The notes beneath the pieces are model-generated. The model ran no database searches and was not told the origin of the DNA. It saw nothing but the letters and a program-made list of their open reading frames with translations. The position numbers were made by a program, and so were the translations under genes. A stretch of 64,000 bases of DNA, from the IMG/VR virus record IMGVR_UViG_3300020477_001105, positions 47,663-111,662 of that record; one strand, given 5' to 3'. Positions 1-64,000 of the stretch are shown here, in pieces. Position 1 is the stretch's first letter. The number at the start of each line of letters is the position of its first letter. The stretch comes from a virus.

Positions 1-342
1 AGCTAATAGCTTATTTACTAAGCTATCTATAGGTTCATCCTCCTTATTGTAAGTTAAATTGTCAGCAGAATTTGCTTCATACGGATCCATATATCCACCA
101 GCATCTTCACCCCAGTTGAAATTAATACCATCATTCAGCTTCTCAAAAAACTTGCTTTGAGTCTCAAGCGTGTCCCATGTATGCTTTGTATAATTATGAA
201 AATATACTAAAGCAATTTCACCTAGATATTTGTCTAATGTGTTAGTGTAGCTGCTAGCAGCAATATGAAAATCAATAGAGTTAGCAACATCTGTATCAAC
301 AATGTGAGCTATTCCTGTCTTTACTGGAAACTGACTACCCAT
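1..342 (-). CDS. Unidentified tail/baseplate-region protein, partial (C-terminus beyond left edge)
   Basis: An open frame of 114 codons runs off position 1. Its ATG (342-340) overlaps the stop of the upstream gene in a TAATG junction, which implies translational coupling. The visible part begins MGSQFPVKTGIAHIVDTD and is soluble, with many Asn, Asp and Tyr. I do not recognise a family. Its place at the end of a baseplate gene run suggests a baseplate or tail role, by context only. Confidence 0.7.
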   Translation of the reverse strand, partial: MGSQFPVKTGIAHIVDTDVANSIDFHIAASSYTNTLDKYLGEIALVYFHNYTKHTWDTLETQSKFFEKLNDGINFNWGEDAGGYMDPYEANSADNLTYNKEDEPIDSLVNKLLA

Positions 343-1862
343 TATGCTAACTGTGTCTCCTCTCCGCTCATGTCTATTCTCAACCCACCTGGTGTACCTG
401 GAGCGTCTAATAACAACGGTTCATACGTAAACGGTCTCACACATGATATATGATTAGCATATGCATTTTGTTCAAGCATGAAGACATGGCTGACTTTAAT
501 ACCTAACCAATCTCCCATCAATAATTTCTCGAAAGGTGTATCATTATTAGACGTCTTATCAGCTAACGTGTAAAATCTTCCTGCTTGTCTGTGAGTAGAG
601 CCATGTACAGTAAAGCTAATTCCTGGACTAAACGCTAAAGCCTTATTCATAACTCTACCAATTGTCTTTTTATACCAAGATCTAACACCAGTATCAATAT
701 TCTTAAAAACTCTATTTTCTAACTTATCTGCGTTGACAGGAAAAACGGCGTTAACAGTATGAGATACTAATTTATCATTTACTAGTTGCTCATACTTGTC
801 TCTGATAGATTGTATGTGAGTCTCTTTGCTTCTTATAATAAACTCTTTATTTCTACGGTCATACGTATGACCTAGGGTAGTAACTAACTCACTCATACTA
901 TCTGCATTTGATGTATTTAATAATTCAAAATTAGTTAATGAATCAAACATCTCTAATGTACCAGTGTCAATTTGTTTTGGTGATTTACCTTTTGGAATCT
1001 TACTGTTATTGACACCTTTAGTGTCTGTAGTTGTTCCACTATGGAGTGCAAATACATCTGCGTTTGCAGGTCCCAATCCTTCTCCTCGATCACCAACTGT
1101 GCCTTGAAAATAATCTGATACCGATCTTAATGAAAATAAACTAATATTAGGTGACCTTTCTGCTCGCAGGAAACAATTATCATCATCGCTAGACATATGA
1201 TCGTCTAGAACATACTCAATGTCATCGAACAGTGTTGTATCACCTGTAGACGTATAAAATATTTTGTTTGAACCTAATGACCAATCATCAGCCCACATTA
1301 ACTCAGCTCCTTTACCTTCTAAACCAGTTGTTAATAGGCTTTGAATCGCATCACCAGTATACATTGATCTATGTTCATCTGATAATTGACCAATATTAGG
1401 CATTATACCAGCCGCACCAGCAGTAGACCATCTTGTATTAATCTCTCTTAAATATTGTTCTCGAATATCTCTTAAATGATATATCTTTGTTTTGTTATTA
1501 GTATCACCATTAATAACCTCTTCTTCATCATATATAAAGAATGCAAAATTTAATCCCCATAACTCAATCGGAAACTTTCTTTCATCCCCAGCTTTATGTA
1601 CAGGTTTAATATCTACTAAGACTGTATCTCTACTATCAATATTAAACGTTGGAGTTAAGGGAGAGTTGTCTAATGCATTATGACTACTATTAATAGTCAA
1701 CTTACCTGTATGGAATATAGAGTATATATTATCCTCAATTAATATTTCTTGAACAATACCTCGAGGCAGTCTCTGAGCTGGGCTGTTACCATTAATCAAA
1801 ATTACGCTAATGTCGTAATTTTGATTATTCAGGCTAACAGTTAAAGTGCTTTCAAAACTCAT
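342..1862 (-). CDS. Putative baseplate hub protein (gp27-like, tentative)
   Basis: 506 aa, no signal peptide or membrane segment. The N-terminal 100 residues look like a beta-rich hub domain (IVQEILIEDNIYSIFHTG, then DTVLVDIKP). A middle stretch near residue 170 (MYTGDAIQSLLTTGLEGKG) resembles the helix that baseplate hub proteins use after their first beta domain. The gene overlaps its neighbours by 4 nt (ATGA) and 1 nt, inside a tail operon that also carries tape-measure, tube-cap and gp53-like genes. The hub assignment rests on fold-like pattern and position, not on a firm family match. Confidence 0.5.
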   Translation of the reverse strand: MSFESTLTVSLNNQNYDISVILINGNSPAQRLPRGIVQEILIEDNIYSIFHTGKLTINSSHNALDNSPLTPTFNIDSRDTVLVDIKPVHKAGDERKFPIELWGLNFAFFIYDEEEVINGDTNNKTKIYHLRDIREQYLREINTRWSTAGAAGIMPNIGQLSDEHRSMYTGDAIQSLLTTGLEGKGAELMWADDWSLGSNKIFYTSTGDTTLFDDIEYVLDDHMSSDDDNCFLRAERSPNISLFSLRSVSDYFQGTVGDRGEGLGPANADVFALHSGTTTDTKGVNNSKIPKGKSPKQIDTGTLEMFDSLTNFELLNTSNADSMSELVTTLGHTYDRRNKEFIIRSKETHIQSIRDKYEQLVNDKLVSHTVNAVFPVNADKLENRVFKNIDTGVRSWYKKTIGRVMNKALAFSPGISFTVHGSTHRQAGRFYTLADKTSNNDTPFEKLLMGDWLGIKVSHVFMLEQNAYANHISCVRPFTYEPLLLDAPGTPGGLRIDMSGEETQLA

Positions 1863-2233
1863 TGATTCTTAACTTGTCTATCTATCTCATCCAATACAGA
1901 TCTAACAACAGTTGGAGATATAATTCTCAATATAGTACCAGGTTCAGGATTATGTACCGGGTTAGTTATACCACTTGATATACATATTAACCACCACAAA
2001 TTAATCGTACCATATTCTAAATAACTTATCTGCGGCCAAGTCATGTTTCCACGTACATTGACATATGTAACGGCTCCTTCTGGTAAATCTCTAGGTATCT
2101 TGATCTTCTTCAGAATATTAAATGCATAATGATCACCTTCTTTATACATCTTAAAGATCTTCTCATACAAGAACTCATGAAGCTGTGGTAAAGCAGTAAT
2201 ATCGTTTTGCACCTTATCTAGTTCTGTTTTCAT
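1859..2233 (-). CDS. 53: Baseplate wedge subunit, gp53-like (LysM-like)
   Basis: 124 aa. The C-terminal half has the gp53/LysM-like pattern: MTWPQISYLEYGTINLWW, then 'NPVHNPEPGTILRIISP', meaning a W-x-x-I-S...YG...LWW core followed by NP and a G-x-x-L-x-I-x-x-P strand. In T4, gp53 links wedges around the central hub. This version is shorter than T4 gp53 (about 196 aa), keeping the N-terminal helical part and the LysM-like part. Start and stop overlap neighbouring tail genes by 4 nt each. Confidence 0.75.
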   Translation of the reverse strand: MKTELDKVQNDITALPQLHEFLYEKIFKMYKEGDHYAFNILKKIKIPRDLPEGAVTYVNVRGNMTWPQISYLEYGTINLWWLICISSGITNPVHNPEPGTILRIISPTVVRSVLDEIDRQVKNQ

Positions 2234-3648
2234 TTTGACTTTCTTTGTATGTGATTAGTGTTTTGGTTCCAAGCCGTGGCAGTTGATTTTGTTTGCGGAC
2301 CTACTGCGGCATCATTAATGAACACTTCGTAGATATCTGCTCCTTGAGTAATAGCATGGAACATAAGATTTTTAGTTTCCGGTAGCAATGATTTTAAGGT
2401 GATATTTACTTCCCATGCTTCAGGTATTTGAGTTTTTATGCCACGGATTTTAGGATCAGGAGAACCTTGACTTGATCCTGCTTCCGTAACGTTTACACTT
2501 TTACCTTCATGTGATGTACTACCAGTACCATGGCGACGAACATAATCCGTTCCAGTTGATGGTTTCTTCTTCTCATACGGAGGATCTGTAAACGTCTTGG
2601 GATGAAAATTTGATCTATCGTCTACTTGTACAGGTACAACCATCTCGCGCTGAGTGCCATGGCTCTTAATTTGTAATCCTGAAATATATGCGTAAGGGAA
2701 ATAATGTAACCCATCAACCTCTACTTCATATATTACAGGAGGTTCTAAGAGTATCTTAGACGTCTTATTAGCTAAATTTTGATAAACTAACATGAACACT
2801 AATTGCCAGTTTTTTACCACATCCTCCCAAGAATTTGTATTATATAAATAAAATGTAAATTTAACGTCAGGTGTTGCTGTTTGATCGTAATGATAAGACT
2901 TTGGTAAATCTATATACGCACCTTTAGCTACAGTTTCAAACTGAGATGTAATCATTTGAGCTAACCCTACTGGTGCATCTTTTAATATTGTACTAAATAT
3001 ACCACCTCCACGAACATCTCCCCATGCTTGACCTACTGATTTATATTCATCAACAAAATAAGGCATTATATATTGAAACCCTGTAGGTTGTACACCATAT
3101 AACCCCCAATAAGGTGTTAACCACGGTACATCATTTTTTATATTATCTGGAGGGTTTACTGTAATTTCAAAGTTTCCTGCATCTGGACCAAGTACAGTTT
3201 TTTTAACTTTTGTTTCTATTTCCTTAATTTTCTCTACAGCCTTTTCAACTTTTGCCTTATGTTCTTTTAACTTTTCATTAGCCGGGGAAGATCCAGAACC
3301 AGCTTGGCCGAATATACCTTCACCTATCGTTAATCCCTTATCCACTGCGTCTGTACCCATCGTAAGAAGATATCTTAACTGTTGCATTACAGAGTTAAAC
3401 TCTATCTTATACTCCGACAGTTTGACGCGAGGTACTTCGTTACGACCTATAGAAGGTGTATGTGTCCATTGATGATCTGTAATAACATTAATTATCTGAG
3501 GGTCAAAATTACCCCGACTCGATGCCCGTGATTTTTGAGGTATGAGCTCAGGAGCCGCAGCGTTGTTCATATTAGGAAGGCTTACCTTGTTAAAGCCTAG
3601 GTCCTCCTTATCCATTGTCTTTATCTTAAATAGATGTCTCTCGTTCAT
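2230..3648 (-). CDS. Tail tube cap/initiator-type baseplate protein (gp48/gp54-like)
   Basis: 472 aa. Residues about 260-330 carry a pattern typical of T4-like tube-cap proteins: FTFYLYNTNSWEDVVKN, then LVYQNLANKTSKILLEPP, 'IYEVEVDGLHYFPYAYISGL' and a 'GTQREMVVPV' strand. These proteins have a tail-tube fold and sit at the baseplate-tube junction. A charged coiled-coil-like segment lies at about 125-150. It directly follows the putative tape-measure gene, as T4 gene 48 follows gene 29. I cannot separate gp48 from gp54 by eye. Confidence 0.6.
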   Translation of the reverse strand: MNERHLFKIKTMDKEDLGFNKVSLPNMNNAAAPELIPQKSRASSRGNFDPQIINVITDHQWTHTPSIGRNEVPRVKLSEYKIEFNSVMQQLRYLLTMGTDAVDKGLTIGEGIFGQAGSGSSPANEKLKEHKAKVEKAVEKIKEIETKVKKTVLGPDAGNFEITVNPPDNIKNDVPWLTPYWGLYGVQPTGFQYIMPYFVDEYKSVGQAWGDVRGGGIFSTILKDAPVGLAQMITSQFETVAKGAYIDLPKSYHYDQTATPDVKFTFYLYNTNSWEDVVKNWQLVFMLVYQNLANKTSKILLEPPVIYEVEVDGLHYFPYAYISGLQIKSHGTQREMVVPVQVDDRSNFHPKTFTDPPYEKKKPSTGTDYVRRHGTGSTSHEGKSVNVTEAGSSQGSPDPKIRGIKTQIPEAWEVNITLKSLLPETKNLMFHAITQGADIYEVFINDAAVGPQTKSTATAWNQNTNHIQRKSK

Positions 3649-6029
3649 ATGTTAAGCTTCCTCGCGCTAGTATTCGGACCAGTACCAGCTGGCATCTGTA
3701 TCTGTTGGCCGCCCGGGGCTACCATTGCTACTGTACTCGGCTGTATACTCTCTATTGCTGTTATTAATTTCTCGTTACTTGTTTCAATAACCTCCATTAA
3801 AGTCTTACCAGTATTACCTACTAATGCACCTACAATACCATCTGTTACTTTCTTGAAATCAGCATCTAATTTAATTGATGCTTGAGGTTGAGGTTTAGCA
3901 TCCGGGTCTGCAGGTTTTTCAGGTTTAGCTTCTGGTGCAGGTTTTTCATCTCCAGGTGTTAGGAACGATTTTACTTTCTGCTCTGCTTGTTGTTGGAACA
4001 TTTTAAGTACATCACCTTTTGCACCATGCCTCCAAGCAGCGCCTTTGAGTATTAGATTACTTTGAAGTTTCATAGCTTCAGCCGCTGTGTTTTGGCTTTT
4101 TATTATTTCATCTAAGTTAACCCCGGCTCCGGTAAGTTTGGCGACAGCACCCTTATCCTTTTTAATTTGTTCAAGACCGGTATCTATAACTCTATCAAAC
4201 CCGGGGATAAATTGACCTATCTTTAATATACCCTGGAGCCAGTTTCCATCTGCGATATCGGTAAACCCGCTTATAACAGTCTTGACAGGCTCTAGCACGT
4301 TTTGTATTAGTGGTGACTCTACGAATCCTTTCCAAACATCACCAGGTGAAGGGATTTTATCTATACCAAATTCTTTTCCTAAATTCTGAATAGCTTCTAC
4401 GGGCCCTTTTTCCAAGAGTCTACCGATACTAGGGAATAATGCTCCTTCACCTTGACCAAATAACATCTCTACTGGTCGACGTTGGAAATTTTCAATCCAG
4501 TTCCCTAAATTTGTACTATAAAACCACTCTCCAAGATCGAAGCTTAATATATCTTCTTTGAGTGCAGTTTTGAAATCTTTATCAAGCATTGCCATTATAC
4601 TGTTTACTGTCTCTTCGCTCGCCACTAATCCTAAAGCAGTCTGCAATGGCTTCTCTTGCATTCCAGTTAGAAATGCTTGTACACTTGTATATAAATTACT
4701 ACTTGTAATCTTATCCCAGAAACCACCTTCTCCTTTAACATTGAGCAATCCACCAGCATCAAAAATGCCTTTATCACTGCTAAGGAAGTTTATTATTCCT
4801 TGAGGTAGGATAAATTTCAATTCATTCCAGTCTCCAGATTTTCCAAACTCATTAATGTGATCGAAGATAGTTTTATCGCCTTCTCCAGCAAATAGAGATT
4901 TAAATCTCTTCTGTAAGCCAACTACTAATTTGTTCAGGAACCCTCCAAGGTCAATTTCTTTAAATCCGAACAAGTTTACATTTTCTACAACATCAACACC
5001 ACCACCGGCGTCTATAAATTTCTTAATTGAATCTAAAATAGGCTTTAAAGGCTTAATTGCATCACCCATAGCAGTTAGATCAAATTTGCCTGCTGCTTCT
5101 AAGAACTGGCCAATATTTTTAAAGAATGTTTTCTCTTTTAAGCTTGTTATAAATCTATTAATAACACCTAGCAGTCCACCTTCAAGATTAACCTGATCTA
5201 ACCCAAGTGCTGCTATTGTAGTACCGGGTAAAACCTTCTTCCAATCAATCTTAACAATTGCATCGCCTAAAATGGGTACAATTTGTTCTATAGCAGATGC
5301 TAAAAATGAACCGAATTTATCTTTAATCGCTTTCCATAAGTCATTAAATCCCTTACCAGCGTCAACTCTTTTTATCCATTCACCGCCAAGCGCACCTGCG
5401 GGCATCCTCTCGGTTGTCTTTCCACCTACCCATTTCAAGAACGTACTAAATCCTGGAATAGCTACAGCCATTCGTGCTATGCCACCTTTAATATTACCTT
5501 TAGTGACTTCCAATATACCTGTAAGAAGGTGCTTTAAGTGGAAGAATGGGAACTTACTCAACAACCCGTCTTTCTCGTTTAAGAGCTTTTTACCAAAATC
5601 TACAAAACTAATTTGACCTTCTAATAGCGCTTTCCAATCAGCTCCTAATATAGAGCCTATAACTGCACCTGCTGCACCTCCAAAGAATATCATCTTAAAC
5701 ACTTTGCTTAAAAATCCTTCCTTCTGCTGTACCTTTACGTTGGGCATTTGCATTTGAGGCATAACCTTAGCAAGATAATCAGCAAAATGAGTTAATGGTC
5801 TAACGGAATTTCCTACTGAGTATCCTTGAATTACAACTTGTTGTACGTTTTTAAACTGACTACGGCTGTTATTTGCTATAGCATTAGGAAGAGCAGCCAA
5901 TGTCTTATTAACACTATCTAGAGAAGATTTTTGCTGCCTTGCAACATTAACTAGAGTATTAGTAGACGTAGATAGCCCGTTAAGGGTACCTAGCATTCTA
6001 TTAAACATTGCAGCGGATTGGTCGGCCAT
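3645..6029 (-). CDS. Putative tail tape-measure protein (gp29-like)
   Basis: 794 aa. Long, mostly helical, without Cys-rich or enzymatic motifs. A glycine/alanine-rich hydrophobic stretch near residues 112-127 (MIFFGGAAGAVIGSILG) resembles the membrane-active segments of tape-measure proteins. The middle is a series of similar amphipathic segments with FG/LG/GG turns. The tail (about 700-740) is Pro/Glu/Lys-rich and probably disordered. A late-type box lies 12 nt upstream of the ATG. Position before the tube-cap gene and after two gp26/gp51-like genes supports the call. No direct sequence signature proves it. Confidence 0.6.
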   Translation of the reverse strand: MADQSAAMFNRMLGTLNGLSTSTNTLVNVARQQKSSLDSVNKTLAALPNAIANNSRSQFKNVQQVVIQGYSVGNSVRPLTHFADYLAKVMPQMQMPNVKVQQKEGFLSKVFKMIFFGGAAGAVIGSILGADWKALLEGQISFVDFGKKLLNEKDGLLSKFPFFHLKHLLTGILEVTKGNIKGGIARMAVAIPGFSTFLKWVGGKTTERMPAGALGGEWIKRVDAGKGFNDLWKAIKDKFGSFLASAIEQIVPILGDAIVKIDWKKVLPGTTIAALGLDQVNLEGGLLGVINRFITSLKEKTFFKNIGQFLEAAGKFDLTAMGDAIKPLKPILDSIKKFIDAGGGVDVVENVNLFGFKEIDLGGFLNKLVVGLQKRFKSLFAGEGDKTIFDHINEFGKSGDWNELKFILPQGIINFLSSDKGIFDAGGLLNVKGEGGFWDKITSSNLYTSVQAFLTGMQEKPLQTALGLVASEETVNSIMAMLDKDFKTALKEDILSFDLGEWFYSTNLGNWIENFQRRPVEMLFGQGEGALFPSIGRLLEKGPVEAIQNLGKEFGIDKIPSPGDVWKGFVESPLIQNVLEPVKTVISGFTDIADGNWLQGILKIGQFIPGFDRVIDTGLEQIKKDKGAVAKLTGAGVNLDEIIKSQNTAAEAMKLQSNLILKGAAWRHGAKGDVLKMFQQQAEQKVKSFLTPGDEKPAPEAKPEKPADPDAKPQPQASIKLDADFKKVTDGIVGALVGNTGKTLMEVIETSNEKLITAIESIQPSTVAMVAPGGQQIQMPAGTGPNTSARKLNI

Positions 6030-6041
6030 AAATACTGTAAG

Positions 6042-6049
6042 TATTTATC
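6042..6049 (-). promoter_or_regulatory. Late promoter box
   Basis: GATAAATA on the minus strand, 12 nt before the ATG of the tape-measure gene at 6029; matches the T4 gp55 late consensus TATAAATA at 7 of 8 bases. Confidence 0.65.
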
Positions 6050-6057
6050 GGAAACGC

Positions 6058-6921
6058 TTATAACCCGATGAAGAGATTTGCATCTACTGCAAGAATAGCA
6101 TTTTTACCGGAAGCGTCTTTATAAGTTAAAGGTCCGTCTCTAAACTTCTTAAGCTTATTGATATAATTAGAAACTCCAGATATTACCCCAGATGGAAGTT
6201 TTTGTAAAATTGCAATATTGTCGTCTAATAAGGAGACATCAGTGAAATTTAACGTTGTGCTTTTGTCTCCCTTGTTGATCACAATGGACTTAATATATTT
6301 GCATATCTCAACAAAGAACACCTCAGATACGACCTTCTCAATATCTTGAACTACCTTTTCGGCATCTTTTGTCTCGAAGTTGTCTTTATAGACATTTTGA
6401 AAATACGTATTCAGAGCATAATCAGTTTCTATGGACGGGATACCGAGATTAACGTCAATGTTACCTGACTTGTATTCATACGTTTTGCTATAGGTCATAA
6501 GACCGTCATCGATGCGGGTCTTTTTGAGTTTATCTACTATCTTACCTAGCTCAACTACCACGGTTTTATCGTCATCTATGATGTCAATAGTGTCGTTGGA
6601 ATATGCACGGAGCTGCAGCATAATAGCATCTCTATCTAGAGTAGTTAGAGTATAGCCGAGCTTAGCATCATCCTCAGTACAATTGTTAGCTATGATTTGA
6701 TTGAAATTGTTGACAACTTGTAATCCGGCAGAAACTCCATATACATCTTTTTGTGCACCGATCTGAAGCTCCATAATGCCCTTCATCTGCGATACATCTA
6801 GTGGTCTAAATTTAATTGTCTTGCCAAGAGTAGGGCACCATGCTTCAACTGGATTGTCTGTATAAAACTCTTCAATATCCTGCAGGACATCCATGTAGTT
6901 GGTTTGTGCAGTATTACTCAT
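6058..6921 (-). CDS. gp26/gp51-like baseplate hub assembly protein
   Basis: 287 aa from the ATG at 6921 (an in-frame TTG lies just upstream). Residues about 25-50 read 'VEAWCPTLGKTIKFRPLDVSQMKGIME', the 'PS-GK-V-FRP-x-VKEEK' start typical of the T4_baseplate (gp26-like) family, which helps assemble the baseplate hub. The rest is helical with an acidic centre. It lies 27 nt after a second protein of similar size and layout (6951-7832), so the two may be paralogous chaperones or assembly factors for the tape measure that follows. Confidence 0.55.
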   Translation of the reverse strand: MSNTAQTNYMDVLQDIEEFYTDNPVEAWCPTLGKTIKFRPLDVSQMKGIMELQIGAQKDVYGVSAGLQVVNNFNQIIANNCTEDDAKLGYTLTTLDRDAIMLQLRAYSNDTIDIIDDDKTVVVELGKIVDKLKKTRIDDGLMTYSKTYEYKSGNIDVNLGIPSIETDYALNTYFQNVYKDNFETKDAEKVVQDIEKVVSEVFFVEICKYIKSIVINKGDKSTTLNFTDVSLLDDNIAILQKLPSGVISGVSNYINKLKKFRDGPLTYKDASGKNAILAVDANLFIGL

Positions 6922-6950
6922 CAATGTTATTTACAGAAAGAACTCGTTTT

Positions 6951-7832
6951 TCAACCTTTCAGGCTGTTGTTAGGGTTTACAGATTGTCCGGATTGTTGTT
7001 TCTGTTCTTCTTCTTTCTGCTTTTTAATTTCCTCGTTAATAATATTATAATATAACATTAGTTCAGCAGGGGCACAGTTGTTTATACTTTCATGCGTGAA
7101 GTTAAAGTGTTTAATTAGCGTGTATTCGGTTTCATAAAACTGCTTGAGATCTGTATTGAAGAATAACCTGATTATCTCTGCAATTGATCTATTGATAAAA
7201 GATAAGTGCATTTCTTGATCTGATCCTAGCTTAATTACAGGTGTCGTTTTTAGTATTTGTTCCTGTTCATATAAAAACTCTAATACACTAGATAATACAA
7301 ACGAAGGCAACTTATCAATTACCTCTCTCCTCTGATCTAGAGTTAATTCTCTTGCGTCAATAGCATTACCGTTAAACTCAATAACATCAATACTACTAGT
7401 AATCATATCTAACTGATTTTCCGCAGCTAACACTTTAGGTATTGTTCCTTCAACCTTAATACCATTTTTATCAATATTAAAAGTGTGTGCTACTTTATGC
7501 TGTTTAATCTTATCAATGACATCATTAACACTAATTTCAAATTGCTCTTGCCTGCCTTTGTCGACGATAGTTGTAAATTTAGCAACTGGTGAGACATTGT
7601 ATGCTCTAATACCTAATAATATTCCTAATTTGTCAATACACGAAAGGTTGTCAGTATCAATATCATTAACTGATAGATCCTTAATAAGAGTACTAACGAA
7701 CATTTCTAGAATATTTGTATCACCGTTAAGAAGTACTTTAACAAAATTTTTATTTTGCCTGTGAGTGAATTGTTTGAAGTATAGAACGCTATCAGTAGAT
7801 ATTTGTTCTACAGGGTATATAAAGTCACTCAT
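6951..7832 (-). CDS. gp26/gp51-like baseplate assembly protein, second copy
   Basis: 293 aa, begins MSDFIYPVEQISTDSVLYFK and continues with a 'KQFTHRQNKNFVKVLLNGD' helix and an N-terminal beta/helix layout like the T4_baseplate family. The C-terminus is Lys/Glu/Gln-rich (KKQKEEEQKQQ), probably a flexible tail. It is about the same length as the next gene, with which it likely forms a functional pair. No catalytic motifs are seen. Family membership is a judgement from pattern and position. Confidence 0.5.
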   Translation of the reverse strand: MSDFIYPVEQISTDSVLYFKQFTHRQNKNFVKVLLNGDTNILEMFVSTLIKDLSVNDIDTDNLSCIDKLGILLGIRAYNVSPVAKFTTIVDKGRQEQFEISVNDVIDKIKQHKVAHTFNIDKNGIKVEGTIPKVLAAENQLDMITSSIDVIEFNGNAIDARELTLDQRREVIDKLPSFVLSSVLEFLYEQEQILKTTPVIKLGSDQEMHLSFINRSIAEIIRLFFNTDLKQFYETEYTLIKHFNFTHESINNCAPAELMLYYNIINEEIKKQKEEEQKQQSGQSVNPNNSLKG

Positions 7833-7845
7833 GTATAATGACTTA

Positions 7846-9222
7846 TTACAAGCCTAACATATTACGACCAGAATTCATAATACCATTAGCTATTCGACCA
7901 GGCATACCTAATAATCCACCACCGCTTCGTTTAGATTTAGCAGGAAGGGATACCGCATTACCGCCAAACGCTGCATCGTCCCATGCTGCCATTTCTAGTG
8001 CATGATTAATGCCTCCCTCAGGTAAAATAGCTTGATATCTCGTAAATACAAATTCAACGTCTCTTCTATCTGGGCCACCTTCCGGTGTATACGAGTACCT
8101 CTCGTTAGCAACGTTAATAGGGAAACAATCCTTAAAGTGGAACATTTTTCTTAATACAAATCCACGCACGTTAGCCATCTGACCGGGATCACCTCCACCA
8201 GCAGCATGATGAGAAGCTGGATCTACACCCATGCGACCGAAATTTAACAGGAACATATCTGTCTTAATATCCAAATCAGCGACTGGTCTAGCTACTAACC
8301 CATAATGTGATGTTTGAATAACCCACGGACGTATCAAAAAATCAACAAACGATACATTTGTTTCTAAAAATTCTACGTTTAAAGATCCGAACGGGTTACG
8401 CTGTTTCACAACAGGGGCCTTAATAAAGCCTCTATTAGGAATACCAACAGTTTCAGTACCTAAATTCTCTGGCGGGATACCAACTGTTTGTGCAAATGCA
8501 CATCCAATATGAGATCTATACATTGGAGGTGTATGTACAGTTTCACGTCCCATATCAACACCCCATGATGCATTAATCTCTTCACCCCATCCCTGCATAC
8601 CATAACTAGTGGTACCAGGAGCTGGAGCGTCATTGCTTTCTTCATTTACAGAAGTTAGATTATCTTTAATAGCTGGTGGAACGTTAAATACTAGACACCA
8701 TAGCTGATTTAATGGCAATGAAGATTCCCACTTACTTAAAACATTAAAAAAGTGGCTTCTAACAGCTACCGGGTTACCTGTTGCATCAAACACATTATTA
8801 ATGATTTGCTCGCTGTTACCTATTAATTTTTCTAGATTAGTTTTTAAATCTAACCCGTAAGCATTTTTTGTGATAGGTTTATTAGTGGCGGTGTAATCTG
8901 TAGCAGGCTTCGCTGCAGCGGGTGGAGCAACCGGAGCAGTAGGGTTCGGTGTTCCCTCTAATCCTTCACTGCCTACCCTGTTCCCTGCAGCATTTAATTT
9001 TGCAAGATTCTCACGAGATACGGGTCGAGCTTGAACACCGGGGTCAGTAAGAGCTTTTCCGCTCTGTGGATCTATATACCCCATCTGAGACGCGTTATTA
9101 TCAGGAAGGTCACTAACATCCTGTTGCGGGGTTCCCATTCTCTGAACACGCCTTTGGTTATTGACCCGTGCACGAGCTATTTGAGCCTGTTGATAGTTCG
9201 GAGGTGGTTGTGGTGCCGCCAT
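7846..9222 (-). CDS. Tail-tube-fold structural protein with disordered N-terminus (baseplate tube initiator candidate)
   Basis: 458 aa. Residues 1-115 are Pro/Gln/Ala/Asn-rich and look unstructured. Residues about 150-420 look tube-like: 'LPLNQLWCLVFNVPPAIK', a long beta section 'NPFGSLNVEFLETNVSFVDF', 'LIRPWVIQTSHYGLVARP', and 'KMFHFKDCFPINVANERYSY', the 'f.gafP.~ig' strand seen in tube proteins. The C-terminus is Gly/Ser/Lys-rich. It sits between the tube gene and the gp26-like pair. It could be gp54 or another tube-related protein; I am sure only of a virion or tail role. Confidence 0.55.
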   Translation of the reverse strand: MAAPQPPPNYQQAQIARARVNNQRRVQRMGTPQQDVSDLPDNNASQMGYIDPQSGKALTDPGVQARPVSRENLAKLNAAGNRVGSEGLEGTPNPTAPVAPPAAAKPATDYTATNKPITKNAYGLDLKTNLEKLIGNSEQIINNVFDATGNPVAVRSHFFNVLSKWESSLPLNQLWCLVFNVPPAIKDNLTSVNEESNDAPAPGTTSYGMQGWGEEINASWGVDMGRETVHTPPMYRSHIGCAFAQTVGIPPENLGTETVGIPNRGFIKAPVVKQRNPFGSLNVEFLETNVSFVDFLIRPWVIQTSHYGLVARPVADLDIKTDMFLLNFGRMGVDPASHHAAGGGDPGQMANVRGFVLRKMFHFKDCFPINVANERYSYTPEGGPDRRDVEFVFTRYQAILPEGGINHALEMAAWDDAAFGGNAVSLPAKSKRSGGGLLGMPGRIANGIMNSGRNMLGL

Positions 9223-9228
9223 ATAAAA

Positions 9229-9236
9229 TATTTATC
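9229..9236 (-). promoter_or_regulatory. Late promoter box
   Basis: GATAAATA on the minus strand, 6 nt before the ATG at 9222. Confidence 0.75.
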
Positions 9237-9281
9237 CCGCAACGGTCAGTTACGGGATAACTAATGTGATGTTAATCGGAA

Positions 9282-9827
9282 TTAAACTGGTAGAATATTA
9301 CGTCTCCAGTATTGATATGCTAATGTTGCTTGGAATTCAACAACTTCACCGTTACCGGTAGTGTTATAAACCAGCTCACCAACAGTAATCGGCCAAACAC
9401 CGACTAATTGGTAAACTCTAACAACATCTAAGTTAGCATTTAATTGTGCAAGAGAAACTGTAGAATTAGCATACAACCTATAAGCACCAGTACTTGTCTC
9501 ATCATCAAAGATTGAACGAGACCAATTTTCAAAGACGGTTCTAATTGCATTGTCACCATCAGCTCTAAATGTAATCTGATAACCAGTGGCATCAGGGTAC
9601 TCAACGGAGCCAGGAAGGTTAAACTGCAAGCCCATGAAAGGGGTGGGTACATTCTGAATGCCACGGGCAGGAAGGTTGGCGGCAGTAGCGTAGACTAAGT
9701 CGTCTTGTGTTAATACCGGTGCACCTCTATCAGAGACGTCAAGCACTCTGAACTGGAAATCGCGTGCGAAATCGCGTTCTTGTGCAACTCGATAGAAATC
9801 TTGAATTCCTTGTTGTATGTTTGGCAT
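9282..9827 (-). CDS. 19: Tail tube protein gp19
   Basis: 181 aa, close to T4 gp19 (163 aa). It polymerises into the inner tube that conducts DNA during injection. Typical tube features are 'NLPARGIQNVPTPFMGLQFNLPG' near the N-terminus (broken by the usual loop), 'ENWSRSIFDD' in the central helix, and the C-terminal 'YQLVGVWPITVGELVYN' and 'VEFQATLAYQYWRRN' strands. It sits just after the sheath gene, as in T4. A late box precedes the ATG by 10 nt. Confidence 0.9.
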   Translation of the reverse strand: MPNIQQGIQDFYRVAQERDFARDFQFRVLDVSDRGAPVLTQDDLVYATAANLPARGIQNVPTPFMGLQFNLPGSVEYPDATGYQITFRADGDNAIRTVFENWSRSIFDDETSTGAYRLYANSTVSLAQLNANLDVVRVYQLVGVWPITVGELVYNTTGNGEVVEFQATLAYQYWRRNILPV

Positions 9828-9837
9828 ATCTTGTAAT

Positions 9838-9845
9838 TATTTAGT
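9838..9845 (-). promoter_or_regulatory. Late promoter box
   Basis: ACTAAATA on the minus strand, 10 nt before the tube protein ATG at 9827. Confidence 0.6.
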
Positions 9846-9847
9846 CG

Positions 9848-12232
9848 TTAAGCTATTAATTCGTTAAAGTCCTGACCAGTTCTTGTTGCGTAGAAGTTAA
9901 CCAGGATAAACTCAGCAGCACGTACCGGTTTAATGTAGATGTCAACTACTAACTCGTTCTGATCAATAACGTCAGGTGTGTTGTTTCTTTCATCACAAAT
10001 GATGAGGTAGTCATACATACCTTGTGTGTTTTTAACTCTATCAAAGATAGGTGTTAAATTATTCAGTACCTGTGTTCTTGTTAGTACTGTGTTTGGCTCG
10101 AATACGTAGAACTTCATCGTTTGTCTTACGAGCTTCTCGAGGTACAAGAACAACCTTCTTACATTAACTCTATCGAATGCGCTCGGCTTCTTGAACATGG
10201 TCTTCTGACCCCAAATTACGAAACCTTCATTCGGGAATTGATGTACTGGGTTAATACTGATTCTATATAACTGATCTCTGTGCTTCTGCGCAGGAATTAC
10301 TGCGAGATCATTTACACCACCAAATCTACCACGGGTAAATCCAGCAGGAGCCCACCATGGGTCATATGTGTTATCAGTATTAGCAAATGTTGCTGCTGCT
10401 ACACCGGAGAACGGTGCCCAGATTTGAGTATCAGATGTTCCATCATATACTCTAGCCCAGTTACCATATACAGTTGCGAAACTAGTATTAATCGAACCAT
10501 ATACGTGCCTCAACGGCCAATATACAGCTTGTGTAAATACTCTGGTCTTATCATTAAGAACCTTATCGTTTCTACCTTGTACAAAGATCCATCTCGGTGT
10601 ATCAGCAATAAAGATGTGATCTTTTCTCTTGAATTCAGCAAAATTCTGGAATTCATTAAATACTGCTCTGTAATTCTGCTGCAGGTTATAACCTTCACCA
10701 TGTAAGCTAGCATCAGAATTTACACCCTCGCTTAACTTATATAAACCAGTAGAATTACTGTAATCACCCATATCAAATCTCAGGGTATCATCAAATGTCT
10801 CTAATCCAGTACCGGATAATTGCTGATACTCAGAACCAGCATAAACCGTACCTAAACCAGCTTCAACAGAAACATCAATCTGCTGTGCATCAACATTTAA
10901 CAGGTTATCCATTACACGTCTAACCTTGGTCGGTACAGAACCAACAATCTTATTAACAGGATTAGCAGGCTGATATAAACCTAATGGTAGCAACGCATCC
11001 GTCATAGCTAAGCCAGTAGAGGCGTGATGTAAGCTTGTTAATACGTTTCTAGGTACACCAAAGTTACCAGAAAGTGATACGCTTGCAGAATCCGTAAGAG
11101 CTCTTTGAGATAAGAACCTTACCATCTTATTAGGTTCATTATTGGCACTATTTGCCCATGTACCAGTATTAAGACTGATATTGGGGTTAATAATTACTTC
11201 AAGGTTAGGTGAACCGTCTTCAATATCACCTAAGAAGAACGTCTTAGGTGTACCACCGTTTTGATTCTGTAGCTTGCGATACCCGTCAAGAGATCCCATA
11301 TAAGACTCAGCTAATACATTATCTAATTTTAACGTATCAGTTGAGAACACTGATGTTCTCATCTTGAACAACCCTAAGATTGCGGTATCCTTAAATTCGT
11401 CACTAGAAACGTCAAATGTTGGTAGATTCTCAAGTTTCTCAGAAACATTACCATTACTATCTGTTGCAGTACCAGAGAGTGAGAAGTTTCTTCTCTCTGC
11501 AGGAACAACTAATGGGTTACCTACTAAGTTTTGACCGTTGCTGCTAGCATTAACACTATAGAAGTTGTTAACACTGTCAAAATCAGTCGCAGGATTCATC
11601 TGCGAGTTGTCAGTTAATGTGATGTAATAACCTTCATACTTATCATTAATAGTAGTTTTAGCTTTATTAGTGATAATCATGCCAGCTTTACCCCAAGTAT
11701 TGTGATCATTGGAGAAGCTCTCACTCGGTTTTACATGGTTAGTCCAACTAAACTGTCTTCTGTTTACTAAATCGTATTGCTCTTTACTCAGCTCAACTAA
11801 GGTTGGTCGACCAAATACATATCCAGTACCACCTGTATCACCCACACCCGATAACGATGCACCAGCTGAATGTACGGTTGTAGGTAGTGCCTGCTCACCA
11901 TTATAAGGGTAGCAAGGGAAGAATAACGCGGAATAGCTATCACCAAAGCCCAATCCAGCTGCTGACCCGTATGGCAAGCGGGTCGTTAGCACATTTGCGT
12001 CGCTGTTAAATATACTCTTTACTGTGTGATAGAAATATCTTTCTGCTGCATTGGTAGGTTTCCCGTATACTGTCTCAAATTCAGAGAAGCTGGCGACCTC
12101 CAGTAACTCGTCTGTTGGCCCTTGAGCTGCGAAGCCGGGTACCATGATATGAGTGCCGATAGGAAGCACAGGACGCAGAGATAAATCAATCTCATTAATT
12201 TCTACACCTGGTGATTGTATTGTACGTGCCAT
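9848..12232 (-). CDS. 18: Tail sheath protein gp18
   Basis: 794 aa, longer than T4 gp18 (659 aa). The contractile sheath surrounds the tube. The N-terminus 'MARTIQSPGVEINEIDLSLR' is the sheath signature (SPGVEInEiD), followed by 'GFAAQGPTDELLEVASF' and 'FETVYGKPTNAAERYFYHTV'. The C-terminal domain has 'FVIWGQKTMFKKPSAFDRVN', 'VRRLFLYLEKLVRQTMKFYVFEPN' (split) and a final 'NFYATRTGQDFNELIA'. Extra length lies in the middle, probably inserted surface domains. It follows a late box by 6 nt. Confidence 0.95.
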   Translation of the reverse strand: MARTIQSPGVEINEIDLSLRPVLPIGTHIMVPGFAAQGPTDELLEVASFSEFETVYGKPTNAAERYFYHTVKSIFNSDANVLTTRLPYGSAAGLGFGDSYSALFFPCYPYNGEQALPTTVHSAGASLSGVGDTGGTGYVFGRPTLVELSKEQYDLVNRRQFSWTNHVKPSESFSNDHNTWGKAGMIITNKAKTTINDKYEGYYITLTDNSQMNPATDFDSVNNFYSVNASSNGQNLVGNPLVVPAERRNFSLSGTATDSNGNVSEKLENLPTFDVSSDEFKDTAILGLFKMRTSVFSTDTLKLDNVLAESYMGSLDGYRKLQNQNGGTPKTFFLGDIEDGSPNLEVIINPNISLNTGTWANSANNEPNKMVRFLSQRALTDSASVSLSGNFGVPRNVLTSLHHASTGLAMTDALLPLGLYQPANPVNKIVGSVPTKVRRVMDNLLNVDAQQIDVSVEAGLGTVYAGSEYQQLSGTGLETFDDTLRFDMGDYSNSTGLYKLSEGVNSDASLHGEGYNLQQNYRAVFNEFQNFAEFKRKDHIFIADTPRWIFVQGRNDKVLNDKTRVFTQAVYWPLRHVYGSINTSFATVYGNWARVYDGTSDTQIWAPFSGVAAATFANTDNTYDPWWAPAGFTRGRFGGVNDLAVIPAQKHRDQLYRISINPVHQFPNEGFVIWGQKTMFKKPSAFDRVNVRRLFLYLEKLVRQTMKFYVFEPNTVLTRTQVLNNLTPIFDRVKNTQGMYDYLIICDERNNTPDVIDQNELVVDIYIKPVRAAEFILVNFYATRTGQDFNELIA

Positions 12233-12238
12233 ATAAAA

Positions 12239-12246
12239 TATTTATT
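12239..12246 (-). promoter_or_regulatory. Late promoter box
   Basis: AATAAATA on the minus strand, 6 nt before the sheath ATG at 12232. Confidence 0.75.
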
Positions 12247-12289
12247 CGTTTCGGAATTATTTTATTCTGGTTGAACCTAAAATTGTCGA

Positions 12290-12877
12290 CTAAAGTAAGT
12301 TAACATGTAGCTGAGAGAACGAGAATGTTAGGGTACTTTCAGCTTCTTGAGGATCTCTGTAATTGTACATTATTTCACCTAATCCGATGGGAAACGCTTT
12401 TGTGTAAGTAAACTCGACCACGTTTTTATTGTACTCATTCATACCAAACACGGTAAAGTTGGTTTGATAGTCATCTAGCAGCATTCTAGGCTCCCTTTCA
12501 CCTTGGGCATCATATATAGAGAGCTTGTCGTCGTTTAGTACATCTAGCCATCTCCATATATGCCAGTAGTTGTTAAATTGATTGTCGATGGTAAAGTTTA
12601 CTGTAACGTCATCGTACTTAGATCTAGAGTGAGTGGATACGTTTAAGTGTTGACCTGCATACGGTAGATCGTTAGGTAATATAGTTACAGCTGGTACTAC
12701 AACACCATATACGGAAAATTGTAGTGTATCAGGCATCGTTCTAGCATCGCTATGGTTATGTGTTGCTCGTTCTACTTTTGATACCGTATTCTTCAAAGCA
12801 GCAGGGACAGATAAAGATAGTAAAAATTTATCTAACCGGGCTTTGTTTAGTACTGACTGTTTTGCTTTATCTGCCAT
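12290..12877 (-). CDS. Tail-tube-like protein (second gp19-type gene)
   Basis: 195 aa. It shares the tube fold pattern with gp19: 'LPYAGQHLNVSTHSRSKYDD', 'VTVNFTIDNQFNNYWHIWRW' and 'VVEFTYTKAFPIGLGEIMYN', i.e. the late 'aFP~~ig' strand, ending in a beta strand 'LTFSFSQLHV'. It lies between terminase and sheath, where T4 has no tube gene. It could be a tail terminator or a tube-end protein such as a gp3/gp15 analogue, or a minor tube subunit. The role is uncertain; the tube-like fold is fairly clear. Confidence 0.65.
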   Translation of the reverse strand: MADKAKQSVLNKARLDKFLLSLSVPAALKNTVSKVERATHNHSDARTMPDTLQFSVYGVVVPAVTILPNDLPYAGQHLNVSTHSRSKYDDVTVNFTIDNQFNNYWHIWRWLDVLNDDKLSIYDAQGEREPRMLLDDYQTNFTVFGMNEYNKNVVEFTYTKAFPIGLGEIMYNYRDPQEAESTLTFSFSQLHVNLL

Positions 12878-12879
12878 TA

Positions 12880-14658
12880 TTAAAAGTCTCCATAGTAATG
12901 CATGTTGTCACCTTTTTGGTTATCCCAAATATCATTAAACTGATCTTCGTGTCTAGGTGAGGGGAATTCCCACCCTAACGTTTTAAGCTCATCAATATCA
13001 CTACTCTGCTCGGTACTAGTGAAAACTATTGGTAAAGCATTTCCGTGACTACCTATCACCTTTTCATTTGAATACATAGATACCGGATTTACAAAATGAC
13101 GAGTACCGTAGTCTATAGATTTTATCATTTTAGGTTTATGGTTGTCATCGAACTCAACAATTTCATAATATCTATCAACAACAGTTTCTTCCAACCCAAT
13201 TAAAGACCATATCAACGACATAACTCTATCATCTAGATAATTACCCTCTTTCTTTGCTGCCCAGGTACCATTAGGGTACCGTACAAATGATCTCATTTCA
13301 TTAACAGTGCTAATATCATTGAATTTAACAACCTGTAAATGGTTTACCCAATATCTCATATTAACCACACCTTTATATTTGGTATTAGTATGGGCAATAA
13401 CACCTAACCTATTATCATACGACTTTGAGTGTGAGCCTTTTGGTGAAAAGGTAATTAAGTTAGAATACCCGTGCTGATTGAAAAGGTTATCAACTACTTG
13501 AGCTCCACAGTTGTTTCTCTCTACTGCAATAGGAGGACTTCCCCAGTGTTGAGCTATCTCAAAAACCTTTGTGGTGAAATTATAGGGGGAAATAGTATTG
13601 TTATGGTATACGGCGACTTGAACAATATTCGTCAAATCTGTTATATCTAGAACTTGTACAACACTAGCATTTTCACCGACACCCTCTGCAATATCAACAC
13701 CTATACCATATAAGTGGTCTTCTTTTGGTTCTTCCCACAATAGATACTTACCTTCATCAAACACAAATTCTGGCTCAGAACAACCTAGCTTTAACCGTTC
13801 GAATAATTCTTCATCAATTACTGATTCACCTGTTTGTAAGAATACATTTCCAAATTCTTGACTAAAAGCCTCAACACTCCCAAGGGACTTCATAGTCTCC
13901 TCTTTCCACTCTTCGTCACGACCAGGGATCTCCCACCAATCTACTCTCTCTGCCTTCCAGTTACTTTCACCCTTCTCTGCGTTGGTGTAAATTTCATGAA
14001 ACAGGTTCTCGGTACCGTTAGGTGTGCTCGCAATAAAAATTTTAGATTTTTTAGAAGATGAAATGATAGGATAGACTGATCTCCAGAAATCCTGAACTAA
14101 GTGATCATCAATAAATGCTAACTCATCAAGAACCAATACATTACAGGAATCACCACGACCAGCATCCGATGACGTGGTTGAAATACCAATACTAGATCCA
14201 TTATCTAATGCCATAGCGGTCTTACCGTACTCTACAACACCAGGTTTTAAGTGATTAGGTAACATCTCATATGCTAATCGCACTCTCTTAAAGATGTTAA
14301 TAGCAGTCTGCTCTTTGTTAGCTACGATAAGTATTCGCTGATCTTCTTGAAAGCATGCTATCCATAAGCAATATATTGTCATTAAGGTAGTTTTACCAAT
14401 CTGACGGCTAGCTAATAAACTAACAAATCTATTATCTCTTAAACTACGTAATACTCTCTTTTGACATTTATATAAGCCAATCCTCTCTCGGCCACGGTCT
14501 AGGTTAACAATATAAAAGAAGTTTTCTGCAAAATATAGTATATTACGCTTACTTTTCTTAAGCTCATTGATCATCTCCGGAGTCCACTCAAACTCAGCAT
14601 CCGGTCTAGGAAGGTTCTTATTTCCTAGATAATATTTTTGATCATCTTTTTTGTTCAT
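12880..14658 (-). CDS. 17: Terminase large subunit gp17
   Basis: 592 aa (T4 gp17 about 610). It is the DNA-packaging ATPase-nuclease that docks on the portal. The ATPase domain has a Walker A 'SRQIGKTT' (residues 84-91), a Walker B 'VLVLDELAFI' with the catalytic Glu, and 'IFIASTPNGTENLFHEIY' (coupling motif region). The nuclease domain starts with 'GVDIAEGVG' (first catalytic Asp) and has a late 'LDDRVMSLIW' acidic motif. A normal Shine-Dalgarno AGGA lies 8 nt before the ATG, unlike many genes here. The small terminase is not visible in this window. Confidence 0.97.
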   Translation of the reverse strand: MNKKDDQKYYLGNKNLPRPDAEFEWTPEMINELKKSKRNILYFAENFFYIVNLDRGRERIGLYKCQKRVLRSLRDNRFVSLLASRQIGKTTLMTIYCLWIACFQEDQRILIVANKEQTAINIFKRVRLAYEMLPNHLKPGVVEYGKTAMALDNGSSIGISTTSSDAGRGDSCNVLVLDELAFIDDHLVQDFWRSVYPIISSSKKSKIFIASTPNGTENLFHEIYTNAEKGESNWKAERVDWWEIPGRDEEWKEETMKSLGSVEAFSQEFGNVFLQTGESVIDEELFERLKLGCSEPEFVFDEGKYLLWEEPKEDHLYGIGVDIAEGVGENASVVQVLDITDLTNIVQVAVYHNNTISPYNFTTKVFEIAQHWGSPPIAVERNNCGAQVVDNLFNQHGYSNLITFSPKGSHSKSYDNRLGVIAHTNTKYKGVVNMRYWVNHLQVVKFNDISTVNEMRSFVRYPNGTWAAKKEGNYLDDRVMSLIWSLIGLEETVVDRYYEIVEFDDNHKPKMIKSIDYGTRHFVNPVSMYSNEKVIGSHGNALPIVFTSTEQSSDIDELKTLGWEFPSPRHEDQFNDIWDNQKGDNMHYYGDF

Positions 14659-14675
14659 AAAAGGTTCCTACAATA

Positions 14676-14683
14676 TATAAATA
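14676..14683 (+). promoter_or_regulatory. Late promoter box (perfect TATAAATA)
   Basis: TATAAATA, 5 nt before the ATG at 14689. With T4 spacing (box at -13 to -6), +1 would be the A of the start codon. Confidence 0.85.
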
Positions 14684-14688
14684 TTTAC

Positions 14689-15606
14689 ATGCCAGTACGA
14701 CATATTGATGAAATTGGTGAACTATATTCCAAGAATGTTTCACCCGTAACAGATAAAGAGCTGAAACTTGAAGAACAAGAAGCTGCCAATCGCAAGAGTC
14801 TTCTTACAGAAGGTGAGGCTGTGAAGGCTAAACCCGCTAAAGATATAGCTTTTGAAGGTGAACCTAAAAAGGAAAAAGGGTTCGACGGCGCGACGACTCC
14901 TGATGGTGTAGAGAAGGCAGAATTGGATACCCAAAACAGCTCAACTGGCGAGTCTGCTTTTGGTGTTGAAAGTTTCTCTAACCCGGTGAAAAAAGAACAA
15001 AAAGAAATAAATAATTCTACAATGAAGGAAAATCAACAACAATCACAGTCAACATTTGATCGCCTATTCGAAGATGTAATGGGTGGCGAAGAAGTAGATT
15101 TAGGCATGGAAGCTGAGCCCGGCATGGACGACATGATGGGTGGCGAAGAAGAGGACCTCGGTGGAGGTGATCTTGCTAGCAGGCTCCGTGAAGTAGCAGA
15201 ACTTTTAGTTGGTATCGCTGACGACATGAGTGGAGAAGGCGGTGAAGAGGAAATCGAAGACATGGAAGATGTCGCCGAGGTTGAGGGAGATGAGTTTGGC
15301 GAGAGCTATACTAATTTCGACCACGACCATAACTTCACTGGCGGGCAGGCAGTAGTCGACGGTGCTCACGAAAATACCGGCTTACAAGGTAAGAGTAACA
15401 AAGTATCCGGTTCCGGTCACCAAGTATCTGGTCACGGGCACGGCGAAGGTGGTGCAGGTGGACAGGAAGACGGTGGAAAACCTAAGCCCGTCGCGGGTGG
15501 TCAAGCAGTAGTTGATGGTTCTCACGAGAACGTTGGCTTGCAGGGCAAGAACAACAAAGTAGGTGGTAAAGTTTCTGGCGGTAATAAAGACTTATTCAGA
15601 GCTTAA
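14689..15606 (+). CDS. Acidic repeat-containing protein, putative prohead core/internal protein
   Basis: 305 aa from the ATG at 14689; a longer frame from 14638 would overlap terminase and ignore the promoter. The protein is strongly acidic in the middle (runs of Glu/Asp with GG). At residues 121-135 it contains 'STFDRLFEDVMGGEE', similar to the N-terminal signatures of other late genes in this window. The C-terminal third is Gly/His-rich with two copies of 'GGQAVVDG-x-HEN-x-GLQGK-x-NKV' (about 218-240 and 270-292). Acidic composition resembles T4 prohead core proteins such as gp67; no firm family match. Confidence 0.75.
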   Translation: MPVRHIDEIGELYSKNVSPVTDKELKLEEQEAANRKSLLTEGEAVKAKPAKDIAFEGEPKKEKGFDGATTPDGVEKAELDTQNSSTGESAFGVESFSNPVKKEQKEINNSTMKENQQQSQSTFDRLFEDVMGGEEVDLGMEAEPGMDDMMGGEEEDLGGGDLASRLREVAELLVGIADDMSGEGGEEEIEDMEDVAEVEGDEFGESYTNFDHDHNFTGGQAVVDGAHENTGLQGKSNKVSGSGHQVSGHGHGEGGAGGQEDGGKPKPVAGGQAVVDGSHENVGLQGKNNKVGGKVSGGNKDLFRA

Positions 15607-15630
15607 TTCACTACAACATCCTTCATTTAG

Positions 15631-15660
15631 ACCCGGTCAATATATTGACCGGGTTTTTTT
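15631..15660 (+). terminator. Rho-independent terminator
   Basis: Perfect 10-bp stem ACCCGGTCAA / TTGACCGGGT (15631-15640, 15645-15654) with a TATA loop, followed by a T run to 15660. It ends the transcript of the acidic protein gene 25 nt after its stop. The last T is also the first base of the next late promoter. Confidence 0.93.
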
Positions 15661-15667
15661 ATAAATA
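15660..15667 (+). promoter_or_regulatory. Late promoter box (perfect TATAAATA)
   Basis: TATAAATA beginning in the terminator's T tract, 6 nt before the ATG at 15674. Confidence 0.85.
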
Positions 15668-15673
15668 CTTTTA

Positions 15674-16078
15674 ATGAAGGATAAGGATCAAAAACTAATT
15701 TGGGAAGCTTATATAACTGAGGATAAATGGCAGATTCTTCACGCCCAAAAAGCGCGCGCGCGCCCGCTAGCGGGCGCCGGTGTCCCAGACGGTAAGGCTG
15801 GTCCGCTATCTCCCATACAATCTATGATGATGGACTATGGTATCTCACCTCAAGCACAGCAACAACACCGTCTAGATCCAGATTTTTTGACGCTGCAAAC
15901 CAAAATGGGAGAATTCACCAATCCAAAAGGTTACAGTGTGCCAGCGAATTGGTGGGAGAAAGAAGCTCCAAGATTTGGGGCACAAAAAGATAAGCTTGGT
16001 CAACCGTTACCTGCTCGAAATTGGGGAGATGTAATTCGACAATTTGGTGGCCGGTTTCCTGGATCTGGTCCAATTTAA
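15674..16078 (+). CDS. Late protein of unknown function with signature-like N-terminus
   Basis: 134 aa. It starts MKDKDQKLIWEAYITED, a short amphipathic helix ending in Glu like several other late proteins here (possible capsid-targeting signal). The body is Pro/Gln/Gly-rich with no recognised domain. An unusually GC-rich stretch (see 15752-15780) encodes 'KARARPLAGAG' near residue 27. The gene has its own promoter and abuts the lysis-like group downstream. Confidence 0.7.
   Translation: MKDKDQKLIWEAYITEDKWQILHAQKARARPLAGAGVPDGKAGPLSPIQSMMMDYGISPQAQQQHRLDPDFLTLQTKMGEFTNPKGYSVPANWWEKEAPRFGAQKDKLGQPLPARNWGDVIRQFGGRFPGSGPI
15752..15777. repeat. Alternating GC run plus perfect 18-bp palindrome
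   Basis: A GCGCGCGCGCGC run (15752-15763) overlaps the perfect palindrome GCGCCCGCTAGCGGGCGC (15760-15777). It is the most GC-rich patch in an AT-rich window and lies inside a coding region, about 90 nt after a late promoter. Confidence 0.9.
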
Positions 16079-16082
16079 AATT

Positions 16083-16268
16083 ATGTTATGGCTTAAACAA
16101 GTTATCGCAGCAATCTTAGAATTCTTCTCGGCTGAAATGAAGCAAGATAAGAAAGCGTCTAATGCAGATAAAACACCTGACAAGTTGAAAAATGCATGGC
16201 GTGATCGTATAATAGAGGCAGAAAGAAAATCTAAAGATGAAAGTACTAAAGACACTTCTACTGATTAG
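16083..16268 (+). CDS. Small N-terminally hydrophobic protein (inner-membrane spanin candidate)
   Basis: 61 aa from the ATG at 16083 (frame is open further upstream, but within the preceding gene). Residues 2-18 (LWLKQVIAAILEFFSAE) form one hydrophobic or amphipathic segment; the rest is highly charged Lys/Asp/Glu/Ser. Its 3' end overlaps the start of a lipoprotein gene by 32 nt in another frame, the arrangement used by Rz/Rz1-type spanin pairs. The hydrophobic helix is short, so spanin function is inferred from layout only. Confidence 0.6.
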   Translation: MLWLKQVIAAILEFFSAEMKQDKKASNADKTPDKLKNAWRDRIIEAERKSKDESTKDTSTD

Positions 16269-16467
16269 CACCGCGGCCATACTTATGGGATGTGGATCCA
16301 CTAAGGTTGTCTTCGTTGACACCCAATCTCAAATTGTACGCATTGGCCCGAACGTCACTGGTAAGGTGTATGTTCTCAAAAACGGTGAATGGGTGCTATC
16401 TAAGAATAACATGCAATTACCTGAAGGGTGGTACGCTGGAGCTCTTCCTGCAGACGCAGAAGATTGA
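16237..16467 (+). CDS. Outer-membrane lipoprotein (Rz1-like/o-spanin candidate)
   Basis: 76 aa. The N-terminus MKVLKTLLLISTAAILMGC is a lipoprotein signal with lipobox L-M-G-C (Cys19), so the mature protein is about 58 aa anchored in a membrane. The mature part 'VRIGPNVTGKVYVLKNG' and 'NNMQLPEGWYAG' matches a small lipoprotein type common beside phage lysis genes. Overlap with the preceding small membrane-type gene suggests a two-component spanin. No Pro-rich linker is seen, so it could be another phage lipoprotein. Confidence 0.75.
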   Translation: MKVLKTLLLISTAAILMGCGSTKVVFVDTQSQIVRIGPNVTGKVYVLKNGEWVLSKNNMQLPEGWYAGALPADAED

Positions 16468-16477
16468 CAGCTCACGG

Positions 16478-16485
16478 ACTAAATA
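16478..16485 (+). promoter_or_regulatory. Late promoter box
   Basis: ACTAAATA, 5 nt before the ATG at 16491. Confidence 0.7.
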
Positions 16486-16490
16486 CTTAC

Positions 16491-16679
16491 ATGAGCTGGA
16501 TATTAGAACATAGAAATGAACTGATCGGAATCATAACAGGCATCGTCACTGTTGCCTCCGCCATCGCCGCGCTGACGCCAACACCTAAGGACGATACCAT
16601 CGTAGGTAAGCTCTACAAAGTAGTCGATTTCTTAGCCATTAACGTAGGTAAGGCTAAAGACGGTAGTAAAAAAAACTAA
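16491..16679 (+). CDS. Small membrane protein, holin-like
   Basis: 62 aa from the ATG at 16491. One transmembrane helix at residues about 9-27 (LIGIITGIVTVASAIAAL), then 'TPTPKDDTIVGKLYKVVDFL' and a Lys-rich tail. This N-out short protein type (TPTP-x-DD motif) is widespread in phages and is often listed as holin-like; its function is not proven. It follows the lipoprotein gene and precedes a strong terminator, completing a lysis-like group. No endolysin is visible in the window. Confidence 0.7.
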   Translation: MSWILEHRNELIGIITGIVTVASAIAALTPTPKDDTIVGKLYKVVDFLAINVGKAKDGSKKN

Positions 16680-16708
16680 ATAAAAAACCCGTTACAGTTC
16701 TATAAAGT

Positions 16709-16740
16709 AACCTCACCTTAGGGTGAGGTTTTCTTTTTTT
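16709..16740 (+). terminator. Rho-independent terminator
   Basis: Perfect 9-bp stem AACCTCACC / GGTGAGGTT (16709-16717, 16722-16730) with a TTAG loop and a T-rich tail to 16740. It lies 29 nt after the holin-like gene and 1 nt before the next late box. Confidence 0.92.
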
Positions 16741-16741
16741 A

Positions 16742-16749
16742 CATAAATA
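16742..16749 (+). promoter_or_regulatory. Late promoter box
   Basis: CATAAATA, 6 nt before the ATG at 16756. Confidence 0.75.
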
Positions 16750-16755
16750 CTATTG

Positions 16756-17148
16756 ATGAGACCTTTAAGTGAAGATGTACTAGGGGGCGAGATGCCTAGC
16801 TTTAAGGATTTCTTTAGGTTTACATCTGCAGAAAGCGGGGATACGGACGGTAATAGAGTAAAAGACGTCAATAATACTCGCATTCAAAAAGGTCTTACGG
16901 GTATGACCCGTCAAAGACAGAATCTAGTACCTGATAAAGATAAAGTTAATCCAGAACTCGTCCGTAAGGTTGAGATATTAAGAAACTCTATATCTGGTAA
17001 GCAAGTACTTAATGGAAAAGATTTAAAAGATATCTTAACAATATACAAGATCAAAAATCTGACACCTGACCATCCTCGTGATCTAGGTACAACAGGTATC
17101 ACGGTATATTTTGATGATAAATTAAACTCATACTGTATAGGGAAATAA
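16756..17148 (+). CDS. Late protein of unknown function, upstream of neck gene
   Basis: 130 aa from the ATG at 16756 (a TTG codon directly upstream is less likely). Starts MRPLSEDVLGGEMPSFKDFF, with an acidic LxEDVLGGE-like motif resembling the other late N-terminal signatures. The body is basic in the middle, then mixed. Its stop overlaps the ATG of the neck gene (TAATG), so the two are co-translated. I do not recognise a family; a head or neck role is likely from coupling. Confidence 0.75.
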   Translation: MRPLSEDVLGGEMPSFKDFFRFTSAESGDTDGNRVKDVNNTRIQKGLTGMTRQRQNLVPDKDKVNPELVRKVEILRNSISGKQVLNGKDLKDILTIYKIKNLTPDHPRDLGTTGITVYFDDKLNSYCIGK

Positions 17149-17867
17149 TGCCACGACAATATTACGGAGATGAAGTAACAGTACCTGGAACGTTTAGAAT
17201 CGGTGACAAGTCGTTTAACGATAATGAACGTGACAACTTCGCGTTGTGGTTTAATGAGCAAATTAAAATTTATGGACAAGAGGTTCACTACTATGTAAGT
17301 GGATATGCTCTTTCTGCTCACGATGCCTTCTACGGTGAACAACCATCTGCTACTTATAGTGATCCTAGTAGAGTGGTTATGATGATTGAGTTAAATGAGC
17401 AATCAGTAATATTAAGCAAATTTGGTATAGAGGGTCAGGACGATGTTACTGCATGGATAGCAGTTAGTGCGTATTATGATACCTTCGGTCAAGGTGCAGA
17501 GCCAAAAGCAGGTGATGTGTTTCAATTGACAGAGTTTGGTAACGATAGACCCGGTGACCGTAATGGTAAGTTTTTCGAAATCACAGCTCGTCGTGATCAA
17601 GAAGTAAGTACAATTAACCCGCTAATGGGTCATTATGTTTGGTTAATACAAGCTAAGCGTCACGACTGGTCATTCGAACCTGGTCTGTCAGGTGAAAAGG
17701 GGCAAGACCAAGTATATGATGACTCTTTCTCAGGTAGGTTATCTGGTCATACTAACACACAGACTGATACCAAGGCATATACAGATAATGTTGATACAGA
17801 TTCTAAGAGCGTATGGAATTATAGCGCTTATGGGGATGACGATGATGTATATGGAGACTACAATTAA
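17148..17867 (+). CDS. 14: Neck protein gp14-like
   Basis: 239 aa (T4 gp14 256 aa). Neck proteins close the head and connect to the tail. The shared pattern is 'YYVSGYALSAHDAFYGEQPS' (T4-type YYVpRe.vs.D.ifGEd), 'ILSKFGIEGQDDVTAWIAV' (matching fs-nFGm-vqDEvt), 'EPKAGDVFQL' and 'GKFFEITARRD'. The C-terminus is Asp/Asn/Tyr-rich and low complexity. It is co-translated with the preceding gene. gp13 is not recognisable next to it. Confidence 0.75.
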   Translation: MPRQYYGDEVTVPGTFRIGDKSFNDNERDNFALWFNEQIKIYGQEVHYYVSGYALSAHDAFYGEQPSATYSDPSRVVMMIELNEQSVILSKFGIEGQDDVTAWIAVSAYYDTFGQGAEPKAGDVFQLTEFGNDRPGDRNGKFFEITARRDQEVSTINPLMGHYVWLIQAKRHDWSFEPGLSGEKGQDQVYDDSFSGRLSGHTNTQTDTKAYTDNVDTDSKSVWNYSAYGDDDDVYGDYN

Positions 17868-18088
17868 GCCTTATTAGAAGAATAATAAGCTTCGTAGTCC
17901 GGAAGTGCTTCTTTTCTAGCTGTAGCAATATATCTGTCAGCTTGCGCTGTATCTTCAAACGTCATATCGAATTTGTCACCGGTTGATTCCTTAAAAGTGT
18001 AAACAAGTTTCTCTTGGCGGACAGCGATATTATATACTGTTAATTGTTTACCGGATTTAACAAATTGTGTACCTACTATATAATGCAT
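17864..18088 (-). CDS. Conserved small protein, last gene of the lysine-enzyme operon
   Basis: 74 aa, begins MHYIVGTQFVKSGKQLTVYN; beta-rich followed by a helix with 'DTAQADRYIATARKEALPD'. No family recognised. It overlaps the dehydrogenase gene by 13 nt and so is probably translated with it. It also overlaps the convergent neck gene by 4 nt at its 3' end. Confidence 0.7.
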   Translation of the reverse strand: MHYIVGTQFVKSGKQLTVYNIAVRQEKLVYTFKESTGDKFDMTFEDTAQADRYIATARKEALPDYEAYYSSNKA

Positions 18089-19170
18089 AACTTTTTAAGA
18101 TTCTTTTCAAACTTTTCGAACGGTATATCAGAGTAATTTAATACGTTAGGTAACTTAATATCACCACCTCTATTCTGCTGTACGCGATTATCAAATATAC
18201 CTCTACCCATTAAATCAGCAACACTAGAAATAGAAAATGCAGTACATTTCTGCATAGCGGTAAAGGTCTCATCACATTCAACTACATATTCTCTCTTCCA
18301 TGTTAAACCTGAATTGTTTGTAACCTCAGTCATTATGATAACTACGTCGTCTCGTGTTGATTCATATTCCGCGCTTGCTTCAAGTATACGTTTTAATTCA
18401 TCATCAGACATCTTACATTTATTCATGAAGAAATCAATTAATTCGTGATGACCTACCCATCTCAATGTCTTGTAAATGCAATTTTTAACACCTCTATCCT
18501 TCATACGACGAGTAGTATGAGCAGCACCACCACTAGTACAAAACGCCTCTAAAGTAATACAATTTTCCCACTCCGGGTCAACTAATTCACAGTGACTCAA
18601 ACCTGGTACAGTCTGTATCTCACCATCTCGTAATATCTCACAATCATCTCTATATTCGTTTAGTAACCCATCTAACGACCACGTCATGAAATACTTTAAC
18701 GGGCCAACGGGTCTCTTAAGGGGTATACCGCCAACCATCATCCTAACATCTGTCGCACCACTAACACGCGCATACCCTTGCTCTGCTAAAATATTAACCC
18801 ATCCTGGAGCCAATCCCAAGTCAGTAAATACTGGAGCTGTTGCTTTTTTTGCATAGCTATTAATATTATCTGAAACATCAACTCTTCCACCTAAATCACA
18901 ATACCGTAATCCATTATCAACACACCACGTGGCAACCTCTTCTGTCTGGTGGTATGGTAGAGATGAGATAACAATATCAGGATCATAGTCCTTAACATAA
19001 TCAAAATTTGGAGAAGATAGTGTAAATGATATATCTTTATTAATTAATCTCCGGAGATTATCTATACCTGTGCGATCTACATCAACACCTGCAACATCAT
19101 ACCCTAATTCATTCATGGCATAGCCGATAGCTTGCCCCATTCTACCTACGCCATAAATTAATGCTTTCAT
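18076..19170 (-). CDS. Lysine 6-dehydrogenase-like enzyme (saccharopine dehydrogenase family)
   Basis: 364 aa, full length for the family. It is expected to oxidise the epsilon-amino group of L-lysine with NAD(P)+, giving aminoadipate semialdehyde, which cyclises to piperideine-6-carboxylate. The Rossmann motif G-x-G-x-x-G is at residues 7-12 (GVGRMGQAIG). Diagnostic stretches are 'DLGLAPGWVNILAEQG', 'MVGGIPLKRPVGPLKYF', 'WSLDGLLNEY', 'LEAFCTSGGAAHT' and 'YKTLRWVGHH', which fit lysine 6-dehydrogenases better than carboxynorspermidine or saccharopine enzymes as I remember them. ATGA overlap with the tiny gene upstream; same operon as an aldehyde dehydrogenase. Confidence 0.82.
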   Translation of the reverse strand: MKALIYGVGRMGQAIGYAMNELGYDVAGVDVDRTGIDNLRRLINKDISFTLSSPNFDYVKDYDPDIVISSLPYHQTEEVATWCVDNGLRYCDLGGRVDVSDNINSYAKKATAPVFTDLGLAPGWVNILAEQGYARVSGATDVRMMVGGIPLKRPVGPLKYFMTWSLDGLLNEYRDDCEILRDGEIQTVPGLSHCELVDPEWENCITLEAFCTSGGAAHTTRRMKDRGVKNCIYKTLRWVGHHELIDFFMNKCKMSDDELKRILEASAEYESTRDDVVIIMTEVTNNSGLTWKREYVVECDETFTAMQKCTAFSISSVADLMGRGIFDNRVQQNRGGDIKLPNVLNYSDIPFEKFEKNLKKLCII

Positions 19171-19298
19171 TTTTTAAACCTCTTTCTAGGACCTCCTTGA
19201 CCTCTATACTTTTTATTTCCTCTACTATTATTACTACACCCTTGACGCGTCTTCTTACCGCGAGGCTTCTGATACCCCATTATATCCCGTCTAGACAT
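19167..19298 (-). CDS. Tiny basic protein (43 aa)
   Basis: 43 aa beginning MSRRDIMGYQKPRGKKTRQG, with one Cys and Arg/Lys/Gly/Asn-rich throughout, ending 'GGPRKRFKK'. The stop overlaps the dehydrogenase ATG (ATGA), so it is placed to couple translation. Similar short arginine/lysine peptides occur in marine phages. The charge suggests nucleic-acid binding; function unknown. Confidence 0.7.
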   Translation of the reverse strand: MSRRDIMGYQKPRGKKTRQGCSNNSRGNKKYRGQGGPRKRFKK

Positions 19299-19301
19299 AT
19301 A

Positions 19302-19379
19302 CTAGTTACCTTTCTTCTTTCGCTTTTCTTTCTTAGGTTTCTTTTTCTCTCTCTTCGGTTTGTCTCTTCCTTTTCCCAT
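19302..19379 (-). CDS. Tiny lysine-rich peptide (25 aa)
   Basis: 25 aa beginning MGKGRDKPKREKKKPKKEKR; about half the residues are Lys. It lies 3 nt from each neighbouring frame in the operon. Being so short it could be chance, but its extreme composition and tight packing against both neighbours make it plausible. Confidence 0.55.
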   Translation of the reverse strand: MGKGRDKPKREKKKPKKEKRKKKGN

Positions 19380-19382
19380 AAA

Positions 19383-19730
19383 TTACTCCCATTCCTTTAA
19401 AATTGCTCTAAATTTATTATACATTACCTCTTCAAACTCTAATTGCTCTTTCTCGTTCCACGGTGAATCATGATAACAGCAAGGTCGATGCTTTAAACTC
19501 ATTATATAAGCAGCCTCTCTCAACAATCTATCCGGTTCTAAAGCTTTGTCCATAAAATTTTCCTGGACACTATGTTCATCGAAACGTCTACCCGGGCAAT
19601 GCTTATAGATGTATTCCATATATTCACCATATGGTACCCAACCAACAGTATCCCTATATTCTTCGATTTCAGTGAGAGTTCTCATCCCGTTATCTTTCAA
19701 ATTTTTATCTATTTCTTCTCTTTTATTCAT
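19383..19730 (-). CDS. Hypothetical protein in the lysine-enzyme operon
   Basis: 115 aa, acidic and helical, with 'YKHCPGRRFDEHSVQENFMD' and 'LKHRPCCYHDSPWNEKEQ'. The clustered Cys and His residues (about 44, 82-85) might bind a metal, but no known motif fits. It overlaps the aldehyde dehydrogenase by 4 nt (ATGA). No family recognised. Confidence 0.75.
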   Translation of the reverse strand: MNKREEIDKNLKDNGMRTLTEIEEYRDTVGWVPYGEYMEYIYKHCPGRRFDEHSVQENFMDKALEPDRLLREAAYIMSLKHRPCCYHDSPWNEKEQLEFEEVMYNKFRAILKEWE

Positions 19731-21268
19731 TTTGACATTCCTTGGGGAAAGGCGATATCCTCACCGTGATTAACGGTCCAAGACATAGTATGAGTGACAG
19801 CTAGCCATGTTTTAGCTGCAGACGGAAAGCCATTGCCGCTCTTCTTTACACCTCCAAACGACAAATGACTTTCCGCTGCAATGGATCCACCATTCCAGTA
19901 ACACATACCCGTGTCACAATTATCTCGACAGTAACGAGCTGTACGATAATTATTAGTTAGAATGCCAACTGCCAATCCATATTCTGTATCATTATAAATC
20001 CGCACCCCTTCTTCAATAGTATCAAACGGAACTAATGCTACATGAGGACCGAAAACTTCATTTCTTAAGTACGGTGCCTCGTGACCTCTCCACTTTGTCT
20101 TATATACCATTGGTGTAATATAATACGCACCATTATCAGATGTATATTCAGGTACTACTAGAATTTGAGCATCATGATCTACAACAACTTCTTCGTTATA
20201 CTCGGAGATCTTATCAAATCCTTGTTTATTGATAATAGGACCATAATACATGCTCTGATTTGGTGTACCATCGTCATTGAACGGGTTACCTGTCTTTATT
20301 TCTTTAGCCTTAGCGGCAAATTTTTCACAAAACTCATCATATACTCCACGCTGAACAATCATTCTACCAGATGAGACACAACGTTGACCTGATAACTTAA
20401 ATGCACTAGCAATTGCTGCATCAACAGCCATATCAACATCAGCATCATCAAACACAATACAAGCTGACTTACTACCCATTTCGCAACTGGTCGTTTTATG
20501 CCAGCTCTCAGCAGCTACCTTTCGAATGTGTTGACCTACATCTGCACTACCAGTGAAGCAAATATGATCTACATCTTCATGGATTAATGCATTACCAACC
20601 AATCCGTCACCATGTAACACCTGCAATACACCGGCAGGTAGACCGGCTTCGTGATATAATTGAGCTGCGGCATGAGTAGACCAAGGAGCATCTTCAGAAG
20701 GTTTAATGATAACTGTATTACCTTCGACTAATGCTGGAGCTGCACACCAAAACGGTCCGATAGCTAGTGGAAAATTAAAAGGAGATACTATCGCAATGAC
20801 GCCTTTAGGCTTACGGATCATATACGAATCCTTCTCTGCAAGCTCAGATGAGACAATATCTCCAGTGGGGGTTCTACCGGACCCGAACGCGAACTGAGCC
20901 ATGTGCAGCGCCTCGTTAACTTCCGCAATTGACTCGTTGTAATTTTTACCTGTTTCAAGAGAGATAATACGCGCTAATTTCTCTCTACGCTGTACAATTA
21001 AATCTGCAACCTTATTTAAAATCTCTGCTCTCTCCAATCTACTTTTAGCCTTCCAAGAACTGAAAGCTGTCCGAGCGTTATCGTATGCCTCCCACACTTC
21101 TTCAGGAGTAGATTGAGGAAACATACCTAACACCTCCCCAGTAGCAGGATTGATATTAGCATATTCATCTGTGTCAAAATCTGCTCCCCCGACACCCTTT
21201 CTCCACGCTACAAATTCCCCGTTAACATAATTACGGCCTTCTACTAATTCGTCTGTCATTGTACTCAT
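19727..21268 (-). CDS. NAD(P)+-dependent aldehyde dehydrogenase
   Basis: 513 aa, complete. It oxidises an aldehyde to an acid via a thioester. Catalytic residues are in place: Asn165 in 'SPFNFP', Lys189 in 'IIKPSED', Glu263 in 'SCEMGSKSAC' and Cys297 in 'SGQRCVSSGR'. The Rossmann stretch is 'ICFTGSADVGQHIRK'. 'GQRC' occurs in ALDH7-type and related semialdehyde dehydrogenases, but the 'EMGSK' around the general base differs from the usual ELGGK/N. With the lysine 6-dehydrogenase homologue in the same operon, aminoadipate semialdehyde is the natural substrate guess. ATGA overlaps on both sides. Confidence 0.93.
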   Translation of the reverse strand: MSTMTDELVEGRNYVNGEFVAWRKGVGGADFDTDEYANINPATGEVLGMFPQSTPEEVWEAYDNARTAFSSWKAKSRLERAEILNKVADLIVQRREKLARIISLETGKNYNESIAEVNEALHMAQFAFGSGRTPTGDIVSSELAEKDSYMIRKPKGVIAIVSPFNFPLAIGPFWCAAPALVEGNTVIIKPSEDAPWSTHAAAQLYHEAGLPAGVLQVLHGDGLVGNALIHEDVDHICFTGSADVGQHIRKVAAESWHKTTSCEMGSKSACIVFDDADVDMAVDAAIASAFKLSGQRCVSSGRMIVQRGVYDEFCEKFAAKAKEIKTGNPFNDDGTPNQSMYYGPIINKQGFDKISEYNEEVVVDHDAQILVVPEYTSDNGAYYITPMVYKTKWRGHEAPYLRNEVFGPHVALVPFDTIEEGVRIYNDTEYGLAVGILTNNYRTARYCRDNCDTGMCYWNGGSIAAESHLSFGGVKKSGNGFPSAAKTWLAVTHTMSWTVNHGEDIAFPQGMSK

Positions 21269-21819
21269 AATTCTTGTGTGCTTAACATTAAATCTTTTAC
21301 ATTGTCTTCACAGAAGCCGTCTCCTTCCCGTGAAATTAATTCATATATTACACCTGTAAGTTCAGATGGTTTTGTGAAAACTTGTTTTAATCCCGGGCAA
21401 GTAAGAGGTTCGTTAGAAAGAAATTCAGCATACCCTTCCTCTTTCCATTTCTTCATAGTATCTTCAACACTATCACACTGATAAGCCACATGATGAACAC
21501 CACCCACCCCACCGCGAGCAGCAACCCAATCACCAACAATAGATCCGATTTTACCATCGCTGACAAAGATCTCAGCCGGTGCATGATACGTGATATCTTC
21601 TTCGTCATACTCATTAAAACTTAAACAAGTATTTAGAGTCCAATCACGAGTTGAATCTGGTCGTTTTTCTGGTGGCACAAGAGCTAGACAATCAGCTTTA
21701 GAGCCATCATCAAACTCAATTTGAAATTCAGTGCCTATAGTGTAACCGAGTGTGTCTTCAAAAAACTTAGCAGTCTTATATCGATTCTTTACTCGATAGG
21801 CAATATGATCTAATCTCAT
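21265..21819 (-). CDS. VOC-fold metalloenzyme, HPPD-like
   Basis: 184 aa with two betaalphabetabetabeta modules. Likely metal ligands are His5 (MRLDHIAYRV), His110 (GGVHHVAYQCDSVED) and Glu160 (GVIYELISREGDGF). The C-terminal 'GDGFCEDNVKDLMLSTQEL' resembles the terminal helix of 4-hydroxyphenylpyruvate dioxygenase (GFG-x-GN-x-x-x-L). The protein is half the length of HPPD, so the reaction is not predictable; glyoxalase, epimerase or dioxygenase are all possible. It is the first gene of the operon and would be translated from a leaderless mRNA. Confidence 0.8.
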   Translation of the reverse strand: MRLDHIAYRVKNRYKTAKFFEDTLGYTIGTEFQIEFDDGSKADCLALVPPEKRPDSTRDWTLNTCLSFNEYDEEDITYHAPAEIFVSDGKIGSIVGDWVAARGGVGGVHHVAYQCDSVEDTMKKWKEEGYAEFLSNEPLTCPGLKQVFTKPSELTGVIYELISREGDGFCEDNVKDLMLSTQEL

Positions 21820-21826
21820 ATATATT

Positions 21827-21854
21827 ATTTTAACACATATGAAAAGGAAGTCAA
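21827..21854 (-). promoter_or_regulatory. Sigma70-type promoter for the lysine-enzyme operon
   Basis: -35 TTGACT (21849-21854), 16-nt spacer, -10 TAAAAT (21827-21832), then 7 nt to the ATG at 21819. Predicted start of transcription falls at or next to the start codon. Confidence 0.75.
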
Positions 21855-21862
21855 CCTACCAA

Positions 21863-22153
21863 TTAAGCTGCGGTAGTCTCATCTACCTTATCCAGCTGTG
21901 CCTTAATCTCTGTCACCGCAACTGGTGTCTCTTCGTCGACAAATTTCTGCAATGCTAAAGGCTTGATCCAGGACTTGTCTGTATCTAGGTTTATCTTTAA
22001 ATGCTTAGCTTTTCTAGTTATAACGTCTAAACCTTGGAGCAGGGCGCACCAGCGGGCGGCTTCGTATAATGTCATATTATGTTTATCGGTCTGGCTGCTG
22101 ATCTCAACCGGCTGTGTTACGTCAATGTTTAGGATTTTATCTGGTTGTTTCAT
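21863..22153 (-). CDS. Hypothetical protein
   Basis: 96 aa beginning MKQPDKILNIDVTQPVEISS, with a helical 'YEAARWCALLQGLDVITRKA' section and an acidic end. No motif or family recognised. It follows the next gene upstream by 2 nt and ends before the promoter of the lysine operon. Confidence 0.75.
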   Translation of the reverse strand: MKQPDKILNIDVTQPVEISSQTDKHNMTLYEAARWCALLQGLDVITRKAKHLKINLDTDKSWIKPLALQKFVDEETPVAVTEIKAQLDKVDETTAA

Positions 22154-22155
22154 AA

Positions 22156-22608
22156 TTACTTGAGTACTTTCTTAACACATTCGTGTACGTACCCATGCAT
22201 TATAGGTAAAATTAAATTATTGTCAAGCTTAAAATTCATGCTTTTGAGGACCGAAACGGATTCCTTTAAAACCGTCGATGCAGTCTTCAATTGATTCAGT
22301 TTTATCTGCTTTTTTTCGATATTATCGACCGTATCTTCAATATTATCTCTAATACCTTGTATTATAGTGTCTATAAATAAATGCAGAGCTATATCATACG
22401 TAGCATCACTGGCGGTATACTTTTGACCAATTAACTCACCTTTCTTATATTGATAATATAAATTCTTATCTTTTTCCTTCCACAATTGAAGAATCTTTTC
22501 GTCAACCTCTTTAAAGACAACTCTAGGCTTTACTTCTTTCTGTGGTGTTATCGCTGACGGTTGTTTATCGTCGAATGAATCCCATAAATGCTTATCGTTT
22601 TCTACCAT
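22156..22608 (-). CDS. Hypothetical coiled-coil protein
   Basis: 150 aa. Residues about 80-125 are a heptad-like Ile/Val/Leu and Lys/Asp/Glu run (NIEDTVDNIEKKQIKLNQL), probably a coiled coil. The N-terminal 30 residues are charged and polar. Its start overlaps the zinc-ribbon membrane gene by 7 nt. Function unknown. Confidence 0.75.
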   Translation of the reverse strand: MVENDKHLWDSFDDKQPSAITPQKEVKPRVVFKEVDEKILQLWKEKDKNLYYQYKKGELIGQKYTASDATYDIALHLFIDTIIQGIRDNIEDTVDNIEKKQIKLNQLKTASTVLKESVSVLKSMNFKLDNNLILPIMHGYVHECVKKVLK

Positions 22609-23009
22609 TGCTTAACCTTTATCGATTCAGAGCTATCTTCGCCTAATGGATTTGTTACTTGCGCTGATTCTACCTCAATATACACTGCGTTCTCCTTATC
22701 ACACTCGTCACACTTAAACGTATTGTTAATATCTAATCTGATAGGTGTCAAATTAACCTTCTTACACGCTGCACACGGGATACTGATCGTTTGCTTACCT
22801 AGTTCTTCTAAGATCTGGATCTCCATCTCCGCAGCTTTAGTAGCAGTTCTAACACTAACGACATACTTTACAATTTCCCATATAACAAATTGAGCTACAG
22901 TAGCAGCGAGAAATGTAGCCCAAAAATTTATATCAAACTGTAGCAGAAAAAATGCTATAGAAGAACTTACAACTATAAGTATAGCTAGTGGCCTAATTAA
23001 CTCTTTCAC
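22602..23009 (-). CDS. Membrane protein with cytoplasmic zinc ribbon
   Basis: 135 aa, starting at GTG (23009). Two hydrophobic segments lie at about residues 6-24 (PLAILIVVSSSIAFFLLQF) and 28-50 (FWATFLAATVAQFVIWEIVK). After a helical linker comes a C-x-x-C ... C-x-x-C pair (PCAACKK, KCDECDK), a typical zinc ribbon. A virus-encoded inner-membrane factor of unknown role; late and structural genes lie nearby. Confidence 0.75.
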   Translation of the reverse strand: MKELIRPLAILIVVSSSIAFFLLQFDINFWATFLAATVAQFVIWEIVKYVVSVRTATKAAEMEIQILEELGKQTISIPCAACKKVNLTPIRLDINNTFKCDECDKENAVYIEVESAQVTNPLGEDSSESIKVKQW

Positions 23010-23024
23010 TATACTAATATTAAC

Positions 23025-23462
23025 CTACTTATCCCTTTTATCCACGGGAAGATTGTCATCACTGACATATGATTGGTCAGTTTCAGATTCAATTGAAAAA
23101 CCATCAATATCAATGCTTATTGAATTTATAATCTTCTGAATTGTTTCAATTTTTTTGACAATTTTTTGGATTTGAGCTTTAGCTTTTGTCTTATCGTCTA
23201 AGACGGGATTTGCTTTGGCTAATAATAGAGATTTCTTAACTTCAGCCGATTGAACGTATAAGTCACCTAATAGCTGTACAAGATTTTGTACTGAATGAGG
23301 CATCGAACCTGGTGCCTTTACGTAGTTCGGATGTTGGTTGTCACTTTTCTTGAGCATATCTAGTAGTGACATTGGCTCTGGACCGACATTGCGACCTGAC
23401 GTACCAGTCGCCCATTTGTCGGACATTGCTAATACATCTTCAAGTAAAAATTTGCGCGCCAT
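23025..23462 (-). CDS. Late hypothetical protein
   Basis: 145 aa beginning MARKFLLEDVLAMSDKWATG; the 'FLLEDVL' start resembles the late N-terminal signature of other genes in this window. The C-terminal half contains a Lys/Ile coiled-coil-like helix (KAQIQKIVKKIETIQKIINS) and an acidic tail. A late box lies 6 nt upstream, paired back to back with the box for 23504. No family recognised. Confidence 0.75.
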   Translation of the reverse strand: MARKFLLEDVLAMSDKWATGTSGRNVGPEPMSLLDMLKKSDNQHPNYVKAPGSMPHSVQNLVQLLGDLYVQSAEVKKSLLLAKANPVLDDKTKAKAQIQKIVKKIETIQKIINSISIDIDGFSIESETDQSYVSDDNLPVDKRDK

Positions 23463-23468
23463 TGTAAT

Positions 23469-23476
23469 TATTTATT
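23469..23476 (-). promoter_or_regulatory. Late promoter box (divergent pair, left)
   Basis: AATAAATA on the minus strand, 6 nt before the ATG at 23462. Confidence 0.75.
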
Positions 23477-23485
23477 CGCTATAAA

Positions 23486-23493
23486 GATAAATA
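23486..23493 (+). promoter_or_regulatory. Late promoter box (divergent pair, right)
   Basis: GATAAATA, 10 nt before the ATG at 23504. Confidence 0.7.
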
Positions 23494-23503
23494 CTTATAG
23501 CTT

Positions 23504-23920
23504 ATGAGCATCTATGATAAGAAGTTTAATGTATTACTTGAGCAAGAGGCTGATCCTGCGGCTCAAATGGGACCTGCAACTCCACCCGGGCCAGTTGAAG
23601 GTGAAATGAGTGATAGTGGCGCGACGTTAGCTGCAGTTAGCGATGTTGCGGATAATCCTGTCGTGAATTACCAAAAAGAGCAAAATGCTGCAATGACTCA
23701 GGCTATCGGTGGGTGGATTGGTCAAATTGAGGACTTTACTAACTTCTTAAACGGGCTGGATGGTAACTCATTACAGTCGCAGTTGAATAATGCTGAGTGT
23801 GATACCCTATTTAACAATGTCTCCAAGAGTGAGACGAAAAAGATTTCAAGAATTGCGCAAGATCTTAGAGGTTTAGTTGAATCTCTCAAGGGATACTTGC
23901 TCTCTTCAGAAGAAAAATAA
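23504..23920 (+). CDS. Late small protein with capsid-targeting-like N-terminus
   Basis: 138 aa. MSIYDKKFNVLLEQEADPAA is an amphipathic start ending LLEQE, followed by a Pro/Gly-rich acidic linker and a helical C-terminus (NFLNGLDGNSLQSQLNNAE; LRGLVESLKGYLLSSEEK). The layout (signature, low-complexity linker, small domain) is shared with 52749 and 54903. Likely an internal head or core protein; no family recognised. Confidence 0.75.
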   Translation: MSIYDKKFNVLLEQEADPAAQMGPATPPGPVEGEMSDSGATLAAVSDVADNPVVNYQKEQNAAMTQAIGGWIGQIEDFTNFLNGLDGNSLQSQLNNAECDTLFNNVSKSETKKISRIAQDLRGLVESLKGYLLSSEEK

Positions 23921-23928
23921 CCCTAAAG

Positions 23929-23936
23929 AATAAATA
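23929..23936 (+). promoter_or_regulatory. Late promoter box
   Basis: AATAAATA, 5 nt before the ATG at 23942. Confidence 0.75.
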
Positions 23937-23941
23937 TTGAT

Positions 23942-24343
23942 ATGGCAGTAATATGGAACAATAATAAAAACGATGGCCAATCAGCGTCTACTATCACATC
24001 GTATCTATGCGGTGTAGCTGGTAACTTCGCAGCCAGTGCCTCTACACTGAACTTAAGTGGTTTTGGTACCGCCATCCTTGAAGGTAGCAAAGGTTACAAT
24101 AACTGGGCTGTCGGTCACGAATTTACAATTGAGGGAGACGGTACTCTCTATTCGATTACAGCCATGTCTAACTTGTCCGCTGATTCAACTACCGGTGACT
24201 GGAGTGCTGGTACAATTACTATTAGCCCTGTTTTATCCGGTGCAGCGAGAGTTGGTGCCGCTATAACAAAAGAAGACAGCTACAAGGGTAATCAAGGTAG
24301 TGCTGAGAACCATATCAGACTCAGACGCTTAGGTTACATTTAA
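23942..24343 (+). CDS. Late structural-type protein of unknown role
   Basis: 133 aa, Gly/Ser/Thr/Ala-rich and beta-strand dominated ('GHEFTIEGDGTLYSITAM', 'GDWSAGTITISPVLSGAAR'), with no Cys pairs or enzymatic motif. Composition and late promoter fit a small virion decoration or tail-associated protein. It overlaps the convergent primase gene by 15 nt. Confidence 0.7.
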   Translation: MAVIWNNNKNDGQSASTITSYLCGVAGNFAASASTLNLSGFGTAILEGSKGYNNWAVGHEFTIEGDGTLYSITAMSNLSADSTTGDWSAGTITISPVLSGAARVGAAITKEDSYKGNQGSAENHIRLRRLGYI

Positions 24344-25348
24344 TAGTACTCTAACTTTTAATCCCGTATGAGTGTTATCTAGAATAAACTTATACGGGAT
24401 TTCGCTTATATTGAGAGCTACTGCCATATCATTGAAATCCTTAAACCGTTTACCGTATTTCTCAGGCCATACGAAAACTCTATGACCTTGTTCCGCCAAT
24501 TTCAACGTTTTACTCTTACTCGCACTATCCTGCCATTGAGAGTCTAATACCCATATCTGATCAAAGAAGTTATAGTGTGTTAATTGGTCTCTCTGCTTAG
24601 CAGATAGCGATCGATCACTGTTCTCTTGAATCCCTGCAACAGCTGTACCATTCCTAACAAAGCACGCATCAATAGGACCTTCGAATATAAACAGATGATC
24701 AATATCTGAATTAATATTATTCAGATTAAACAGTGTCTTTTCGCTGTTAGATTTAGATAGATATTTCGGAAGAGAAGAGTTCGGAACAACAGTTCTACTC
24801 TGATAAAACGCTATGTCACCTGACTGGTCATAAAATGGAATAACTAGTCTATTTTTATGTGTAAAGTCTGTTAAGCTGACGTATAATGACTTAGGTCTAT
24901 TGACTGCACTATGTAAACGTCTGCTGTGAATTAACTCTAAGCACATCTTTACAGGTTCATTATCTTTATGGTACTCGACTTGATGTTCATCAAATAAATT
25001 GATAGAGTCATGAGGTAATATTTCTGTACTATAATTAGTGCGGGTATACTTATCTTCAGAAACATCTTCAGGTATTAAATCATAATCTTTCGCTTCATTC
25101 ATTATCTCCTCATATGTGAGATGACCAACCTCCTTAATGAACTTAATAGCATTTCCTGACCAACCACAATTATGGCAATATATAGTACCAGATTTTACGA
25201 TGTAGTATAGCCGGCGCTTTCTTCCCCAGCTCTTCCCCTCTTTGCACATAGGGCAACCACCTTCATACACATTAGTTGAGCGCTTAAACTTAACGTAACC
25301 GGCTAATTGATGAAACTTTTGAGCAATATAGTCTTCTGGTAGGACCAT
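24329..25348 (-). CDS. 61: DNA primase gp61-like
   Basis: 339 aa (T4 gp61 342). It makes RNA primers for lagging-strand synthesis with the gp41 helicase. An N-terminal zinc-binding domain has 'CPMCKEGKSWGRKRRLYY' and 'IYCHNCGWSGNA' (C-x-x-C and C-x-x-C). The Toprim-like core includes 'HLFIFEGPIDACFVRNGTAV' (the E-G-P-x-D motif) and 'IWVLDSQWQDSAS'. It is separate from the replication block and has its own promoter with a 6-nt gap to the ATG. Confidence 0.92.
   Translation of the reverse strand: MVLPEDYIAQKFHQLAGYVKFKRSTNVYEGGCPMCKEGKSWGRKRRLYYIVKSGTIYCHNCGWSGNAIKFIKEVGHLTYEEIMNEAKDYDLIPEDVSEDKYTRTNYSTEILPHDSINLFDEHQVEYHKDNEPVKMCLELIHSRRLHSAVNRPKSLYVSLTDFTHKNRLVIPFYDQSGDIAFYQSRTVVPNSSLPKYLSKSNSEKTLFNLNNINSDIDHLFIFEGPIDACFVRNGTAVAGIQENSDRSLSAKQRDQLTHYNFFDQIWVLDSQWQDSASKSKTLKLAEQGHRVFVWPEKYGKRFKDFNDMAVALNISEIPYKFILDNTHTGLKVRVLLNVT
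24360..24401. repeat. Inverted repeat at convergent gene ends
   Basis: AATCCCGTAT (24360-24369) and ATACGGGATT (24392-24401), a perfect 10-bp stem with a 22-nt loop, inside the primase 3' end and 16 nt after the stop of the plus-strand gene. No T run follows on either strand, so it is not a standard terminator; it might protect a 3' end. Confidence 0.6.
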
Positions 25349-25354
25349 GAAGAT

Positions 25355-25360
25355 ATTATA
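25355..25360 (-). promoter_or_regulatory. -10 element (TATAAT) for primase
   Basis: Perfect TATAAT on the minus strand, 6 nt before the primase ATG (25348). The -35 is poor (TAGTTT at a 16-nt spacing), so an activator may be needed. Confidence 0.55.
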
Positions 25361-25385
25361 GTATCAAGATGTGAGAAAACTACTT

Positions 25386-25568
25386 TTAATGCTTATGCTT
25401 ACGACCTTCAACCATTACTAGATCTTTGGCAGGAATATTCTTCTCAATACCATTGTCCCACTGAACATCATAGTATTCAACTTCACCTTGTTCATTAATA
25501 GTATGGTGAGTGACTGTCCCTACAGATTCTTTTTTAGCGTCAGACCGACGCTTTCGAACTGTTTTCCA
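25386..25568 (-). pseudogene. In-frame continuation beyond a TGA stop (SH3/KOW-like segment)
   Basis: Directly after the TGA of the 64-aa frame (25569-25571), the same frame stays open for 60 codons to a TAA at 25386. It reads WKTVRKRRSDAKKES, then 'GEVEYYDVQWDNGIEKNIPA' and 'VEGRKHKH', which looks like a small beta-barrel domain. No ATG, GTG or TTG lies near its start in this frame, so it should be translated only by readthrough, or it is a remnant separated by a nonsense mutation. Confidence 0.6.
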
Positions 25569-25763
25569 TCAGTCGTGAGATTTGTGAGAATTATCTTTGG
25601 CCTTCTCCTCGACAATGCCTTTCTGGATAAATTGTCCAGTAGACGGGCAGTACCAATGAGCTTCAACAACAACACGGTCGTAGTACTCGATAGTTCTCAA
25701 CTTAGGAGTAGAATATTCTCCTGTAAAGGGAGACATAATTTTCTTTGGTTGTACGAAATCCAT
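25569..25763 (-). CDS. Small late protein ending at a TGA inside a longer open frame
   Basis: 64 aa beginning MDFVQPKKIMSPFTGEYSTP, with 'EYYDRVVVEAHWYCPSTGQF' as a beta-rich core. A late box lies 6 nt before the ATG. The frame continues for 60 codons after the TGA, giving a 125-codon fusion if read through. No family recognised. TGA works as a normal stop elsewhere in the window (for example at 16467 and 56472). Confidence 0.65.
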   Translation of the reverse strand: MDFVQPKKIMSPFTGEYSTPKLRTIEYYDRVVVEAHWYCPSTGQFIQKGIVEEKAKDNSHKSHD

Positions 25764-25768
25764 TTTAA

Positions 25769-26131
25769 TTATTTATGCTTTTTGTTATTTTTTCTATACT
25801 GTGCCTGGCATACCATATACACATCGGTAGGTAATGGTTCAATCTCTTCTAATATTTCATTCTGCAATCCATACTCTACATCACTGCGCGGCACTGATCT
25901 AACGTGTAAATCCGGTAAAGATAGAAACATATATTGATCCTTTCGCTTCTCCATTAAAACAAAGAACTCTCCTCTATAATCACCATGAGCAACAGCATAA
26001 ACTGTCCGTTCTTTTATACTACCCTTATCGGTACCACTGGATGGTTTGTTCCAAGCCTTCTTTAAAGTCTTTATAATCGATTTTAGCAATTGAATTAAGT
26101 TTATCTGAGTTAATTGAGTACCTAAAGTCAT
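25769..26131 (-). CDS. Hypothetical protein overlapping rmlB
   Basis: 120 aa by the only ATG start, which overlaps the rmlB 3' end by 107 nt. The clearly protein-like part begins after residue 35 ('ERTVYAVAHGDYRGEFFVLM') and continues to 'VPRSDVEYGLQNEILEEIEPL' (split), a small beta domain. The true start may be a non-standard codon nearer the rmlB stop at 26025. No family recognised. Confidence 0.6.
   Translation of the reverse strand: MTLGTQLTQINLIQLLKSIIKTLKKAWNKPSSGTDKGSIKERTVYAVAHGDYRGEFFVLMEKRKDQYMFLSLPDLHVRSVPRSDVEYGLQNEILEEIEPLPTDVYMVCQAQYRKNNKKHK
25770..25777 (-). promoter_or_regulatory. Late promoter box
   Basis: CATAAATA on the minus strand, 6 nt before the ATG at 25763; it overlaps the end of the preceding gene. 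Confidence 0.7.
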
Positions 26132-26969
26132 GACCTAGCCTATCATCTACAAACTCAATCAAATCATGAGGTTTTCCGACAATATCTAAGATCAATTTGA
26201 CCATCTCTATATTCTGAATCTCTTTTCCAGATCCAATATTATATACTTCTCCCGCTTGACCGTTTTTATATACTTCATATATAGCCTTGCAGTGATCTTC
26301 TACGTAAATCCATTCTCTAACATTCTCACCCTTACCGTAGACAGGAATAGGTTTATCGTTTAATGCATTAGAAATAACTTTAGGAACTAGCTTCTCATCG
26401 TGCTGTCTGGGTCCATAATTATTACAGCATCTAGTAGTTACTACGTCTAACCCGAAAGTCTTATTAAACGATCTAACGATTAAATCCGCTGATGCCTTTG
26501 ATGCCGAATAAACATTATTAGGTTCTAGAGGGTTACTCTCTTTAAATGACGGGTCGTCTAAGCCTAATGCACCATATACTTCATCGGTTGATACATGAAC
26601 AAACCTAGGCACATTATACTCTCTCGCTTTTTGTAAAAGATTAAACGTTCCATATACATTAGCATCGATAAAAATCTCCGGACCAGTGATACTATTATCT
26701 ACGTGGCTCTCAGCGGCAAAGTGAAATATAGCCTTCACATTCTCACCATTAAGTGCATCGGCTATGACGCTCTTACTAGTAGCTAAATCACAACACGTAA
26801 CAACAACCCTGTTATCTTTATAATTTTTTTGTAAGATGTTACCGATATCAGCAGCATATGTCATCTTGTCGAGCACATGAACAGTACCATCCGTATGGTC
26901 ACACAAGTAATTGACAAAATTACTCCCGATAAAACCACAACCACCTGTTACGATATAATCACGCGTCAT
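26025..26969 (-). CDS. rmlB: dTDP-glucose 4,6-dehydratase (RmlB)
   Basis: 314 aa. It converts dTDP-glucose to dTDP-4-keto-6-deoxyglucose. NAD-binding motif 'GGCGFIGSNF' (G-x-x-G-x-x-G), 'HFAAESHVDNSI' and 'HVSTDEVYGAL' (Thr/Asp/Glu catalytic set) and 'YSASKASAD' (Y-x-x-x-K) are all present. Start overlaps the rmlA stop by 11 nt. With RmlA and the RmlD-like gene it provides a deoxysugar nucleotide, probably for glycosylating virion proteins or changing the host surface. Confidence 0.95.
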   Translation of the reverse strand: MTRDYIVTGGCGFIGSNFVNYLCDHTDGTVHVLDKMTYAADIGNILQKNYKDNRVVVTCCDLATSKSVIADALNGENVKAIFHFAAESHVDNSITGPEIFIDANVYGTFNLLQKAREYNVPRFVHVSTDEVYGALGLDDPSFKESNPLEPNNVYSASKASADLIVRSFNKTFGLDVVTTRCCNNYGPRQHDEKLVPKVISNALNDKPIPVYGKGENVREWIYVEDHCKAIYEVYKNGQAGEVYNIGSGKEIQNIEMVKLILDIVGKPHDLIEFVDDRLGHDFRYSINSDKLNSIAKIDYKDFKEGLEQTIQWYR

Positions 26970-27858
26970 ATTTTCTCTCCAAATATGTTCTATATTGACA
27001 ATTAGGCAGTGAAGAGATTACATTACAAAATTGGTTATAGCTAATAAATTCTTTTTTATAGGCGATCTCCTCAACACAACCAATCATCAACCCTGTTCTA
27101 GATTGAATGGATTTTACAAACATCGACGCTTCGAACATAGCTTCTGGTGCACCGGTATCAAACCAAGCAGCGCTATCTCTAAGCAACTTAACCTTTAGTT
27201 TTTTATCCTTGATGTAAAGGTTATTTAAATCCGTAATTTCAAGTTCACCTCTAGGTGAGGGTTTAAGAGAGCGTGCCTTGCTCACAGCAGAAGAATCATA
27301 AAAATATAACCCTGGTACGGCATAATTAGACTTAGGGTTTGCTGGTTTCTCCTCAATACCTTTAACTCTAACATTTCTCTCATACATGTCAGATGGTCGC
27401 TCAAAATCGACAACACCGTATTCTTCCGGGTTAGCCACCCTATATCCGAACACGCAATTTTCATTCATCTTACTAATGTACATTAAGTCCTTATAGAAAT
27501 CCTCTCCGTAAAAGATATTATCACCCAGTGCTAATGCACACGGGTCACCTTTAAGAAATCCAACGTTCTCAGCAATTAAAAATGCTTCTGCAATGCCATT
27601 AGGTACGTCTTGTGTTGCGTACTCAATATTCATACCCCAGTCATTACCATTACCCAGAGTGCTATTAAACTGTAATATCTGATCAGGCGATGATATAATT
27701 AATACATCTCTGATGACAGCTGACATCAAGGACGCTAGCGGATAATAAATCATAGGCTTATCATACACTGGCAATAGCTGCTTATTGACACCAGCGGTCA
27801 TAGGATACAACCTCGTACCCTTTCCGCCTGCTAGAATGATTCCTTTTCTGTAACCCAT
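26959..27858 (-). CDS. rmlA: Glucose-1-phosphate thymidylyltransferase (RmlA)
   Basis: 299 aa, normal length. It couples dTTP to glucose-1-phosphate. The signature 'GIILAGGKGTRLYPMT' (G-G-x-G-T-R-L) is followed by 'KQLLPVYDKPMIYYPL', and 'ALALGDNIFYGEDF' supplies the metal-binding Asp. 'LEITDLNNLYI' is also typical. The stop of the RmlD-like gene is 1 nt upstream. Confidence 0.95.
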   Translation of the reverse strand: MGYRKGIILAGGKGTRLYPMTAGVNKQLLPVYDKPMIYYPLASLMSAVIRDVLIISSPDQILQFNSTLGNGNDWGMNIEYATQDVPNGIAEAFLIAENVGFLKGDPCALALGDNIFYGEDFYKDLMYISKMNENCVFGYRVANPEEYGVVDFERPSDMYERNVRVKGIEEKPANPKSNYAVPGLYFYDSSAVSKARSLKPSPRGELEITDLNNLYIKDKKLKVKLLRDSAAWFDTGAPEAMFEASMFVKSIQSRTGLMIGCVEEIAYKKEFISYNQFCNVISSLPNCQYRTYLERKYDA

Positions 27859-27859
27859 T

Positions 27860-28765
27860 TTAAAATGTTCCTACACCACCGATACCATATTTTAATTCCA
27901 TATCATACTTCATGCCCATAACACACTGATTTAGAGCATACTGTACTGATGGGAGTTTAATTCCGTATTTAGATAGTTTATCAGTGCTAAGTGTACAATT
28001 AGACCGCTTACATGCTAAATCTAAATCTTGCTCTTTGACTTTAGTCCAATCTGCATACCCCATTCCATGCTTTCTTAAAACATCCAATATACCGTGAATA
28101 TTAATCTTACCTTCATTGACTACATTGAAAATACCGGGTGGAATTTCGTGCCTATTTTCACATATCTTCTCTACAACCGTACACAAGTCTTCTACTCGCG
28201 TAATAGAGTTAACAGCGTCAATAACACGCTTGTATTTTCTCAATTTCACTAGTAGATTCTTATCGTGATCCTTACCGATAACAGGCATTCGAATTCTTAA
28301 CGTGTAGCAATCCATGTCCTTTAAAAGTAGCTCACCGGCATGTTTCGAGCGACTGTAAAAACTGCTGTCGTTATTATATACACCGAAATTAGGTACATCT
28401 TCCTCAGTAAAGTCTTGGTCTCCTTGATAGATACACCCGCTAGAAATATGAATTACAGGTGTTCCGAAGTGTTCATTAATAAGGCGAGTTGTTCTAGCAG
28501 GAGCTACTACGTTGTATAACCAGCAATCTTCTTTATTAGATTCACAACCATCAACATTTGGGGAACCTGTATACCCGGAACAATTCACTACCACATCATA
28601 AGCAGGATTGGCTTCACTTAGAAAATGTCTGAGAGATTTAGCACCATTACCAGTCAAAGCGTAATCAACATCTCTTTGTGTGATTAAATCCGTGTTATGG
28701 TAGTCTGATAAATGACGGTGTACGGCCTGGCCGATGAATCCTCCACCTAATACTAATAACTTCAT
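27860..28765 (-). CDS. RmlD-like NAD(P)-dependent sugar-nucleotide reductase
   Basis: 301 aa of the extended short-chain dehydrogenase fold: 'LVLGGGFIGQAVHRHL', 'DVVVNCSGYTGSPNVDGCES', 'VIHISSGCIYQGD' (catalytic Ser/Thr) and 'YSRSKHAGELLLK' (Y-x-x-x-K). The pattern is that of dTDP-4-dehydrorhamnose reductases, although no RmlC epimerase gene is seen here. Without RmlC the product might be another 6-deoxyhexose such as 6-deoxytalose or fucose. First gene of the Rml group. Confidence 0.85.
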   Translation of the reverse strand: MKLLVLGGGFIGQAVHRHLSDYHNTDLITQRDVDYALTGNGAKSLRHFLSEANPAYDVVVNCSGYTGSPNVDGCESNKEDCWLYNVVAPARTTRLINEHFGTPVIHISSGCIYQGDQDFTEEDVPNFGVYNNDSSFYSRSKHAGELLLKDMDCYTLRIRMPVIGKDHDKNLLVKLRKYKRVIDAVNSITRVEDLCTVVEKICENRHEIPPGIFNVVNEGKINIHGILDVLRKHGMGYADWTKVKEQDLDLACKRSNCTLSTDKLSKYGIKLPSVQYALNQCVMGMKYDMELKYGIGGVGTF

Positions 28766-28781
28766 GCTATAATATTAACAC

Positions 28782-29201
28782 CTATAGTTCGAATTCTCCA
28801 CCCGGAGGGAAGGGCGGAGGCTTGGCCATAGAAAATACATACTTCTGAAGAGCGACACTCAAAGCATCGTAATCCTTGTCAGTCTTACCTTGAGTTACCT
28901 GTACTAGCTCACCATCCATGTCATAACCTAGCACAATATATGCAGACATATATTCATCTATTAGACTACATAATTGCTTTTTATTTTTCCTTCTACGACG
29001 ACCAGCTGAATCTTCTAATCCAAAAAATAATGCTTCTAGACCCTTACTTATACCTTCCGGCTTATACTGGCCATTGTTATTACCACTAACCTTTTTAGAA
29101 GCTGATTTCTTAGCAGCTGGCTTTTTTGGTGCTACTTTCTTACGGGTACGCTTAGCCGGCTTTTTAGGCTCGTCTGGTTCAGGATGATCGCTTTTTACCA
29201 T
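28782..29201 (-). CDS. Basic-tailed late protein (histone H1-like N-terminus)
   Basis: 139 aa. Residues 1-45 are Lys/Pro/Ala/Ser-rich in an H1-like way (KPAKRTRKKVAPKKPAAKK), then 'GLEALFFGLEDSAGRRRRKN' and a helix 'KQLCSLIDEYMSAYIVLGYD'. The tail likely binds nucleic acid. A late box lies 6 nt upstream of the ATG. Function unknown. Confidence 0.75.
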   Translation of the reverse strand: MVKSDHPEPDEPKKPAKRTRKKVAPKKPAAKKSASKKVSGNNNGQYKPEGISKGLEALFFGLEDSAGRRRRKNKKQLCSLIDEYMSAYIVLGYDMDGELVQVTQGKTDKDYDALSVALQKYVFSMAKPPPFPPGGEFEL

Positions 29202-29532
29202 TTGAATTATTTAGTGTAGATTCTCGACCGATAACGTTATATTCGGCTAAATAGCTTATAACAACTTCCATGGAGTCAGTACTAACTTTAAAATTCTTAG
29301 GCAGTGATTTACCACCATCATTGAATTCATATAACCCTCTACCACTAAACTCCTCGTCCTTATAGCATGTGACAAAAACAGATTCATGATAAGGGTTTAG
29401 CATAACAGTCCATCTTCTATCATCTTCATCCCCATATCTATCAAATAATCTGCACGCATAATAGCCGTTATCTCTAAGCCTCTTGAGAAAGTAGCTTTGA
29501 TTTGTTATTTTATTTTTAGGCATGGTCTTCAC
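29179..29532 (-). CDS. Hypothetical protein after the sliding clamp
   Basis: 117 aa from a GTG at 29532 that overlaps the clamp stop (GTGA), or 114 aa from the ATG at 29523. Aromatic and charged: 'YFLKRLRDNGYYACRLFDRY' and 'RRWTVMLNPYHESVFVTCYK'. No family recognised. Overlaps the next gene by 23 nt. Confidence 0.75.
   Translation of the reverse strand: MKTMPKNKITNQSYFLKRLRDNGYYACRLFDRYGDEDDRRWTVMLNPYHESVFVTCYKDEEFSGRGLYEFNDGGKSLPKNFKVSTDSMEVVISYLAEYNVIGRESTLNNSNGKKRSS
29208..29215 (-). promoter_or_regulatory. Late promoter box
   Basis: ACTAAATA on the minus strand, 6 nt before the ATG at 29201; located inside the end of the preceding gene. Confidence 0.65.
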
Positions 29533-30272
29533 TTACTCAATCCAGATACGATATATGTCATCTTTACATCATTAGTATTAACCTCGAAAGTAAGGACATT
29601 CAACTCAGTATTAACATATACGGCAACCTCTTCACATCTAGTTCCTGCCAATACACGAATTGTTTCAAAGCTTATAGGTAGCGGTTCAGTTATCTCGTCA
29701 CCATATATGCCATTACACAATTTCATACAAAAGCTATCAACGTTATGACGCTCTTTATCGTCAATCTCTGCATATACTTCACCATTCTTTGAGAACAGAT
29801 ACACTTTATTGATATCTAAGGCAAATGATCCATTCTTAATCAAATTTATCAATGATGTATAAGGTACTTTAAATGAAGCGTTGTAATTCTTAACAGTCTG
29901 CTTAATCTTATCAACACTAACCGGTGGGGCGGACAGAATACCATCATCTAATAAATGATATTTAAATCTTACGTCACTAGAACTATACTTGATGTGGTTA
30001 GATTCAAGTTCTAAAGATATATTATCCTTTTCAATGCATTGCAGAATCTTAATCAACCTATTAAGATCTGGTAAGTTGAAGATATGAGTGCCCTCTACTT
30101 CTTCACACTCTACATCATACTGACCATATAAAATAACAGTATTATCAGCTGCTGACATAAGAGTACTAAACCCTTTATTAGTCAATTTAAGAATACAGCT
30201 ATCGTTAATCTTACTAACAGGGCTTAGAAACTTATTAACGAAGTCAGGCTTATTTCTTATCTTTAGGATCAT
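29529..30272 (-). CDS. 45: Sliding clamp gp45
   Basis: 247 aa (T4 gp45 228). The trimeric ring tethers DNA polymerase and, in T4, activates late transcription with gp55 and gp33. Typical features are 'ILKLTNKGFSTLMSAADNTV', 'EVEGTHIFNLPDLNRLIKIL', 'SSSDVRFKYHLLDDG' and the final 'VLTFEVNTNDVKMTYIVSGL', matching the gp45 domain order. Start overlaps the upstream gene by 23 nt. Clamp-loader genes 44/62 are not in this window. Confidence 0.88.
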   Translation of the reverse strand: MILKIRNKPDFVNKFLSPVSKINDSCILKLTNKGFSTLMSAADNTVILYGQYDVECEEVEGTHIFNLPDLNRLIKILQCIEKDNISLELESNHIKYSSSDVRFKYHLLDDGILSAPPVSVDKIKQTVKNYNASFKVPYTSLINLIKNGSFALDINKVYLFSKNGEVYAEIDDKERHNVDSFCMKLCNGIYGDEITEPLPISFETIRVLAGTRCEEVAVYVNTELNVLTFEVNTNDVKMTYIVSGLSK

Positions 30273-30744
30273 CTAATCTAAGTGTAATCTGTTTTACACG
30301 ACCTTCAACACCTTTTTCCATGAACTTACTAAACTTTTTATCTAAGGCTCCAAGCTTAGTCAGTGTATCACTGATGTCACTTAATGTCTTTTCAATATTA
30401 GTCAGTCTTTCCTCTACGTTTGGAGGTAGTGTAATATGAGCCTGCACGGCCTGTTGCGGTGGTGCGACATATTGCACTTGCTGCGGTGGTGCAGCCTGAG
30501 GAATCATGTCTTGAGGGTTTACATATTGTGGTTGTGGTTGTGGTTGAGATGGTGGAGGAGGTGGCAGTGCTCCCTCAGCCTGTGCTTGCTGTACATGTGT
30601 CTTCAGAAAGGACTTAGCATCAAAATTACCTGCCTTAAGGCTTTCCGCCTCGGAGACCATATTTTCTTTCTGCTCATTAACAAACGCATTAGTGTGCGCT
30701 GCTAATGCCGCCACAGCCTCTAAGTCTTTCAGTGGATCCCCCAT
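30250..30744 (-). CDS. Hypothetical Pro/Gln-rich linker protein between gp32 and gp45
   Basis: 164 aa. An N-terminal helix (LEAVAALAAHTNAFVNEQKE) leads into a Pro/Gln/Ala-rich linker (about 60-105), then a coiled coil 'VEERLTNIEKTLSDISDTLT' and a basic 'GRVKQITLRLDDPKDKK' end. The spacing of 3 nt to gp32 and overlap with the clamp suggest a replisome-associated scaffold. No family recognised. Confidence 0.7.
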   Translation of the reverse strand: MGDPLKDLEAVAALAAHTNAFVNEQKENMVSEAESLKAGNFDAKSFLKTHVQQAQAEGALPPPPPSQPQPQPQYVNPQDMIPQAAPPQQVQYVAPPQQAVQAHITLPPNVEERLTNIEKTLSDISDTLTKLGALDKKFSKFMEKGVEGRVKQITLRLDDPKDKK

Positions 30745-30747
30745 GTA

Positions 30748-31608
30748 TTAGTCTCCTAATCCATCGAGTAGCTCTTTGACCTTGTCATCATCCAGCGGAT
30801 CGACTTCAACCTCATCAGGTACACTTACTGTCTCAGCCTTTACAGTTTTTCTAGGCTTTTCCTCTTTAGGTTCAGGGTTCCAGGCTTCCTCGACACCTCC
30901 CTTCTTGCAATGAAAGTGCTCGTCAAGCATAGCCTTGAGCTCATCACTACTCTTAATAGTAAATACAGTCTCAAGATCATGAGCTCCACGGTACACCTTA
31001 TCGATATCATCTTCTTCCAGATTAATATCAGATGGAGGAGCGAACCTAGATGATACATACGTCGGATATTCCCCCTGTCTCTCTACTTTAATCTTAAAGC
31101 TACAACCCTTAGAGGATAAATCAAAAATTCTAGGACCGAAATCATCAGCATCCTCACCCTCAATCGCTTCTACGATAATCTTATGTAGTTGTCTACCAAA
31201 GCGCAACAGCTTAACTTGACCGTTATTGTCAGGATTGCGAGGATCATCAACAACATATACGTTCGCTAACCAATTTTCACGACGAAGAATTTTCTCAGCC
31301 TTAGACTTCTCTTCATCAGTACCATGCTTCAGCAACGAGTACTTAGCAGTTGCAATAGGATCGGTCTCACCGAACGTTTGTGGGCTCACTGCGGAAATAA
31401 ACTGGCCAGTGGCGAAACTCTCCCAAGAATGAGAGTAATAGTTAAAAAACGTCTTTCCGGGGTCTTCGATATTAGGAACAAACCTAACAACATAAGTATT
31501 ACCGGGCTCGAGTCTCATAATCTCCTTATAAGTGCTATTCGAAGAAGTAGTCTTAGTCATGGCACTCTTAATTTGATCAAACATGCTTTGTGTGTATGTA
31601 GTTGACAT
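30748..31608 (-). CDS. 32: Single-stranded DNA-binding protein gp32
   Basis: 286 aa (T4 gp32 301). It coats ssDNA in replication, repair and recombination. The core has 'VVRFVPNIEDPGKTFFNYY', 'LANVYVVDDPRNPDNNGQVK' and 'LLRFGRQLHKIIVEAI', the gp32 family order, and 'FKIKVERQGEYPTYVSSRF'. The C-terminus is acidic (DPLDDDKVKELLDGLGD), as needed for protein contacts. The zinc ligands of T4 gp32 are not obvious here. Next to a gp59-like gene, as in T4. Confidence 0.9.
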   Translation of the reverse strand: MSTTYTQSMFDQIKSAMTKTTSSNSTYKEIMRLEPGNTYVVRFVPNIEDPGKTFFNYYSHSWESFATGQFISAVSPQTFGETDPIATAKYSLLKHGTDEEKSKAEKILRRENWLANVYVVDDPRNPDNNGQVKLLRFGRQLHKIIVEAIEGEDADDFGPRIFDLSSKGCSFKIKVERQGEYPTYVSSRFAPPSDINLEEDDIDKVYRGAHDLETVFTIKSSDELKAMLDEHFHCKKGGVEEAWNPEPKEEKPRKTVKAETVSVPDEVEVDPLDDDKVKELLDGLGD

Positions 31609-31615
31609 ATTAGTA

Positions 31616-32299
31616 TTATTGATTTTCTTTATTTTGATTTATTATAGTATCTTCTTTGTGTTTAAGCAACAGTTTTTTAATCTGATTAGCACATTGTTTG
31701 GCAATCCTTTTAGCCTTTTTCGAGCTGTAAAATCTAGTTCGATGCAAAGGCACATCTGATGCATACTTACCAATAGTAAACTCTAATCTGTCATTATCAA
31801 CTGTTGAAATTATATTTTCGAAATCATCTATTCCGAATAGCGCTGCTATGTAGACGTCGTGATTCCGTATATGTAAAATGAACGTGTTCAAGTCGTTAGT
31901 CATATGCTGCAAATATTCGTCTAGACACATATTATTCTGTTTGCAAAACTTAAAAATATACATATATGTATTTTTTATATCTTCGATTCTGTTATCAGGA
32001 GAGGATGAATCTTGTTTTGCCATATACATAGAGTATATTTTAATGGCTTTTGGAGAAGTGTAGAATTTTAGATCAAACTCAACATCGTCCGGGTATAGCT
32101 CATAAGGTGCATTAAAGAAGTCATTCCACTTAATGTTAGTGTGTTTGGCAAAGAGCCTAACCAATCTACGAACGTATGTATGCTTATCTGTATCTACAAA
32201 GCTATCGAAATTTTTACGAATTTTATATGGTACACCCTTTCGGGTGCGGTTAATTCTTAAATACGTGTTATACACGTTTTTTTCTTCGTTTGTTACCAC
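31616..32299 (-). CDS. Putative helicase loader gp59-like
   Basis: 227 aa (T4 gp59 217), starting at GTG. Helical and basic. 'RIEDIKNTYMYIFKFCKQNN' and 'LNTFILHIRNHDVYIAALFG' recall the central helices of gp59, and the order gp59-gp32 in the direction of transcription matches T4 (33-59-32). gp59 loads gp41 helicase onto gp32-coated forks. The identity is moderate, based on helix pattern, size and synteny. Confidence 0.55.
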   Translation of the reverse strand: MVTNEEKNVYNTYLRINRTRKGVPYKIRKNFDSFVDTDKHTYVRRLVRLFAKHTNIKWNDFFNAPYELYPDDVEFDLKFYTSPKAIKIYSMYMAKQDSSSPDNRIEDIKNTYMYIFKFCKQNNMCLDEYLQHMTNDLNTFILHIRNHDVYIAALFGIDDFENIISTVDNDRLEFTIGKYASDVPLHRTRFYSSKKAKRIAKQCANQIKKLLLKHKEDTIINQNKENQ

Positions 32300-32597
32300 G
32301 TTTTTTTGGTGTCTTATATGTTGCGTTAAGATATTTTTTGATGTACTTACTCTTATGCAAAGAACTATCGTAATCTAGAAACGATTTAAATGCTTCATAG
32401 TCGGTATCAAAATCAGCCATATCCTTATACAGCTTTTTTACTTTATCTTCCTTCAACAATAATAAGAAAATATTTGGTAAATTCAACTTTTTATTATGAA
32501 CTATGCACAAAAACGAACAAAAATTGAGAAATAAATCCTTGAGCTCTTCCTCACATACACGCACGCTAGGGTTTGGATTTATCGATGAAGGTTTCAT
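32268..32597 (-). CDS. Hypothetical protein at the gene 33 position
   Basis: 109 aa. Helical, with 'LKDLFLNFCSFLCIVHNKKL' and a very basic end 'KTPKKRGNKRRKKRV'. T4 has gp33 (112 aa, late-transcription coactivator) in this slot, upstream of 59 and 32. I see no sequence likeness to gp33, so only position and size suggest a link. Overlaps neighbours by 4 and 32 nt. Confidence 0.65.
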   Translation of the reverse strand: MKPSSINPNPSVRVCEEELKDLFLNFCSFLCIVHNKKLNLPNIFLLLLKEDKVKKLYKDMADFDTDYEAFKSFLDYDSSLHKSKYIKKYLNATYKTPKKRGNKRRKKRV

Positions 32598-33517
32598 GGT
32601 ACTGGTTTAAACAATTTAGTAAACTGTAAAAATTTACTACCGATCGACCCACCGGCTGCATATTTGTGTCCACCTCCTTCATCTGACAATTTTTGAGCTA
32701 ATTGTGATAGGTCTAAATCCACGCTTTTATTCTTCCTAAAACTAACCTTATTAGATTTTAAATTTACAACAAGACCTACGTCAGCTCTGTTGTCTTTAAT
32801 AATATGTTCCGCAACTTCGTTTATACAATCACTGGCGAAAGTAGAAACGAACTTATACGTTTTCTTTTTAATAGGTATGTCTGCAGCGTGTATTTGCAAT
32901 TCCGACTTTATAGAGTTTAACTTATTATGATAGAATTGTATGATAGCATTTTGGTCTTTAGTGAACCCGCTAAACCCGTCACCGAAGTCATTTATAAATT
33001 TACGTAGCCTGTCACCTTGGTAGTTTCTAAACAAAAAATTTAACGATAGTGTATCTTTCAGAGCTAATTTATAGCAATCATAATCATCGGCTAATAGTAA
33101 TAAGTGCTTTTGCTGGTCAGTCAATTTATTATCAACTTTTTTATGTAGAAGATTGTATATATGCTTACAGCAGCTAGATTGCTCATTAATAAACGTCTTA
33201 GCCTTCTTATACTTATGCTTATTCTCTACGTGGGAAGTATGATGGTCTATAATTACAACGTTCGGTAGATCAATTAGGTCTATGCAGTCCGATGTGTCTA
33301 AATCAAACACATATATTTGATCGTATTTTTTAGGGTTATTAGTTTTTAGCCAATTTGAAAACGCGGGCCTGCAATCATTAACTCTGACCGTAGAATACGG
33401 TATATCACTATGACCGGTTAACCAGCTAAACACCAGATAACTCATAGACCCGTCCAAATCTATATCTGTAAAGACAAACTTTTTCTTCAAGAGAAAAGTA
33501 TTTACATCCAAATCCAC
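32594..33517 (-). CDS. DHH-family phosphoesterase (NrnA/RecJ-like)
   Basis: 307 aa, starting at GTG. An N-terminal DHH domain has 'TDIDLDGSMSY' (metal-binding Asp cluster) and 'VVIIDHHTSH' with the D-H-H motif at residues 91-93. The C-terminal DHHA1 domain has 'SDEGGGHKYAAGGSIG'. Such enzymes cleave short oligonucleotides or cyclic dinucleotides; a role in degrading nanoRNA or host signals is possible. It lies between helicase and the gp33-slot gene. Confidence 0.88.
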   Translation of the reverse strand: MDLDVNTFLLKKKFVFTDIDLDGSMSYLVFSWLTGHSDIPYSTVRVNDCRPAFSNWLKTNNPKKYDQIYVFDLDTSDCIDLIDLPNVVIIDHHTSHVENKHKYKKAKTFINEQSSCCKHIYNLLHKKVDNKLTDQQKHLLLLADDYDCYKLALKDTLSLNFLFRNYQGDRLRKFINDFGDGFSGFTKDQNAIIQFYHNKLNSIKSELQIHAADIPIKKKTYKFVSTFASDCINEVAEHIIKDNRADVGLVVNLKSNKVSFRKNKSVDLDLSQLAQKLSDEGGGHKYAAGGSIGSKFLQFTKLFKPVP

Positions 33518-33527
33518 AATATTACAG

Positions 33528-34859
33528 CTAATCCTCGACTAAAGATCTCAGAGTTCTATCAATAGCCATTGATTGTTCAGTGTTGTTCATCGACTCCGCT
33601 TCTGATAACGTCAGTGTAGTGTAGTCAACACTCATCTCAACTGACCCGAAATTTTGACCATATCTATTCTTAATCATCCCCATTCGAATAATACCTAGCT
33701 CAACATCTTCATCTTCTTGCCAGATGCTCATGATACAATCAGCTGTAGCGGCTAGACCGATACTTTCACTAATATTTTCTACACCTGGATTGTGTTCGTT
33801 TAAGCCACTTCTGTTAACTTGTGTAGCTGTTACGAACGGACAATTAAACGTATACGACAAGGCTCTAACCTGCTCTGATGTATGTTTAATTCTCTCATAT
33901 GAGTTGTTCCCGATTGGTGAATGTAGCAAGTTAATATAATCTAATACTACTATATCAGGCTTAATACCTTGATGTATTAGCTTTTGCAGATATGCACTTA
34001 ATTGTGTTGAAGATATAGCGTTAGGAGGAAATTCTTTAATAATTAATCTAGAGTCTGGGTGACTATCTTTATATGTCTCTATATTTCGCTTAACAATATC
34101 AGAACTACCGGTTAAATCACTTATAGGTATTTGACTGATACTAGTAGATATACGCTTAGCATACATTAGCTCAGACATTTCTAATGATATCAAAACAGCA
34201 GTCTTACCCTGTGCTGCTACGTTACACGCAATGTTACCTAAAAATATTGACTTACCAATATTAGTTGCTCCTGCGAACAAATATAAAGCTTTACCTTTCT
34301 CTAAAAAGCCACCACCTAGCTTTCTATCCAACCACTCCCAATTGGACGGTATATGTTTTTCTTCTTTCTGTAAATCAGCAATATGCTCGTCGATATTAGA
34401 AAAGAACTCCATTCCCAGTCCACCGGTGAGGTTTACGCCACAAGCCTTCTCAAACTTGTCCAATATATCAGCAGTATCTATGTTACCTGCCTGGCAGTCA
34501 TCTGCTACGTCTATCATAGTATGATACACGCTTTTCTCTTTTATAAACCTCTCTGTATTTTCATATAGCTCATCTCTATTAAACTTTCTATCAATATCAT
34601 TAAACTGGTTAACGATGTATTTAAATTGCTCTTTGAGCTCTGGTGTAGTCAGCCGAGATTTAATTTCAGTTATAGTAGGTGTACTATTACGTTTAATAAA
34701 AAAGTCCGTAATTAATTCAACGATAGAAGAGATTTGCTTATTCTTGAAATATCTAGGTTCAATAGTATCAACTAACGTTCCCAAATACTCAGGGTTAGTT
34801 AACATATTGTATATTACGACAATCTCAAAAAAATCAGTATCTAGCTTTTGCTTGTCCAT
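33528..34859 (-). CDS. 41: Replicative DNA helicase gp41
   Basis: 443 aa (T4 gp41 475). DnaB-type hexameric helicase that moves 5' to 3' on the lagging strand. Walker A 'LFAGATNIGKSIFLGNIACN' contains G-x-x-x-x-G-K-S; 'AVLISLEMSELMYAKRI' and 'DIVVLDYINLLHSP' (Walker B) follow, then 'FVTATQVNRSG' (motif H3/Q). The N-terminal domain (1-160) is helical. Its stop lies 10 nt before the DHH gene. Confidence 0.93.
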   Translation of the reverse strand: MDKQKLDTDFFEIVVIYNMLTNPEYLGTLVDTIEPRYFKNKQISSIVELITDFFIKRNSTPTITEIKSRLTTPELKEQFKYIVNQFNDIDRKFNRDELYENTERFIKEKSVYHTMIDVADDCQAGNIDTADILDKFEKACGVNLTGGLGMEFFSNIDEHIADLQKEEKHIPSNWEWLDRKLGGGFLEKGKALYLFAGATNIGKSIFLGNIACNVAAQGKTAVLISLEMSELMYAKRISTSISQIPISDLTGSSDIVKRNIETYKDSHPDSRLIIKEFPPNAISSTQLSAYLQKLIHQGIKPDIVVLDYINLLHSPIGNNSYERIKHTSEQVRALSYTFNCPFVTATQVNRSGLNEHNPGVENISESIGLAATADCIMSIWQEDEDVELGIIRMGMIKNRYGQNFGSVEMSVDYTTLTLSEAESMNNTEQSMAIDRTLRSLVED

Positions 34860-35554
34860 TTATTCAAAAAATAACTTTGACTGTCAAGAAACTCTTGATT
34901 AACGTCTCCTAATCCAGGGCTATCGTGGCGCACCCATATAGGCCATGTTGTTAATTTTAACCCATGTTTGTTAGCTTGCAAGCAAAAATCTAAATCATAA
35001 TGATGAGCTATGGCTGGAAGGTTTTCGTCGAACCTAACTTCAGGTTTTAAACTACTAACTTTAATAGCTAAAAATAAACCATCCATTATAACACATCTAT
35101 TCGGTACAGGTCCGAAATTAGTTACAAACTGTTTACCATCTCCTGTTTTATGTGCTACTGCACCTGACCAATCGTTTTGATTAGACATTAAATGCCATAG
35201 TGCAGGTTCCTTAATCTGAGCCTGTGTAGCACCGGCTAGGCCTACTATGTCATTATCCTTAAATGCTTCTTGTAGCTTTTCAGTCCAACCCAAATCATCC
35301 ATTTTAACATCATCATGCATTAGTATGACTGTATCATACCCCTCAGTCACTGCCATGTCTAATACTTTGTTGTAATGCTTTCCGATATTCTCTTTATTAT
35401 TCTTTTTAACGACGGCCTGAAAGTGCATATCTGTATATAAAATATGATCGTCACAATCTTCTCTAGCACAGCCAATAAGCATAGAGTTATATGTAGAAGT
35501 TTCTTCAAACCCCTCTACACCATGTTTTGTGCAGGTTCCAATTAAAGTTGTCAT
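34841..35554 (-). CDS. Glycosyltransferase-like protein (GT-A fold)
   Basis: 237 aa. 'GYDTVILMHDDVKMDDLGWT' supplies a D-D metal-binding motif, and 'VRFDENLPAIAHHYDLDFCL' matches the late 'F-D-E-x-F-...-H-x-Y-D-x-D' motif of many phage-borne galactosyltransferase-like GT-A enzymes. The N-terminus is 'LIGTCTKHGVEGFEETSTYN'. It overlaps the helicase gene by 19 nt and the amidotransferase gene by 4 nt. Acceptor unknown. Confidence 0.72.
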   Translation of the reverse strand: MTTLIGTCTKHGVEGFEETSTYNSMLIGCAREDCDDHILYTDMHFQAVVKKNNKENIGKHYNKVLDMAVTEGYDTVILMHDDVKMDDLGWTEKLQEAFKDNDIVGLAGATQAQIKEPALWHLMSNQNDWSGAVAHKTGDGKQFVTNFGPVPNRCVIMDGLFLAIKVSSLKPEVRFDENLPAIAHHYDLDFCLQANKHGLKLTTWPIWVRHDSPGLGDVNQEFLDSQSYFLNKWTSKS

Positions 35555-36216
35555 AATACGAAAAACGGTGAACTGTACTCAAACTCACCGACTGGATCTA
35601 TAGTATCTGTAATCTTATACAATACACCCTCTCTTAGAGGTACGAGAGTATGGTATGGATCCTGGATGGATGAAAAGTAATTATCTCTTACATCTCTGAA
35701 AAGTGTACTACCTACTCGGGCAAGATATTTGTTATTACTATTTTCATTATATATCCATACACCGAATGTACCCTTTAATGCACCTAAAGCGCATGTAATA
35801 GCTTTGATTTCGTTTTCGTCGCTGTCCTCACCTATATAACAGTGATCAATGAATGCTGGTATAACTGACGAGTCAACATTATTAACTGTATCCGGAGGTG
35901 AGCCTATCCAATACTCTTGTATAATATCTCTATCATTAGACAATACACCGTTATGTGCCACAACCCAGTCATTATGTCGAAACGGGTGGCTAGTAGCTAC
36001 GCCATGTTCACGCTCAATTGACGTCGGGGCCTGTGTATGCCCTAGATAGTAGTCGGAGTTGTCGAGTGCCATGTCAGGTTCCCCTGGTACTCTATGTATA
36101 ATCGAACCGGTTGATGATACATATACACCCCCGTAAGCGAAGTCTCCACGCTGCTTATTCATAGCGTAGAGTGTTTTAAATTGTTCTAAGCGAGTGCTAC
36201 CAAATATTCCACACAT
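35551..36216 (-). CDS. Class II glutamine amidotransferase domain protein
   Basis: 221 aa, a stand-alone N-terminal-nucleophile amidotransferase. After Met1 removal, Cys2 (MCGIFGSTR) is the nucleophile. Conserved parts are 'KQRGDFAYGG' (Arg), 'YYLGHTQAPT', 'VVAHNGVLSN' (Asn and Gly of the oxyanion hole) and 'NNVDSSVIPAF' (Asp). It releases ammonia from glutamine for a partner enzyme. Candidates are a sugar aminase or QueC: archaeal and some phage Gat-QueC fusions join these two functions. QueC is encoded about 4 kb away here. Confidence 0.88.
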   Translation of the reverse strand: MCGIFGSTRLEQFKTLYAMNKQRGDFAYGGVYVSSTGSIIHRVPGEPDMALDNSDYYLGHTQAPTSIEREHGVATSHPFRHNDWVVAHNGVLSNDRDIIQEYWIGSPPDTVNNVDSSVIPAFIDHCYIGEDSDENEIKAITCALGALKGTFGVWIYNENSNNKYLARVGSTLFRDVRDNYFSSIQDPYHTLVPLREGVLYKITDTIDPVGEFEYSSPFFVL

Positions 36217-36219
36217 AAT

Positions 36220-36429
36220 TTACTGCTCCATGTACCTATCGTCTATATGTGTATCAGTTCTTGGGCGGATTGCTGATGCCAGCTCTCTGTCCCGCTGTCG
36301 GCAAATCTGCCATTGTTTTTCTTCATCTCTAGTCTTATAATCCTTAGGGTTATGTCTACCTGTTGTTAACACAGTCCAGCACAATCTGATTCTAGTCAGC
36401 CAGCTGTATGTATCCTTAAATTCCATCAT
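36220..36429 (-). CDS. Small protein with W-x-x-R-x-R-L-C-W motif
   Basis: 69 aa. 'YSWLTRIRLCWTVLTTGRHN' matches a motif shared with the gene at 39542 (W-x-x-RL-x-LCW-x-x-L-T-x-G). The rest is charged. Starts by overlap (ATGA) with the oxygenase gene. Function unknown; a pair of related small proteins in one block. Confidence 0.72.
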   Translation of the reverse strand: MMEFKDTYSWLTRIRLCWTVLTTGRHNPKDYKTRDEEKQWQICRQRDRELASAIRPRTDTHIDDRYMEQ

Positions 36430-37067
36430 TGTTTTTTCGCTGTAAAGACGAGTACGTCCATGTACCCTGGTTCATCATTCTCTATAAGCTGTATACTTCT
36501 CCCGTTATGCCACAGATAACTATCATCCACAATAGCCATAGTGCCTGGATCGAGAATTGCTTGTAAGAACGGTGGGTCCGTCTTACTTGTTGATAATAGT
36601 AGCTCACCACCGATAATATTGCAACGATCAATTCCAATAACTGCAATGCAATCATATCCGTCTTGGTGCCAACCTTCAGGAGACAACTGAGTAGCTCCTC
36701 CTTTAGCGCGTACTCTCATTTGATGTATATCCATCGTATACGGTGACGACAAGCTACATGCCCTATAAAATACATTACACATCTCTCTAAGACATGCGCT
36801 ATTAATTACATCTTGATCGATGTTATCGAACGCGCGCGACATTCCACCTTGATGCTGATTATACTTACTGCTTTGATTAAATTCTTTGACACGTAAATCT
36901 GTCACTACCGCGGTAGACTTATCACAGTCGACACTAACACGGGAATATCTTCGCAGTCTATAATTACCGTCGCGGTGATCAGTTTCCGGTAAGTGATTAA
37001 ATGAGTCTCTAATCTCCTTAGCATACTCAGGGTTAACTTTAGTAATTTGTAATATTGTATTAGTCAT
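36426..37067 (-). CDS. 2-oxoglutarate/Fe(II)-dependent oxygenase (PF10014-like)
   Basis: 213 aa. The facial triad is His134 and Asp136 in '[17 protein letters not shown]', and His187 in '[12 protein letters not shown]'. '[12 protein letters not shown]' and '[13 protein letters not shown]' complete the pattern of the 2OG-Fe dioxygenase family that includes L-isoleucine hydroxylase. Family members hydroxylate free L-amino acids, so an amino acid or small metabolite is a likelier substrate than protein. Overlaps the GMP reductase gene by 8 nt. Confidence 0.82.
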
Positions 37068-38091
37068 TTTTTCCGAATATTTCGTTTGATTGTTGTGTTA
37101 CTCTAACGAATGTCGCGCACTTGGGCATATATCTAATTGCGCTAGCTCCAATGTAAGTACAAGCGCTTCTCAGACCACCTAAGATGCTAGTCACAGTCCC
37201 TCTGACGGGTCCTTTATAGGGTACGTTGACTGTCTTACCTTCTGAACTTCGATATTCTGCGACCCCGCCACTATATTTGTTCATAGCGGTATCGGAGCTC
37301 ATTCCATAAAATTGTTTATATTGTCGTCCTTCTTCTTCGACGATCTCCCCACTACATTCTGCATGACCAGCAAGCATGCCGCCCAGCATAACATAATCAG
37401 CCCCAGCAGCAAAGGCTTTGGATATGTCCCCAGGACAACAACAACCACCATCAGCCATAATATGCCCACCAACCCCGTGAGCAGCGTCAGCGCATTCAAT
37501 GACCGCGCTGAGTTGAGGATATCCGACACCAGTCTGAATACGAGTAGTGCAAACACTACCACTCCCAATACCAACTTTAACCACATCAGCTCCATTTAAT
37601 ATTAACTCCTCCGTCATTTCACCGGTAACAACATTACCAGCTATTATTACTTTATCAGGAAACTCTTTCCGTACAACTTTTACAAATTTGGAAAATCTTT
37701 CCGAATAACCATTTGCTACATCAATGCATATAAACTTAACATCTAGATGTCGCAATACTGGTTTTATTTTATCATATTCCGTATATGTTATACCAGTTGT
37801 CACTGCAGCGTTATCCTTAATCTCTTGCCAATTATTTTGATACTGCTCCGGTGTGTGATGCTTATGTAAGCAAGTCAGCATAGCATGTTGCTTTAAGGCA
37901 TGTGCCATCTCCATAGTACCGACATGATCCATATTAGCGGCTACTACTGGGTGACCAAGCCATTCATAATCACTATGTCTAAAGTGAAATTGACGTTTTA
38001 GCATTACTTCTTTTCTTGAGTTTAAAATAGACCGTTTAGGTCTCAGAAGTACGTCTTTATAATCTAACTTGATATCTTGTTCAATCCTCAT
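37060..38091 (-). CDS. guaC: GMP reductase (GuaC)
   Basis: 343 aa from the ATG at 38091 ([20 protein letters not shown] is the normal GuaC start; the frame extends upstream only from a TTG). It reduces GMP to IMP with NADPH, releasing ammonia. Catalytic Cys181 lies in '[16 protein letters not shown]', where CTTR separates GMP reductase from IMP dehydrogenase. '[13 protein letters not shown]' and '[16 protein letters not shown]' (phosphate site) also fit. No CBS domains. Its start is inside the nuclease gene's last codons. Confidence 0.93.
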
Positions 38092-38425
38092 ACAGCGTAG
38101 CGTGTCCTTCGTCAATAAGTCTCGAGTTTACAGAGTAATCTAAATCATCTCCGACAAATATGTACCCTATACATCTACCATACTTACCAACTTTTGTTGA
38201 TTCGATTATAAATTCATTATCACAATCTTCAAGTGTTTGTTTGAGCCATTCTTTAGCCTTGAGACCTTTCGCTTTCTCCTTCTTGTCTCTAGTACGACAT
38301 TCCCACGCATCAATACCACCTAACCTGATTCGCTTCTTGACCCATGTATCGAAACCTAAGTCAATCATGGCATCTACAGTGTCACCGTCGATGACCCTGA
38401 TTAACTTTGCTCTGTATTGGTACAT
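38081..38425 (-). CDS. Staphylococcal-nuclease-like nuclease
   Basis: 114 aa, complete. '[17 protein letters not shown]' (Asp13, Asp15 for calcium), '[15 protein letters not shown]' with Arg34 and Glu42, and '[11 protein letters not shown]' with Arg84 give the full SNase catalytic set. No signal peptide, so it acts in the cell, perhaps on host DNA or RNA. Overlaps neighbours by 11 and 25 nt. Confidence 0.92.
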
Positions 38426-38838
38426 CTATTCACTAATTCCGATGATGAACGAATTTTTTCTCCTAGACCGTCTACCATTTCAATATTAAGCTGTCTACAA
38501 ATATTAGCTTCAGGAATTTCTTCCTCCTTTCTATCACCGCCATTAGCAAAAATGTTCGGTCTGATCATATCAAGTGATTTACATACAGATAGATCTTCGT
38601 CAATCGACATGACCGCCACGTCTACACATTTTAATGCCTTAACAATTCTAAGTCGGTCCTCTAACTTCATAAACGACTTACCCTTCTTTTTATGAGCTTG
38701 TATATCATTGTTTACAATTACAAATAACCTATCACCTAAGCCCTTGGCCATTTCAAGATACTCTAAATGACCTACATGTAGAGGGTCAAAATACCCGCTA
38801 GCTGCTACTACCTTTACTGTTTCAATGTCAGTCTCCAT
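38401..38838 (-). CDS. Cytidylyltransferase-like nucleotidyltransferase (RfaE/TagD type)
   Basis: 145 aa. 'AASGYFDPLHVGHLEYLEMA' has the H-x-G-H motif; 'NANGGDRKEEEIPEANICRQ' differs slightly from the family 'N-G-G-D-R' (here ANGGDR) and 'GEKIRSSSELV' is the I-x-S-S motif. Enzymes of this type activate heptose, glycerol or ribitol phosphates. With Rml and Gmd genes it points to surface-sugar synthesis. Confidence 0.88.
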   Translation of the reverse strand: METDIETVKVVAASGYFDPLHVGHLEYLEMAKGLGDRLFVIVNNDIQAHKKKGKSFMKLEDRLRIVKALKCVDVAVMSIDEDLSVCKSLDMIRPNIFANGGDRKEEEIPEANICRQLNIEMVDGLGEKIRSSSELVNRCTNTEQS

Positions 38839-39124
38839 TACCTGGTTTCATCTCTTTTAACTTTTTGACATCGTACCCGTCTTCTTTAGCTATACCCTTT
38901 TCGAATAGCTCTATAAAAAACTCTTGTACCCCCTTTTTGCTAACTCGCTTACGATTTTTTTCTTTCTTAAAGAGTTCGTCAAAAGCCTTATTGGTAGAAA
39001 TTTCCATAGAGCAGGTATCGTCTGGGTTATCTTTAATGTCATGTATATAAACCCTCGGAAAATCACTGGCCATAACTTCTTCAAAGTTATTGTCGTTAAG
39101 GGGTATTCCTTTATGTTTCTTCAT
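38828..39124 (-). CDS. Hypothetical protein
   Basis: 98 aa, Lys/Glu/Asp-rich: 'NFEEVMASDFPRVYIHDIKD', 'KKGVQEFFIELFEKGIAKED'. No motif recognised. It overlaps the cytidylyltransferase gene by 11 nt and the tiny membrane gene by 4 nt. Confidence 0.72.
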   Translation of the reverse strand: MKKHKGIPLNDNNFEEVMASDFPRVYIHDIKDNPDDTCSMEISTNKAFDELFKKEKNRKRVSKKGVQEFFIELFEKGIAKEDGYDVKKLKEMKPGNGD

Positions 39125-39252
39125 GAGTATTTTTTATATAATTTGATCATTAGATATACCGCAATCGCTGCTGGAACTAGCCAAATCAGCCCATTTACTG
39201 TATGTTCGGGGTGGTTACAAAGACCATTTACACATTTAATTGTATTATTCAT
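39121..39252 (-). CDS. Tiny membrane protein (43 aa)
   Basis: 43 aa beginning MNNTIKCVNGLCNHPEHTVN. One hydrophobic helix at residues 21-37 (GLIWLVPAAIAVYLMIK), with a short Lys-rich cytoplasmic end. Two Cys and two His lie before the helix. Its stop overlaps the ATG of the next gene (ATGA). Function unknown. Confidence 0.65.
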   Translation of the reverse strand: MNNTIKCVNGLCNHPEHTVNGLIWLVPAAIAVYLMIKLYKKYS

Positions 39253-39274
39253 ATTTCGTTCTCACTCGACTTTA

Positions 39275-39505
39275 TCATCCATCGTTGCCTATTGCTTCAA
39301 CAGGACAAGCGTCCATAGCTTCCGCGCATAACGTCTCCTCCTCTTCATTTTCAGGTTGTTTGAAAACGTAGGAATAACCTCCGTCTTCGTTTCGTGTAAA
39401 ATTGGCGGGTGCGGTTTCGCGGCATAGATCGCAGTCAATACACTCTGTATCGCAATAGTATTTACCCGCTGCGTTATCTTCGTATTTATCTTCTTTCGTT
39501 GCCAT
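39275..39505 (-). CDS. Ferredoxin, single [4Fe-4S] type
   Basis: 76 aa. 'YYCDTECIDCDLCRETAPAN' contains C-x-x-C-x-x-C after an extra Cys, and 'AEAMDACPVEAIG' gives the fourth Cys followed by Pro. This is the one-cluster ferredoxin fold, an electron carrier. Within the phage it might donate electrons to QueE (radical SAM, at 57248) or another reductase; that link is inferred. Its promoter leaves 5 nt before the ATG. Confidence 0.9.
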   Translation of the reverse strand: MATKEDKYEDNAAGKYYCDTECIDCDLCRETAPANFTRNEDGGYSYVFKQPENEEEETLCAEAMDACPVEAIGNDG

Positions 39506-39510
39506 AATTT

Positions 39511-39539
39511 ATTATAACGATTAAAGTCCTAATTAGCAA
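39511..39539 (-). promoter_or_regulatory. Sigma70-type promoter for ferredoxin
   Basis: -35 TTGCTA (39534-39539), 17-nt spacer, -10 TATAAT (39511-39516), 5 nt to the ATG at 39505. Confidence 0.6.
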
Positions 39540-39541
39540 AC

Positions 39542-39796
39542 TTATATTTCTTCATTATTTATCCACTCCGCTAATTCTTTTGCTTCTTCTTTACTCAAAA
39601 TTAGTTGATCGTCATAATAGTTGCCTTTCGTTAACGCCATCCAACACAACTTCAATCTCATCCACCAAGTTAACTTAACGGGATTTAAGCCCTCTCGCCA
39701 AAAACTAACATACAGTTCTTCCTCGTCATCAAACTTGGTAAGTAGCATACCTTCGCCGTGACAACTGCATTTAATGAATTTCTCTCGACTTTTCAT
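39542..39796 (-). CDS. Small protein with W-x-x-RL-x-LCW motif (paralog of 36220)
   Basis: 84 aa. 'TWWMRLKLCWMALTKGNYYD' shares the motif seen in the gene at 36220. A Cys/His pair near the start ('KCSCHGEGM') and a helical end ('LSKEEAKELAEWINNEEI') are also present. Small, conserved type in this phage; function unknown. Confidence 0.75.
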   Translation of the reverse strand: MKSREKFIKCSCHGEGMLLTKFDDEEELYVSFWREGLNPVKLTWWMRLKLCWMALTKGNYYDDQLILSKEEAKELAEWINNEEI

Positions 39797-40044
39797 TCTA
39801 AATTAAATTTATCCATCAACCTAGACACGCCAATTATTTCAATACCCACCTGAGTGTTCACTTCGTCTGTGTCTATTGATACCATATTCCCCTGCTTGTC
39901 TCTGTACACCATTACTGCACCGACTCGACCTTGCGGCGGAGCCACGTAGATATACATGGAATCCGCTTCTTCGTCATAACTAATTCTGTTATCGAAATCG
40001 TATTCGTTATACTTTCCGTAGCCTTCTGGAAATTTGGCTTTCAT
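39793..40044 (-). CDS. DUF2283-like small protein
   Basis: 83 aa. 'RISYDEEADSMYIYVAPPQG' and 'VSIDTDEVNTQVGIEIIGVS' fit DUF2283 (Y-D-x-x-x-D-x-x-Y-I, then D-x-D ... G-I-E-I). Members are small, of unknown function and often found beside toxin-like or regulatory genes. Overlaps the preceding gene by 4 nt. Confidence 0.82.
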   Translation of the reverse strand: MKAKFPEGYGKYNEYDFDNRISYDEEADSMYIYVAPPQGRVGAVMVYRDKQGNMVSIDTDEVNTQVGIEIIGVSRLMDKFNLE

Positions 40045-40085
40045 TAATGTGAGTGATGTAATCTAAAAATTAGTTCTGCGACGAC

Positions 40086-40796
40086 TTACTTTCCTATCAT
40101 GTTTAGTAATTTATCCCACGGAATCTCTCTGCTATACTCAAGAGGATCCTTAATACCTGCGTCGATAAACCCTTGGAGCCTAGATGAGCAGGCGGTACAT
40201 TCTCCACACGCTTTGTCTTCTCCTTTGTAGCAGGTCCAGGTATGTCCAAAACTAACATCTAACTCAGTTCCCCATTCGATAATTTCTCTCTTCGACATCT
40301 CTATAAGAGGTGCTTCAATCTTAATTCTATGCTTTCTGTTCAAGGAAGTCAAGCTATTAATTGTTTCCAGAAACTCCTTGCTACCGTCCCAATAACCAGC
40401 TTGTGTATCTACTTGTGCAGCTCCGTGAAATACTGTATTAGCCTCTAACGATTCAGCGATTGCACAACAAATAGACAATAACATCTGATTCCTGAACGGT
40501 ACATAATTGACTGTCTGTGCATCTCCTAATACATCTCGTGTTAAGGCTACTTCAATCTCAGGGTTTGTTAGAGATGATGTGTTGATGTCCTTAAAAAAGT
40601 CTAACCTGATCAATTTATGGTTAACCCCGAGTTTTTCTGCCGTATATTCTGCAGATATTAACTCCCTACTATGTCTTTGACCGTAGTGAAAGGAAATTGC
40701 ATGAACTTCGTCAAATTTATCCGATTTTACAGCATGATAAAGTAATACTGTCGAATCTATTCCACCTGATATTGGTACTACACACTTAGTTGCCAT
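40086..40796 (-). CDS. queC: 7-cyano-7-deazaguanine synthase (QueC)
   Basis: 236 aa. It converts CDG to preQ0 with ATP and ammonia. PP-loop 'ISGGIDSTVLLYHAV' (SGG-x-DS), 'SFHYGQRHSRELISAE', 'YVPFRNQMLLSI' and a C-terminal zinc site 'TCYKGEDKACGECTACSSRL' (four Cys) are all present. It completes the FolE-QueD-QueE-QueC route in this window. Start overlaps uvsX by 11 nt. Confidence 0.96.
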   Translation of the reverse strand: MATKCVVPISGGIDSTVLLYHAVKSDKFDEVHAISFHYGQRHSRELISAEYTAEKLGVNHKLIRLDFFKDINTSSLTNPEIEVALTRDVLGDAQTVNYVPFRNQMLLSICCAIAESLEANTVFHGAAQVDTQAGYWDGSKEFLETINSLTSLNRKHRIKIEAPLIEMSKREIIEWGTELDVSFGHTWTCYKGEDKACGECTACSSRLQGFIDAGIKDPLEYSREIPWDKLLNMIGK

Positions 40797-41838
40797 ATTG
40801 ATACTTTTCGTTTAGGACTTCTTCCAGCTTTGGAAGGATTGTCTCTTCCCAGAGCTTTTCATCCTTCCTCCAAGTTTTATAATATCCTAACTTCGTACCA
40901 TCTTCAAGCGAATAAGTGGAACCACTTTGAATAATTACACCATGATTAACAGCGACCTCTTTTAAACCGGCATATTTGTCTAAGCCAGTTTTAAAATTTA
41001 AGTACATTTCACATTCTAGGAACGGTGGAACGAACCTATTCTTAACTGTTAATGCTCTAAGTGTCGTCCCGCTATATTTTTTAGCTTCGGGCAACATTTC
41101 GTCGTCTTCATTAGCACCATCTTGCTTTTCACTTCTTGAAGCTAGCTGTACTAGTACACTCGCCAGATAAATCGGACCCTTACCACCGGCCTGATTCTTT
41201 ACTAATGATGGAAACATAGCGGCAGGGTCGTCGTATGTATGATTAGCGAATAGGATAGTAGTACCAGTCCTGGCCGCTTTATACGTCAAAAGCCTCATCA
41301 TACTTTTAAGTGACTTAGCTCTCATGCCCATGTCCATAGCAGCCTTACCCTTCTCGGCATCCGTTACTTCCTTCTGTGAAGCCAGGTTACCCAGTGAGTC
41401 GATTGAGATAATGAACTTACCGTTCATACCACCAGCCTCAATACCATCTAAAAGGGCAATGAGTTGGTTTCTACAATCTTCAATAGTATTAACAGGCACG
41501 TACTTAGTCTTCTCAGGATCTAAACCTACAGCGCTAGCGTTTCCATCATCAACAGCCATCTCAGTATCGAACACGACAGGGATTAATCCCTTCTTCTGTG
41601 CCTTTCCGAGAATCTTATTAATAATATAAGTCTTACCACACATCGAGGGACCAGCTAATCCAGTAATTCTACCTTTAGGTATACCCTTATATAACGAACC
41701 GGAAATAATTGAGTTCAATACCATGCACCCGGTGTCAAACCACTCGTCAACATTTGATAGTGACGTATCAGACAGGAGGCTAGCTTCCGGGTTAAGCTTA
41801 TCTAAAGCTTTGAACACATCTAATGCTTTTTTATCCAT
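40786..41838 (-). CDS. uvsX: RecA-like recombinase UvsX
   Basis: 350 aa (T4 UvsX 391). It pairs homologous DNA for repair and recombination-dependent replication. Walker A 'GPSMCGKT' at residues 63-70, 'VVFDTEMAVDDGNA', 'KFIISIDSLGNLASQ' (Walker B), and 'TILFANHTYDDPAAMFPSLV' and 'QAGGKGPIYLASVLVQL' (L2 region) match UvsX. The stop lies within the start of queC. Confidence 0.93.
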   Translation of the reverse strand: MDKKALDVFKALDKLNPEASLLSDTSLSNVDEWFDTGCMVLNSIISGSLYKGIPKGRITGLAGPSMCGKTYIINKILGKAQKKGLIPVVFDTEMAVDDGNASAVGLDPEKTKYVPVNTIEDCRNQLIALLDGIEAGGMNGKFIISIDSLGNLASQKEVTDAEKGKAAMDMGMRAKSLKSMMRLLTYKAARTGTTILFANHTYDDPAAMFPSLVKNQAGGKGPIYLASVLVQLASRSEKQDGANEDDEMLPEAKKYSGTTLRALTVKNRFVPPFLECEMYLNFKTGLDKYAGLKEVAVNHGVIIQSGSTYSLEDGTKLGYYKTWRKDEKLWEETILPKLEEVLNEKYQYGN

Positions 41839-41839
41839 T

Positions 41840-42226
41840 TTAGTCGTCGAATAATTTGACTACTGGGCTATTGGCATTACCTGCACCAGGGGTAACCACT
41901 TGCGGGGCATCTGGAGTTACAATAGCGGAAAACATTCTGCTGTATTGGTCTAGGAGACGAGCATCGAGCTGTACACCCTTTCCTAAAACTAAATTATCCT
42001 TCTTAAAGGACCACGTAGTATCACTATCACCTTCAGCAAATTCCTTAAAGAAGAAAGGCACTAGCTGTACTTGAATCTGGCCGGTTTGTGGGTTCGGTTG
42101 TACGTGAACAATAGCCGGATTTTTAACGTCTACATGGGTGTCGTCAGACCCCTCAAGTTCACCTACAATGGTTCTACCGATGCCATCAACAAAAACTTCA
42201 ATATCTTTGGTATCACTCATATCCAT
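41840..42226 (-). CDS. Hypothetical protein between DNA polymerase and uvsX
   Basis: 128 aa, beta-rich and acidic: 'DIEVFVDGIGRTIVGELEGS', 'IVHVQPNPQTGQIQVQLVPF', a helix 'ARLLDQYSRMFSAIV', then a flexible end. It looks like a small beta-barrel. A gene of this sort often sits beside uvsX in marine T4-like phages, as I recall. The uvsX ATG follows 2 nt after its stop. Confidence 0.7.
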   Translation of the reverse strand: MDMSDTKDIEVFVDGIGRTIVGELEGSDDTHVDVKNPAIVHVQPNPQTGQIQVQLVPFFFKEFAEGDSDTTWSFKKDNLVLGKGVQLDARLLDQYSRMFSAIVTPDAPQVVTPGAGNANSPVVKLFDD

Positions 42227-42253
42227 ATATATTAAACTCGTGTATGTGGTAAA

Positions 42254-44893
42254 TCAACCCTTTAATAGGTCAAATAAATCAGTTTGCACGATTTGACCAG
42301 GTTTACGGCACTTCCAACCTACCCCTTCATAAAACCTCTCAACAACACTATGTACAATTTTCTGGAACATTTGTTCCGTATCAGGTACAATGACGTCTTT
42401 AAACTCTTCAGGGTAGTAGTATTTGTAAGCTACGCACTTAATACCAAATTTATTAGGCTGAGACACATAAAAATATCTAACCTTGTCACCGGAATTAATA
42501 GCTTCATACTTATTACTTAAATCAAATCTATCTAATAACAAATTATAGTAATATGCCGCCTTAACGTGAATAGGCATTCCCTTATACGTGTAGAAGTTGT
42601 CGCACTTATCTATAACGTCACCATAGTCGTTCCGCTTTTCAGTCTTATACTGACTAATACCCATGACAAACGCTATATCCTCGATAGGTAATGACTTAAA
42701 TATGTCATACGTCTCGTTAAATAGGTCATTAGTAGTGTTCAGGTCCTTAGTCATCAACATAGTTTCAATGATCTTCTTGACATACGGCTTAATAGGCTTG
42801 GGCATTGTAGTCCTTACAACCTCGACACCTGTATACTTAAACTTATTGACCGCGATACCTTCGTCGTCTAACACATGAAGAACGTATCTCTTCTTTTGTA
42901 GGAACATTCCTACATCACATATACTCTCTCGCTTAAATACAAACCTACAATCTTGTGAATTCAGGACCGCGCGCCCCCATTCTACAATCTTATCGTTCAA
43001 ATGTGACTCAATCTCCCTAACCACCTTGTGAGCATCCTTTGTAACCTTGCCCCTCTTAGTCTTAAACGGAACATTAAACTTGTCAATAATGTGTTTGATA
43101 GTAATATATACAGAGTCCGTGTCGTTGTAGATGATAGGGGAATCTTTCTGTATCTGCTCGTCGGTTAGATCACATTTATCCTTGATATAGTCACATAGAA
43201 TCTTATTTGATTGTTTAATGATAGCCTGACCAGTGAGTGTAATAGACCGAGCGATATCCGGATCACCCATAATAGAGTGCTTATTACCGAAATAACCATA
43301 TATACGGTTAATTAAAATCTTAATAGTGAACTGCTTAATGTTTAGCTTATCCGCTTTATCTTGTAAAGCGGTTCTACTTGGATCATTATCAGGTAAATCG
43401 GCGAGTTCATGCTTAATCTTGTTTAACTCTCGCTTAACGACAACCCGCTGTGCATAAAACTTATCAACAATTGCAGGAAAAATGCCTTTTTTGTTTTGTG
43501 AGAACAAGGCTCGTGACTTAGATATAGATAAATTATTATCTTTAACAAACTTACCAAAGTTAGGCTTACTTAAGAGATAGGATTCACCATTGACATGGTT
43601 AACTCTAACATTATCTTGCTCTAAATCAAACGTACCCATCTTCGTTTCGGGAGATAAATTCAACGAGATCATAATATTAGGGTACAGACTATTAACATCA
43701 AACGAAACTATATAATCCTGAAAGCCTCTTTGTGGCTCACCAACATAAGCACCCTCGTATTTAACATCTTTCTGAGAAGCATCCTCAACAAAGCTGGGTA
43801 TAATTAAACCACGCTCTCTGCTCTCTTTAACAACAGCACCAGTGACAACATTTAAGGTACCCATTGCGTTCTCAAACGGTGTTAGCCCTACGTACGCTAG
43901 CATACGAAGTAATTCTAGGTACTGGAGCTTTTCCTCCATTCTAACGAGCAGGTTAACGTCTTGAATATTGTAATCTACAAACGTCTCCCAATCGTCATCA
44001 GCTAAACTTGATAGATTGGTATTACCGAAATCTACTTTCTTTTCACCAAGTTCATGTTCAGCTATATCATTAAGTTTATATGACTCACGGAGACCTACAC
44101 TGAACACCTTATACACATCTAGGTAGTCAACACACGACATGCCCTTAATATGCCACCTAGTTGACTCTCTACCAAAGCTACTCATTAACTGTCTACTATA
44201 AAGTACACCTATAGGTGACAATCTCCGACTATACTCTTCACCGAATATCTTCTGAATACGGTTAACTAAATACGGTATATCAAACAATTCACTATTCCAC
44301 CCAGAGAGCATGTCAGGTGGATCGGCATGAATAAATTCTACAAAATTATATAACAAATCACGCTCCGACTTGCAGTGAACGTATATATGATTATCGTCCT
44401 TAGCCTTATAAGGCTTTAATCCCCAGGTATGAAACTTTTTACTTAAACTATCATAGACAGTAATTACGTTAACAGTGTCTTTAGCTTTCTCCGGTGTAGG
44501 GAACTCATTTGGACTATACGTCTCAATATCAATAAACTGAACCTTTATGGGGAATTGAGTAAACTCTGGTTCGTCATTAACTTCATGATACCTATCAATT
44601 AGGAATTGCTGTAGCACAGACACGTTCTCGAACAATCTAACCTGTACATTCTTTTTATCACGTTGCTGACCTTTAACCATTTCAGATATTCTCAATTGAC
44701 GAGTATACTGATCAGGGAACGATATCTTCTTTAATGGATTATTGTATAATGATGTGGCATCCGGGCGACCTTTGGTTTCGACGTAGTAATATGGCTCATA
44801 CGGTACATCGTACGACACTCTATTACCATCCTTGTCCCAAGTGTATAGTCTGACTACACGGTCTTTAGATAAATACGCGACGTTTCTGTACAT
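42254..44893 (-). CDS. 43: DNA polymerase gp43 (family B)
   Basis: 879 aa (T4 gp43 898). Exonuclease motif I Asp122/Glu124 in 'FIDIETYSP', then 'DMLSGWNSELFDIPYLV' (exo II) and 'DYNIQDVNLL' (exo III). Polymerase motif A 'SFDVNSLYPNIMISLN', motif B 'ILINRIYGYFGNKHSIMGD' and motif C 'YNDTDSVYI' (Asn in place of the usual Gly before DTDS). The C-terminal clamp-binding end is 'QTDLFDLLKG'. Its promoter puts the transcription start at the ATG. Confidence 0.97.
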   Translation of the reverse strand: MYRNVAYLSKDRVVRLYTWDKDGNRVSYDVPYEPYYYVETKGRPDATSLYNNPLKKISFPDQYTRQLRISEMVKGQQRDKKNVQVRLFENVSVLQQFLIDRYHEVNDEPEFTQFPIKVQFIDIETYSPNEFPTPEKAKDTVNVITVYDSLSKKFHTWGLKPYKAKDDNHIYVHCKSERDLLYNFVEFIHADPPDMLSGWNSELFDIPYLVNRIQKIFGEEYSRRLSPIGVLYSRQLMSSFGRESTRWHIKGMSCVDYLDVYKVFSVGLRESYKLNDIAEHELGEKKVDFGNTNLSSLADDDWETFVDYNIQDVNLLVRMEEKLQYLELLRMLAYVGLTPFENAMGTLNVVTGAVVKESRERGLIIPSFVEDASQKDVKYEGAYVGEPQRGFQDYIVSFDVNSLYPNIMISLNLSPETKMGTFDLEQDNVRVNHVNGESYLLSKPNFGKFVKDNNLSISKSRALFSQNKKGIFPAIVDKFYAQRVVVKRELNKIKHELADLPDNDPSRTALQDKADKLNIKQFTIKILINRIYGYFGNKHSIMGDPDIARSITLTGQAIIKQSNKILCDYIKDKCDLTDEQIQKDSPIIYNDTDSVYITIKHIIDKFNVPFKTKRGKVTKDAHKVVREIESHLNDKIVEWGRAVLNSQDCRFVFKRESICDVGMFLQKKRYVLHVLDDEGIAVNKFKYTGVEVVRTTMPKPIKPYVKKIIETMLMTKDLNTTNDLFNETYDIFKSLPIEDIAFVMGISQYKTEKRNDYGDVIDKCDNFYTYKGMPIHVKAAYYYNLLLDRFDLSNKYEAINSGDKVRYFYVSQPNKFGIKCVAYKYYYPEEFKDVIVPDTEQMFQKIVHSVVERFYEGVGWKCRKPGQIVQTDLFDLLKG

Positions 44894-44900
44894 CAGGTAT

Positions 44901-44928
44901 ATTATAGATGCTTATCTGTTACATTCAA
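44901..44928 (-). promoter_or_regulatory. Sigma70-type promoter for DNA polymerase
   Basis: -35 TTGAAT (44923-44928), 16-nt spacer, -10 TATAAT (44901-44906), 7 nt to the ATG at 44893. It lies inside the 3' end of the upstream glycosyltransferase gene. Confidence 0.75.
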
Positions 44929-46150
44929 GGCTATGAATTCGGGTACGCTTTTCGTGATGATACGGATAACGGTACATCTCTTGATACATGTCAATATTCT
45001 TATCTAATTCAAGCCATCGACCTTCTGCCACTTTACGGCCTTCGTCAGAATGCTTCATGTATGTACCTGGGTCTTTTAAAGTCTTTTTCAGCTGATCAAT
45101 TAGCTCGTCACCAGTTCTAAATCTAATCGGAGCATCCTCATATGTGCACAGGTCCTGACACGCTATAGGTAGACCAAAGCAACAAGCTTCAATATGCTTC
45201 AAGTCACTCTTAGCCTTATTAAAAACATTATCCTGTAACGGTGCTATTAACATATTACAATTAATCTCATCTAACAAGCCTGGATATTCATACAAACGTC
45301 TCCATTGATGAAACTCTACATGCCCTTGAGCGACTAAGTCCTGTACACCTAACGGAAATGCTCCTAAAAATACCCAATGGTAATCTTTATATGTCTTTCT
45401 TATGACAGGGACAATGTGATGGAAGTCATCTCTCTGCTTTACCCTATTTTCGACATCGAAATGTGCACCACTAGCAGGATATACAATTCTAGGTCTCTTT
45501 TTGAACTTCTTATAGTTCTTAATAATCTTATCTCTGTCATAATAATTACCTATCCACCACTTTGGAGGGAAATTAGGTATGACAGTTACGTTCTGATTAC
45601 CTGTCTTAGCTCTATAATACTCTTGCATGAACTTATTAGTGACGGTAATCTCATCAACGTTCTGCATAATAGCGCATGCGCATTCACGAATCTTTGGATC
45701 AGTAAATGCAGTTTTAAATTTATTATAATCCGGAATATCTTCGTGAAAAACAATATCATCAATTTCGTATACAATGTTAAAGTTGTGTTTCTGTGCGAAG
45801 TTTTTCAGTAAACCTAGGAACTGCAGTTGTTGCTCAGTAGCCTGTCGCTGCAGCCTGACTGTTCTTGTATTAACATACCATCTCTCATCTAAACACATTA
45901 ACGTAGTACTGTGAATGACTGCTTTTTGATGAGCATTAAGCATATGCTCTGGCCAAATCATACGCCAAAACCCACAACCACTATAGTCAGCTAGATAGTT
46001 AATACTTCTATCAAAATCTGCTTCAGGGGGTTGGATATTCTCCCGGTCCGGTGGCTGAGGCTGGTTCGCAGGCGGTACCGTAGGTACAAAAAGCTGAGAA
46101 CCGAACGGGTTACCTAAACCAGGGGCTCCAATTGCAGGAGGGATAATCAT
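44912..46150 (-). CDS. GT-B glycosyltransferase in the replication block
   Basis: 412 aa. The N-terminal 45 residues are Pro/Gln-rich. 'FNIVYEIDDIVFHEDIPDYN' and 'VDEITVTNKFMQEYYRAKTG' are typical of GT4-like enzymes, 'VTVIPNFPPKWWIG' is the middle linker, and 'SDLKHIEACCFGLPIACQDL' gives the K-x-x-E-x-x-x-x-G-x-P nucleotide-sugar site. It is inserted between the polymerase and gp46 genes, where a DNA-modifying GT would make sense; a surface-glycan role is equally possible. Confidence 0.82.
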   Translation of the reverse strand: MIIPPAIGAPGLGNPFGSQLFVPTVPPANQPQPPDRENIQPPEADFDRSINYLADYSGCGFWRMIWPEHMLNAHQKAVIHSTTLMCLDERWYVNTRTVRLQRQATEQQLQFLGLLKNFAQKHNFNIVYEIDDIVFHEDIPDYNKFKTAFTDPKIRECACAIMQNVDEITVTNKFMQEYYRAKTGNQNVTVIPNFPPKWWIGNYYDRDKIIKNYKKFKKRPRIVYPASGAHFDVENRVKQRDDFHHIVPVIRKTYKDYHWVFLGAFPLGVQDLVAQGHVEFHQWRRLYEYPGLLDEINCNMLIAPLQDNVFNKAKSDLKHIEACCFGLPIACQDLCTYEDAPIRFRTGDELIDQLKKTLKDPGTYMKHSDEGRKVAEGRWLELDKNIDMYQEMYRYPYHHEKRTRIHSLECNR

Positions 46151-46165
46151 ATTAATAATTAGGCA

Positions 46166-47983
46166 CTAATCCTTAAATTCAACCCGTCTCGTGACACCGT
46201 TTTCTTTCTCTAAAAATATAACCTCACCCGGGTTTGCGTAATGTGAACCAATCTTAACGCTTTCTTTTCTGTGACTGATAACCATGACACACTCATTATG
46301 CTTTTCAACACGTTCTCTTAGGATATTCAATACTAATTCAACACCCTTTTCATCTAAACTAGTGTCTAATAGCTCATCATATATGCTAATATTGTAAGCT
46401 ACGTTGCCTTGCAAACGCCTAATGTCCATAAAAGCGAATAAACAAGATAAATCGATGTTCTTTCTCTCAGCGCCACTGAAATTAAAATATGAACATTCCT
46501 TATTAGTTTCTGTTACGATTTCTTCCTCGAAATATTCATTAAAGATGCAGCAACAATTAGCATCCATAAGCTGTAAGTAGTGTTGTAACTTAGAATTAAA
46601 GACTTGTAATATCTTCTTAACAATATATGACTTGACACCCTCCTCTGATACTACAAACTTAACTACATCAACAATAGATAGGGTATGTCGAATCTTACTT
46701 AATGATTTACTGATATCTTCTAATCGTTTTTTAGTAGAATTAATAAGCTTATCGTGCTGATCAGTATCGTTATCAAAGTTTTTCAAGTCTTGATCTAGCT
46801 GCTTATTCCATTCTTTTAACTGATTCATGCGGCTAGTTCTGCTATCGTTATCTTTGATCTTTAATTGATTGCTATTATATAATCCATTCTGATTAGTGAT
46901 AGCTAACTTTAGTTTACTCTTTAACCCGTTTAGAGTTAACAAGGTAGCTCTACATTTTTCAATTTCTTTATTCTTTGCATCAATAGACCCCTGAAGCTCT
47001 ACTTTCTCTTCTTCAATTTGTGACCGATCATGATCCGTCACTGGTCTTAAGCATACCGGGCACTCATCTTTATCAGTACCTATCTTACTCAATTGCTGAT
47101 CTACAAATCTAATCTCAGTCTCATACGTAGATATCTCTTTATCTACCTTCGTAATCTTATCATTACATGTATCTAAATTTTGCTCAATAGTCGATATCGT
47201 ACCCTTAATCTTTTCTAATTCTTCAGTATTAATATCGACTAATTTCTTTTGCAGCCGGTCTAACTCCTCTGTATTATCTATCTTTCTCTGCTCGTACCTA
47301 TTCTTTCTATCTGACTGCTCCTTAACATATTGTGCCTTTTGCTCTTTGTGTGTTGATAGTGTGTGATCAACTTCCTCAAACTTAGCTCCCTCCACTTCAT
47401 AGGTTCGCTTAGTATCATTGTGCTCAGATCGTACAAGTGATAACATATCACTAAACACTTCTAAGTTAAAAATACCTTCAACAAATTTTCGCTTCTCAAC
47501 TTTCTTCTTCGCCATGAAGGGAATAGTGTTATTGAGAGTCATTATGACACAGTTTTGAAAAATGTCTGTTGATGCACTTAAAATGCTGCAAATATACTCT
47601 GTAGTATTACTGATAGAATCTCTAGTCTTGTCTTCACCATCAACATACAACCTACATCTAGATGGTTCTAACATTCGTACAACCTTGTAATCTCTCTTTT
47701 TATCATTCTTGATAACTTCAAACTCTAACACTACTTCGCATCCCTTATATGCTAAATTGTGTACAATGTTTTCCTTTTTTAGCTCCCTAATAGTGCTACC
47801 GAAAATAGCAAAATGAATAGCATCAGCAATAGTAGACTTACCTACACCATTTCTTCTATCTAGCTTATCCTTGTTCGTTCCCGTTATAACATGTAAACCT
47901 GGCTTAAAGTCCACAGTTACAGGCTCTTCACCTACAGACAGGAAGTTCTTAATGGACACCGTTTTAAAGTTTACATATTTCAT
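46166..47983 (-). CDS. 46: Recombination endonuclease subunit gp46 (Rad50/SbcC-like)
   Basis: 605 aa (T4 gp46 560). N-terminal Walker A 'RRNGVGKSTIADAIHFAIFG', long coiled coils around a zinc hook 'ECPVCLRPV' (C-x-x-C near residue 310), then 'NFSGAERKNIDLSCLFAFMD' (signature) and 'SIYDELLDTSLDEKG' (Walker B, D-loop). With gp47 it resects DNA ends. Its ATG is next to the gp47 stop. Confidence 0.95.
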   Translation of the reverse strand: MKYVNFKTVSIKNFLSVGEEPVTVDFKPGLHVITGTNKDKLDRRNGVGKSTIADAIHFAIFGSTIRELKKENIVHNLAYKGCEVVLEFEVIKNDKKRDYKVVRMLEPSRCRLYVDGEDKTRDSISNTTEYICSILSASTDIFQNCVIMTLNNTIPFMAKKKVEKRKFVEGIFNLEVFSDMLSLVRSEHNDTKRTYEVEGAKFEEVDHTLSTHKEQKAQYVKEQSDRKNRYEQRKIDNTEELDRLQKKLVDINTEELEKIKGTISTIEQNLDTCNDKITKVDKEISTYETEIRFVDQQLSKIGTDKDECPVCLRPVTDHDRSQIEEEKVELQGSIDAKNKEIEKCRATLLTLNGLKSKLKLAITNQNGLYNSNQLKIKDNDSRTSRMNQLKEWNKQLDQDLKNFDNDTDQHDKLINSTKKRLEDISKSLSKIRHTLSIVDVVKFVVSEEGVKSYIVKKILQVFNSKLQHYLQLMDANCCCIFNEYFEEEIVTETNKECSYFNFSGAERKNIDLSCLFAFMDIRRLQGNVAYNISIYDELLDTSLDEKGVELVLNILRERVEKHNECVMVISHRKESVKIGSHYANPGEVIFLEKENGVTRRVEFKD

Positions 47984-49048
47984 CTAAGTACATCTATCAT
48001 ACACATCTAAAGTATAATCAATAATTTCTTTCTTATTATCAATCTCTAACAAGTTAATAAATTCTTCAATAGCCGACTTCACTTCTATACCTGCAAAATC
48101 ATGTCTACTGTCTTCATCTAAATTATATTGGTTAAAACTCTGAGAGTAGTCAACATTAACAGCTTTTGCATTTAATGATGATAACTTTCTTAGAATAACA
48201 TCCATGTCATCAGGTGCAACGTTTTTATCAACTACCAACTTAACGAAGTTATTTTTAAACCACTTTTTAACTTTAGCATTAATACTTCCGACTTTAACGA
48301 GTTCAGATAAATGGATTTTCTTGTGCTTAGGTGACAGAGTGTTTTCAGTAAAATCATATTTCAGAGTATCCAAATCTAAAATGTAGTACCCCTTAGTACT
48401 ATCCGCATCACCGAAAGTCATTTCGAATGGTGATCCGAGATATAATATGGTACCGTCGTCATACTTCCTCTCTTCTCTTAAATGAAAGTGACCAGAAATT
48501 ATGAGACCGGATTTGCTAAGTAAATCTTTACTCCGAATACCTTCAGAACATATCTTAAACGTGTTTTGCTTAAATGTGGTTATCTCGAAATGACCAAATA
48601 CAACATCCGACCCTGGAATATCTTTAACTTTAGTTCCCCATGGGCAAAATGTAACACTCTTACCGAATAATGTAGCAGTAGTTGGATCAGATATAACCTT
48701 TATATTAGACCAACCGCTCAAAATAGATAGTGAATTAACGTCCGACCGATCTTTATACCAAGCATCGTGGTTACCTACTAGAATAATGATATTGAACTGT
48801 CTCCATTCCTCCAAAATACTGGTGACAAAGTGTATAGTGTTGACTGCTATCTCGTCACGGTAATGAAAGAAGTCACCACTAATGATAATATCACTTATAT
48901 CCTTACTCTCAAGCTCTGATCTTAACCACTTAGCCCATTTTAGAATGATATTATGCCACTGAGTACTGTTCTGATGTACCCCGACATGTATATCACTTAT
49001 ACAACAAACTTTGGATTTGTTGAGAAAGATATCTTGATTACTGGTCAT
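47984..49048 (-). CDS. 47: Recombination endonuclease subunit gp47 (Mre11/SbcD-like)
   Basis: 354 aa (T4 gp47 339). Metal-binding phosphoesterase motifs are 'CISDIHVGVHQNS', 'IIISGDFFHYRDEI', 'LVGNHDAWYKDRS' and 'SGHFHLREE', in the Mre11 order. Forms the gp46/47 complex. Overlaps the sigma factor gene by 11 nt. Confidence 0.95.
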   Translation of the reverse strand: MTSNQDIFLNKSKVCCISDIHVGVHQNSTQWHNIILKWAKWLRSELESKDISDIIISGDFFHYRDEIAVNTIHFVTSILEEWRQFNIIILVGNHDAWYKDRSDVNSLSILSGWSNIKVISDPTTATLFGKSVTFCPWGTKVKDIPGSDVVFGHFEITTFKQNTFKICSEGIRSKDLLSKSGLIISGHFHLREERKYDDGTILYLGSPFEMTFGDADSTKGYYILDLDTLKYDFTENTLSPKHKKIHLSELVKVGSINAKVKKWFKNNFVKLVVDKNVAPDDMDVILRKLSSLNAKAVNVDYSQSFNQYNLDEDSRHDFAGIEVKSAIEEFINLLEIDNKKEIIDYTLDVYDRCT

Positions 49049-49601
49049 CAGAATTTCCGTCCGCAGGGTCTACATAAACGGAATTATTTGTATCTTGGTT
49101 CATTTCATCAGCATACACAGCCTCTTGATAGTTGGCTATTGTTTCCCTATGCTTCTTCTCCTTTTTAATTCTATTAATAAAGGCGTGAAATGCTATTGTC
49201 GTAAAATACGAAAACGGATTGTTACCGGTATCAATATTAAACTTCTTATTCTTTAAGGCTGAGAACATCTTAACTACAGCGTCACCGACCATCTCGTCTT
49301 TATATGAGTAGTTGATGAAGTTAGGTGCAAAGCTTAAACCCACGGCAATCTTATACACAGACTCAGCGAGGTGATCTGGAATAATATCTGTCCTGTAGTA
49401 TTCTTTAATCTCCGCATAGAACTCTTTAGCGTTTACATAGTTCTTCTCTGCATCAGCCTTGCTCTGCTTCTTTCGCTTTCGCTTCTTAGGTGCCGCCTTA
49501 GCTGTCGCCTTAGCAGGTTTAGGTTTTGTTGCAGTTTTAGCTTTCTTAGCTACCGTTTTCTTTTTCGATACTATTTTTTTCTTTGATGGTTTGGAGGCCA
49601 T
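49038..49601 (-). CDS. 55: Late sigma factor gp55 with H1-like N-terminal tail
   Basis: 187 aa from the ATG at 49601 (T4 gp55 185). The core has 'KNYVNAKEFYAEIKEYYRTD', 'LSFAPNFINYSYKDEMVGDA' and 'NNPFSYFTTIAFHAFINRIK', the gp55 signature (region 2-like). It directs RNA polymerase to TATAAATA promoters, which occur throughout this window. Residues 3-50 are almost entirely Lys, Ala, Pro, Thr and Arg (KPKPAKATAKAAPKKRKRKK), an unusual tail for a sigma factor. It overlaps uvsW by 56 nt; a TATAAT-like element lies about 16 nt upstream. Confidence 0.92.
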   Translation of the reverse strand: MASKPSKKKIVSKKKTVAKKAKTATKPKPAKATAKAAPKKRKRKKQSKADAEKNYVNAKEFYAEIKEYYRTDIIPDHLAESVYKIAVGLSFAPNFINYSYKDEMVGDAVVKMFSALKNKKFNIDTGNNPFSYFTTIAFHAFINRIKKEKKHRETIANYQEAVYADEMNQDTNNSVYVDPADGNSDDQ

Positions 49602-51021
49602 GTTCAATATTCTCCCTATTATAAAACTCTATTCGCTTAGCCAAGTGACGTGTGCCATACCGTAAGCTATCTCCTATATCAAAAATTATAAGCTGGTCTT
49701 TGTTCTTATGCAACCTAAGACCTCTACCTATAGACTGAATGATTTTAATTTTAGCTTTTCCGCCACTAGCAAAAACAATATAGTGTAAGTTTTTGATATT
49801 TATTCCTGTCGAAAAGATCTTAGAAATGGCAACAACAATAACATTGTCGTCTTTTTCCATTAACTGTTTAACCTTTTCTCTGTCTTCAATATCTACATTA
49901 CCTCTAATAAAGTAAACCTTCTTATCAGCACAGTCTCTATTAAACTGTTCATACAACACTGTACCATGTTCAATATAATCTACAAGTACTAGTGCGTTAT
50001 TGGTAACTTTATTGCAAAGTTTTGTCAATATATCATTTCTGAAGTCATTGTGTATCAGAAAATCTATCTCCCGTCGAAACATTTCTGACGGTTGAAGAGA
50101 CTCTCCAGGAAATTTTATATAGGTAGGCTCGTCTTCATACTCTAATTTTAATATTTGTATTTTAGCATCAGCTATATACTTTTCTTTTCTTAACTCATAG
50201 CTATTCTTCTCATATACAACAGGCCCGATCTTACCCATTATATTCCATTGATCGATTGTCTGCTCAGGCATAGTGCCAGTAAAACCAAACCTACATTGCG
50301 TCCTAATCTTCTTTAGGAGCTTATTAACCTTATTACCTTTTCTAAGCTTGTGAACTTCATCGACGACACATGCATCTATATATGTTAGCCAATCTGTATC
50401 AGACTTATTACTCTGTAATATACCTAGATTACAGACAATTACATTTGCACTCAAGTCTAATTCGTCATCACCTGTCCACTTAGTAGTCTTAAAAGTTGTA
50501 TTATAGTCTTTGAAATCATTATACGTTTGTGTAACTAGACCTCTGTCTGGTACGATTAAGGCGCATTTAAAGTCAGGATTCAACTTGAACATAGTTTCAA
50601 GAAGAGTGGCGATGATGAGCGTCTTACCACCAGCAGTAGCTAGCACCACAGTACCTCTACCGTACTTGCAACACTTTTTAACTACATCATACTGATAGTC
50701 TCTTAGATCTAATTTTAACTTCTCAGGCTCTACATCATCTGTCGTACTAAGTACGTTATCAAACACTTCCTTAAATGCAGGTGTGTGTCTTATTCGCTCC
50801 GTGTAACCTTCATCTTTGATGAATTTGACAATCTCACTATATAAGCCTAAGTCAAATCTACCCGTAGGGGTAATGACGTAATTACGAGCAGGAGCGTAAT
50901 AACCTCTCATATGAGCGAATCTAGCGTTCTTGTTAGCTACAGAGAAACGCTCTCTCACTTCATCAAAGTGATTACCTGACATCATTGCTTGTCGGCGCCC
51001 TGGATCCCAATCGAATGTCAT
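49546..51021 (-). CDS. uvsW: DNA/RNA helicase UvsW
   Basis: 491 aa (T4 UvsW 503). Superfamily 2 helicase that unwinds R-loops and branched DNA. Motif I 'VVLATAGGKTLIIATLL', motif II 'ACVVDEVHKL', motif III 'FGFTGTMPE', 'FIRGNVDIEDREKVKQL', and motif VI 'KIIQSIGRGLRLHKNKD' are in order. An N-terminal domain of about 115 residues is also as in T4. The uvsY-like gene is directly upstream, as in T4. Confidence 0.94.
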   Translation of the reverse strand: MTFDWDPGRRQAMMSGNHFDEVRERFSVANKNARFAHMRGYYAPARNYVITPTGRFDLGLYSEIVKFIKDEGYTERIRHTPAFKEVFDNVLSTTDDVEPEKLKLDLRDYQYDVVKKCCKYGRGTVVLATAGGKTLIIATLLETMFKLNPDFKCALIVPDRGLVTQTYNDFKDYNTTFKTTKWTGDDELDLSANVIVCNLGILQSNKSDTDWLTYIDACVVDEVHKLRKGNKVNKLLKKIRTQCRFGFTGTMPEQTIDQWNIMGKIGPVVYEKNSYELRKEKYIADAKIQILKLEYEDEPTYIKFPGESLQPSEMFRREIDFLIHNDFRNDILTKLCNKVTNNALVLVDYIEHGTVLYEQFNRDCADKKVYFIRGNVDIEDREKVKQLMEKDDNVIVVAISKIFSTGINIKNLHYIVFASGGKAKIKIIQSIGRGLRLHKNKDQLIIFDIGDSLRYGTRHLAKRIEFYNRENIEHGLQTIKEKNSIEKENGS

Positions 51022-51022
51022 A

Positions 51023-51418
51023 TTAGGTAGTTTCTAACTTCATAATCTCAGTTAGATTCTTAATATCAAATGTCATACTGTTTAATATCCTTTCAGCTTT
51101 TTCTAAAAACAGTATAACAACTTCGTTGTCTCTGATCTGCTCATCAATATCTTGAATATCATCCAAGTCTTGTACTTTCTTTTCTGCGATAGGTAGGCTT
51201 AGCTTAACCGGACTATCTTTTACCAATTTTTGAGTTAGATCTTTAATAACCTTTTTCTTCTTTCTCTCTAGCTTACTATTATCGGACTTAGCTCTCATCA
51301 ATCTACCAGCCCATTTATGTTTTATCGCTGGTAATTTCATCTGAACATCTCTGACATTGAATTCGTCCAGAGCCGTATCCTCACCTAGCTCTTTGATATA
51401 TTGGTCTAACAGGTCCAT
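51023..51418 (-). CDS. uvsY: Recombination mediator UvsY-like
   Basis: 131 aa (T4 UvsY 137). Mostly helical and basic in the middle. 'KHKWAGRLMRAKSDNSKLER' and the C-terminal 'LFLEKAERILNSMTFDIKNL' fit the UvsY layout (helix with YSKWLN-like start, and an 'i-x-x-R-x-F-x-I-K' end). UvsY loads UvsX on gp32-coated DNA. Position next to uvsW supports the call. Confidence 0.72.
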   Translation of the reverse strand: MDLLDQYIKELGEDTALDEFNVRDVQMKLPAIKHKWAGRLMRAKSDNSKLERKKKKVIKDLTQKLVKDSPVKLSLPIAEKKVQDLDDIQDIDEQIRDNEVVILFLEKAERILNSMTFDIKNLTEIMKLETT

Positions 51419-51423
51419 TATAG

Positions 51424-51431
51424 ATTAAATA
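51424..51431 (+). promoter_or_regulatory. Weak late promoter box
   Basis: ATTAAATA, 13 nt before the GTG start at 51445. The spacing is longer than at other late boxes here. Confidence 0.4.
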
Positions 51432-51444
51432 ATAGTATACGATC

Positions 51445-51672
51445 GTGAATAATCAATCGTTATATTCTAGAATCTTCAACAAAGTACTTTCGGAGAATTC
51501 CGTGGGAAGTGCATTTGGTGCATTTGGTGCTGATCAGATGACGGCTAATCAGTGGTCTCAGGATACATATGCTACTGGTGATGCTAGACATCCTAGTATA
51601 TTAGGTGCTGTAACTAGAAGAACCTTTCCAGAAACCGTAACTAAGAGTCGTAAACGTAAAGTTAAACGTTAA
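51445..51672 (+). CDS. Small late protein with capsid-targeting-like N-terminus
   Basis: 75 aa, starting at GTG. 'MNNQSLYSRIFNKVLSENSV' is the clearest copy of the shared late signature (aromatic-x-R-I-F-x-K-V-L-x-E-N). The body is Gly/Ala/Thr-rich and ends in a basic 'KSRKRKVKR'. If the signature is cut after Glu17, the remaining peptide would be a small, basic internal head protein. No family recognised. Confidence 0.72.
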   Translation: MNNQSLYSRIFNKVLSENSVGSAFGAFGADQMTANQWSQDTYATGDARHPSILGAVTRRTFPETVTKSRKRKVKR

Positions 51673-51675
51673 ATA
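51668..51675 (+). promoter_or_regulatory. Late promoter box
   Basis: GTTAAATA, overlapping the preceding stop, 6 nt before the ATG at 51682. Confidence 0.6.
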
Positions 51676-51681
51676 CCTTCA

Positions 51682-52104
51682 ATGGATCTAGGTCATTGGG
51701 AGTACGACGGTGAATTTCCAGAAGACGCTTATGGCTTTATCTATCAGATCACCAATAACACGAATAACAGAAAATATATTGGCAAAAAACAAACTGTTAA
51801 GGTGATCAAACGGCCTCCTCTAAAAGGTAAAAAGAATAAGCGGCATGTAATCCAAGAATCTGACTGGAGAACGTATACTGGAAGCTGTTCTGAACTGAAT
51901 ATTGACATAGATGAATTAGGAAAAGAAAATTTTGCTTTCACAATTCTCAAAATATGTTATAATAAGTGGGAACTTGCTTATGAAGAAACTAAGCTACAAA
52001 TACAACAAGACGTACTATTGCTAGATGAGTATTACAACGGAATTATTAACTGTAGGATTGGAAAAAGACCAAGACAACGTGACAATAACAGTCCCAATAC
52101 ATAA
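51682..52104 (+). CDS. GIY-YIG-type endonuclease (SegE-like)
   Basis: 140 aa. 'DAYGFIYQITNNTNNRKYIG' shows G-F-I-Y (18-21) and Y-I-G (32-34), the GIY-YIG signature. 'ESDWRTYTGSCSELNIDIDE', 'ENFAFTILKICYNKWELAYE' and a late Glu ('YEETKLQIQQDVLLLDEYYN') fit SegE-like phage endonucleases rather than classic intron homing enzymes. No intron is seen nearby. Overlaps the next gene by 80 nt. Confidence 0.88.
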   Translation: MDLGHWEYDGEFPEDAYGFIYQITNNTNNRKYIGKKQTVKVIKRPPLKGKKNKRHVIQESDWRTYTGSCSELNIDIDELGKENFAFTILKICYNKWELAYEETKLQIQQDVLLLDEYYNGIINCRIGKRPRQRDNNSPNT

Positions 52105-52648
52105 TATCAGGATTATTGACTTCTCAGGCCTGTTTCGATCCAAAATCGAACCTGAACTTCTAAATGATTTACACTCATACAATCTAATTAAAGATGATGA
52201 GGTAAATATCCGGAATAAAGACGTTAAGAAGCTGATATACCACCACGTAATACACGGTCTCTGTGAATATATCCTATCTCTCAGAGGTAAAGAGCGAATA
52301 GTGGTACTATATAGTACGTTAGTACCTCCAACCAAGGATATGACCCAGTTTACACACATAGACGAGTGTCAGAAGTTTTTTGATGCGTTTATACCTAAAA
52401 TGATCCGGATATTACCCATTAAATTCCTGTGCGTCAAGACTACATTCAATAAAATCAAAGCAGACATCAGAAAAAAGAGTGGAGACAGTATAGAGCATAT
52501 TAATGCTGCTAAATCCATCGTAGAACAGTTTGATACTTCAAAATATACGTTTTCTAAAGCACGAAATTTCGCAAAAAGGTATGATCTTCAGTTTCTGTCG
52601 AAAAATTATTTTACAAAAGTTAAAAATAAGCAGTTGATTTTCTGTTGA
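52025..52648 (+). CDS. Hypothetical protein after the GIY-YIG gene
   Basis: 207 aa by the ATG at 52025, overlapping the GIY-YIG gene by 80 nt; a shorter start is possible. It has 'HNIRIIDFSGLFRSKIEPEL', 'VVLYSTLVPPTKDMTQFTHI' and a basic C-terminus. No domain recognised. Confidence 0.65.
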   Translation: MSITTELLTVGLEKDQDNVTITVPIHNIRIIDFSGLFRSKIEPELLNDLHSYNLIKDDEVNIRNKDVKKLIYHHVIHGLCEYILSLRGKERIVVLYSTLVPPTKDMTQFTHIDECQKFFDAFIPKMIRILPIKFLCVKTTFNKIKADIRKKSGDSIEHINAAKSIVEQFDTSKYTFSKARNFAKRYDLQFLSKNYFTKVKNKQLIFC

Positions 52649-52732
52649 CCCATGAATAAAGACTTATGAGGATTTGGGACCGCCCTTTACTATGCGCCAT
52701 GCGCCGGATTAAGCTAACTCCCACTGACTCAG

Positions 52733-52740
52733 CATAAATA
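52733..52740 (+). promoter_or_regulatory. Late promoter box
   Basis: CATAAATA, 8 nt before the ATG at 52749; it starts the operon 52749-54894. The 84 nt before it hold no gene that I can see. Confidence 0.75.
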
Positions 52741-52748
52741 ATAATGAT

Positions 52749-53144
52749 ATGGGTGCAAAACTTGACAAACTCATTGAAGAGTACACGAAAAAGACTAATT
52801 TACTGAACGAACAGATGCCACCTGGTGATCCTTCCATGGCTGGTGGTGCACCTCCAATGGATCCTGCCATGGCTGGTGGTGCTCCTCCCATGGGAATGCC
52901 AATGGTTCCGATGGCCCCTCCTCCTGAAAGGAAAGAATTAACTTCACCCGGTAGAGAGTTTCTTATTGAACTGGTTAGAAAAGCATTAGCCATCAGTCCC
53001 GAAGAATTAAACGAACACGAAAAGGCTATCTTCGAGAAAGATGTTAATACTGACCAAAGTCAAGGTGATGTGTATACTGCAGATGATTTATTAGACGAGT
53101 TAAACGATATTATCGAAGCTCATAGCGTAGGTGGAGTGGAATGA
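52749..53144 (+). CDS. Small late protein with targeting-like N-terminus and Met/Pro repeats
   Basis: 131 aa. 'MGAKLDKLIEEYTKKTNLLN' is the signature-like helix, ending at Glu21. Residues 25-60 are a low-complexity linker with two copies of 'PAMAGGAPPM'-like units. The C-terminal half is a helical acidic domain ('FLIELVRKALAISPEELNEH'). Layout matches 23504 and 54903. Its stop overlaps the ligase-like gene's ATG by 4 nt. Confidence 0.72.
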   Translation: MGAKLDKLIEEYTKKTNLLNEQMPPGDPSMAGGAPPMDPAMAGGAPPMGMPMVPMAPPPERKELTSPGREFLIELVRKALAISPEELNEHEKAIFEKDVNTDQSQGDVYTADDLLDELNDIIEAHSVGGVE

Positions 53145-54247
53145 TCTCATTTAAGAAATATTGTAACCTGTTATGTGAAGGTGGCGCGGGTGGTCATATG
53201 GCTCACCCGTTTGATTTACCCAGCATTAACACAGGTAAGCAACTTCTTAAATTATTCGAAAGGGTTGGACGCCATCTTGAAAAGACTCCCGGTGCAGTTA
53301 AGGTCGACGGTGTCAATGCTGCAGTTAAATTAATCGAAACAGAAGATGGTGGACGTGTTTTTGCCATGGATAGAGGTTCGATGAAACAGATTGATGTAGA
53401 TGGTATTACGATTGATAGGTTAGCAGAAAGGTTTCCACCTAAAATCAACGCTGAAACAGGAGAAGAGACTGCTCATGGTATGATTAACGCAGGTAACACT
53501 GTACTAACAATTTTAAACAACAGTATTCCGTATGTTGAAAAGGAATTAAAGAAGCTTCGTATGTGGAACAACTCAAACATCTTACTCAACTTAGAGTTTG
53601 TAGAGGCAGGTGGTACGAATGTTGTAACTTACGATAACAATTTTCTCGCATTTCATGGAATATTGAAATCAAGTCTCAAGGCTACTGGTAAAAGTAGGCA
53701 ACAGAAAGAATCTGCTTACAATGAAGAGGCATTTAACTCATTCGTACACAAAGTTTCTCATGTAGCTAAGGAGCATGGGTTTGAAGTATACGGATCTATA
53801 CCGACTCGTATTACTAACATCATTGACTTTACAGAAGCTCTTCAAGAGCAAGTTACTTTACAGCTAACAGCTGATATTGCACACACTAAATCATTAATGC
53901 AGTGGTTATCAGAATCACGTAACCCCCACAATGCCAAAGTACGCACTGCTGATGGTAGAAATATTCAAGCACTAGCTAAAGAAGTTTATACATACCTAAT
54001 TGATGAACCAGGTGGTCCATTGGAAGATTATATCCCTGATAAAAGCCACGCTAAATTAGCTATCGGTGGTGCAATCTTCTGGCATGCCACTCGTCAACTA
54101 GGTAATGTAATACTTAATAACTCAACATCACCTGTAGGTAACGTCGGTGAAGGTATCGTCGTAAGAGGCTTAGGAGATATCCCCTTTAAGATCACTGGCG
54201 ACTTTATTGTACAGGGTATGCAATCTAAATTTCAACAAGTAGTATAA
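53141..54247 (+). CDS. Ligase-like nucleotidyltransferase with targeting-like N-terminus
   Basis: 368 aa. The N-terminus MISFKKYCNLLCEGG resembles the late signature. Nucleotidyltransferase-superfamily motifs follow: I 'KVDG' (Lys54-Gly57), III-like 'LNLEFVEAG' (about 149-157), IV 'EGIVVRG' (337-343) and V-like 'PFKITGDF' (Lys350). This order fits DNA/RNA ligase-type enzymes, which form a Lys-AMP intermediate. It is not a close match to T4 gp30, gp63 or Rnl2. Substrate unknown; the neighbour is an HxGH nucleotidyltransferase. Confidence 0.62.
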   Translation: MISFKKYCNLLCEGGAGGHMAHPFDLPSINTGKQLLKLFERVGRHLEKTPGAVKVDGVNAAVKLIETEDGGRVFAMDRGSMKQIDVDGITIDRLAERFPPKINAETGEETAHGMINAGNTVLTILNNSIPYVEKELKKLRMWNNSNILLNLEFVEAGGTNVVTYDNNFLAFHGILKSSLKATGKSRQQKESAYNEEAFNSFVHKVSHVAKEHGFEVYGSIPTRITNIIDFTEALQEQVTLQLTADIAHTKSLMQWLSESRNPHNAKVRTADGRNIQALAKEVYTYLIDEPGGPLEDYIPDKSHAKLAIGGAIFWHATRQLGNVILNNSTSPVGNVGEGIVVRGLGDIPFKITGDFIVQGMQSKFQQVV

Positions 54248-54894
54248 TGAACTATCATCATCATTGTGACGATAAAATGATAGAGCTTTACAGAGAAGCT
54301 ATTATACAAGACTATCCAACTGAAAATACAAACGTGGGTGTAGTATTTGTTTGTGGTAGGATGAATCCACCTACAATTGGTCATCAAAAGCTTATCGACA
54401 AAGCAATTGAAGTTGCTAATAGTGAAGGTAAAGAATTATTTGTTTTTATCACACGTACTCAAGATAGAGTTAAGAATCCTCTCGCATTTGAAGACAAAGC
54501 ATACTTATTAGACTCTATCTACCCCGATGTTAGATTTGTAGATGATCCTAGCGCAATTAATCCTTTCATGGCTGCTTATTGGTTAAGGGATCATGGATTT
54601 AAAGATGTCATTTTAGTAGCAGGTAGTGATCGTATTGGTTCATTCGAAGCTCAATTCGAAAAATATCTTGCGCACCCAGATCCACAGAAGAGTTTAAACT
54701 TTGTTCGTTTCAGAGTAGAGAGTGCCGGTGAAAGAGATCCTGATGCTGGTGGTGCTCAAGGAGCAAGTGCTACTGCAGCTCGTCAATTAGCTTTAGATGG
54801 TGATCTTGAAGGCTTTGGAAGGATCTTACCCCCACAAGCAGCACCAGAACACGTTGAAGACATATACAATAAGATCAGAGCAGCAATGTTATAA
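54247..54894 (+). CDS. HxGH-type nucleotidyltransferase (adenylyl/cytidylyltransferase-like)
   Basis: 215 aa. 'FVCGRMNPPTIGHQKLIDKA' has the T-x-G-H form of the HxGH motif (residues 43-46), 'LVAGSDRIGSFEAQFEKY' is the G-S-D-R step and 'GASATAARQLAL' is the S-x-x-x-x-R (ISSTxxR-like) motif. Relatives activate nicotinamide mononucleotide, pantetheine phosphate or sugar/alcohol phosphates. The start TAATG overlaps the ligase-like gene, so they act together. Confidence 0.82.
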   Translation: MNYHHHCDDKMIELYREAIIQDYPTENTNVGVVFVCGRMNPPTIGHQKLIDKAIEVANSEGKELFVFITRTQDRVKNPLAFEDKAYLLDSIYPDVRFVDDPSAINPFMAAYWLRDHGFKDVILVAGSDRIGSFEAQFEKYLAHPDPQKSLNFVRFRVESAGERDPDAGGAQGASATAARQLALDGDLEGFGRILPPQAAPEHVEDIYNKIRAAML

Positions 54895-54897
54895 ATA
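54890..54897 (+). promoter_or_regulatory. Late promoter box (perfect TATAAATA)
   Basis: TATAAATA overlapping the preceding stop, 5 nt before the ATG at 54903. Confidence 0.82.
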
Positions 54898-54902
54898 ATG
54901 AT

Positions 54903-55331
54903 ATGGCCAGTAAATTTGACAAATTAGTAGATTGGGTTCTAGGGGAACAAGAAGTCCCAGCTACATCTCCGGAGATTTTAAACCTCCGGAAGGAATTAGA
55001 GCCGATCCGCGCATTAAATGCGCGACTGGGTCAAATGAAATTGACGCCACCTAAATCGAAAACAGATTACGAAAACTATCTAACGCTTATCAAAGCCGGG
55101 GAACCGGCGGCTGCTGAAATGTTATATCCACAATTTGCTACACCCGGTAAAGCTAATGAATTTGAATTTCAGGGCCTAGAGGCTCCTGCGCATGCTAACG
55201 TCTCTCTATTAAAGCAAGCACAAGCTGCGTACCCAGGACAGTCACCTGAGACGTATAAAGGGATTGTTAATAGTATGACAGGAGGATCTGGTCCACTCAG
55301 TCATTGGCAAGGACCTGTTAAAGGTCCCTAA
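54903..55331 (+). CDS. Small late protein with capsid-targeting-like N-terminus
   Basis: 142 aa. 'MASKFDKLVDWVLGEQEVPA' is a signature copy ending in G-E-Q-E. The remainder is Ala/Pro/Gly-rich with short helices ('YENYLTLIKAGEPAAAEMLY') and no known motif. Late promoter with 5-nt spacing. Probably an internal head or core protein. Confidence 0.72.
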   Translation: MASKFDKLVDWVLGEQEVPATSPEILNLRKELEPIRALNARLGQMKLTPPKSKTDYENYLTLIKAGEPAAAEMLYPQFATPGKANEFEFQGLEAPAHANVSLLKQAQAAYPGQSPETYKGIVNSMTGGSGPLSHWQGPVKGP

Positions 55332-55336
55332 CAAAG

Positions 55337-55465
55337 TCATAAAACTTTTATAAAAGCCATCGCATAATCCATAATTGTAATTACGTAGTGCCACAACAAC
55401 AACGCTAAATACCCAGCGGCTACCAGGCTTAAAGCTTCCCAAGGTTCTCTATGTTCTTCTTGCAT
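55337..55465 (-). CDS. Tiny membrane protein (42 aa)
   Basis: 42 aa beginning MQEEHREPWEALSLVAAGYL. One transmembrane helix at about residues 12-32 (LSLVAAGYLALLLWHYVITI). It lies between folE and a convergent late gene. Its 3' end shares a 16-bp exact repeat with the 3' end of folE. Function unknown. Confidence 0.6.
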   Translation of the reverse strand: MQEEHREPWEALSLVAAGYLALLLWHYVITIMDYAMAFIKVL

Positions 55466-55472
55466 TTAGCTA

Positions 55473-56114
55473 TTATAAATCTCTTACAAAGTCATAAAAC
55501 TCTTGTCGAGTTAAATCAGTCTTATCTAAGAATGCACCTGACATGCGAGCTGTCTTCATAGTGCTATCGTGTTTAACCCCTCGAAGACCTGCGCAAGTAT
55601 GATTTGCTGATACATATACAGCTACACCTTTGTTACCTACACACACTTCGTCAATGTGTTTATGAATTTGCATAGTTAGGTTCTCTTGAACTTGAGGTCT
55701 ACGCGAAAACCATTCAACAATTCTGTTTAGTTTACTCAATCCAATCACCTTACCGTCTTTACCTGGTATATATGCAACATGTGTTTGACCAATAAACGGT
55801 AAATGGTGATGTGAGCAAAAAGAATTTGTCTTAATGTTACCTTGAAATACGATACCGTCATATTGATCAACATTATCAAATGCTGTAATTTTTGGAGGAT
55901 CAGTAAAACAACCTTCTGCGAGATCATTTACGAAAGCTTTTGCAACTCTTCTTGGTGTGTCAGCGCTGTTTGGATCATCTTGCCAATTAAACCCAAGAGC
56001 TGTCATATATTGTCCATAATGATATGCAGCCTTTTCAATAATCTTTTCCTTTTCCTCATCTGTTCGAGGCATATTTCCATTAGCATAAGGTAATTTGTAC
56101 TCATCAACACTCAT
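55473..56114 (-). CDS. folE: GTP cyclohydrolase I (FolE)
   Basis: 213 aa from the ATG at 56114; a longer frame starts at TTG 56138, inside the promoter. It opens GTP to dihydroneopterin triphosphate, the first step to preQ0. 'DTPRRVAKAF', 'FCSHHHLPFIGQTHVAYIPG' (zinc Cys and His), 'IGLSKLNRIVEWFSRRPQVQ' and 'SANHTCAGLRGV' (second zinc Cys) are all classic. Divergent from the QueD/QueE side of the window. Confidence 0.96.
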   Translation of the reverse strand: MSVDEYKLPYANGNMPRTDEEKEKIIEKAAYHYGQYMTALGFNWQDDPNSADTPRRVAKAFVNDLAEGCFTDPPKITAFDNVDQYDGIVFQGNIKTNSFCSHHHLPFIGQTHVAYIPGKDGKVIGLSKLNRIVEWFSRRPQVQENLTMQIHKHIDEVCVGNKGVAVYVSANHTCAGLRGVKHDSTMKTARMSGAFLDKTDLTRQEFYDFVRDL

Positions 56115-56121
56115 TCCTGTA

Positions 56122-56149
56122 ATTATAGTATAACACAAGCAAAGTTCAA
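56122..56149 (-). promoter_or_regulatory. Sigma70-type promoter for folE
   Basis: -35 TTGAAC (56144-56149), 16-nt spacer, -10 TATAAT (56122-56127), 7 nt to the ATG at 56114. Its -35 overlaps the late box for the gene at 56164. Confidence 0.75.
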
Positions 56150-56155
56150 TAAATA
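56148..56155 (+). promoter_or_regulatory. Late promoter box
   Basis: AATAAATA, 8 nt before the ATG at 56164, overlapping the folE -35. Confidence 0.7.
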
Positions 56156-56163
56156 TTTGTAGA

Positions 56164-56472
56164 ATGTTTGTATTTGTTAAACAGATTGAGGATATGTTAG
56201 GTGGTTTAGAAGATCCACGAGCAGAGACTCAAGTAATACCTGATAGTGTCTTCAAAAAATTCAAACACTTCACTGTAAAGTACATGCAAGAACATGACGA
56301 ACTGGCTCCTGACCATCCTGCTATGGAACACGTTATGAATAGCACTACAGTAGACGAAGTTGAGCAGTTTCTTAGAGCAAATTTAGATTATTGTGATCCT
56401 TGCATACTAAAATTGTTTAGACGGTTTATTCATCATGATCTAGAAGATAAAGGTGACCATCCTTGTGCTTGA
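56164..56472 (+). CDS. Late hypothetical protein
   Basis: 102 aa, begins MFVFVKQIEDMLGGLEDPRA; helical, with Cys/His near the C-terminus ('LDYCDPCILKLFRRFIHHDL'). The C-x-x-C and following His residues could bind a metal but no named motif fits. Its stop codon lies in the -35 of the next promoter. Confidence 0.72.
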   Translation: MFVFVKQIEDMLGGLEDPRAETQVIPDSVFKKFKHFTVKYMQEHDELAPDHPAMEHVMNSTTVDEVEQFLRANLDYCDPCILKLFRRFIHHDLEDKGDHPCA

Positions 56473-56496
56473 CTTTCCTCTCTAGTATAGTATAAT
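56469..56496 (+). promoter_or_regulatory. Sigma70-type promoter for the queD-queE operon
   Basis: -35 TTGACT (56469-56474), 16-nt spacer, -10 TATAAT (56491-56496), 9 nt to the ATG at 56506. Confidence 0.82.
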
Positions 56497-56505
56497 TATT
56501 ACATC

Positions 56506-56826
56506 ATGGTAACCGTAGATGTCAAAATTGATCACGATGTGCACACAGTTACTCTATCTCCCGATCAAGCTGCTCGCGAGCTTGAAGCGTTTTTAAATAG
56601 AGTGGAAGCCCCTAGTAGAAAAGAGTGGATTGCTCGTGTCACAGATAAACCCGTAGAAGAGAAAGCAGACAACCCGTCAGGTGTTGAGTCTATTCCTATT
56701 GAGAATACTCCATCTACTCAGCAAAGTACAACCCAATCAAGTGACCCTAGGCCTGCTACAAGCATAGATAAGCCTAGAGATACTGATCCAAACAAAACAT
56801 GGGATTTTGGTACTAAGTGGATGTAG
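56506..56826 (+). CDS. Hypothetical first gene of the queD-queE operon
   Basis: 106 aa. N-terminal beta/helix domain ('VTVDVKIDHDVHTVTLSPDQ', 'ARELEAFLNRVEAPSRKEW'), then a Ser/Thr/Pro/Gln-rich flexible half ending 'TWDFGTKWM' preceded by Lys. No family recognised. queD starts 9 nt after its stop. Confidence 0.72.
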   Translation: MVTVDVKIDHDVHTVTLSPDQAARELEAFLNRVEAPSRKEWIARVTDKPVEEKADNPSGVESIPIENTPSTQQSTTQSSDPRPATSIDKPRDTDPNKTWDFGTKWM

Positions 56827-56835
56827 AATAGGGGT

Positions 56836-57279
56836 ATGGCAAAATTTCAAAGCACGAAAGTAATTGATCTAGGTAGCTGTGCGTTTCGACAACCCCGCGC
56901 GGATTCACACTGTAGGTGGATTCATGGTTATAGATTAAAAGCCAAGTTTTGGTTTGAATCAGAGAATCTAGATGATAATAACTGGGTAGTTGATTTTGGA
57001 GGGCTTAAGGATCTCAAGAGACAGCTAAGAAATCAATTTGATCATACTCTATGTTTGGATAGGGATGATCCAGCGTTATTAACGTTTCAAACATTATCAG
57101 AAAAAGACGCAGCTGATGTTCGTATTATGAACGGAGTTGGTATTGAGCTGACAGCTAAATGGTGTTACGATTTAGCTAATGAATATTTACAAAAAACTTA
57201 CGTTAATAAAAACGGAGCACATTGTGTGAGAGTAGAGGTATGGGAGCATGAAGGAAATAGTGCAATCTACGGAGACTGA
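56836..57279 (+). CDS. queD: 6-carboxytetrahydropterin synthase-like (QueD)
   Basis: 147 aa. It converts dihydroneopterin triphosphate to carboxytetrahydropterin. 'SCAFRQPRADSHCRWIHGYR' contains likely zinc His25 and His30, and Cys26 as nucleophile. The usual HGH is HGY here (Tyr32), so one metal ligand is changed. 'NNWVVDFGGLKDLKRQL', 'FDHTLCLD' and 'VRVEVWEHEGNSA' (catalytic Glu region) are typical. Overlaps queE by 32 nt. Confidence 0.88.
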   Translation: MAKFQSTKVIDLGSCAFRQPRADSHCRWIHGYRLKAKFWFESENLDDNNWVVDFGGLKDLKRQLRNQFDHTLCLDRDDPALLTFQTLSEKDAADVRIMNGVGIELTAKWCYDLANEYLQKTYVNKNGAHCVRVEVWEHEGNSAIYGD

Positions 57280-58060
57280 ACCAGCAACACTAGCACTGTC
57301 AGAGAATTTCTATTCAGTGCAATGTGAGGGTGCATCAACCGGGTACCCTGCATACTTTATTAGGTTAAAGGGGTGCAATTTAATTTGTGGTGGTAGTAAT
57401 GGTGCCTTAATGAAGCGAGGTAAAGCTACTTGGTGGTGTGACTCGGAAGCTGTTTGGCGCCAGGGTGAACAGACTCATATTGATGCTTTAATTGAAGATT
57501 GGGAGAAGGAAGGAATACTCGATTGGGTATTAAGCGGTAGAGTGCATCTCATATGGACTGGGGGTGAACCGACATTACTTAGCCACCAACATGATATTGT
57601 TAGATGCATTGAATACCTTAACGAAAGATATCATGATAACAAAATATGCCAATATCACAAGCTACCATTATATAATGAAATAGAAACTAACGGTACTCAG
57701 TGGCTTGATAATGAATTTTTTGAAGAAATAGATCAAATTAATTGTAGTGTTAAGTTGGCGAACAGCGGTATGCCACATAAGAAGCGATTCAACCAGTTAG
57801 CTCTAGAGCGGATTATGAGTCATAGCAATTATTGGTTTAAATTTGTTATCAGTAGCGAGAAGGATATGGATGAAATTCAGAGAGACTTTATCGAGCCTTT
57901 AGATATACCTGCTAATAGAATTCTTATGATGCCTGGATTAGATAGTCAAGACGATTTTCATGAGAGAACTGAGTTCTGTTTGCAGATGGCTAAAAAGTAT
58001 GGCTATATTGGTATGACTAGATTGCATATTTCTGCTTGGGATCAAACAACCGGAGTATAA
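57248..58060 (+). CDS. queE: 7-carboxy-7-deazaguanine synthase (QueE, radical SAM)
   Basis: 270 aa. It makes CDG from carboxytetrahydropterin with SAM and a [4Fe-4S] cluster. 'YSVQCEGASTGYPAYFIRLK' and 'GCNLICGG' open the radical SAM domain. Cluster Cys candidates are Cys43, Cys47 and Cys64 ('WWCDSE'), a C-x3-C-x16-C spacing in place of C-x3-C-x2-C. 'HLIWTGGEPTLL' (GGEP) and 'YNEIETNGTQ' fit QueE. Electrons could come from the phage ferredoxin at 39275. Confidence 0.9.
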   Translation: MKEIVQSTETEPATLALSENFYSVQCEGASTGYPAYFIRLKGCNLICGGSNGALMKRGKATWWCDSEAVWRQGEQTHIDALIEDWEKEGILDWVLSGRVHLIWTGGEPTLLSHQHDIVRCIEYLNERYHDNKICQYHKLPLYNEIETNGTQWLDNEFFEEIDQINCSVKLANSGMPHKKRFNQLALERIMSHSNYWFKFVISSEKDMDEIQRDFIEPLDIPANRILMMPGLDSQDDFHERTEFCLQMAKKYGYIGMTRLHISAWDQTTGV

Positions 58061-58063
58061 ATA
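58056..58063 (+). promoter_or_regulatory. Late promoter box (perfect TATAAATA)
   Basis: TATAAATA overlapping the queE stop. It is 2 nt before the first in-frame ATG (58066) and 8 nt before the second (58072), which is the better start. Confidence 0.82.
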
Positions 58064-58071
58064 TTATGGAG

Positions 58072-58392
58072 ATGAGTTTCACTAATAGAAATGTTTGTAA
58101 GTCTTGGAAGCAAACTGCTACTACTTCCTGGACGGCACTGACTGCGCAGGAATGCAGTGAGGTAATTATTGTTAACAAAACCGGGGGTAACGACTTAATT
58201 ATTCATACCGACAATTCTGACCCGACAGCTCCTGCTACGACACACAATTCATTCTTACTGGAGAACGATGATTCGTTCACTTTTAGAGGTATTACTAACT
58301 GCAATCAAGTGAGTGCTAAGAAATCATCCGGATCTGGAGATTTTTATTATAGGACGCAATTTTATAGCTCTTCTGTTGAGAACATGTATTAG
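58072..58392 (+). CDS. Small late protein, beta-rich (virion candidate)
   Basis: 106 aa from the ATG at 58072; the ATG at 58066 would lie upstream of the predicted transcription start. 'SWTALTAQECSEVIIVNKTG' and 'NSFLLENDDSFTFRGITNC' are strand-rich, like small decoration or fibre-associated proteins. No family recognised. Confidence 0.7.
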   Translation: MSFTNRNVCKSWKQTATTSWTALTAQECSEVIIVNKTGGNDLIIHTDNSDPTAPATTHNSFLLENDDSFTFRGITNCNQVSAKKSSGSGDFYYRTQFYSSSVENMY

Positions 58393-58399
58393 TCGTCCG

Positions 58400-58407
58400 A
58401 ATAAATA
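58400..58407 (+). promoter_or_regulatory. Late promoter box
   Basis: AATAAATA, 8 nt before the ATG at 58416. Confidence 0.72.
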
Positions 58408-58415
58408 ATTAAGTA

Positions 58416-58802
58416 ATGCGTGACTTAATTGTAGATGACCCAGAGAACTGGATCCTACAAATTTTATATAATGCTAATAGACCGGATGAGGAATCATTAA
58501 GAATATATAAATGTCTTCACCGATATATACATGATAATAGAAACTTTATCGGTGTATTAGAGCATATTTCTCCAACCGAACTTCGAGTTAAACCTTTACC
58601 CGTTCTCGCTGATGATTGCTTTTTCAGTGTTACATTTTGCTCTGGATATATAGCAAACAAAGCTAAAACTCGAGGTTTACCGGATGTAGAATTCTACAAA
58701 CAAACTGGTCAAAACGCTTACTCGAGCATTGGCTACTCTAATATAGCTAATAATTGGGACTTCTGGTCATCTTACGTAACTGAATACATAATATTAGATT
58801 GA
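58416..58802 (+). CDS. Late hypothetical protein
   Basis: 128 aa, begins MRDLIVDDPENWILQILYNA. Mixed helix and strand, aromatic-rich near the end ('GYSNIANNWDFWSSYVTEYI'). No family recognised. Its own late promoter suggests a virion or assembly role. Confidence 0.72.
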   Translation: MRDLIVDDPENWILQILYNANRPDEESLRIYKCLHRYIHDNRNFIGVLEHISPTELRVKPLPVLADDCFFSVTFCSGYIANKAKTRGLPDVEFYKQTGQNAYSSIGYSNIANNWDFWSSYVTEYIILD

Positions 58803-58826
58803 TTTATCAGTATAGAGATATATAAT
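58799..58826 (+). promoter_or_regulatory. Sigma70-type promoter for the P-loop kinase gene
   Basis: -35 TTGATT (58799-58804), 16-nt spacer, -10 TATAAT (58821-58826), 6 nt to the ATG at 58833. Confidence 0.7.
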
Positions 58827-58832
58827 ATATAC

Positions 58833-59564
58833 ATGAGACTCCAGATAAGTGGAACTGCAAGTCAAGGTAAATCAACCTTCTTAAATGACTTCCTTCAAGA
58901 GTGGCCGGAGTATAAAACTCCAAATAAGACGTACCGTGATCTCCTGAACGGTAAGCATAGTAAGAAGACAGATAAGGATATTCAGTGGAGGATTCTCAAT
59001 TGTATGGTAGATGAGATTATTACTCACGGTGAAGGTGATAAAGTAATTTATGACCGAGGTCCAATTGATAATATTGCTTATACTGTATGGTGTAACAGTA
59101 AAGGAGTCGGTGAAGTTGACGATGCTTTTGTTGAAAAGTGTCTACCTCTGTTACGTGAAACAAATAAGTTTTTAGACATTATTTTCTATATTCCTATTAC
59201 TGGTGTAGCGACTGTTGAGCACGATACTGAGAAGTTTGGTGAAAGTGTCAAAGAAGGATTGACTGACGATGAACATAGAGAGGAGATTGATCACATCTTT
59301 AAAGCGTTAAAGTATGATTGGTCAAATAATGCTAAGTCCAAGTTCTATGATCCAGATGATAAACCAGCTATTATTGAAGTATTTGGTCAACCACGTGAGA
59401 GGATCGAGATTTGTAAGTTATACTTAGATGTCGACGGTGATCTGATCGATAATGTTGGTATTATGACTGAAGAACAGATACGTGAAGTAGAAGAGATGAA
59501 AGGTAAGCTAGGTATCAGCGATGATCAGAGCCAGGCTTTCAGAAATCCCAATACATATGAATAA
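58833..59564 (+). CDS. P-loop kinase-like protein (AAA_28/NadR-type)
   Basis: 243 aa. Walker A 'SGTASQGKST' lies at residues 6-15 and 'GDKVIYDRGPIDNIAYTVWC' is the D-R-x-x-x-D motif of nicotinamide-riboside-kinase-like and thymidylate-kinase-like enzymes. Acidic C-terminal extension. A small-molecule kinase acting early in infection is likely; the substrate is unknown. The first gene after a sigma70-type promoter. Confidence 0.8.
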   Translation: MRLQISGTASQGKSTFLNDFLQEWPEYKTPNKTYRDLLNGKHSKKTDKDIQWRILNCMVDEIITHGEGDKVIYDRGPIDNIAYTVWCNSKGVGEVDDAFVEKCLPLLRETNKFLDIIFYIPITGVATVEHDTEKFGESVKEGLTDDEHREEIDHIFKALKYDWSNNAKSKFYDPDDKPAIIEVFGQPRERIEICKLYLDVDGDLIDNVGIMTEEQIREVEEMKGKLGISDDQSQAFRNPNTYE

Positions 59565-59567
59565 ATA
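59560..59567 (+). promoter_or_regulatory. Late promoter box
   Basis: AATAAATA overlapping the preceding stop, 5 nt before the ATG at 59573. Confidence 0.75.
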
Positions 59568-59572
59568 TTCAT

Positions 59573-60073
59573 ATGCCTAAGAAAACAGATGATCCGGTAG
59601 AAATTCTAAGCAGTAAAATTAGCGCTCAGCTAAATACTATCATTCACAGCGAAGATGTAGACTCTCTCCAAGCTATCAGCGAAGGTCTCGACGGTTTACT
59701 AGAAGATAGAGAAAAATCGGTATCTAAATTAGACAAGGTTCTCGAAGGTTACAAACCTGTTCGCTTAGGTAGAATGTTTTACCCTCGCAATTTTCAGTTA
59801 AGCGAAGATTTTATTAATGCATTTCACCGTGAATATGACCGACTAGTTGGTGAAGGTCAAAATTCAAAAAGCTTAGTCGAGAGATTCGGTAAGGCTATGA
59901 AGTTCCACGCTGGAGATACTCGCAAGTATCATAAATTAGACGAGAAGAGTGAAAAGAAATCTGGTAAGAGTTTACCGCCATGGCTCAAGAATAAAAAGGG
60001 TGATAAGTCAGAAGAAGATCATGAACATGACCTTAATGCAACCGGAGATCACCCTCACGGTGATGACAATTAA
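59573..60073 (+). CDS. Late hypothetical protein with His/Asp-rich tail
   Basis: 166 aa. N-terminal helical acidic part ('PVEILSSKISAQLNTIIHSE'), a centre 'GRMFYPRNFQLSEDFINAFH', then a basic stretch and a His/Asp/Glu-rich end ('HEHDLNATGDHPHGDDN'), which may bind metal ions. No family recognised. Overlaps the convergent phoH gene by 4 nt. Confidence 0.72.
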   Translation: MPKKTDDPVEILSSKISAQLNTIIHSEDVDSLQAISEGLDGLLEDREKSVSKLDKVLEGYKPVRLGRMFYPRNFQLSEDFINAFHREYDRLVGEGQNSKSLVERFGKAMKFHAGDTRKYHKLDEKSEKKSGKSLPPWLKNKKGDKSEEDHEHDLNATGDHPHGDDN

Positions 60074-60840
60074 ATAGTCTTAACCTTCTTTACAACATAC
60101 TTACAGAGCTCAGATCTCATAATATCATCTTCATCAAACGCGAAGGTGTGTATACCCATTGCTTGACTTTCTTGATCTGTAAATACCTTATACAGCTTTT
60201 CAAATCCACCAATAGCGTCTCTATGACGTAAATCAGTTTGCATAGGGTCAGCTAAGACAAAGCATCTACTACCTTCACCTAGCCTTGTTAGTACTGTGGT
60301 TATCTCCTTCAGGGAGCTGTTTTGTGCTTCATCAAGTATAATACATTTACTTTTCCAGTTCATCCCTCGAGCAAAATTAACCGGGAACATACTAATCCGA
60401 CCTTCTTGCTCTAACTTTTCTGCTCGTGTTGTTGGTAGTAGTTCATCCAACTTATCTAAGAAAGGTAGATTGTAAAACCTTAGCTTATCTTCTGCAGTAC
60501 CAGGTAAGTAACCTAACTTACTGTCTGAAGACTCTACAGCGGATCTTAGATACATTATATCACTAATAGCCTTCATATTAAGAAGCTGTAAGCCACAATA
60601 TACTGATAGTAAGGATTTAGATGTTCCTGCCGGTCCGTTAACGAAGATTATTTTAGTTTCGTGATTTAGAGCTATTTTGAAGAATTCTTTTTGTTTATCT
60701 GTCCATGGTAGTTGATTTACCTTAATTGTCCGTTTAATTGGATTTGGATTATTGAATGGATCAATAAAGGACTCCGAGATAATTTCTTGAGCTTCTCTCT
60801 TCTCCCGGGCCCGCTTGCGAACCGGCTTCTTACTTTTCAT
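60070..60840 (-). CDS. phoH: PhoH-like ATPase
   Basis: 256 aa. Walker A 'FVNGPAGTSKSLLSVYCGLQ' and Walker B 'KCIILDEAQNSSLKEITTVL' with 'VLADPMQTDLR' are the PhoH core, like a superfamily 1 helicase. PhoH-type genes are frequent in marine phages; the function is unclear. The N-terminus is basic (KSKKPVRKRAREKREAQEI). A late box lies 7 nt upstream. Confidence 0.92.
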   Translation of the reverse strand: MKSKKPVRKRAREKREAQEIISESFIDPFNNPNPIKRTIKVNQLPWTDKQKEFFKIALNHETKIIFVNGPAGTSKSLLSVYCGLQLLNMKAISDIMYLRSAVESSDSKLGYLPGTAEDKLRFYNLPFLDKLDELLPTTRAEKLEQEGRISMFPVNFARGMNWKSKCIILDEAQNSSLKEITTVLTRLGEGSRCFVLADPMQTDLRHRDAIGGFEKLYKVFTDQESQAMGIHTFAFDEDDIMRSELCKYVVKKVKTI

Positions 60841-60847
60841 CTATAAT

Positions 60848-60855
60848 TATTTATT
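60848..60855 (-). promoter_or_regulatory. Late promoter box
   Basis: AATAAATA on the minus strand, 7 nt before the phoH ATG at 60840; back to back with the promoter for 60895. Confidence 0.75.
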
Positions 60856-60859
60856 CTCC

Positions 60860-60887
60860 TTGAATATTTTCAAAGATAGATTATTAT
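60860..60887 (+). promoter_or_regulatory. Sigma70-type promoter for the right-hand glycosyltransferase genes
   Basis: -35 TTGAAT (60860-60865), 16-nt spacer, -10 TATTAT (60882-60887), 7 nt to the ATG at 60895. Confidence 0.7.
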
Positions 60888-60894
60888 AGATATA

Positions 60895-61719
60895 ATGAGT
60901 AACAAAATCGGTGTAGGCATTGTAACATGCAATAGGGAAGACTTTTTTAGGAAATGCCACAAATCTATACCTCTAGACGTGGTAGATGAGTTGGTATCTG
61001 TCAATGATGGTAAGCCTTACGATGATGTACCTAGTGAAGGTCATTATATTCAACATAAGACCAATAAGTGTGTAGGTGTATCTAAAAATGACGCTATTAG
61101 ATATTTGATGGAGAAGGATTGTGATCATATCTTTATTATCGAGGATGATATCATCGTGAAAGACAAAACAGTCTTTGAGAAATATATTAAGACAGCTGAA
61201 GCGTCTGGTTTGTGGCACTTAATGTATGGTTATCACGGGCCTGCTAATAAAGTTAACGGTGAACCTAAGCCTAGACTAATCGTTGACTACGGTGAAGAGA
61301 AGGTAGCATTAAATCATCATTGCGTTGGAGCGTTTTGTTATTACTATAAAGGTATTATTAAAAATGCAGGTTTAATGGATGAAAAATTCAATAACGCATG
61401 GGAACATGTAGAGCACTCTTATAGGATTGTAAAAGCAGATCTACTCCCAGGTTATTGGTGGTGGCCTGATGTAGCAAATTCATACGATTATCTAGATGAA
61501 TTAGCATGCAGCGAGGAGAACTCCACTATCAGATGGGAAGACCCGAAAACTAAAACACCTAAACCGGATTGGCAGAAGAACATTCAAGAAGGAATGGAGC
61601 ATTTTATTAATAAGCACAAGTATGCACCTGTAGGTGTACCGGATACACACCCGGATATTGTAACTCAAAGGCTAGGAGACATCAAAAAAGCGTACAGTCG
61701 CAAAGTCTTGACTGCATAG
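60895..61719 (+). CDS. Family 2-like glycosyltransferase
   Basis: 274 aa, GT-A fold. 'VGIVTCNREDFFRKCHKSIP' is the GT2 start, 'HIFIIEDDIIVKDKTVFEKY' gives the metal-binding acidic motif (E-D-D), and 'GLMDEKFNNAWEHVEHSYRI' is the later acceptor-site motif. No membrane segment. It precedes another glycosyltransferase-like gene and gmd. Confidence 0.8.
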   Translation: MSNKIGVGIVTCNREDFFRKCHKSIPLDVVDELVSVNDGKPYDDVPSEGHYIQHKTNKCVGVSKNDAIRYLMEKDCDHIFIIEDDIIVKDKTVFEKYIKTAEASGLWHLMYGYHGPANKVNGEPKPRLIVDYGEEKVALNHHCVGAFCYYYKGIIKNAGLMDEKFNNAWEHVEHSYRIVKADLLPGYWWWPDVANSYDYLDELACSEENSTIRWEDPKTKTPKPDWQKNIQEGMEHFINKHKYAPVGVPDTHPDIVTQRLGDIKKAYSRKVLTA

Positions 61720-61725
61720 TAAATA
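61718..61725 (+). promoter_or_regulatory. Possible late promoter box
   Basis: AGTAAATA at the end of the preceding gene, 6 nt before the ATG at 61732; a weaker match than the others. Confidence 0.5.
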
Positions 61726-61731
61726 TACGCA

Positions 61732-62502
61732 ATGAAGATTGGGTTGTTAGTACCATCACGAGAGAGATTGAATCTCAAATTTACACTAATCAACTCTATT
61801 ATTGCAACTGCGGACGATATAGACAATATAACTCTATATTTTGGCATAGACGAAGACGATCCTACTGCGGATATAGTCTGGAAGATTGCGGATGCTATAC
61901 CATTTGTTAGAAAGGTGGATATTAAGAATGAAGGTAAGTTCATCGGTATTAATCGGATATGGAATGATCTAGCCTTTTGGTGTGATGAGGATATATTTGG
62001 TTATATTGGTGATGATATGATTTTTCAAACACCGGGATGGGATACGAAGATATTAGAACAGTTTAAAGATGAAAATTGCCCTGAAGATAAAATAAAGATG
62101 GTTCATTGCAACGACGGGTTCCGTGGTGATGCAATCTCGGTTAATGCATTTGTACATAGAAAGTATTATGAAGTGATGGGCTATTTTACAAGACCTGAAT
62201 TTTTAATTAATTGGTCTGATCAATGGATGTGGCAATCATTTAAAGCATTTGATAGAATCAAATATATTGACGATATTATGATTTATCACAACCACTGGGT
62301 GTTTGGCGGTCGTGATAGAGATAAAACAGCTGATAGAATGCTGTCAGATAGTCATGATAAGATCAGCGACAAATTGTGGTACGAGCTGACACCAGATAGG
62401 ATTAAGGATGTTAAGAAGTTAGCAGAGTATTTAAATTTAACACCAGAGTGGAAGTATGTTGATAATACTTTACCTGATGGTACAAGAATGAAGATAGAAT
62501 AA
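61732..62502 (+). CDS. Glycosyltransferase-like protein (GT-A type)
   Basis: 256 aa. 'KIGLLVPSRERLNLKFTLIN' starts the fold; 'DEDIFGYIGDDMIFQTPGWD' provides the D-D metal site; 'EFLINWSDQWMWQSFKAFDR' matches the later catalytic-loop region. It adds a sugar to an unknown acceptor. The gmd ATG follows its stop by 1 nt. Confidence 0.75.
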   Translation: MKIGLLVPSRERLNLKFTLINSIIATADDIDNITLYFGIDEDDPTADIVWKIADAIPFVRKVDIKNEGKFIGINRIWNDLAFWCDEDIFGYIGDDMIFQTPGWDTKILEQFKDENCPEDKIKMVHCNDGFRGDAISVNAFVHRKYYEVMGYFTRPEFLINWSDQWMWQSFKAFDRIKYIDDIMIYHNHWVFGGRDRDKTADRMLSDSHDKISDKLWYELTPDRIKDVKKLAEYLNLTPEWKYVDNTLPDGTRMKIE

Positions 62503-62503
62503 T

Positions 62504-63529
62504 ATGTCTAAACGAGTTATAGTAACGGGTGTAACAGGTCAAGATGGTAGCCATATGGTAGACTACCTACTGGCTAATACGGATTATAAAATTTACGGAG
62601 GTGTTAGAAGATTGAGTGTAAAGAACCACGTCAATATCGAACATATCAATGACCCTCGATTTGAATTGTTTGACTTTGACCTAACAGATCCACACACTAT
62701 CCAGCATGCAGTGGCTAAGATTAATCCACACTACTTTATTAATTTTGCCGCTCAATCCTTTGTAGCAGGTAGTTGGTCGTTCCCATGGCAAACATTTACT
62801 ACTGATGCTACCGCTGTGCTAACCATATTGGAAACACTGAGACAAAATTGCAAATATTGTAGATTCTATAATGCTGGTAGTAGTGAAGAGTTTGGTGACG
62901 TTCAATACGAACCTCAAGATGAAAATCATCCTCTTAGACCCAGAAGCCCTTATGCAGCGGGTAAATGTGCCGCTAGACACATCGTAAAAGTGTATAGAGA
63001 ATCATACGGGTTATACGCAGTACAGGGGTGGCTGTTTAACCATGAAGGTGTACGTCGTGGTGAAGAGTTTGTTACAAGGAAGATCACCAAGAATGTAGCA
63101 AGAATTAAAAATCATCTGGATACGAGACTATCTATTGAGATATTTAAACCTATTAAGTTAGGTAATGTCGATGCTAAGCGTGATTGGAGTGATGCAGAGG
63201 ATTTTATGTCTGGTGTATGGGCTATGCTTAACCAGGATAAAGATCCTAAGCAATTACAAGAGTATGTTTTAGCTAGCGGTGAGACACATACCGTTAAGGA
63301 GTTTCTCGAAGAAGCGTTTAAAGCAGCAAAAGTTGACATCTATGATAAGGAAGGCAACATTGACCCTAAATTTGTAGAAGTTGACCCGAAATTGTTTCGA
63401 CCTGCTGAGGTTACAACCTTAACAGGTGACCCTAGTCGTGCAAAACAGGAACTAGGATGGGAACCAAAAAGTGGCTTCGTAGATTTAGTTAAGAAGATGG
63501 TACATAACGATTTAAAAGATTATGATTGA
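62504..63529 (+). CDS. gmd: GDP-mannose 4,6-dehydratase (Gmd)
   Basis: 341 aa. It converts GDP-mannose to GDP-4-keto-6-deoxymannose, precursor of fucose, rhamnose or perosamine. 'VTGVTGQDGSHMVDYLL' (NAD site), 'YNAGSSEEFG' (catalytic Ser/Glu), 'SPYAAGKCAARHIVK' (Y-x-x-x-K) and 'NHEGVRRGEEFVTRKI' fit Gmd closely. Stop and next start overlap by 8 nt. Confidence 0.96.
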   Translation: MSKRVIVTGVTGQDGSHMVDYLLANTDYKIYGGVRRLSVKNHVNIEHINDPRFELFDFDLTDPHTIQHAVAKINPHYFINFAAQSFVAGSWSFPWQTFTTDATAVLTILETLRQNCKYCRFYNAGSSEEFGDVQYEPQDENHPLRPRSPYAAGKCAARHIVKVYRESYGLYAVQGWLFNHEGVRRGEEFVTRKITKNVARIKNHLDTRLSIEIFKPIKLGNVDAKRDWSDAEDFMSGVWAMLNQDKDPKQLQEYVLASGETHTVKEFLEEAFKAAKVDIYDKEGNIDPKFVEVDPKLFRPAEVTTLTGDPSRAKQELGWEPKSGFVDLVKKMVHNDLKDYD

Positions 63530-64000
63530 TATTAGTATAGCAGAAAATAGAGAACTTTATACTGACTACGAGAAATGTCTAGAATTTCTCAGAGAGGTTA
63601 ATCAATCTGACTATGAATACCCTTCTGAGAAAGTAAATTTTCATGTATACTCGGAAATCAGAAATGAAAAGGAACAATTATGTATTGATTCGTATTTTGC
63701 TACCCAAAATTTAGATCATACTAATTTAATTTTATGGTCTGATTGGGATGTTAGAGATAATGAGCGATTAGCTCCATATAAAGATCATATTGACTTCAGG
63801 GTGTACGATCCTCTAGAGGAAGCTAAAGGAACTGTGTTGGAAGAGCACACAGAGCAATTAACTGCTACTGATAGCCTGTATTATCTTAAGAGCGACCTGT
63901 TAAGACTGCTATGTTGTCACAAATATGGCGGTATATGGATTGATATGGACATTGTCTTGTTGAGGGATTTTAAACCTCTATTAGATCAAGAGTATTTGTA
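63522..64000 (+). CDS. Glycosyltransferase with DxD motif, partial (C-terminus beyond right edge)
   Basis: 159 codons are visible. 'LYYLKSDLLRLLCCHKYGG' followed by 'IWIDMDIVLLRDF' is the DxD site of GT32-type (Och1/capsular) glycosyltransferases. The start ATG at 63522 overlaps the gmd stop region. It likely uses a sugar made by the adjacent Gmd. Confidence 0.82.
   Translation, partial: MIDISIAENRELYTDYEKCLEFLREVNQSDYEYPSEKVNFHVYSEIRNEKEQLCIDSYFATQNLDHTNLILWSDWDVRDNERLAPYKDHIDFRVYDPLEEAKGTVLEEHTEQLTATDSLYYLKSDLLRLLCCHKYGGIWIDMDIVLLRDFKPLLDQEYL

Follow-up and report, generated by a model that had tools for sequence, protein, structure and literature searches.

A candidate lysine-to-2-aminoadipate cassette in a T4-like phage and related viruses

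What do the metabolic genes of a compact minus-strand block in a T4-like phage genome accomplish together? Phages carry genes for photosynthesis and for nucleotide, carbon and polyamine metabolism. The block considered here, located in the 64,000-nt stretch that was analysed (the window), encodes a VOC-superfamily protein, an aldehyde dehydrogenase (ALDH), three small ORFs and a saccharopine-dehydrogenase-fold enzyme (SDH), all tightly packed. A sequence-only reading had described it as a seven-gene operon under one promoter that could convert lysine, via aminoadipate semialdehyde, to 2-aminoadipate. On the basis of homology and genomic context, we consider it probable, at roughly 75%, that the block serves its viruses as an auxiliary metabolic cassette for this conversion.

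Layout of the locus

The features of the region, listed in the direction of the genes, are as follows.

21827..21854, minus strand: sigma-70-like motif TTGACT-16-TAAAAT just ahead of the VOC gene, its second hexamer preceded by TG (motif scan)
21265..21819, minus strand: VOC-superfamily metalloenzyme, predicted, 184 aa, single domain (Pfam, AF2 model, Foldseek, ligand conservation)
19727..21268, minus strand: ALDH, NAD(P)-dependent, 513 aa (PF00171, catalytic residues)
19383..19730, minus strand: ORF115, no Pfam match
19302..19379, minus strand: s25, putative 25-aa ORF in which 12 of the 25 residues are lysine (ORF call)
19167..19298, minus strand: s43, small basic protein (conserved core, pattern scan)
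18076..19170, minus strand: SDH, 364 aa (PF16653; profile and fold match to 3abi)
17864..18088, minus strand: ORF74, overlapping the end of SDH; a backbone gene at the edge of the cassette

ORF calling recovers all seven minus-strand ORFs, ORF74 included, in the window, with successive gaps from VOC to ORF74 of -4, -4, +3, +3, -4 and -13 nt. The close packing described earlier is thus real, but the gene number is not: homologues of ORF74 adjoin ORF96 in three relatives (L010, L012 and L013) in which the cassette is located elsewhere, so that ORF74 belongs to the phage backbone and the cassette counts six ORFs. The single promoter did not hold up either. The TTGACT-16-TAAAAT site exists, but sigma-70-like sites are not above chance (20 found versus 17.5 ± 4.3 expected), and a better match (12/12) lies farther upstream of the VOC gene, at 22226-22199; a single strong promoter was therefore dropped from the model. 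The window contains no Rfam element and hence no known riboswitch.

The small ORFs differ in their conservation. ORF115 is seen only in the window virus and its twin contig; in relatives, the position between ALDH and SDH is occupied by a HAD-like protein (21 of 43 contigs) or a ClpP protease (7 of 43). No homologue of s25 was found beyond the twin contig, and because it is not conserved, its reading as a lysine-sensing leader peptide stays an idea. The s43 family is a new finding, a small basic peptide that occurs almost only alongside SDH: in a scan of 2.9 million viral contigs, the pattern of its conserved core (KKTRQGCSNxSKGMKKYRGQGGPRKRCK) was present in 14 contigs, 12 of them with SDH. 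A ribosomal-protein-like domain was considered for s43 and rejected, as there is no Pfam match. The stop codon of s43 overlaps the SDH start (ATGA); in several phages s43 and the SDH gene are coupled in translation, and the peptide may be a regulator or partner of the enzyme.

Assignment of the three enzymes

SDH matches PF16653 (E-value 1e-22), and its profile, searched against the PDB, retrieves the lysine dehydrogenase 3abi at 2e-40, ahead of saccharopine dehydrogenase (1e-21); 3abi is named an L-lysine 6-dehydrogenase in PMC10413350. The AF2 model (pLDDT 92.5) likewise matches 3abi in Foldseek at 3e-22. The segments DLGLAPG, VGG.P and TSGG, on which the earlier comparison with lysine 6-dehydrogenase was built, are invariant or nearly so across 31 phage SDHs, and Y233, T235 and R237 (the YxTxR motif) together with D30 are invariant in all 31. 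The three motif residues correspond to Y238, T240 and R242 of the Geobacillus enzyme (numbering checked), which have been modelled as lysine-binding (PMC6697735). The acidic D30, which follows β2, suggests the use of NAD.

As SDH shares a superfamily with enzymes of polyamine-type synthesis, it could in principle be a carboxy(nor)spermidine dehydrogenase or a homospermidine synthase, the latter being known from phages (PMC9992855). Carboxyspermidine dehydrogenases do occur among the Foldseek matches, at weaker E-values than 3abi, but the profile match to this family (1.5e-3) extends over only ~95 Rossmann residues, and homospermidine synthase gives no match in the PDB at E ≤ 0.01. The His-Glu-Glu triad of carboxyspermidine dehydrogenase is absent from all 31 phage sequences, and the conserved neighbourhoods yielded no recognisable polyamine decarboxylase or synthase. 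We rejected both identities, and a polyamine role is highly improbable; a grouping of SDH with carboxynorspermidine or homospermidine enzymes, named in advance as the outcome that would speak against a lysine substrate, did not appear in the profile search. By sequence and fold, SDH is nearest to lysine 6-dehydrogenase, and we propose that it is an NAD-dependent L-lysine 6-dehydrogenase. No SDH homologue was found in cultured phages.

The ALDH (PF00171, E-value 4e-129) is complete, as had been claimed: all 20 phage ALDHs compared retain N165, K189, E263, C297 and E404, a set that includes the catalytic Cys, Glu, Asn and Lys characteristic of the superfamily. It is not a member of the ALDH7 family, a placement that had been suggested for checking. 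Against the model of piperideine-6-carboxylate (P6C) dehydrogenase, NF050084, it scores 268 bits (cut-off 730), and it shares 26-28% identity with genuine P6C dehydrogenases; P5C-dehydrogenase models score somewhat higher, at 304 bits, all of these values being far under the cut-offs. In ALDH7, Glu121 and Arg301 form ion pairs with the substrate (PMC11362210). E116 and E119 (E-V-N-E) and R296, which precedes the catalytic Cys, align with this region and are invariant in the 20 phage sequences; Thr303 is replaced by Val, and the GQRC motif is found in other ALDHs too. We propose that the phage ALDH oxidises 2-aminoadipate semialdehyde/P6C, an assignment that, given the distance from P6C dehydrogenases, rests on genomic context.

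The VOC protein (PF13669/PF00903; AF2 model pLDDT 83.8) is closest in Foldseek to methylmalonyl-CoA epimerase (3e-11), followed by hydroxymandelate synthase/HPPD. Its predicted 2-His-1-Glu metal site (H5, H110, E160) is invariant in 20 of 20 homologues. Of the earlier description as an HPPD-like metalloenzyme, the VOC fold and the HPPD-like C-terminal tail stand, but the protein is a single domain equally near methylmalonyl-CoA epimerase and the HPPD C-domain. It scores below the curated cut-offs of both families (23.8 bits versus 277 for HPPD, 42.6 versus 114.95 for the epimerase) and was accepted as neither. Among cultured phages, matches were found in two huge-phage assemblies only.

Conservation and exchange of enzymes

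The order VOC-ALDH-(...)-SDH recurs in more than 50 viral contigs. Wherever both ALDH and SDH were called (43 contigs), the two genes share a strand and ALDH comes first, and in 35 of the 43 VOC lies at most 215 nt upstream of ALDH; VOC is a regular companion of the cassette, and its substrate is probably an intermediate or product of the lysine route. In roughly one viral SDH locus out of three, no such ALDH lies within 6 kb; the SDHs of these loci are mostly 33-40% identical to that of the window, and SDH alone may thus play another role there. The carriers of the cassette are dozens of bacterial viruses, mostly marine-looking.

In 17 viral loci, ALDH is followed by an arginine-dihydrolase/DDAH-like gene and then by an L-lysine 6-transaminase, which scored 468-484 bits against TIGR03251 in the three loci tested (cut-off 520.8; next family ≤228). 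Ten of these contigs, 22-161 kb long, are without SDH; five of the loci also contain SDH, a redundancy that speaks against the model. The huge phage LR756511 combines VOC (59% identity), ALDH (49%) and a lysine 6-transaminase (510.6 bits on the same model), without SDH, while LR756504 encodes VOC (50%), a LysDH homologue and a true P6C dehydrogenase (NF050084, 800 bits). Of 79 bacterial loci with an SDH relative, 28 have a P6C dehydrogenase next to it, and a VOC follows this pair in five loci from Nitrospirota. An HglS-like identity for the Nitrospira VOC was rejected, as the Pfam scan gives glyoxalase-type domains only.

The dihydrolase-like gene raises the possibility that the substrates are one carbon shorter, namely ornithine and glutamate 5-semialdehyde (P5C), and that the enzymes convert arginine or ornithine to glutamate, with the dihydrolase supplying ornithine. 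This would fit the order of the 17 loci, an ornithine-cyclodeaminase-like gene nearby in a few loci and the somewhat higher score of ALDH on P5C-dehydrogenase models. We regard it as unlikely: the transaminase reaches only ~150-167 bits as an ornithine transaminase, a true P6C dehydrogenase accompanies the same partners in LR756504 and in the bacterial operons, and neither dihydrolase nor transaminase was found in the window genome.

The lysine route, in turn, is supported by the placement of SDH, its replacement by the transaminase, the LR756504 set and the bacterial operons. The enzymes of both steps, lysine to aminoadipate semialdehyde and semialdehyde to aminoadipate, are thus exchanged independently around a shared intermediate, and the use of unrelated enzymes for the same steps is strong evidence that the route matters to these viruses. 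The first step in related viruses would be catalysed by L-lysine 6-transaminase, and the second in one huge phage by P6C dehydrogenase; in the window virus, ALDH would convert the semialdehyde to 2-aminoadipate with formation of the second NADH, for a total output of two NADH and ammonia.

The same chemistry could serve another purpose, namely to remove lysine, to adjust NADH/NAD+ and ammonia, or to provide 2-aminoadipate as a building block, which is possible, though not the likely case. No later catabolic enzyme was recognised within the cassette, so that 2-aminoadipate would accumulate or go to host enzymes, and the ClpP found inside some cassettes could release amino acids; on the other hand, VOC could be a further step. 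It is doubtful, but conceivable, that the viruses possess a lysine-to-2-aminoadipate pathway of their own, with a virus-evolved ALDH family, a VOC that performs a metal-dependent step not described before on an intermediate derived from lysine, and a dedicated s43 controlling or partnering SDH.

Significance and relation to known systems

We found no description of a phage cassette for lysine oxidation in the literature, where lysine degradation appears only as a KEGG category in large phages (PMC10732071) or, for gut phages, as individual KEGG terms (PMC13205691). As a viral metabolic cassette it is new; as a kind of system it is not. If active, it would let infecting phages draw reducing power, ammonia and 2-aminoadipate from a proteinogenic amino acid. 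With transaminase and dehydrogenase replacing each other, and ALDH types likewise, around one intermediate, the viruses offer a clear example of selection acting on a whole pathway, and the VOC and s43 families are defined, testable unknowns.

Bacterial lysine 6-dehydrogenases (EC 1.4.1.18; Geobacillus LysEDH, Pyrococcus PH1688/3abi) share with SDH the fold, the sequence family and a length of ~364 aa, and LysEDH also the YxTxR residues. They are 25-30% identical to the phage enzymes (30% for the Geobacillus enzyme), which form a deep-branching clade of their own. Where the Geobacillus enzyme has His181, phage SDH has Glu, as does PH1688, which however lacks the Tyr of YxTxR. Virus-encoded homospermidine synthase (phage phiRSL1, chloroviruses; PMC9992855) is likewise phage-borne and of the same superfamily, but belongs to a different family by profile search and occurs in a different context. 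HPPD and methylmalonyl-CoA epimerase share the VOC fold and His-His-Glu ligands with the phage protein, and HPPD its type of tail; the phage protein differs in being a single domain and in having Ile/Val in place of Gln65, the fourth epimerase ligand. The lat/pcd pathway (lysine 6-transaminase plus P6C dehydrogenase) supplies the step-1 enzyme type of the 17 viral cassettes and LR756511, a transaminase absent from the window virus, and the phage ALDH stands in place of Pcd. Bacterial operons of SDH with P6C/aminoadipate-semialdehyde dehydrogenase, in some cases with VOC (e.g., Nitrospira defluvii, L134), differ in their ALDH7-type enzyme, in gene order and in the lack of s43, but they too set an ALDH next to the same member of the SDH superfamily, and those of Nitrospirota include a single-domain VOC that shares the HPPD-like tail of the phage protein.

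Layout of the cassette and its genome

From 21819 down to 17864 the minus strand carries seven ORFs, with junctions, in order from VOC to ORF74, of -4, -4, +3, +3, -4 and -13 nt.

The seven ORFs in order of reading
VOC, minus strand, first ORF: 184-aa VOC-superfamily metalloenzyme
ALDH, minus strand, second ORF: 513-aa aldehyde dehydrogenase
ORF115, minus strand, third ORF, between ALDH and s25
s25, 19302-19379, minus strand: 25-aa ORF containing 12 lysines; s43 and SDH follow directly
s43, 19167-19298, minus strand: conserved small basic protein
SDH, minus strand, sixth ORF: 364-aa saccharopine-dehydrogenase-fold enzyme
ORF74, minus strand, last ORF, ending the run at 17864

The sequence-only reading had taken these seven tightly packed genes as one operon. 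The packing is as described, but ORF74 belongs to the backbone: the related contigs L010, L012 and L013 carry homologues of ORF74 and the 96-aa ORF that precedes the cassette next to each other, and their VOC-ALDH-SDH genes are placed elsewhere, past the head genes. The window cassette therefore lies between two backbone genes, with ORF74 outside it. Because the sites of its genes differ between genomes that are otherwise alike, the genes behave as one unit. The proposed single promoter found no support, promoter-like sites being no commoner than chance; a search for Rfam elements found none.

The next gene on the plus strand matches a head-closure protein, and a phage DNA primase is present in the region upstream. 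Tail sheath, large terminase, family-B DNA polymerase and RecA/UvsX-like genes in the window, read by eye, identify the virus (record total, 111,662 bases) as a T4-like myovirus. The window also encodes an IMP dehydrogenase/GMP reductase domain protein (37060-38115, minus strand; Pfam PF00478, E 4e-81), with similar genes near the cassette in several relatives, and, at 57248-58060 (plus strand), a protein that by eye looks like a QueE-type deazaguanine enzyme and had no Pfam match at 0.01.

The basic protein s43 (43–54 aa) has a strongly conserved core and occurs in the window and in related contigs L010, L014, L020, L022, L027, L028, L040, L054 and L059. Codon differences, 56% at third positions and 16–17% at first and second positions, have the pattern of a core under purifying selection. 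Many phages have s43 coupled to SDH; in seven contigs, including the window's twin, the s43 stop codon overlaps or adjoins the start of SDH. A DNA-pattern scan for the core across the whole viral collection recovered 14 contigs, 12 of them with SDH and the other two fragments of 8.8 and 17.8 kb. The s25 ORF, not conserved elsewhere, could be a lysine-rich leader.

Identity of the three enzymes

The resemblance of SDH to lysine 6-dehydrogenase is borne out by profile and fold. The protein has a saccharopine-dehydrogenase C-terminal domain (Pfam), and the best match for a profile built from 31 phage SDHs is the Pyrococcus lysine dehydrogenase 3abi (2e-40), ahead of saccharopine dehydrogenases (1e-21 to 5e-15); 3abi is also the top fold match (3e-22) of the AlphaFold2 model (mean pLDDT 92.5). 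Placement among polyamine enzymes fails: the same profile reaches carboxyspermidine dehydrogenase at only 1.5e-3, within the nucleotide-binding part, and does not match homospermidine synthase. The His-Glu-Glu triad specific to carboxyspermidine dehydrogenases is found in 0/31 phage SDHs, and 3abi itself is termed L-lysine 6-dehydrogenase (PMC10413350). An invariant D30 after the second beta strand suggests NAD as cofactor. The reference is a Geobacillus sequence whose numbering fits all seven residues named in PMC6697735. There H181, Y238, T240 and R242 are modelled as holding lysine (PMC6697735); in alignment with this sequence the last three correspond to phage Y233, T235 and R237, invariant in all 31, and the H181 position is Glu in phage SDH, as in 3abi. 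In an arbitrarily rooted tree, the cassette SDHs form one well-supported group apart from bacterial relatives, and Geobacillus, Pyrococcus and the huge phage LR756504 group together, apart from the cassette SDHs.

The ALDH is, as first read, complete, with invariant catalytic residues. None of the curated subfamily models reaches its own cut-off with it; the piperideine-6-carboxylate (P6C) dehydrogenase model scores 268 bits (cut-off 730), and the protein shares 26–28% identity with bona fide P6C dehydrogenases. At the positions of ALDH7 Glu121 and Arg301 (PMC11362210) the phage enzymes have conserved residues, and their C-terminal tail is similar to that of ALDH7 enzymes, features too unspecific to assign a substrate.

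The VOC protein is a single VOC unit, with a good structure model save for one loop. His12, His91 and Glu141, which we take to be metal ligands of methylmalonyl-CoA epimerase, correspond to H5, H110 and E160, invariant in 20/20; the fourth epimerase ligand is not retained, which leaves a predicted 2-His-1-Glu site, as in HPPD. As a whole the protein is about equally like the epimerase and hydroxymandelate synthase/HPPD.

Recurrence and exchange of enzymes

Single-protein scans of viral contigs gave 7 SDH, 51 ALDH and 15 VOC loci. All 43 contigs in which both genes were called have ALDH ahead of SDH, on one strand, and 35 of them have VOC upstream of ALDH at a distance of at most 215 nt. Contigs lacking SDH stop within 3.5 kb past ALDH; SDH can lie as far as 5.7 kb from it. 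A wider SDH scan yielded 80 loci (79 analysed), with ALDH within 6 kb in 52 and VOC in 35, those without being for the most part distant homologues or contig ends. SDH is absent from cultured phages, with no match in 50,697 phage records; VOC matched two of these records, the huge phages LR756511 and LR756504. Four distant phage SDH homologues (L284, L289, L292, L279; 33–38%) without ALDH nearby may have a different role. In the ALDH-SDH gap, 21/43 contigs (L014, L016, L028 and 18 others) encode a protein of ~138 aa that has a HAD-like DxDET motif and no Pfam match, and 7/43 encode a ClpP protease.

In some contigs this gap is filled by arginine-dihydrolase-like and L-lysine 6-transaminase-like genes. 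For the latter, L-lysine 6-transaminase is by far the best family (468–484 bits, cut-off 520.8; next at most 228). A transaminase scan of viral contigs gave 40 loci: 17 have ALDH, dihydrolase and transaminase in order (14 with VOC, 5 with SDH), and the remaining 23 lack these neighbours over a range of 8 kb. In all 17 the dihydrolase/DDAH-like gene (for example L052:11485-12285 and L049:11482-12285) overlaps the transaminase gene. Ten of the 17, as long as 161 kb, have no SDH anywhere on the contig; the same search found two SDHs in a control contig. One 103-kb contig (L032, IMGVR_UViG_3300025264_002028) has two different SDH genes ~77 kb apart, one inside a transaminase cassette. In LR756511 (595 kb) three widely separated sites hold VOC, ALDH and lysine 6-transaminase, and there is no SDH; LR756504 (636 kb) encodes VOC together with a lysine-dehydrogenase homologue and a P6C dehydrogenase (800 bits, above the curated cut-off of 730).

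SDH would convert lysine and NAD+ to aminoadipate semialdehyde/P6C, NH3 and NADH, and ALDH would oxidize the semialdehyde with NAD+ to 2-aminoadipate and NADH. The chief chemical rival is the ornithine route through P5C (glutamate 5-semialdehyde), one carbon shorter. We infer the route from lysine to 2-aminoadipate mainly from the independent replacement of each step by enzymes that share its intermediate.

Comparison with known systems

The SDH profile found 79 loci in bacterial and archaeal genomes, and one phage-like contig (L073, VFHP01000009.1) in a SAR202 MAG. This probable phage contig encodes ALDH (57%) and SDH (43%) in the viral order, with glycosyltransferases alongside; its binning is a weak host hint.

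Phage lysine-degradation genes have been mentioned solely under KEGG categories or as individual KEGG terms (PMC10732071, PMC13205691), and virus-encoded polyamine enzymes of the SDH superfamily are already known (PMC9992855). The first impression that no such phage system had been described stands for the open-licence literature, where we found no description of the cassette, which we rate as a viral auxiliary metabolic cassette.

It has a bacterial counterpart. A P6C dehydrogenase homologue adjoins SDH in 28 of the 79 loci, on the same strand in 27, and both of the two bacterial homologues tested exceed the curated cut-off. Five Nitrospirota loci have, next in line, a VOC protein with the same HPPD-like tail. 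These bacterial SDH-P6C dehydrogenase-VOC loci hold the same three-part set as the phage cassette, with an ALDH, the P6C dehydrogenase, of a different family from that of the phage.
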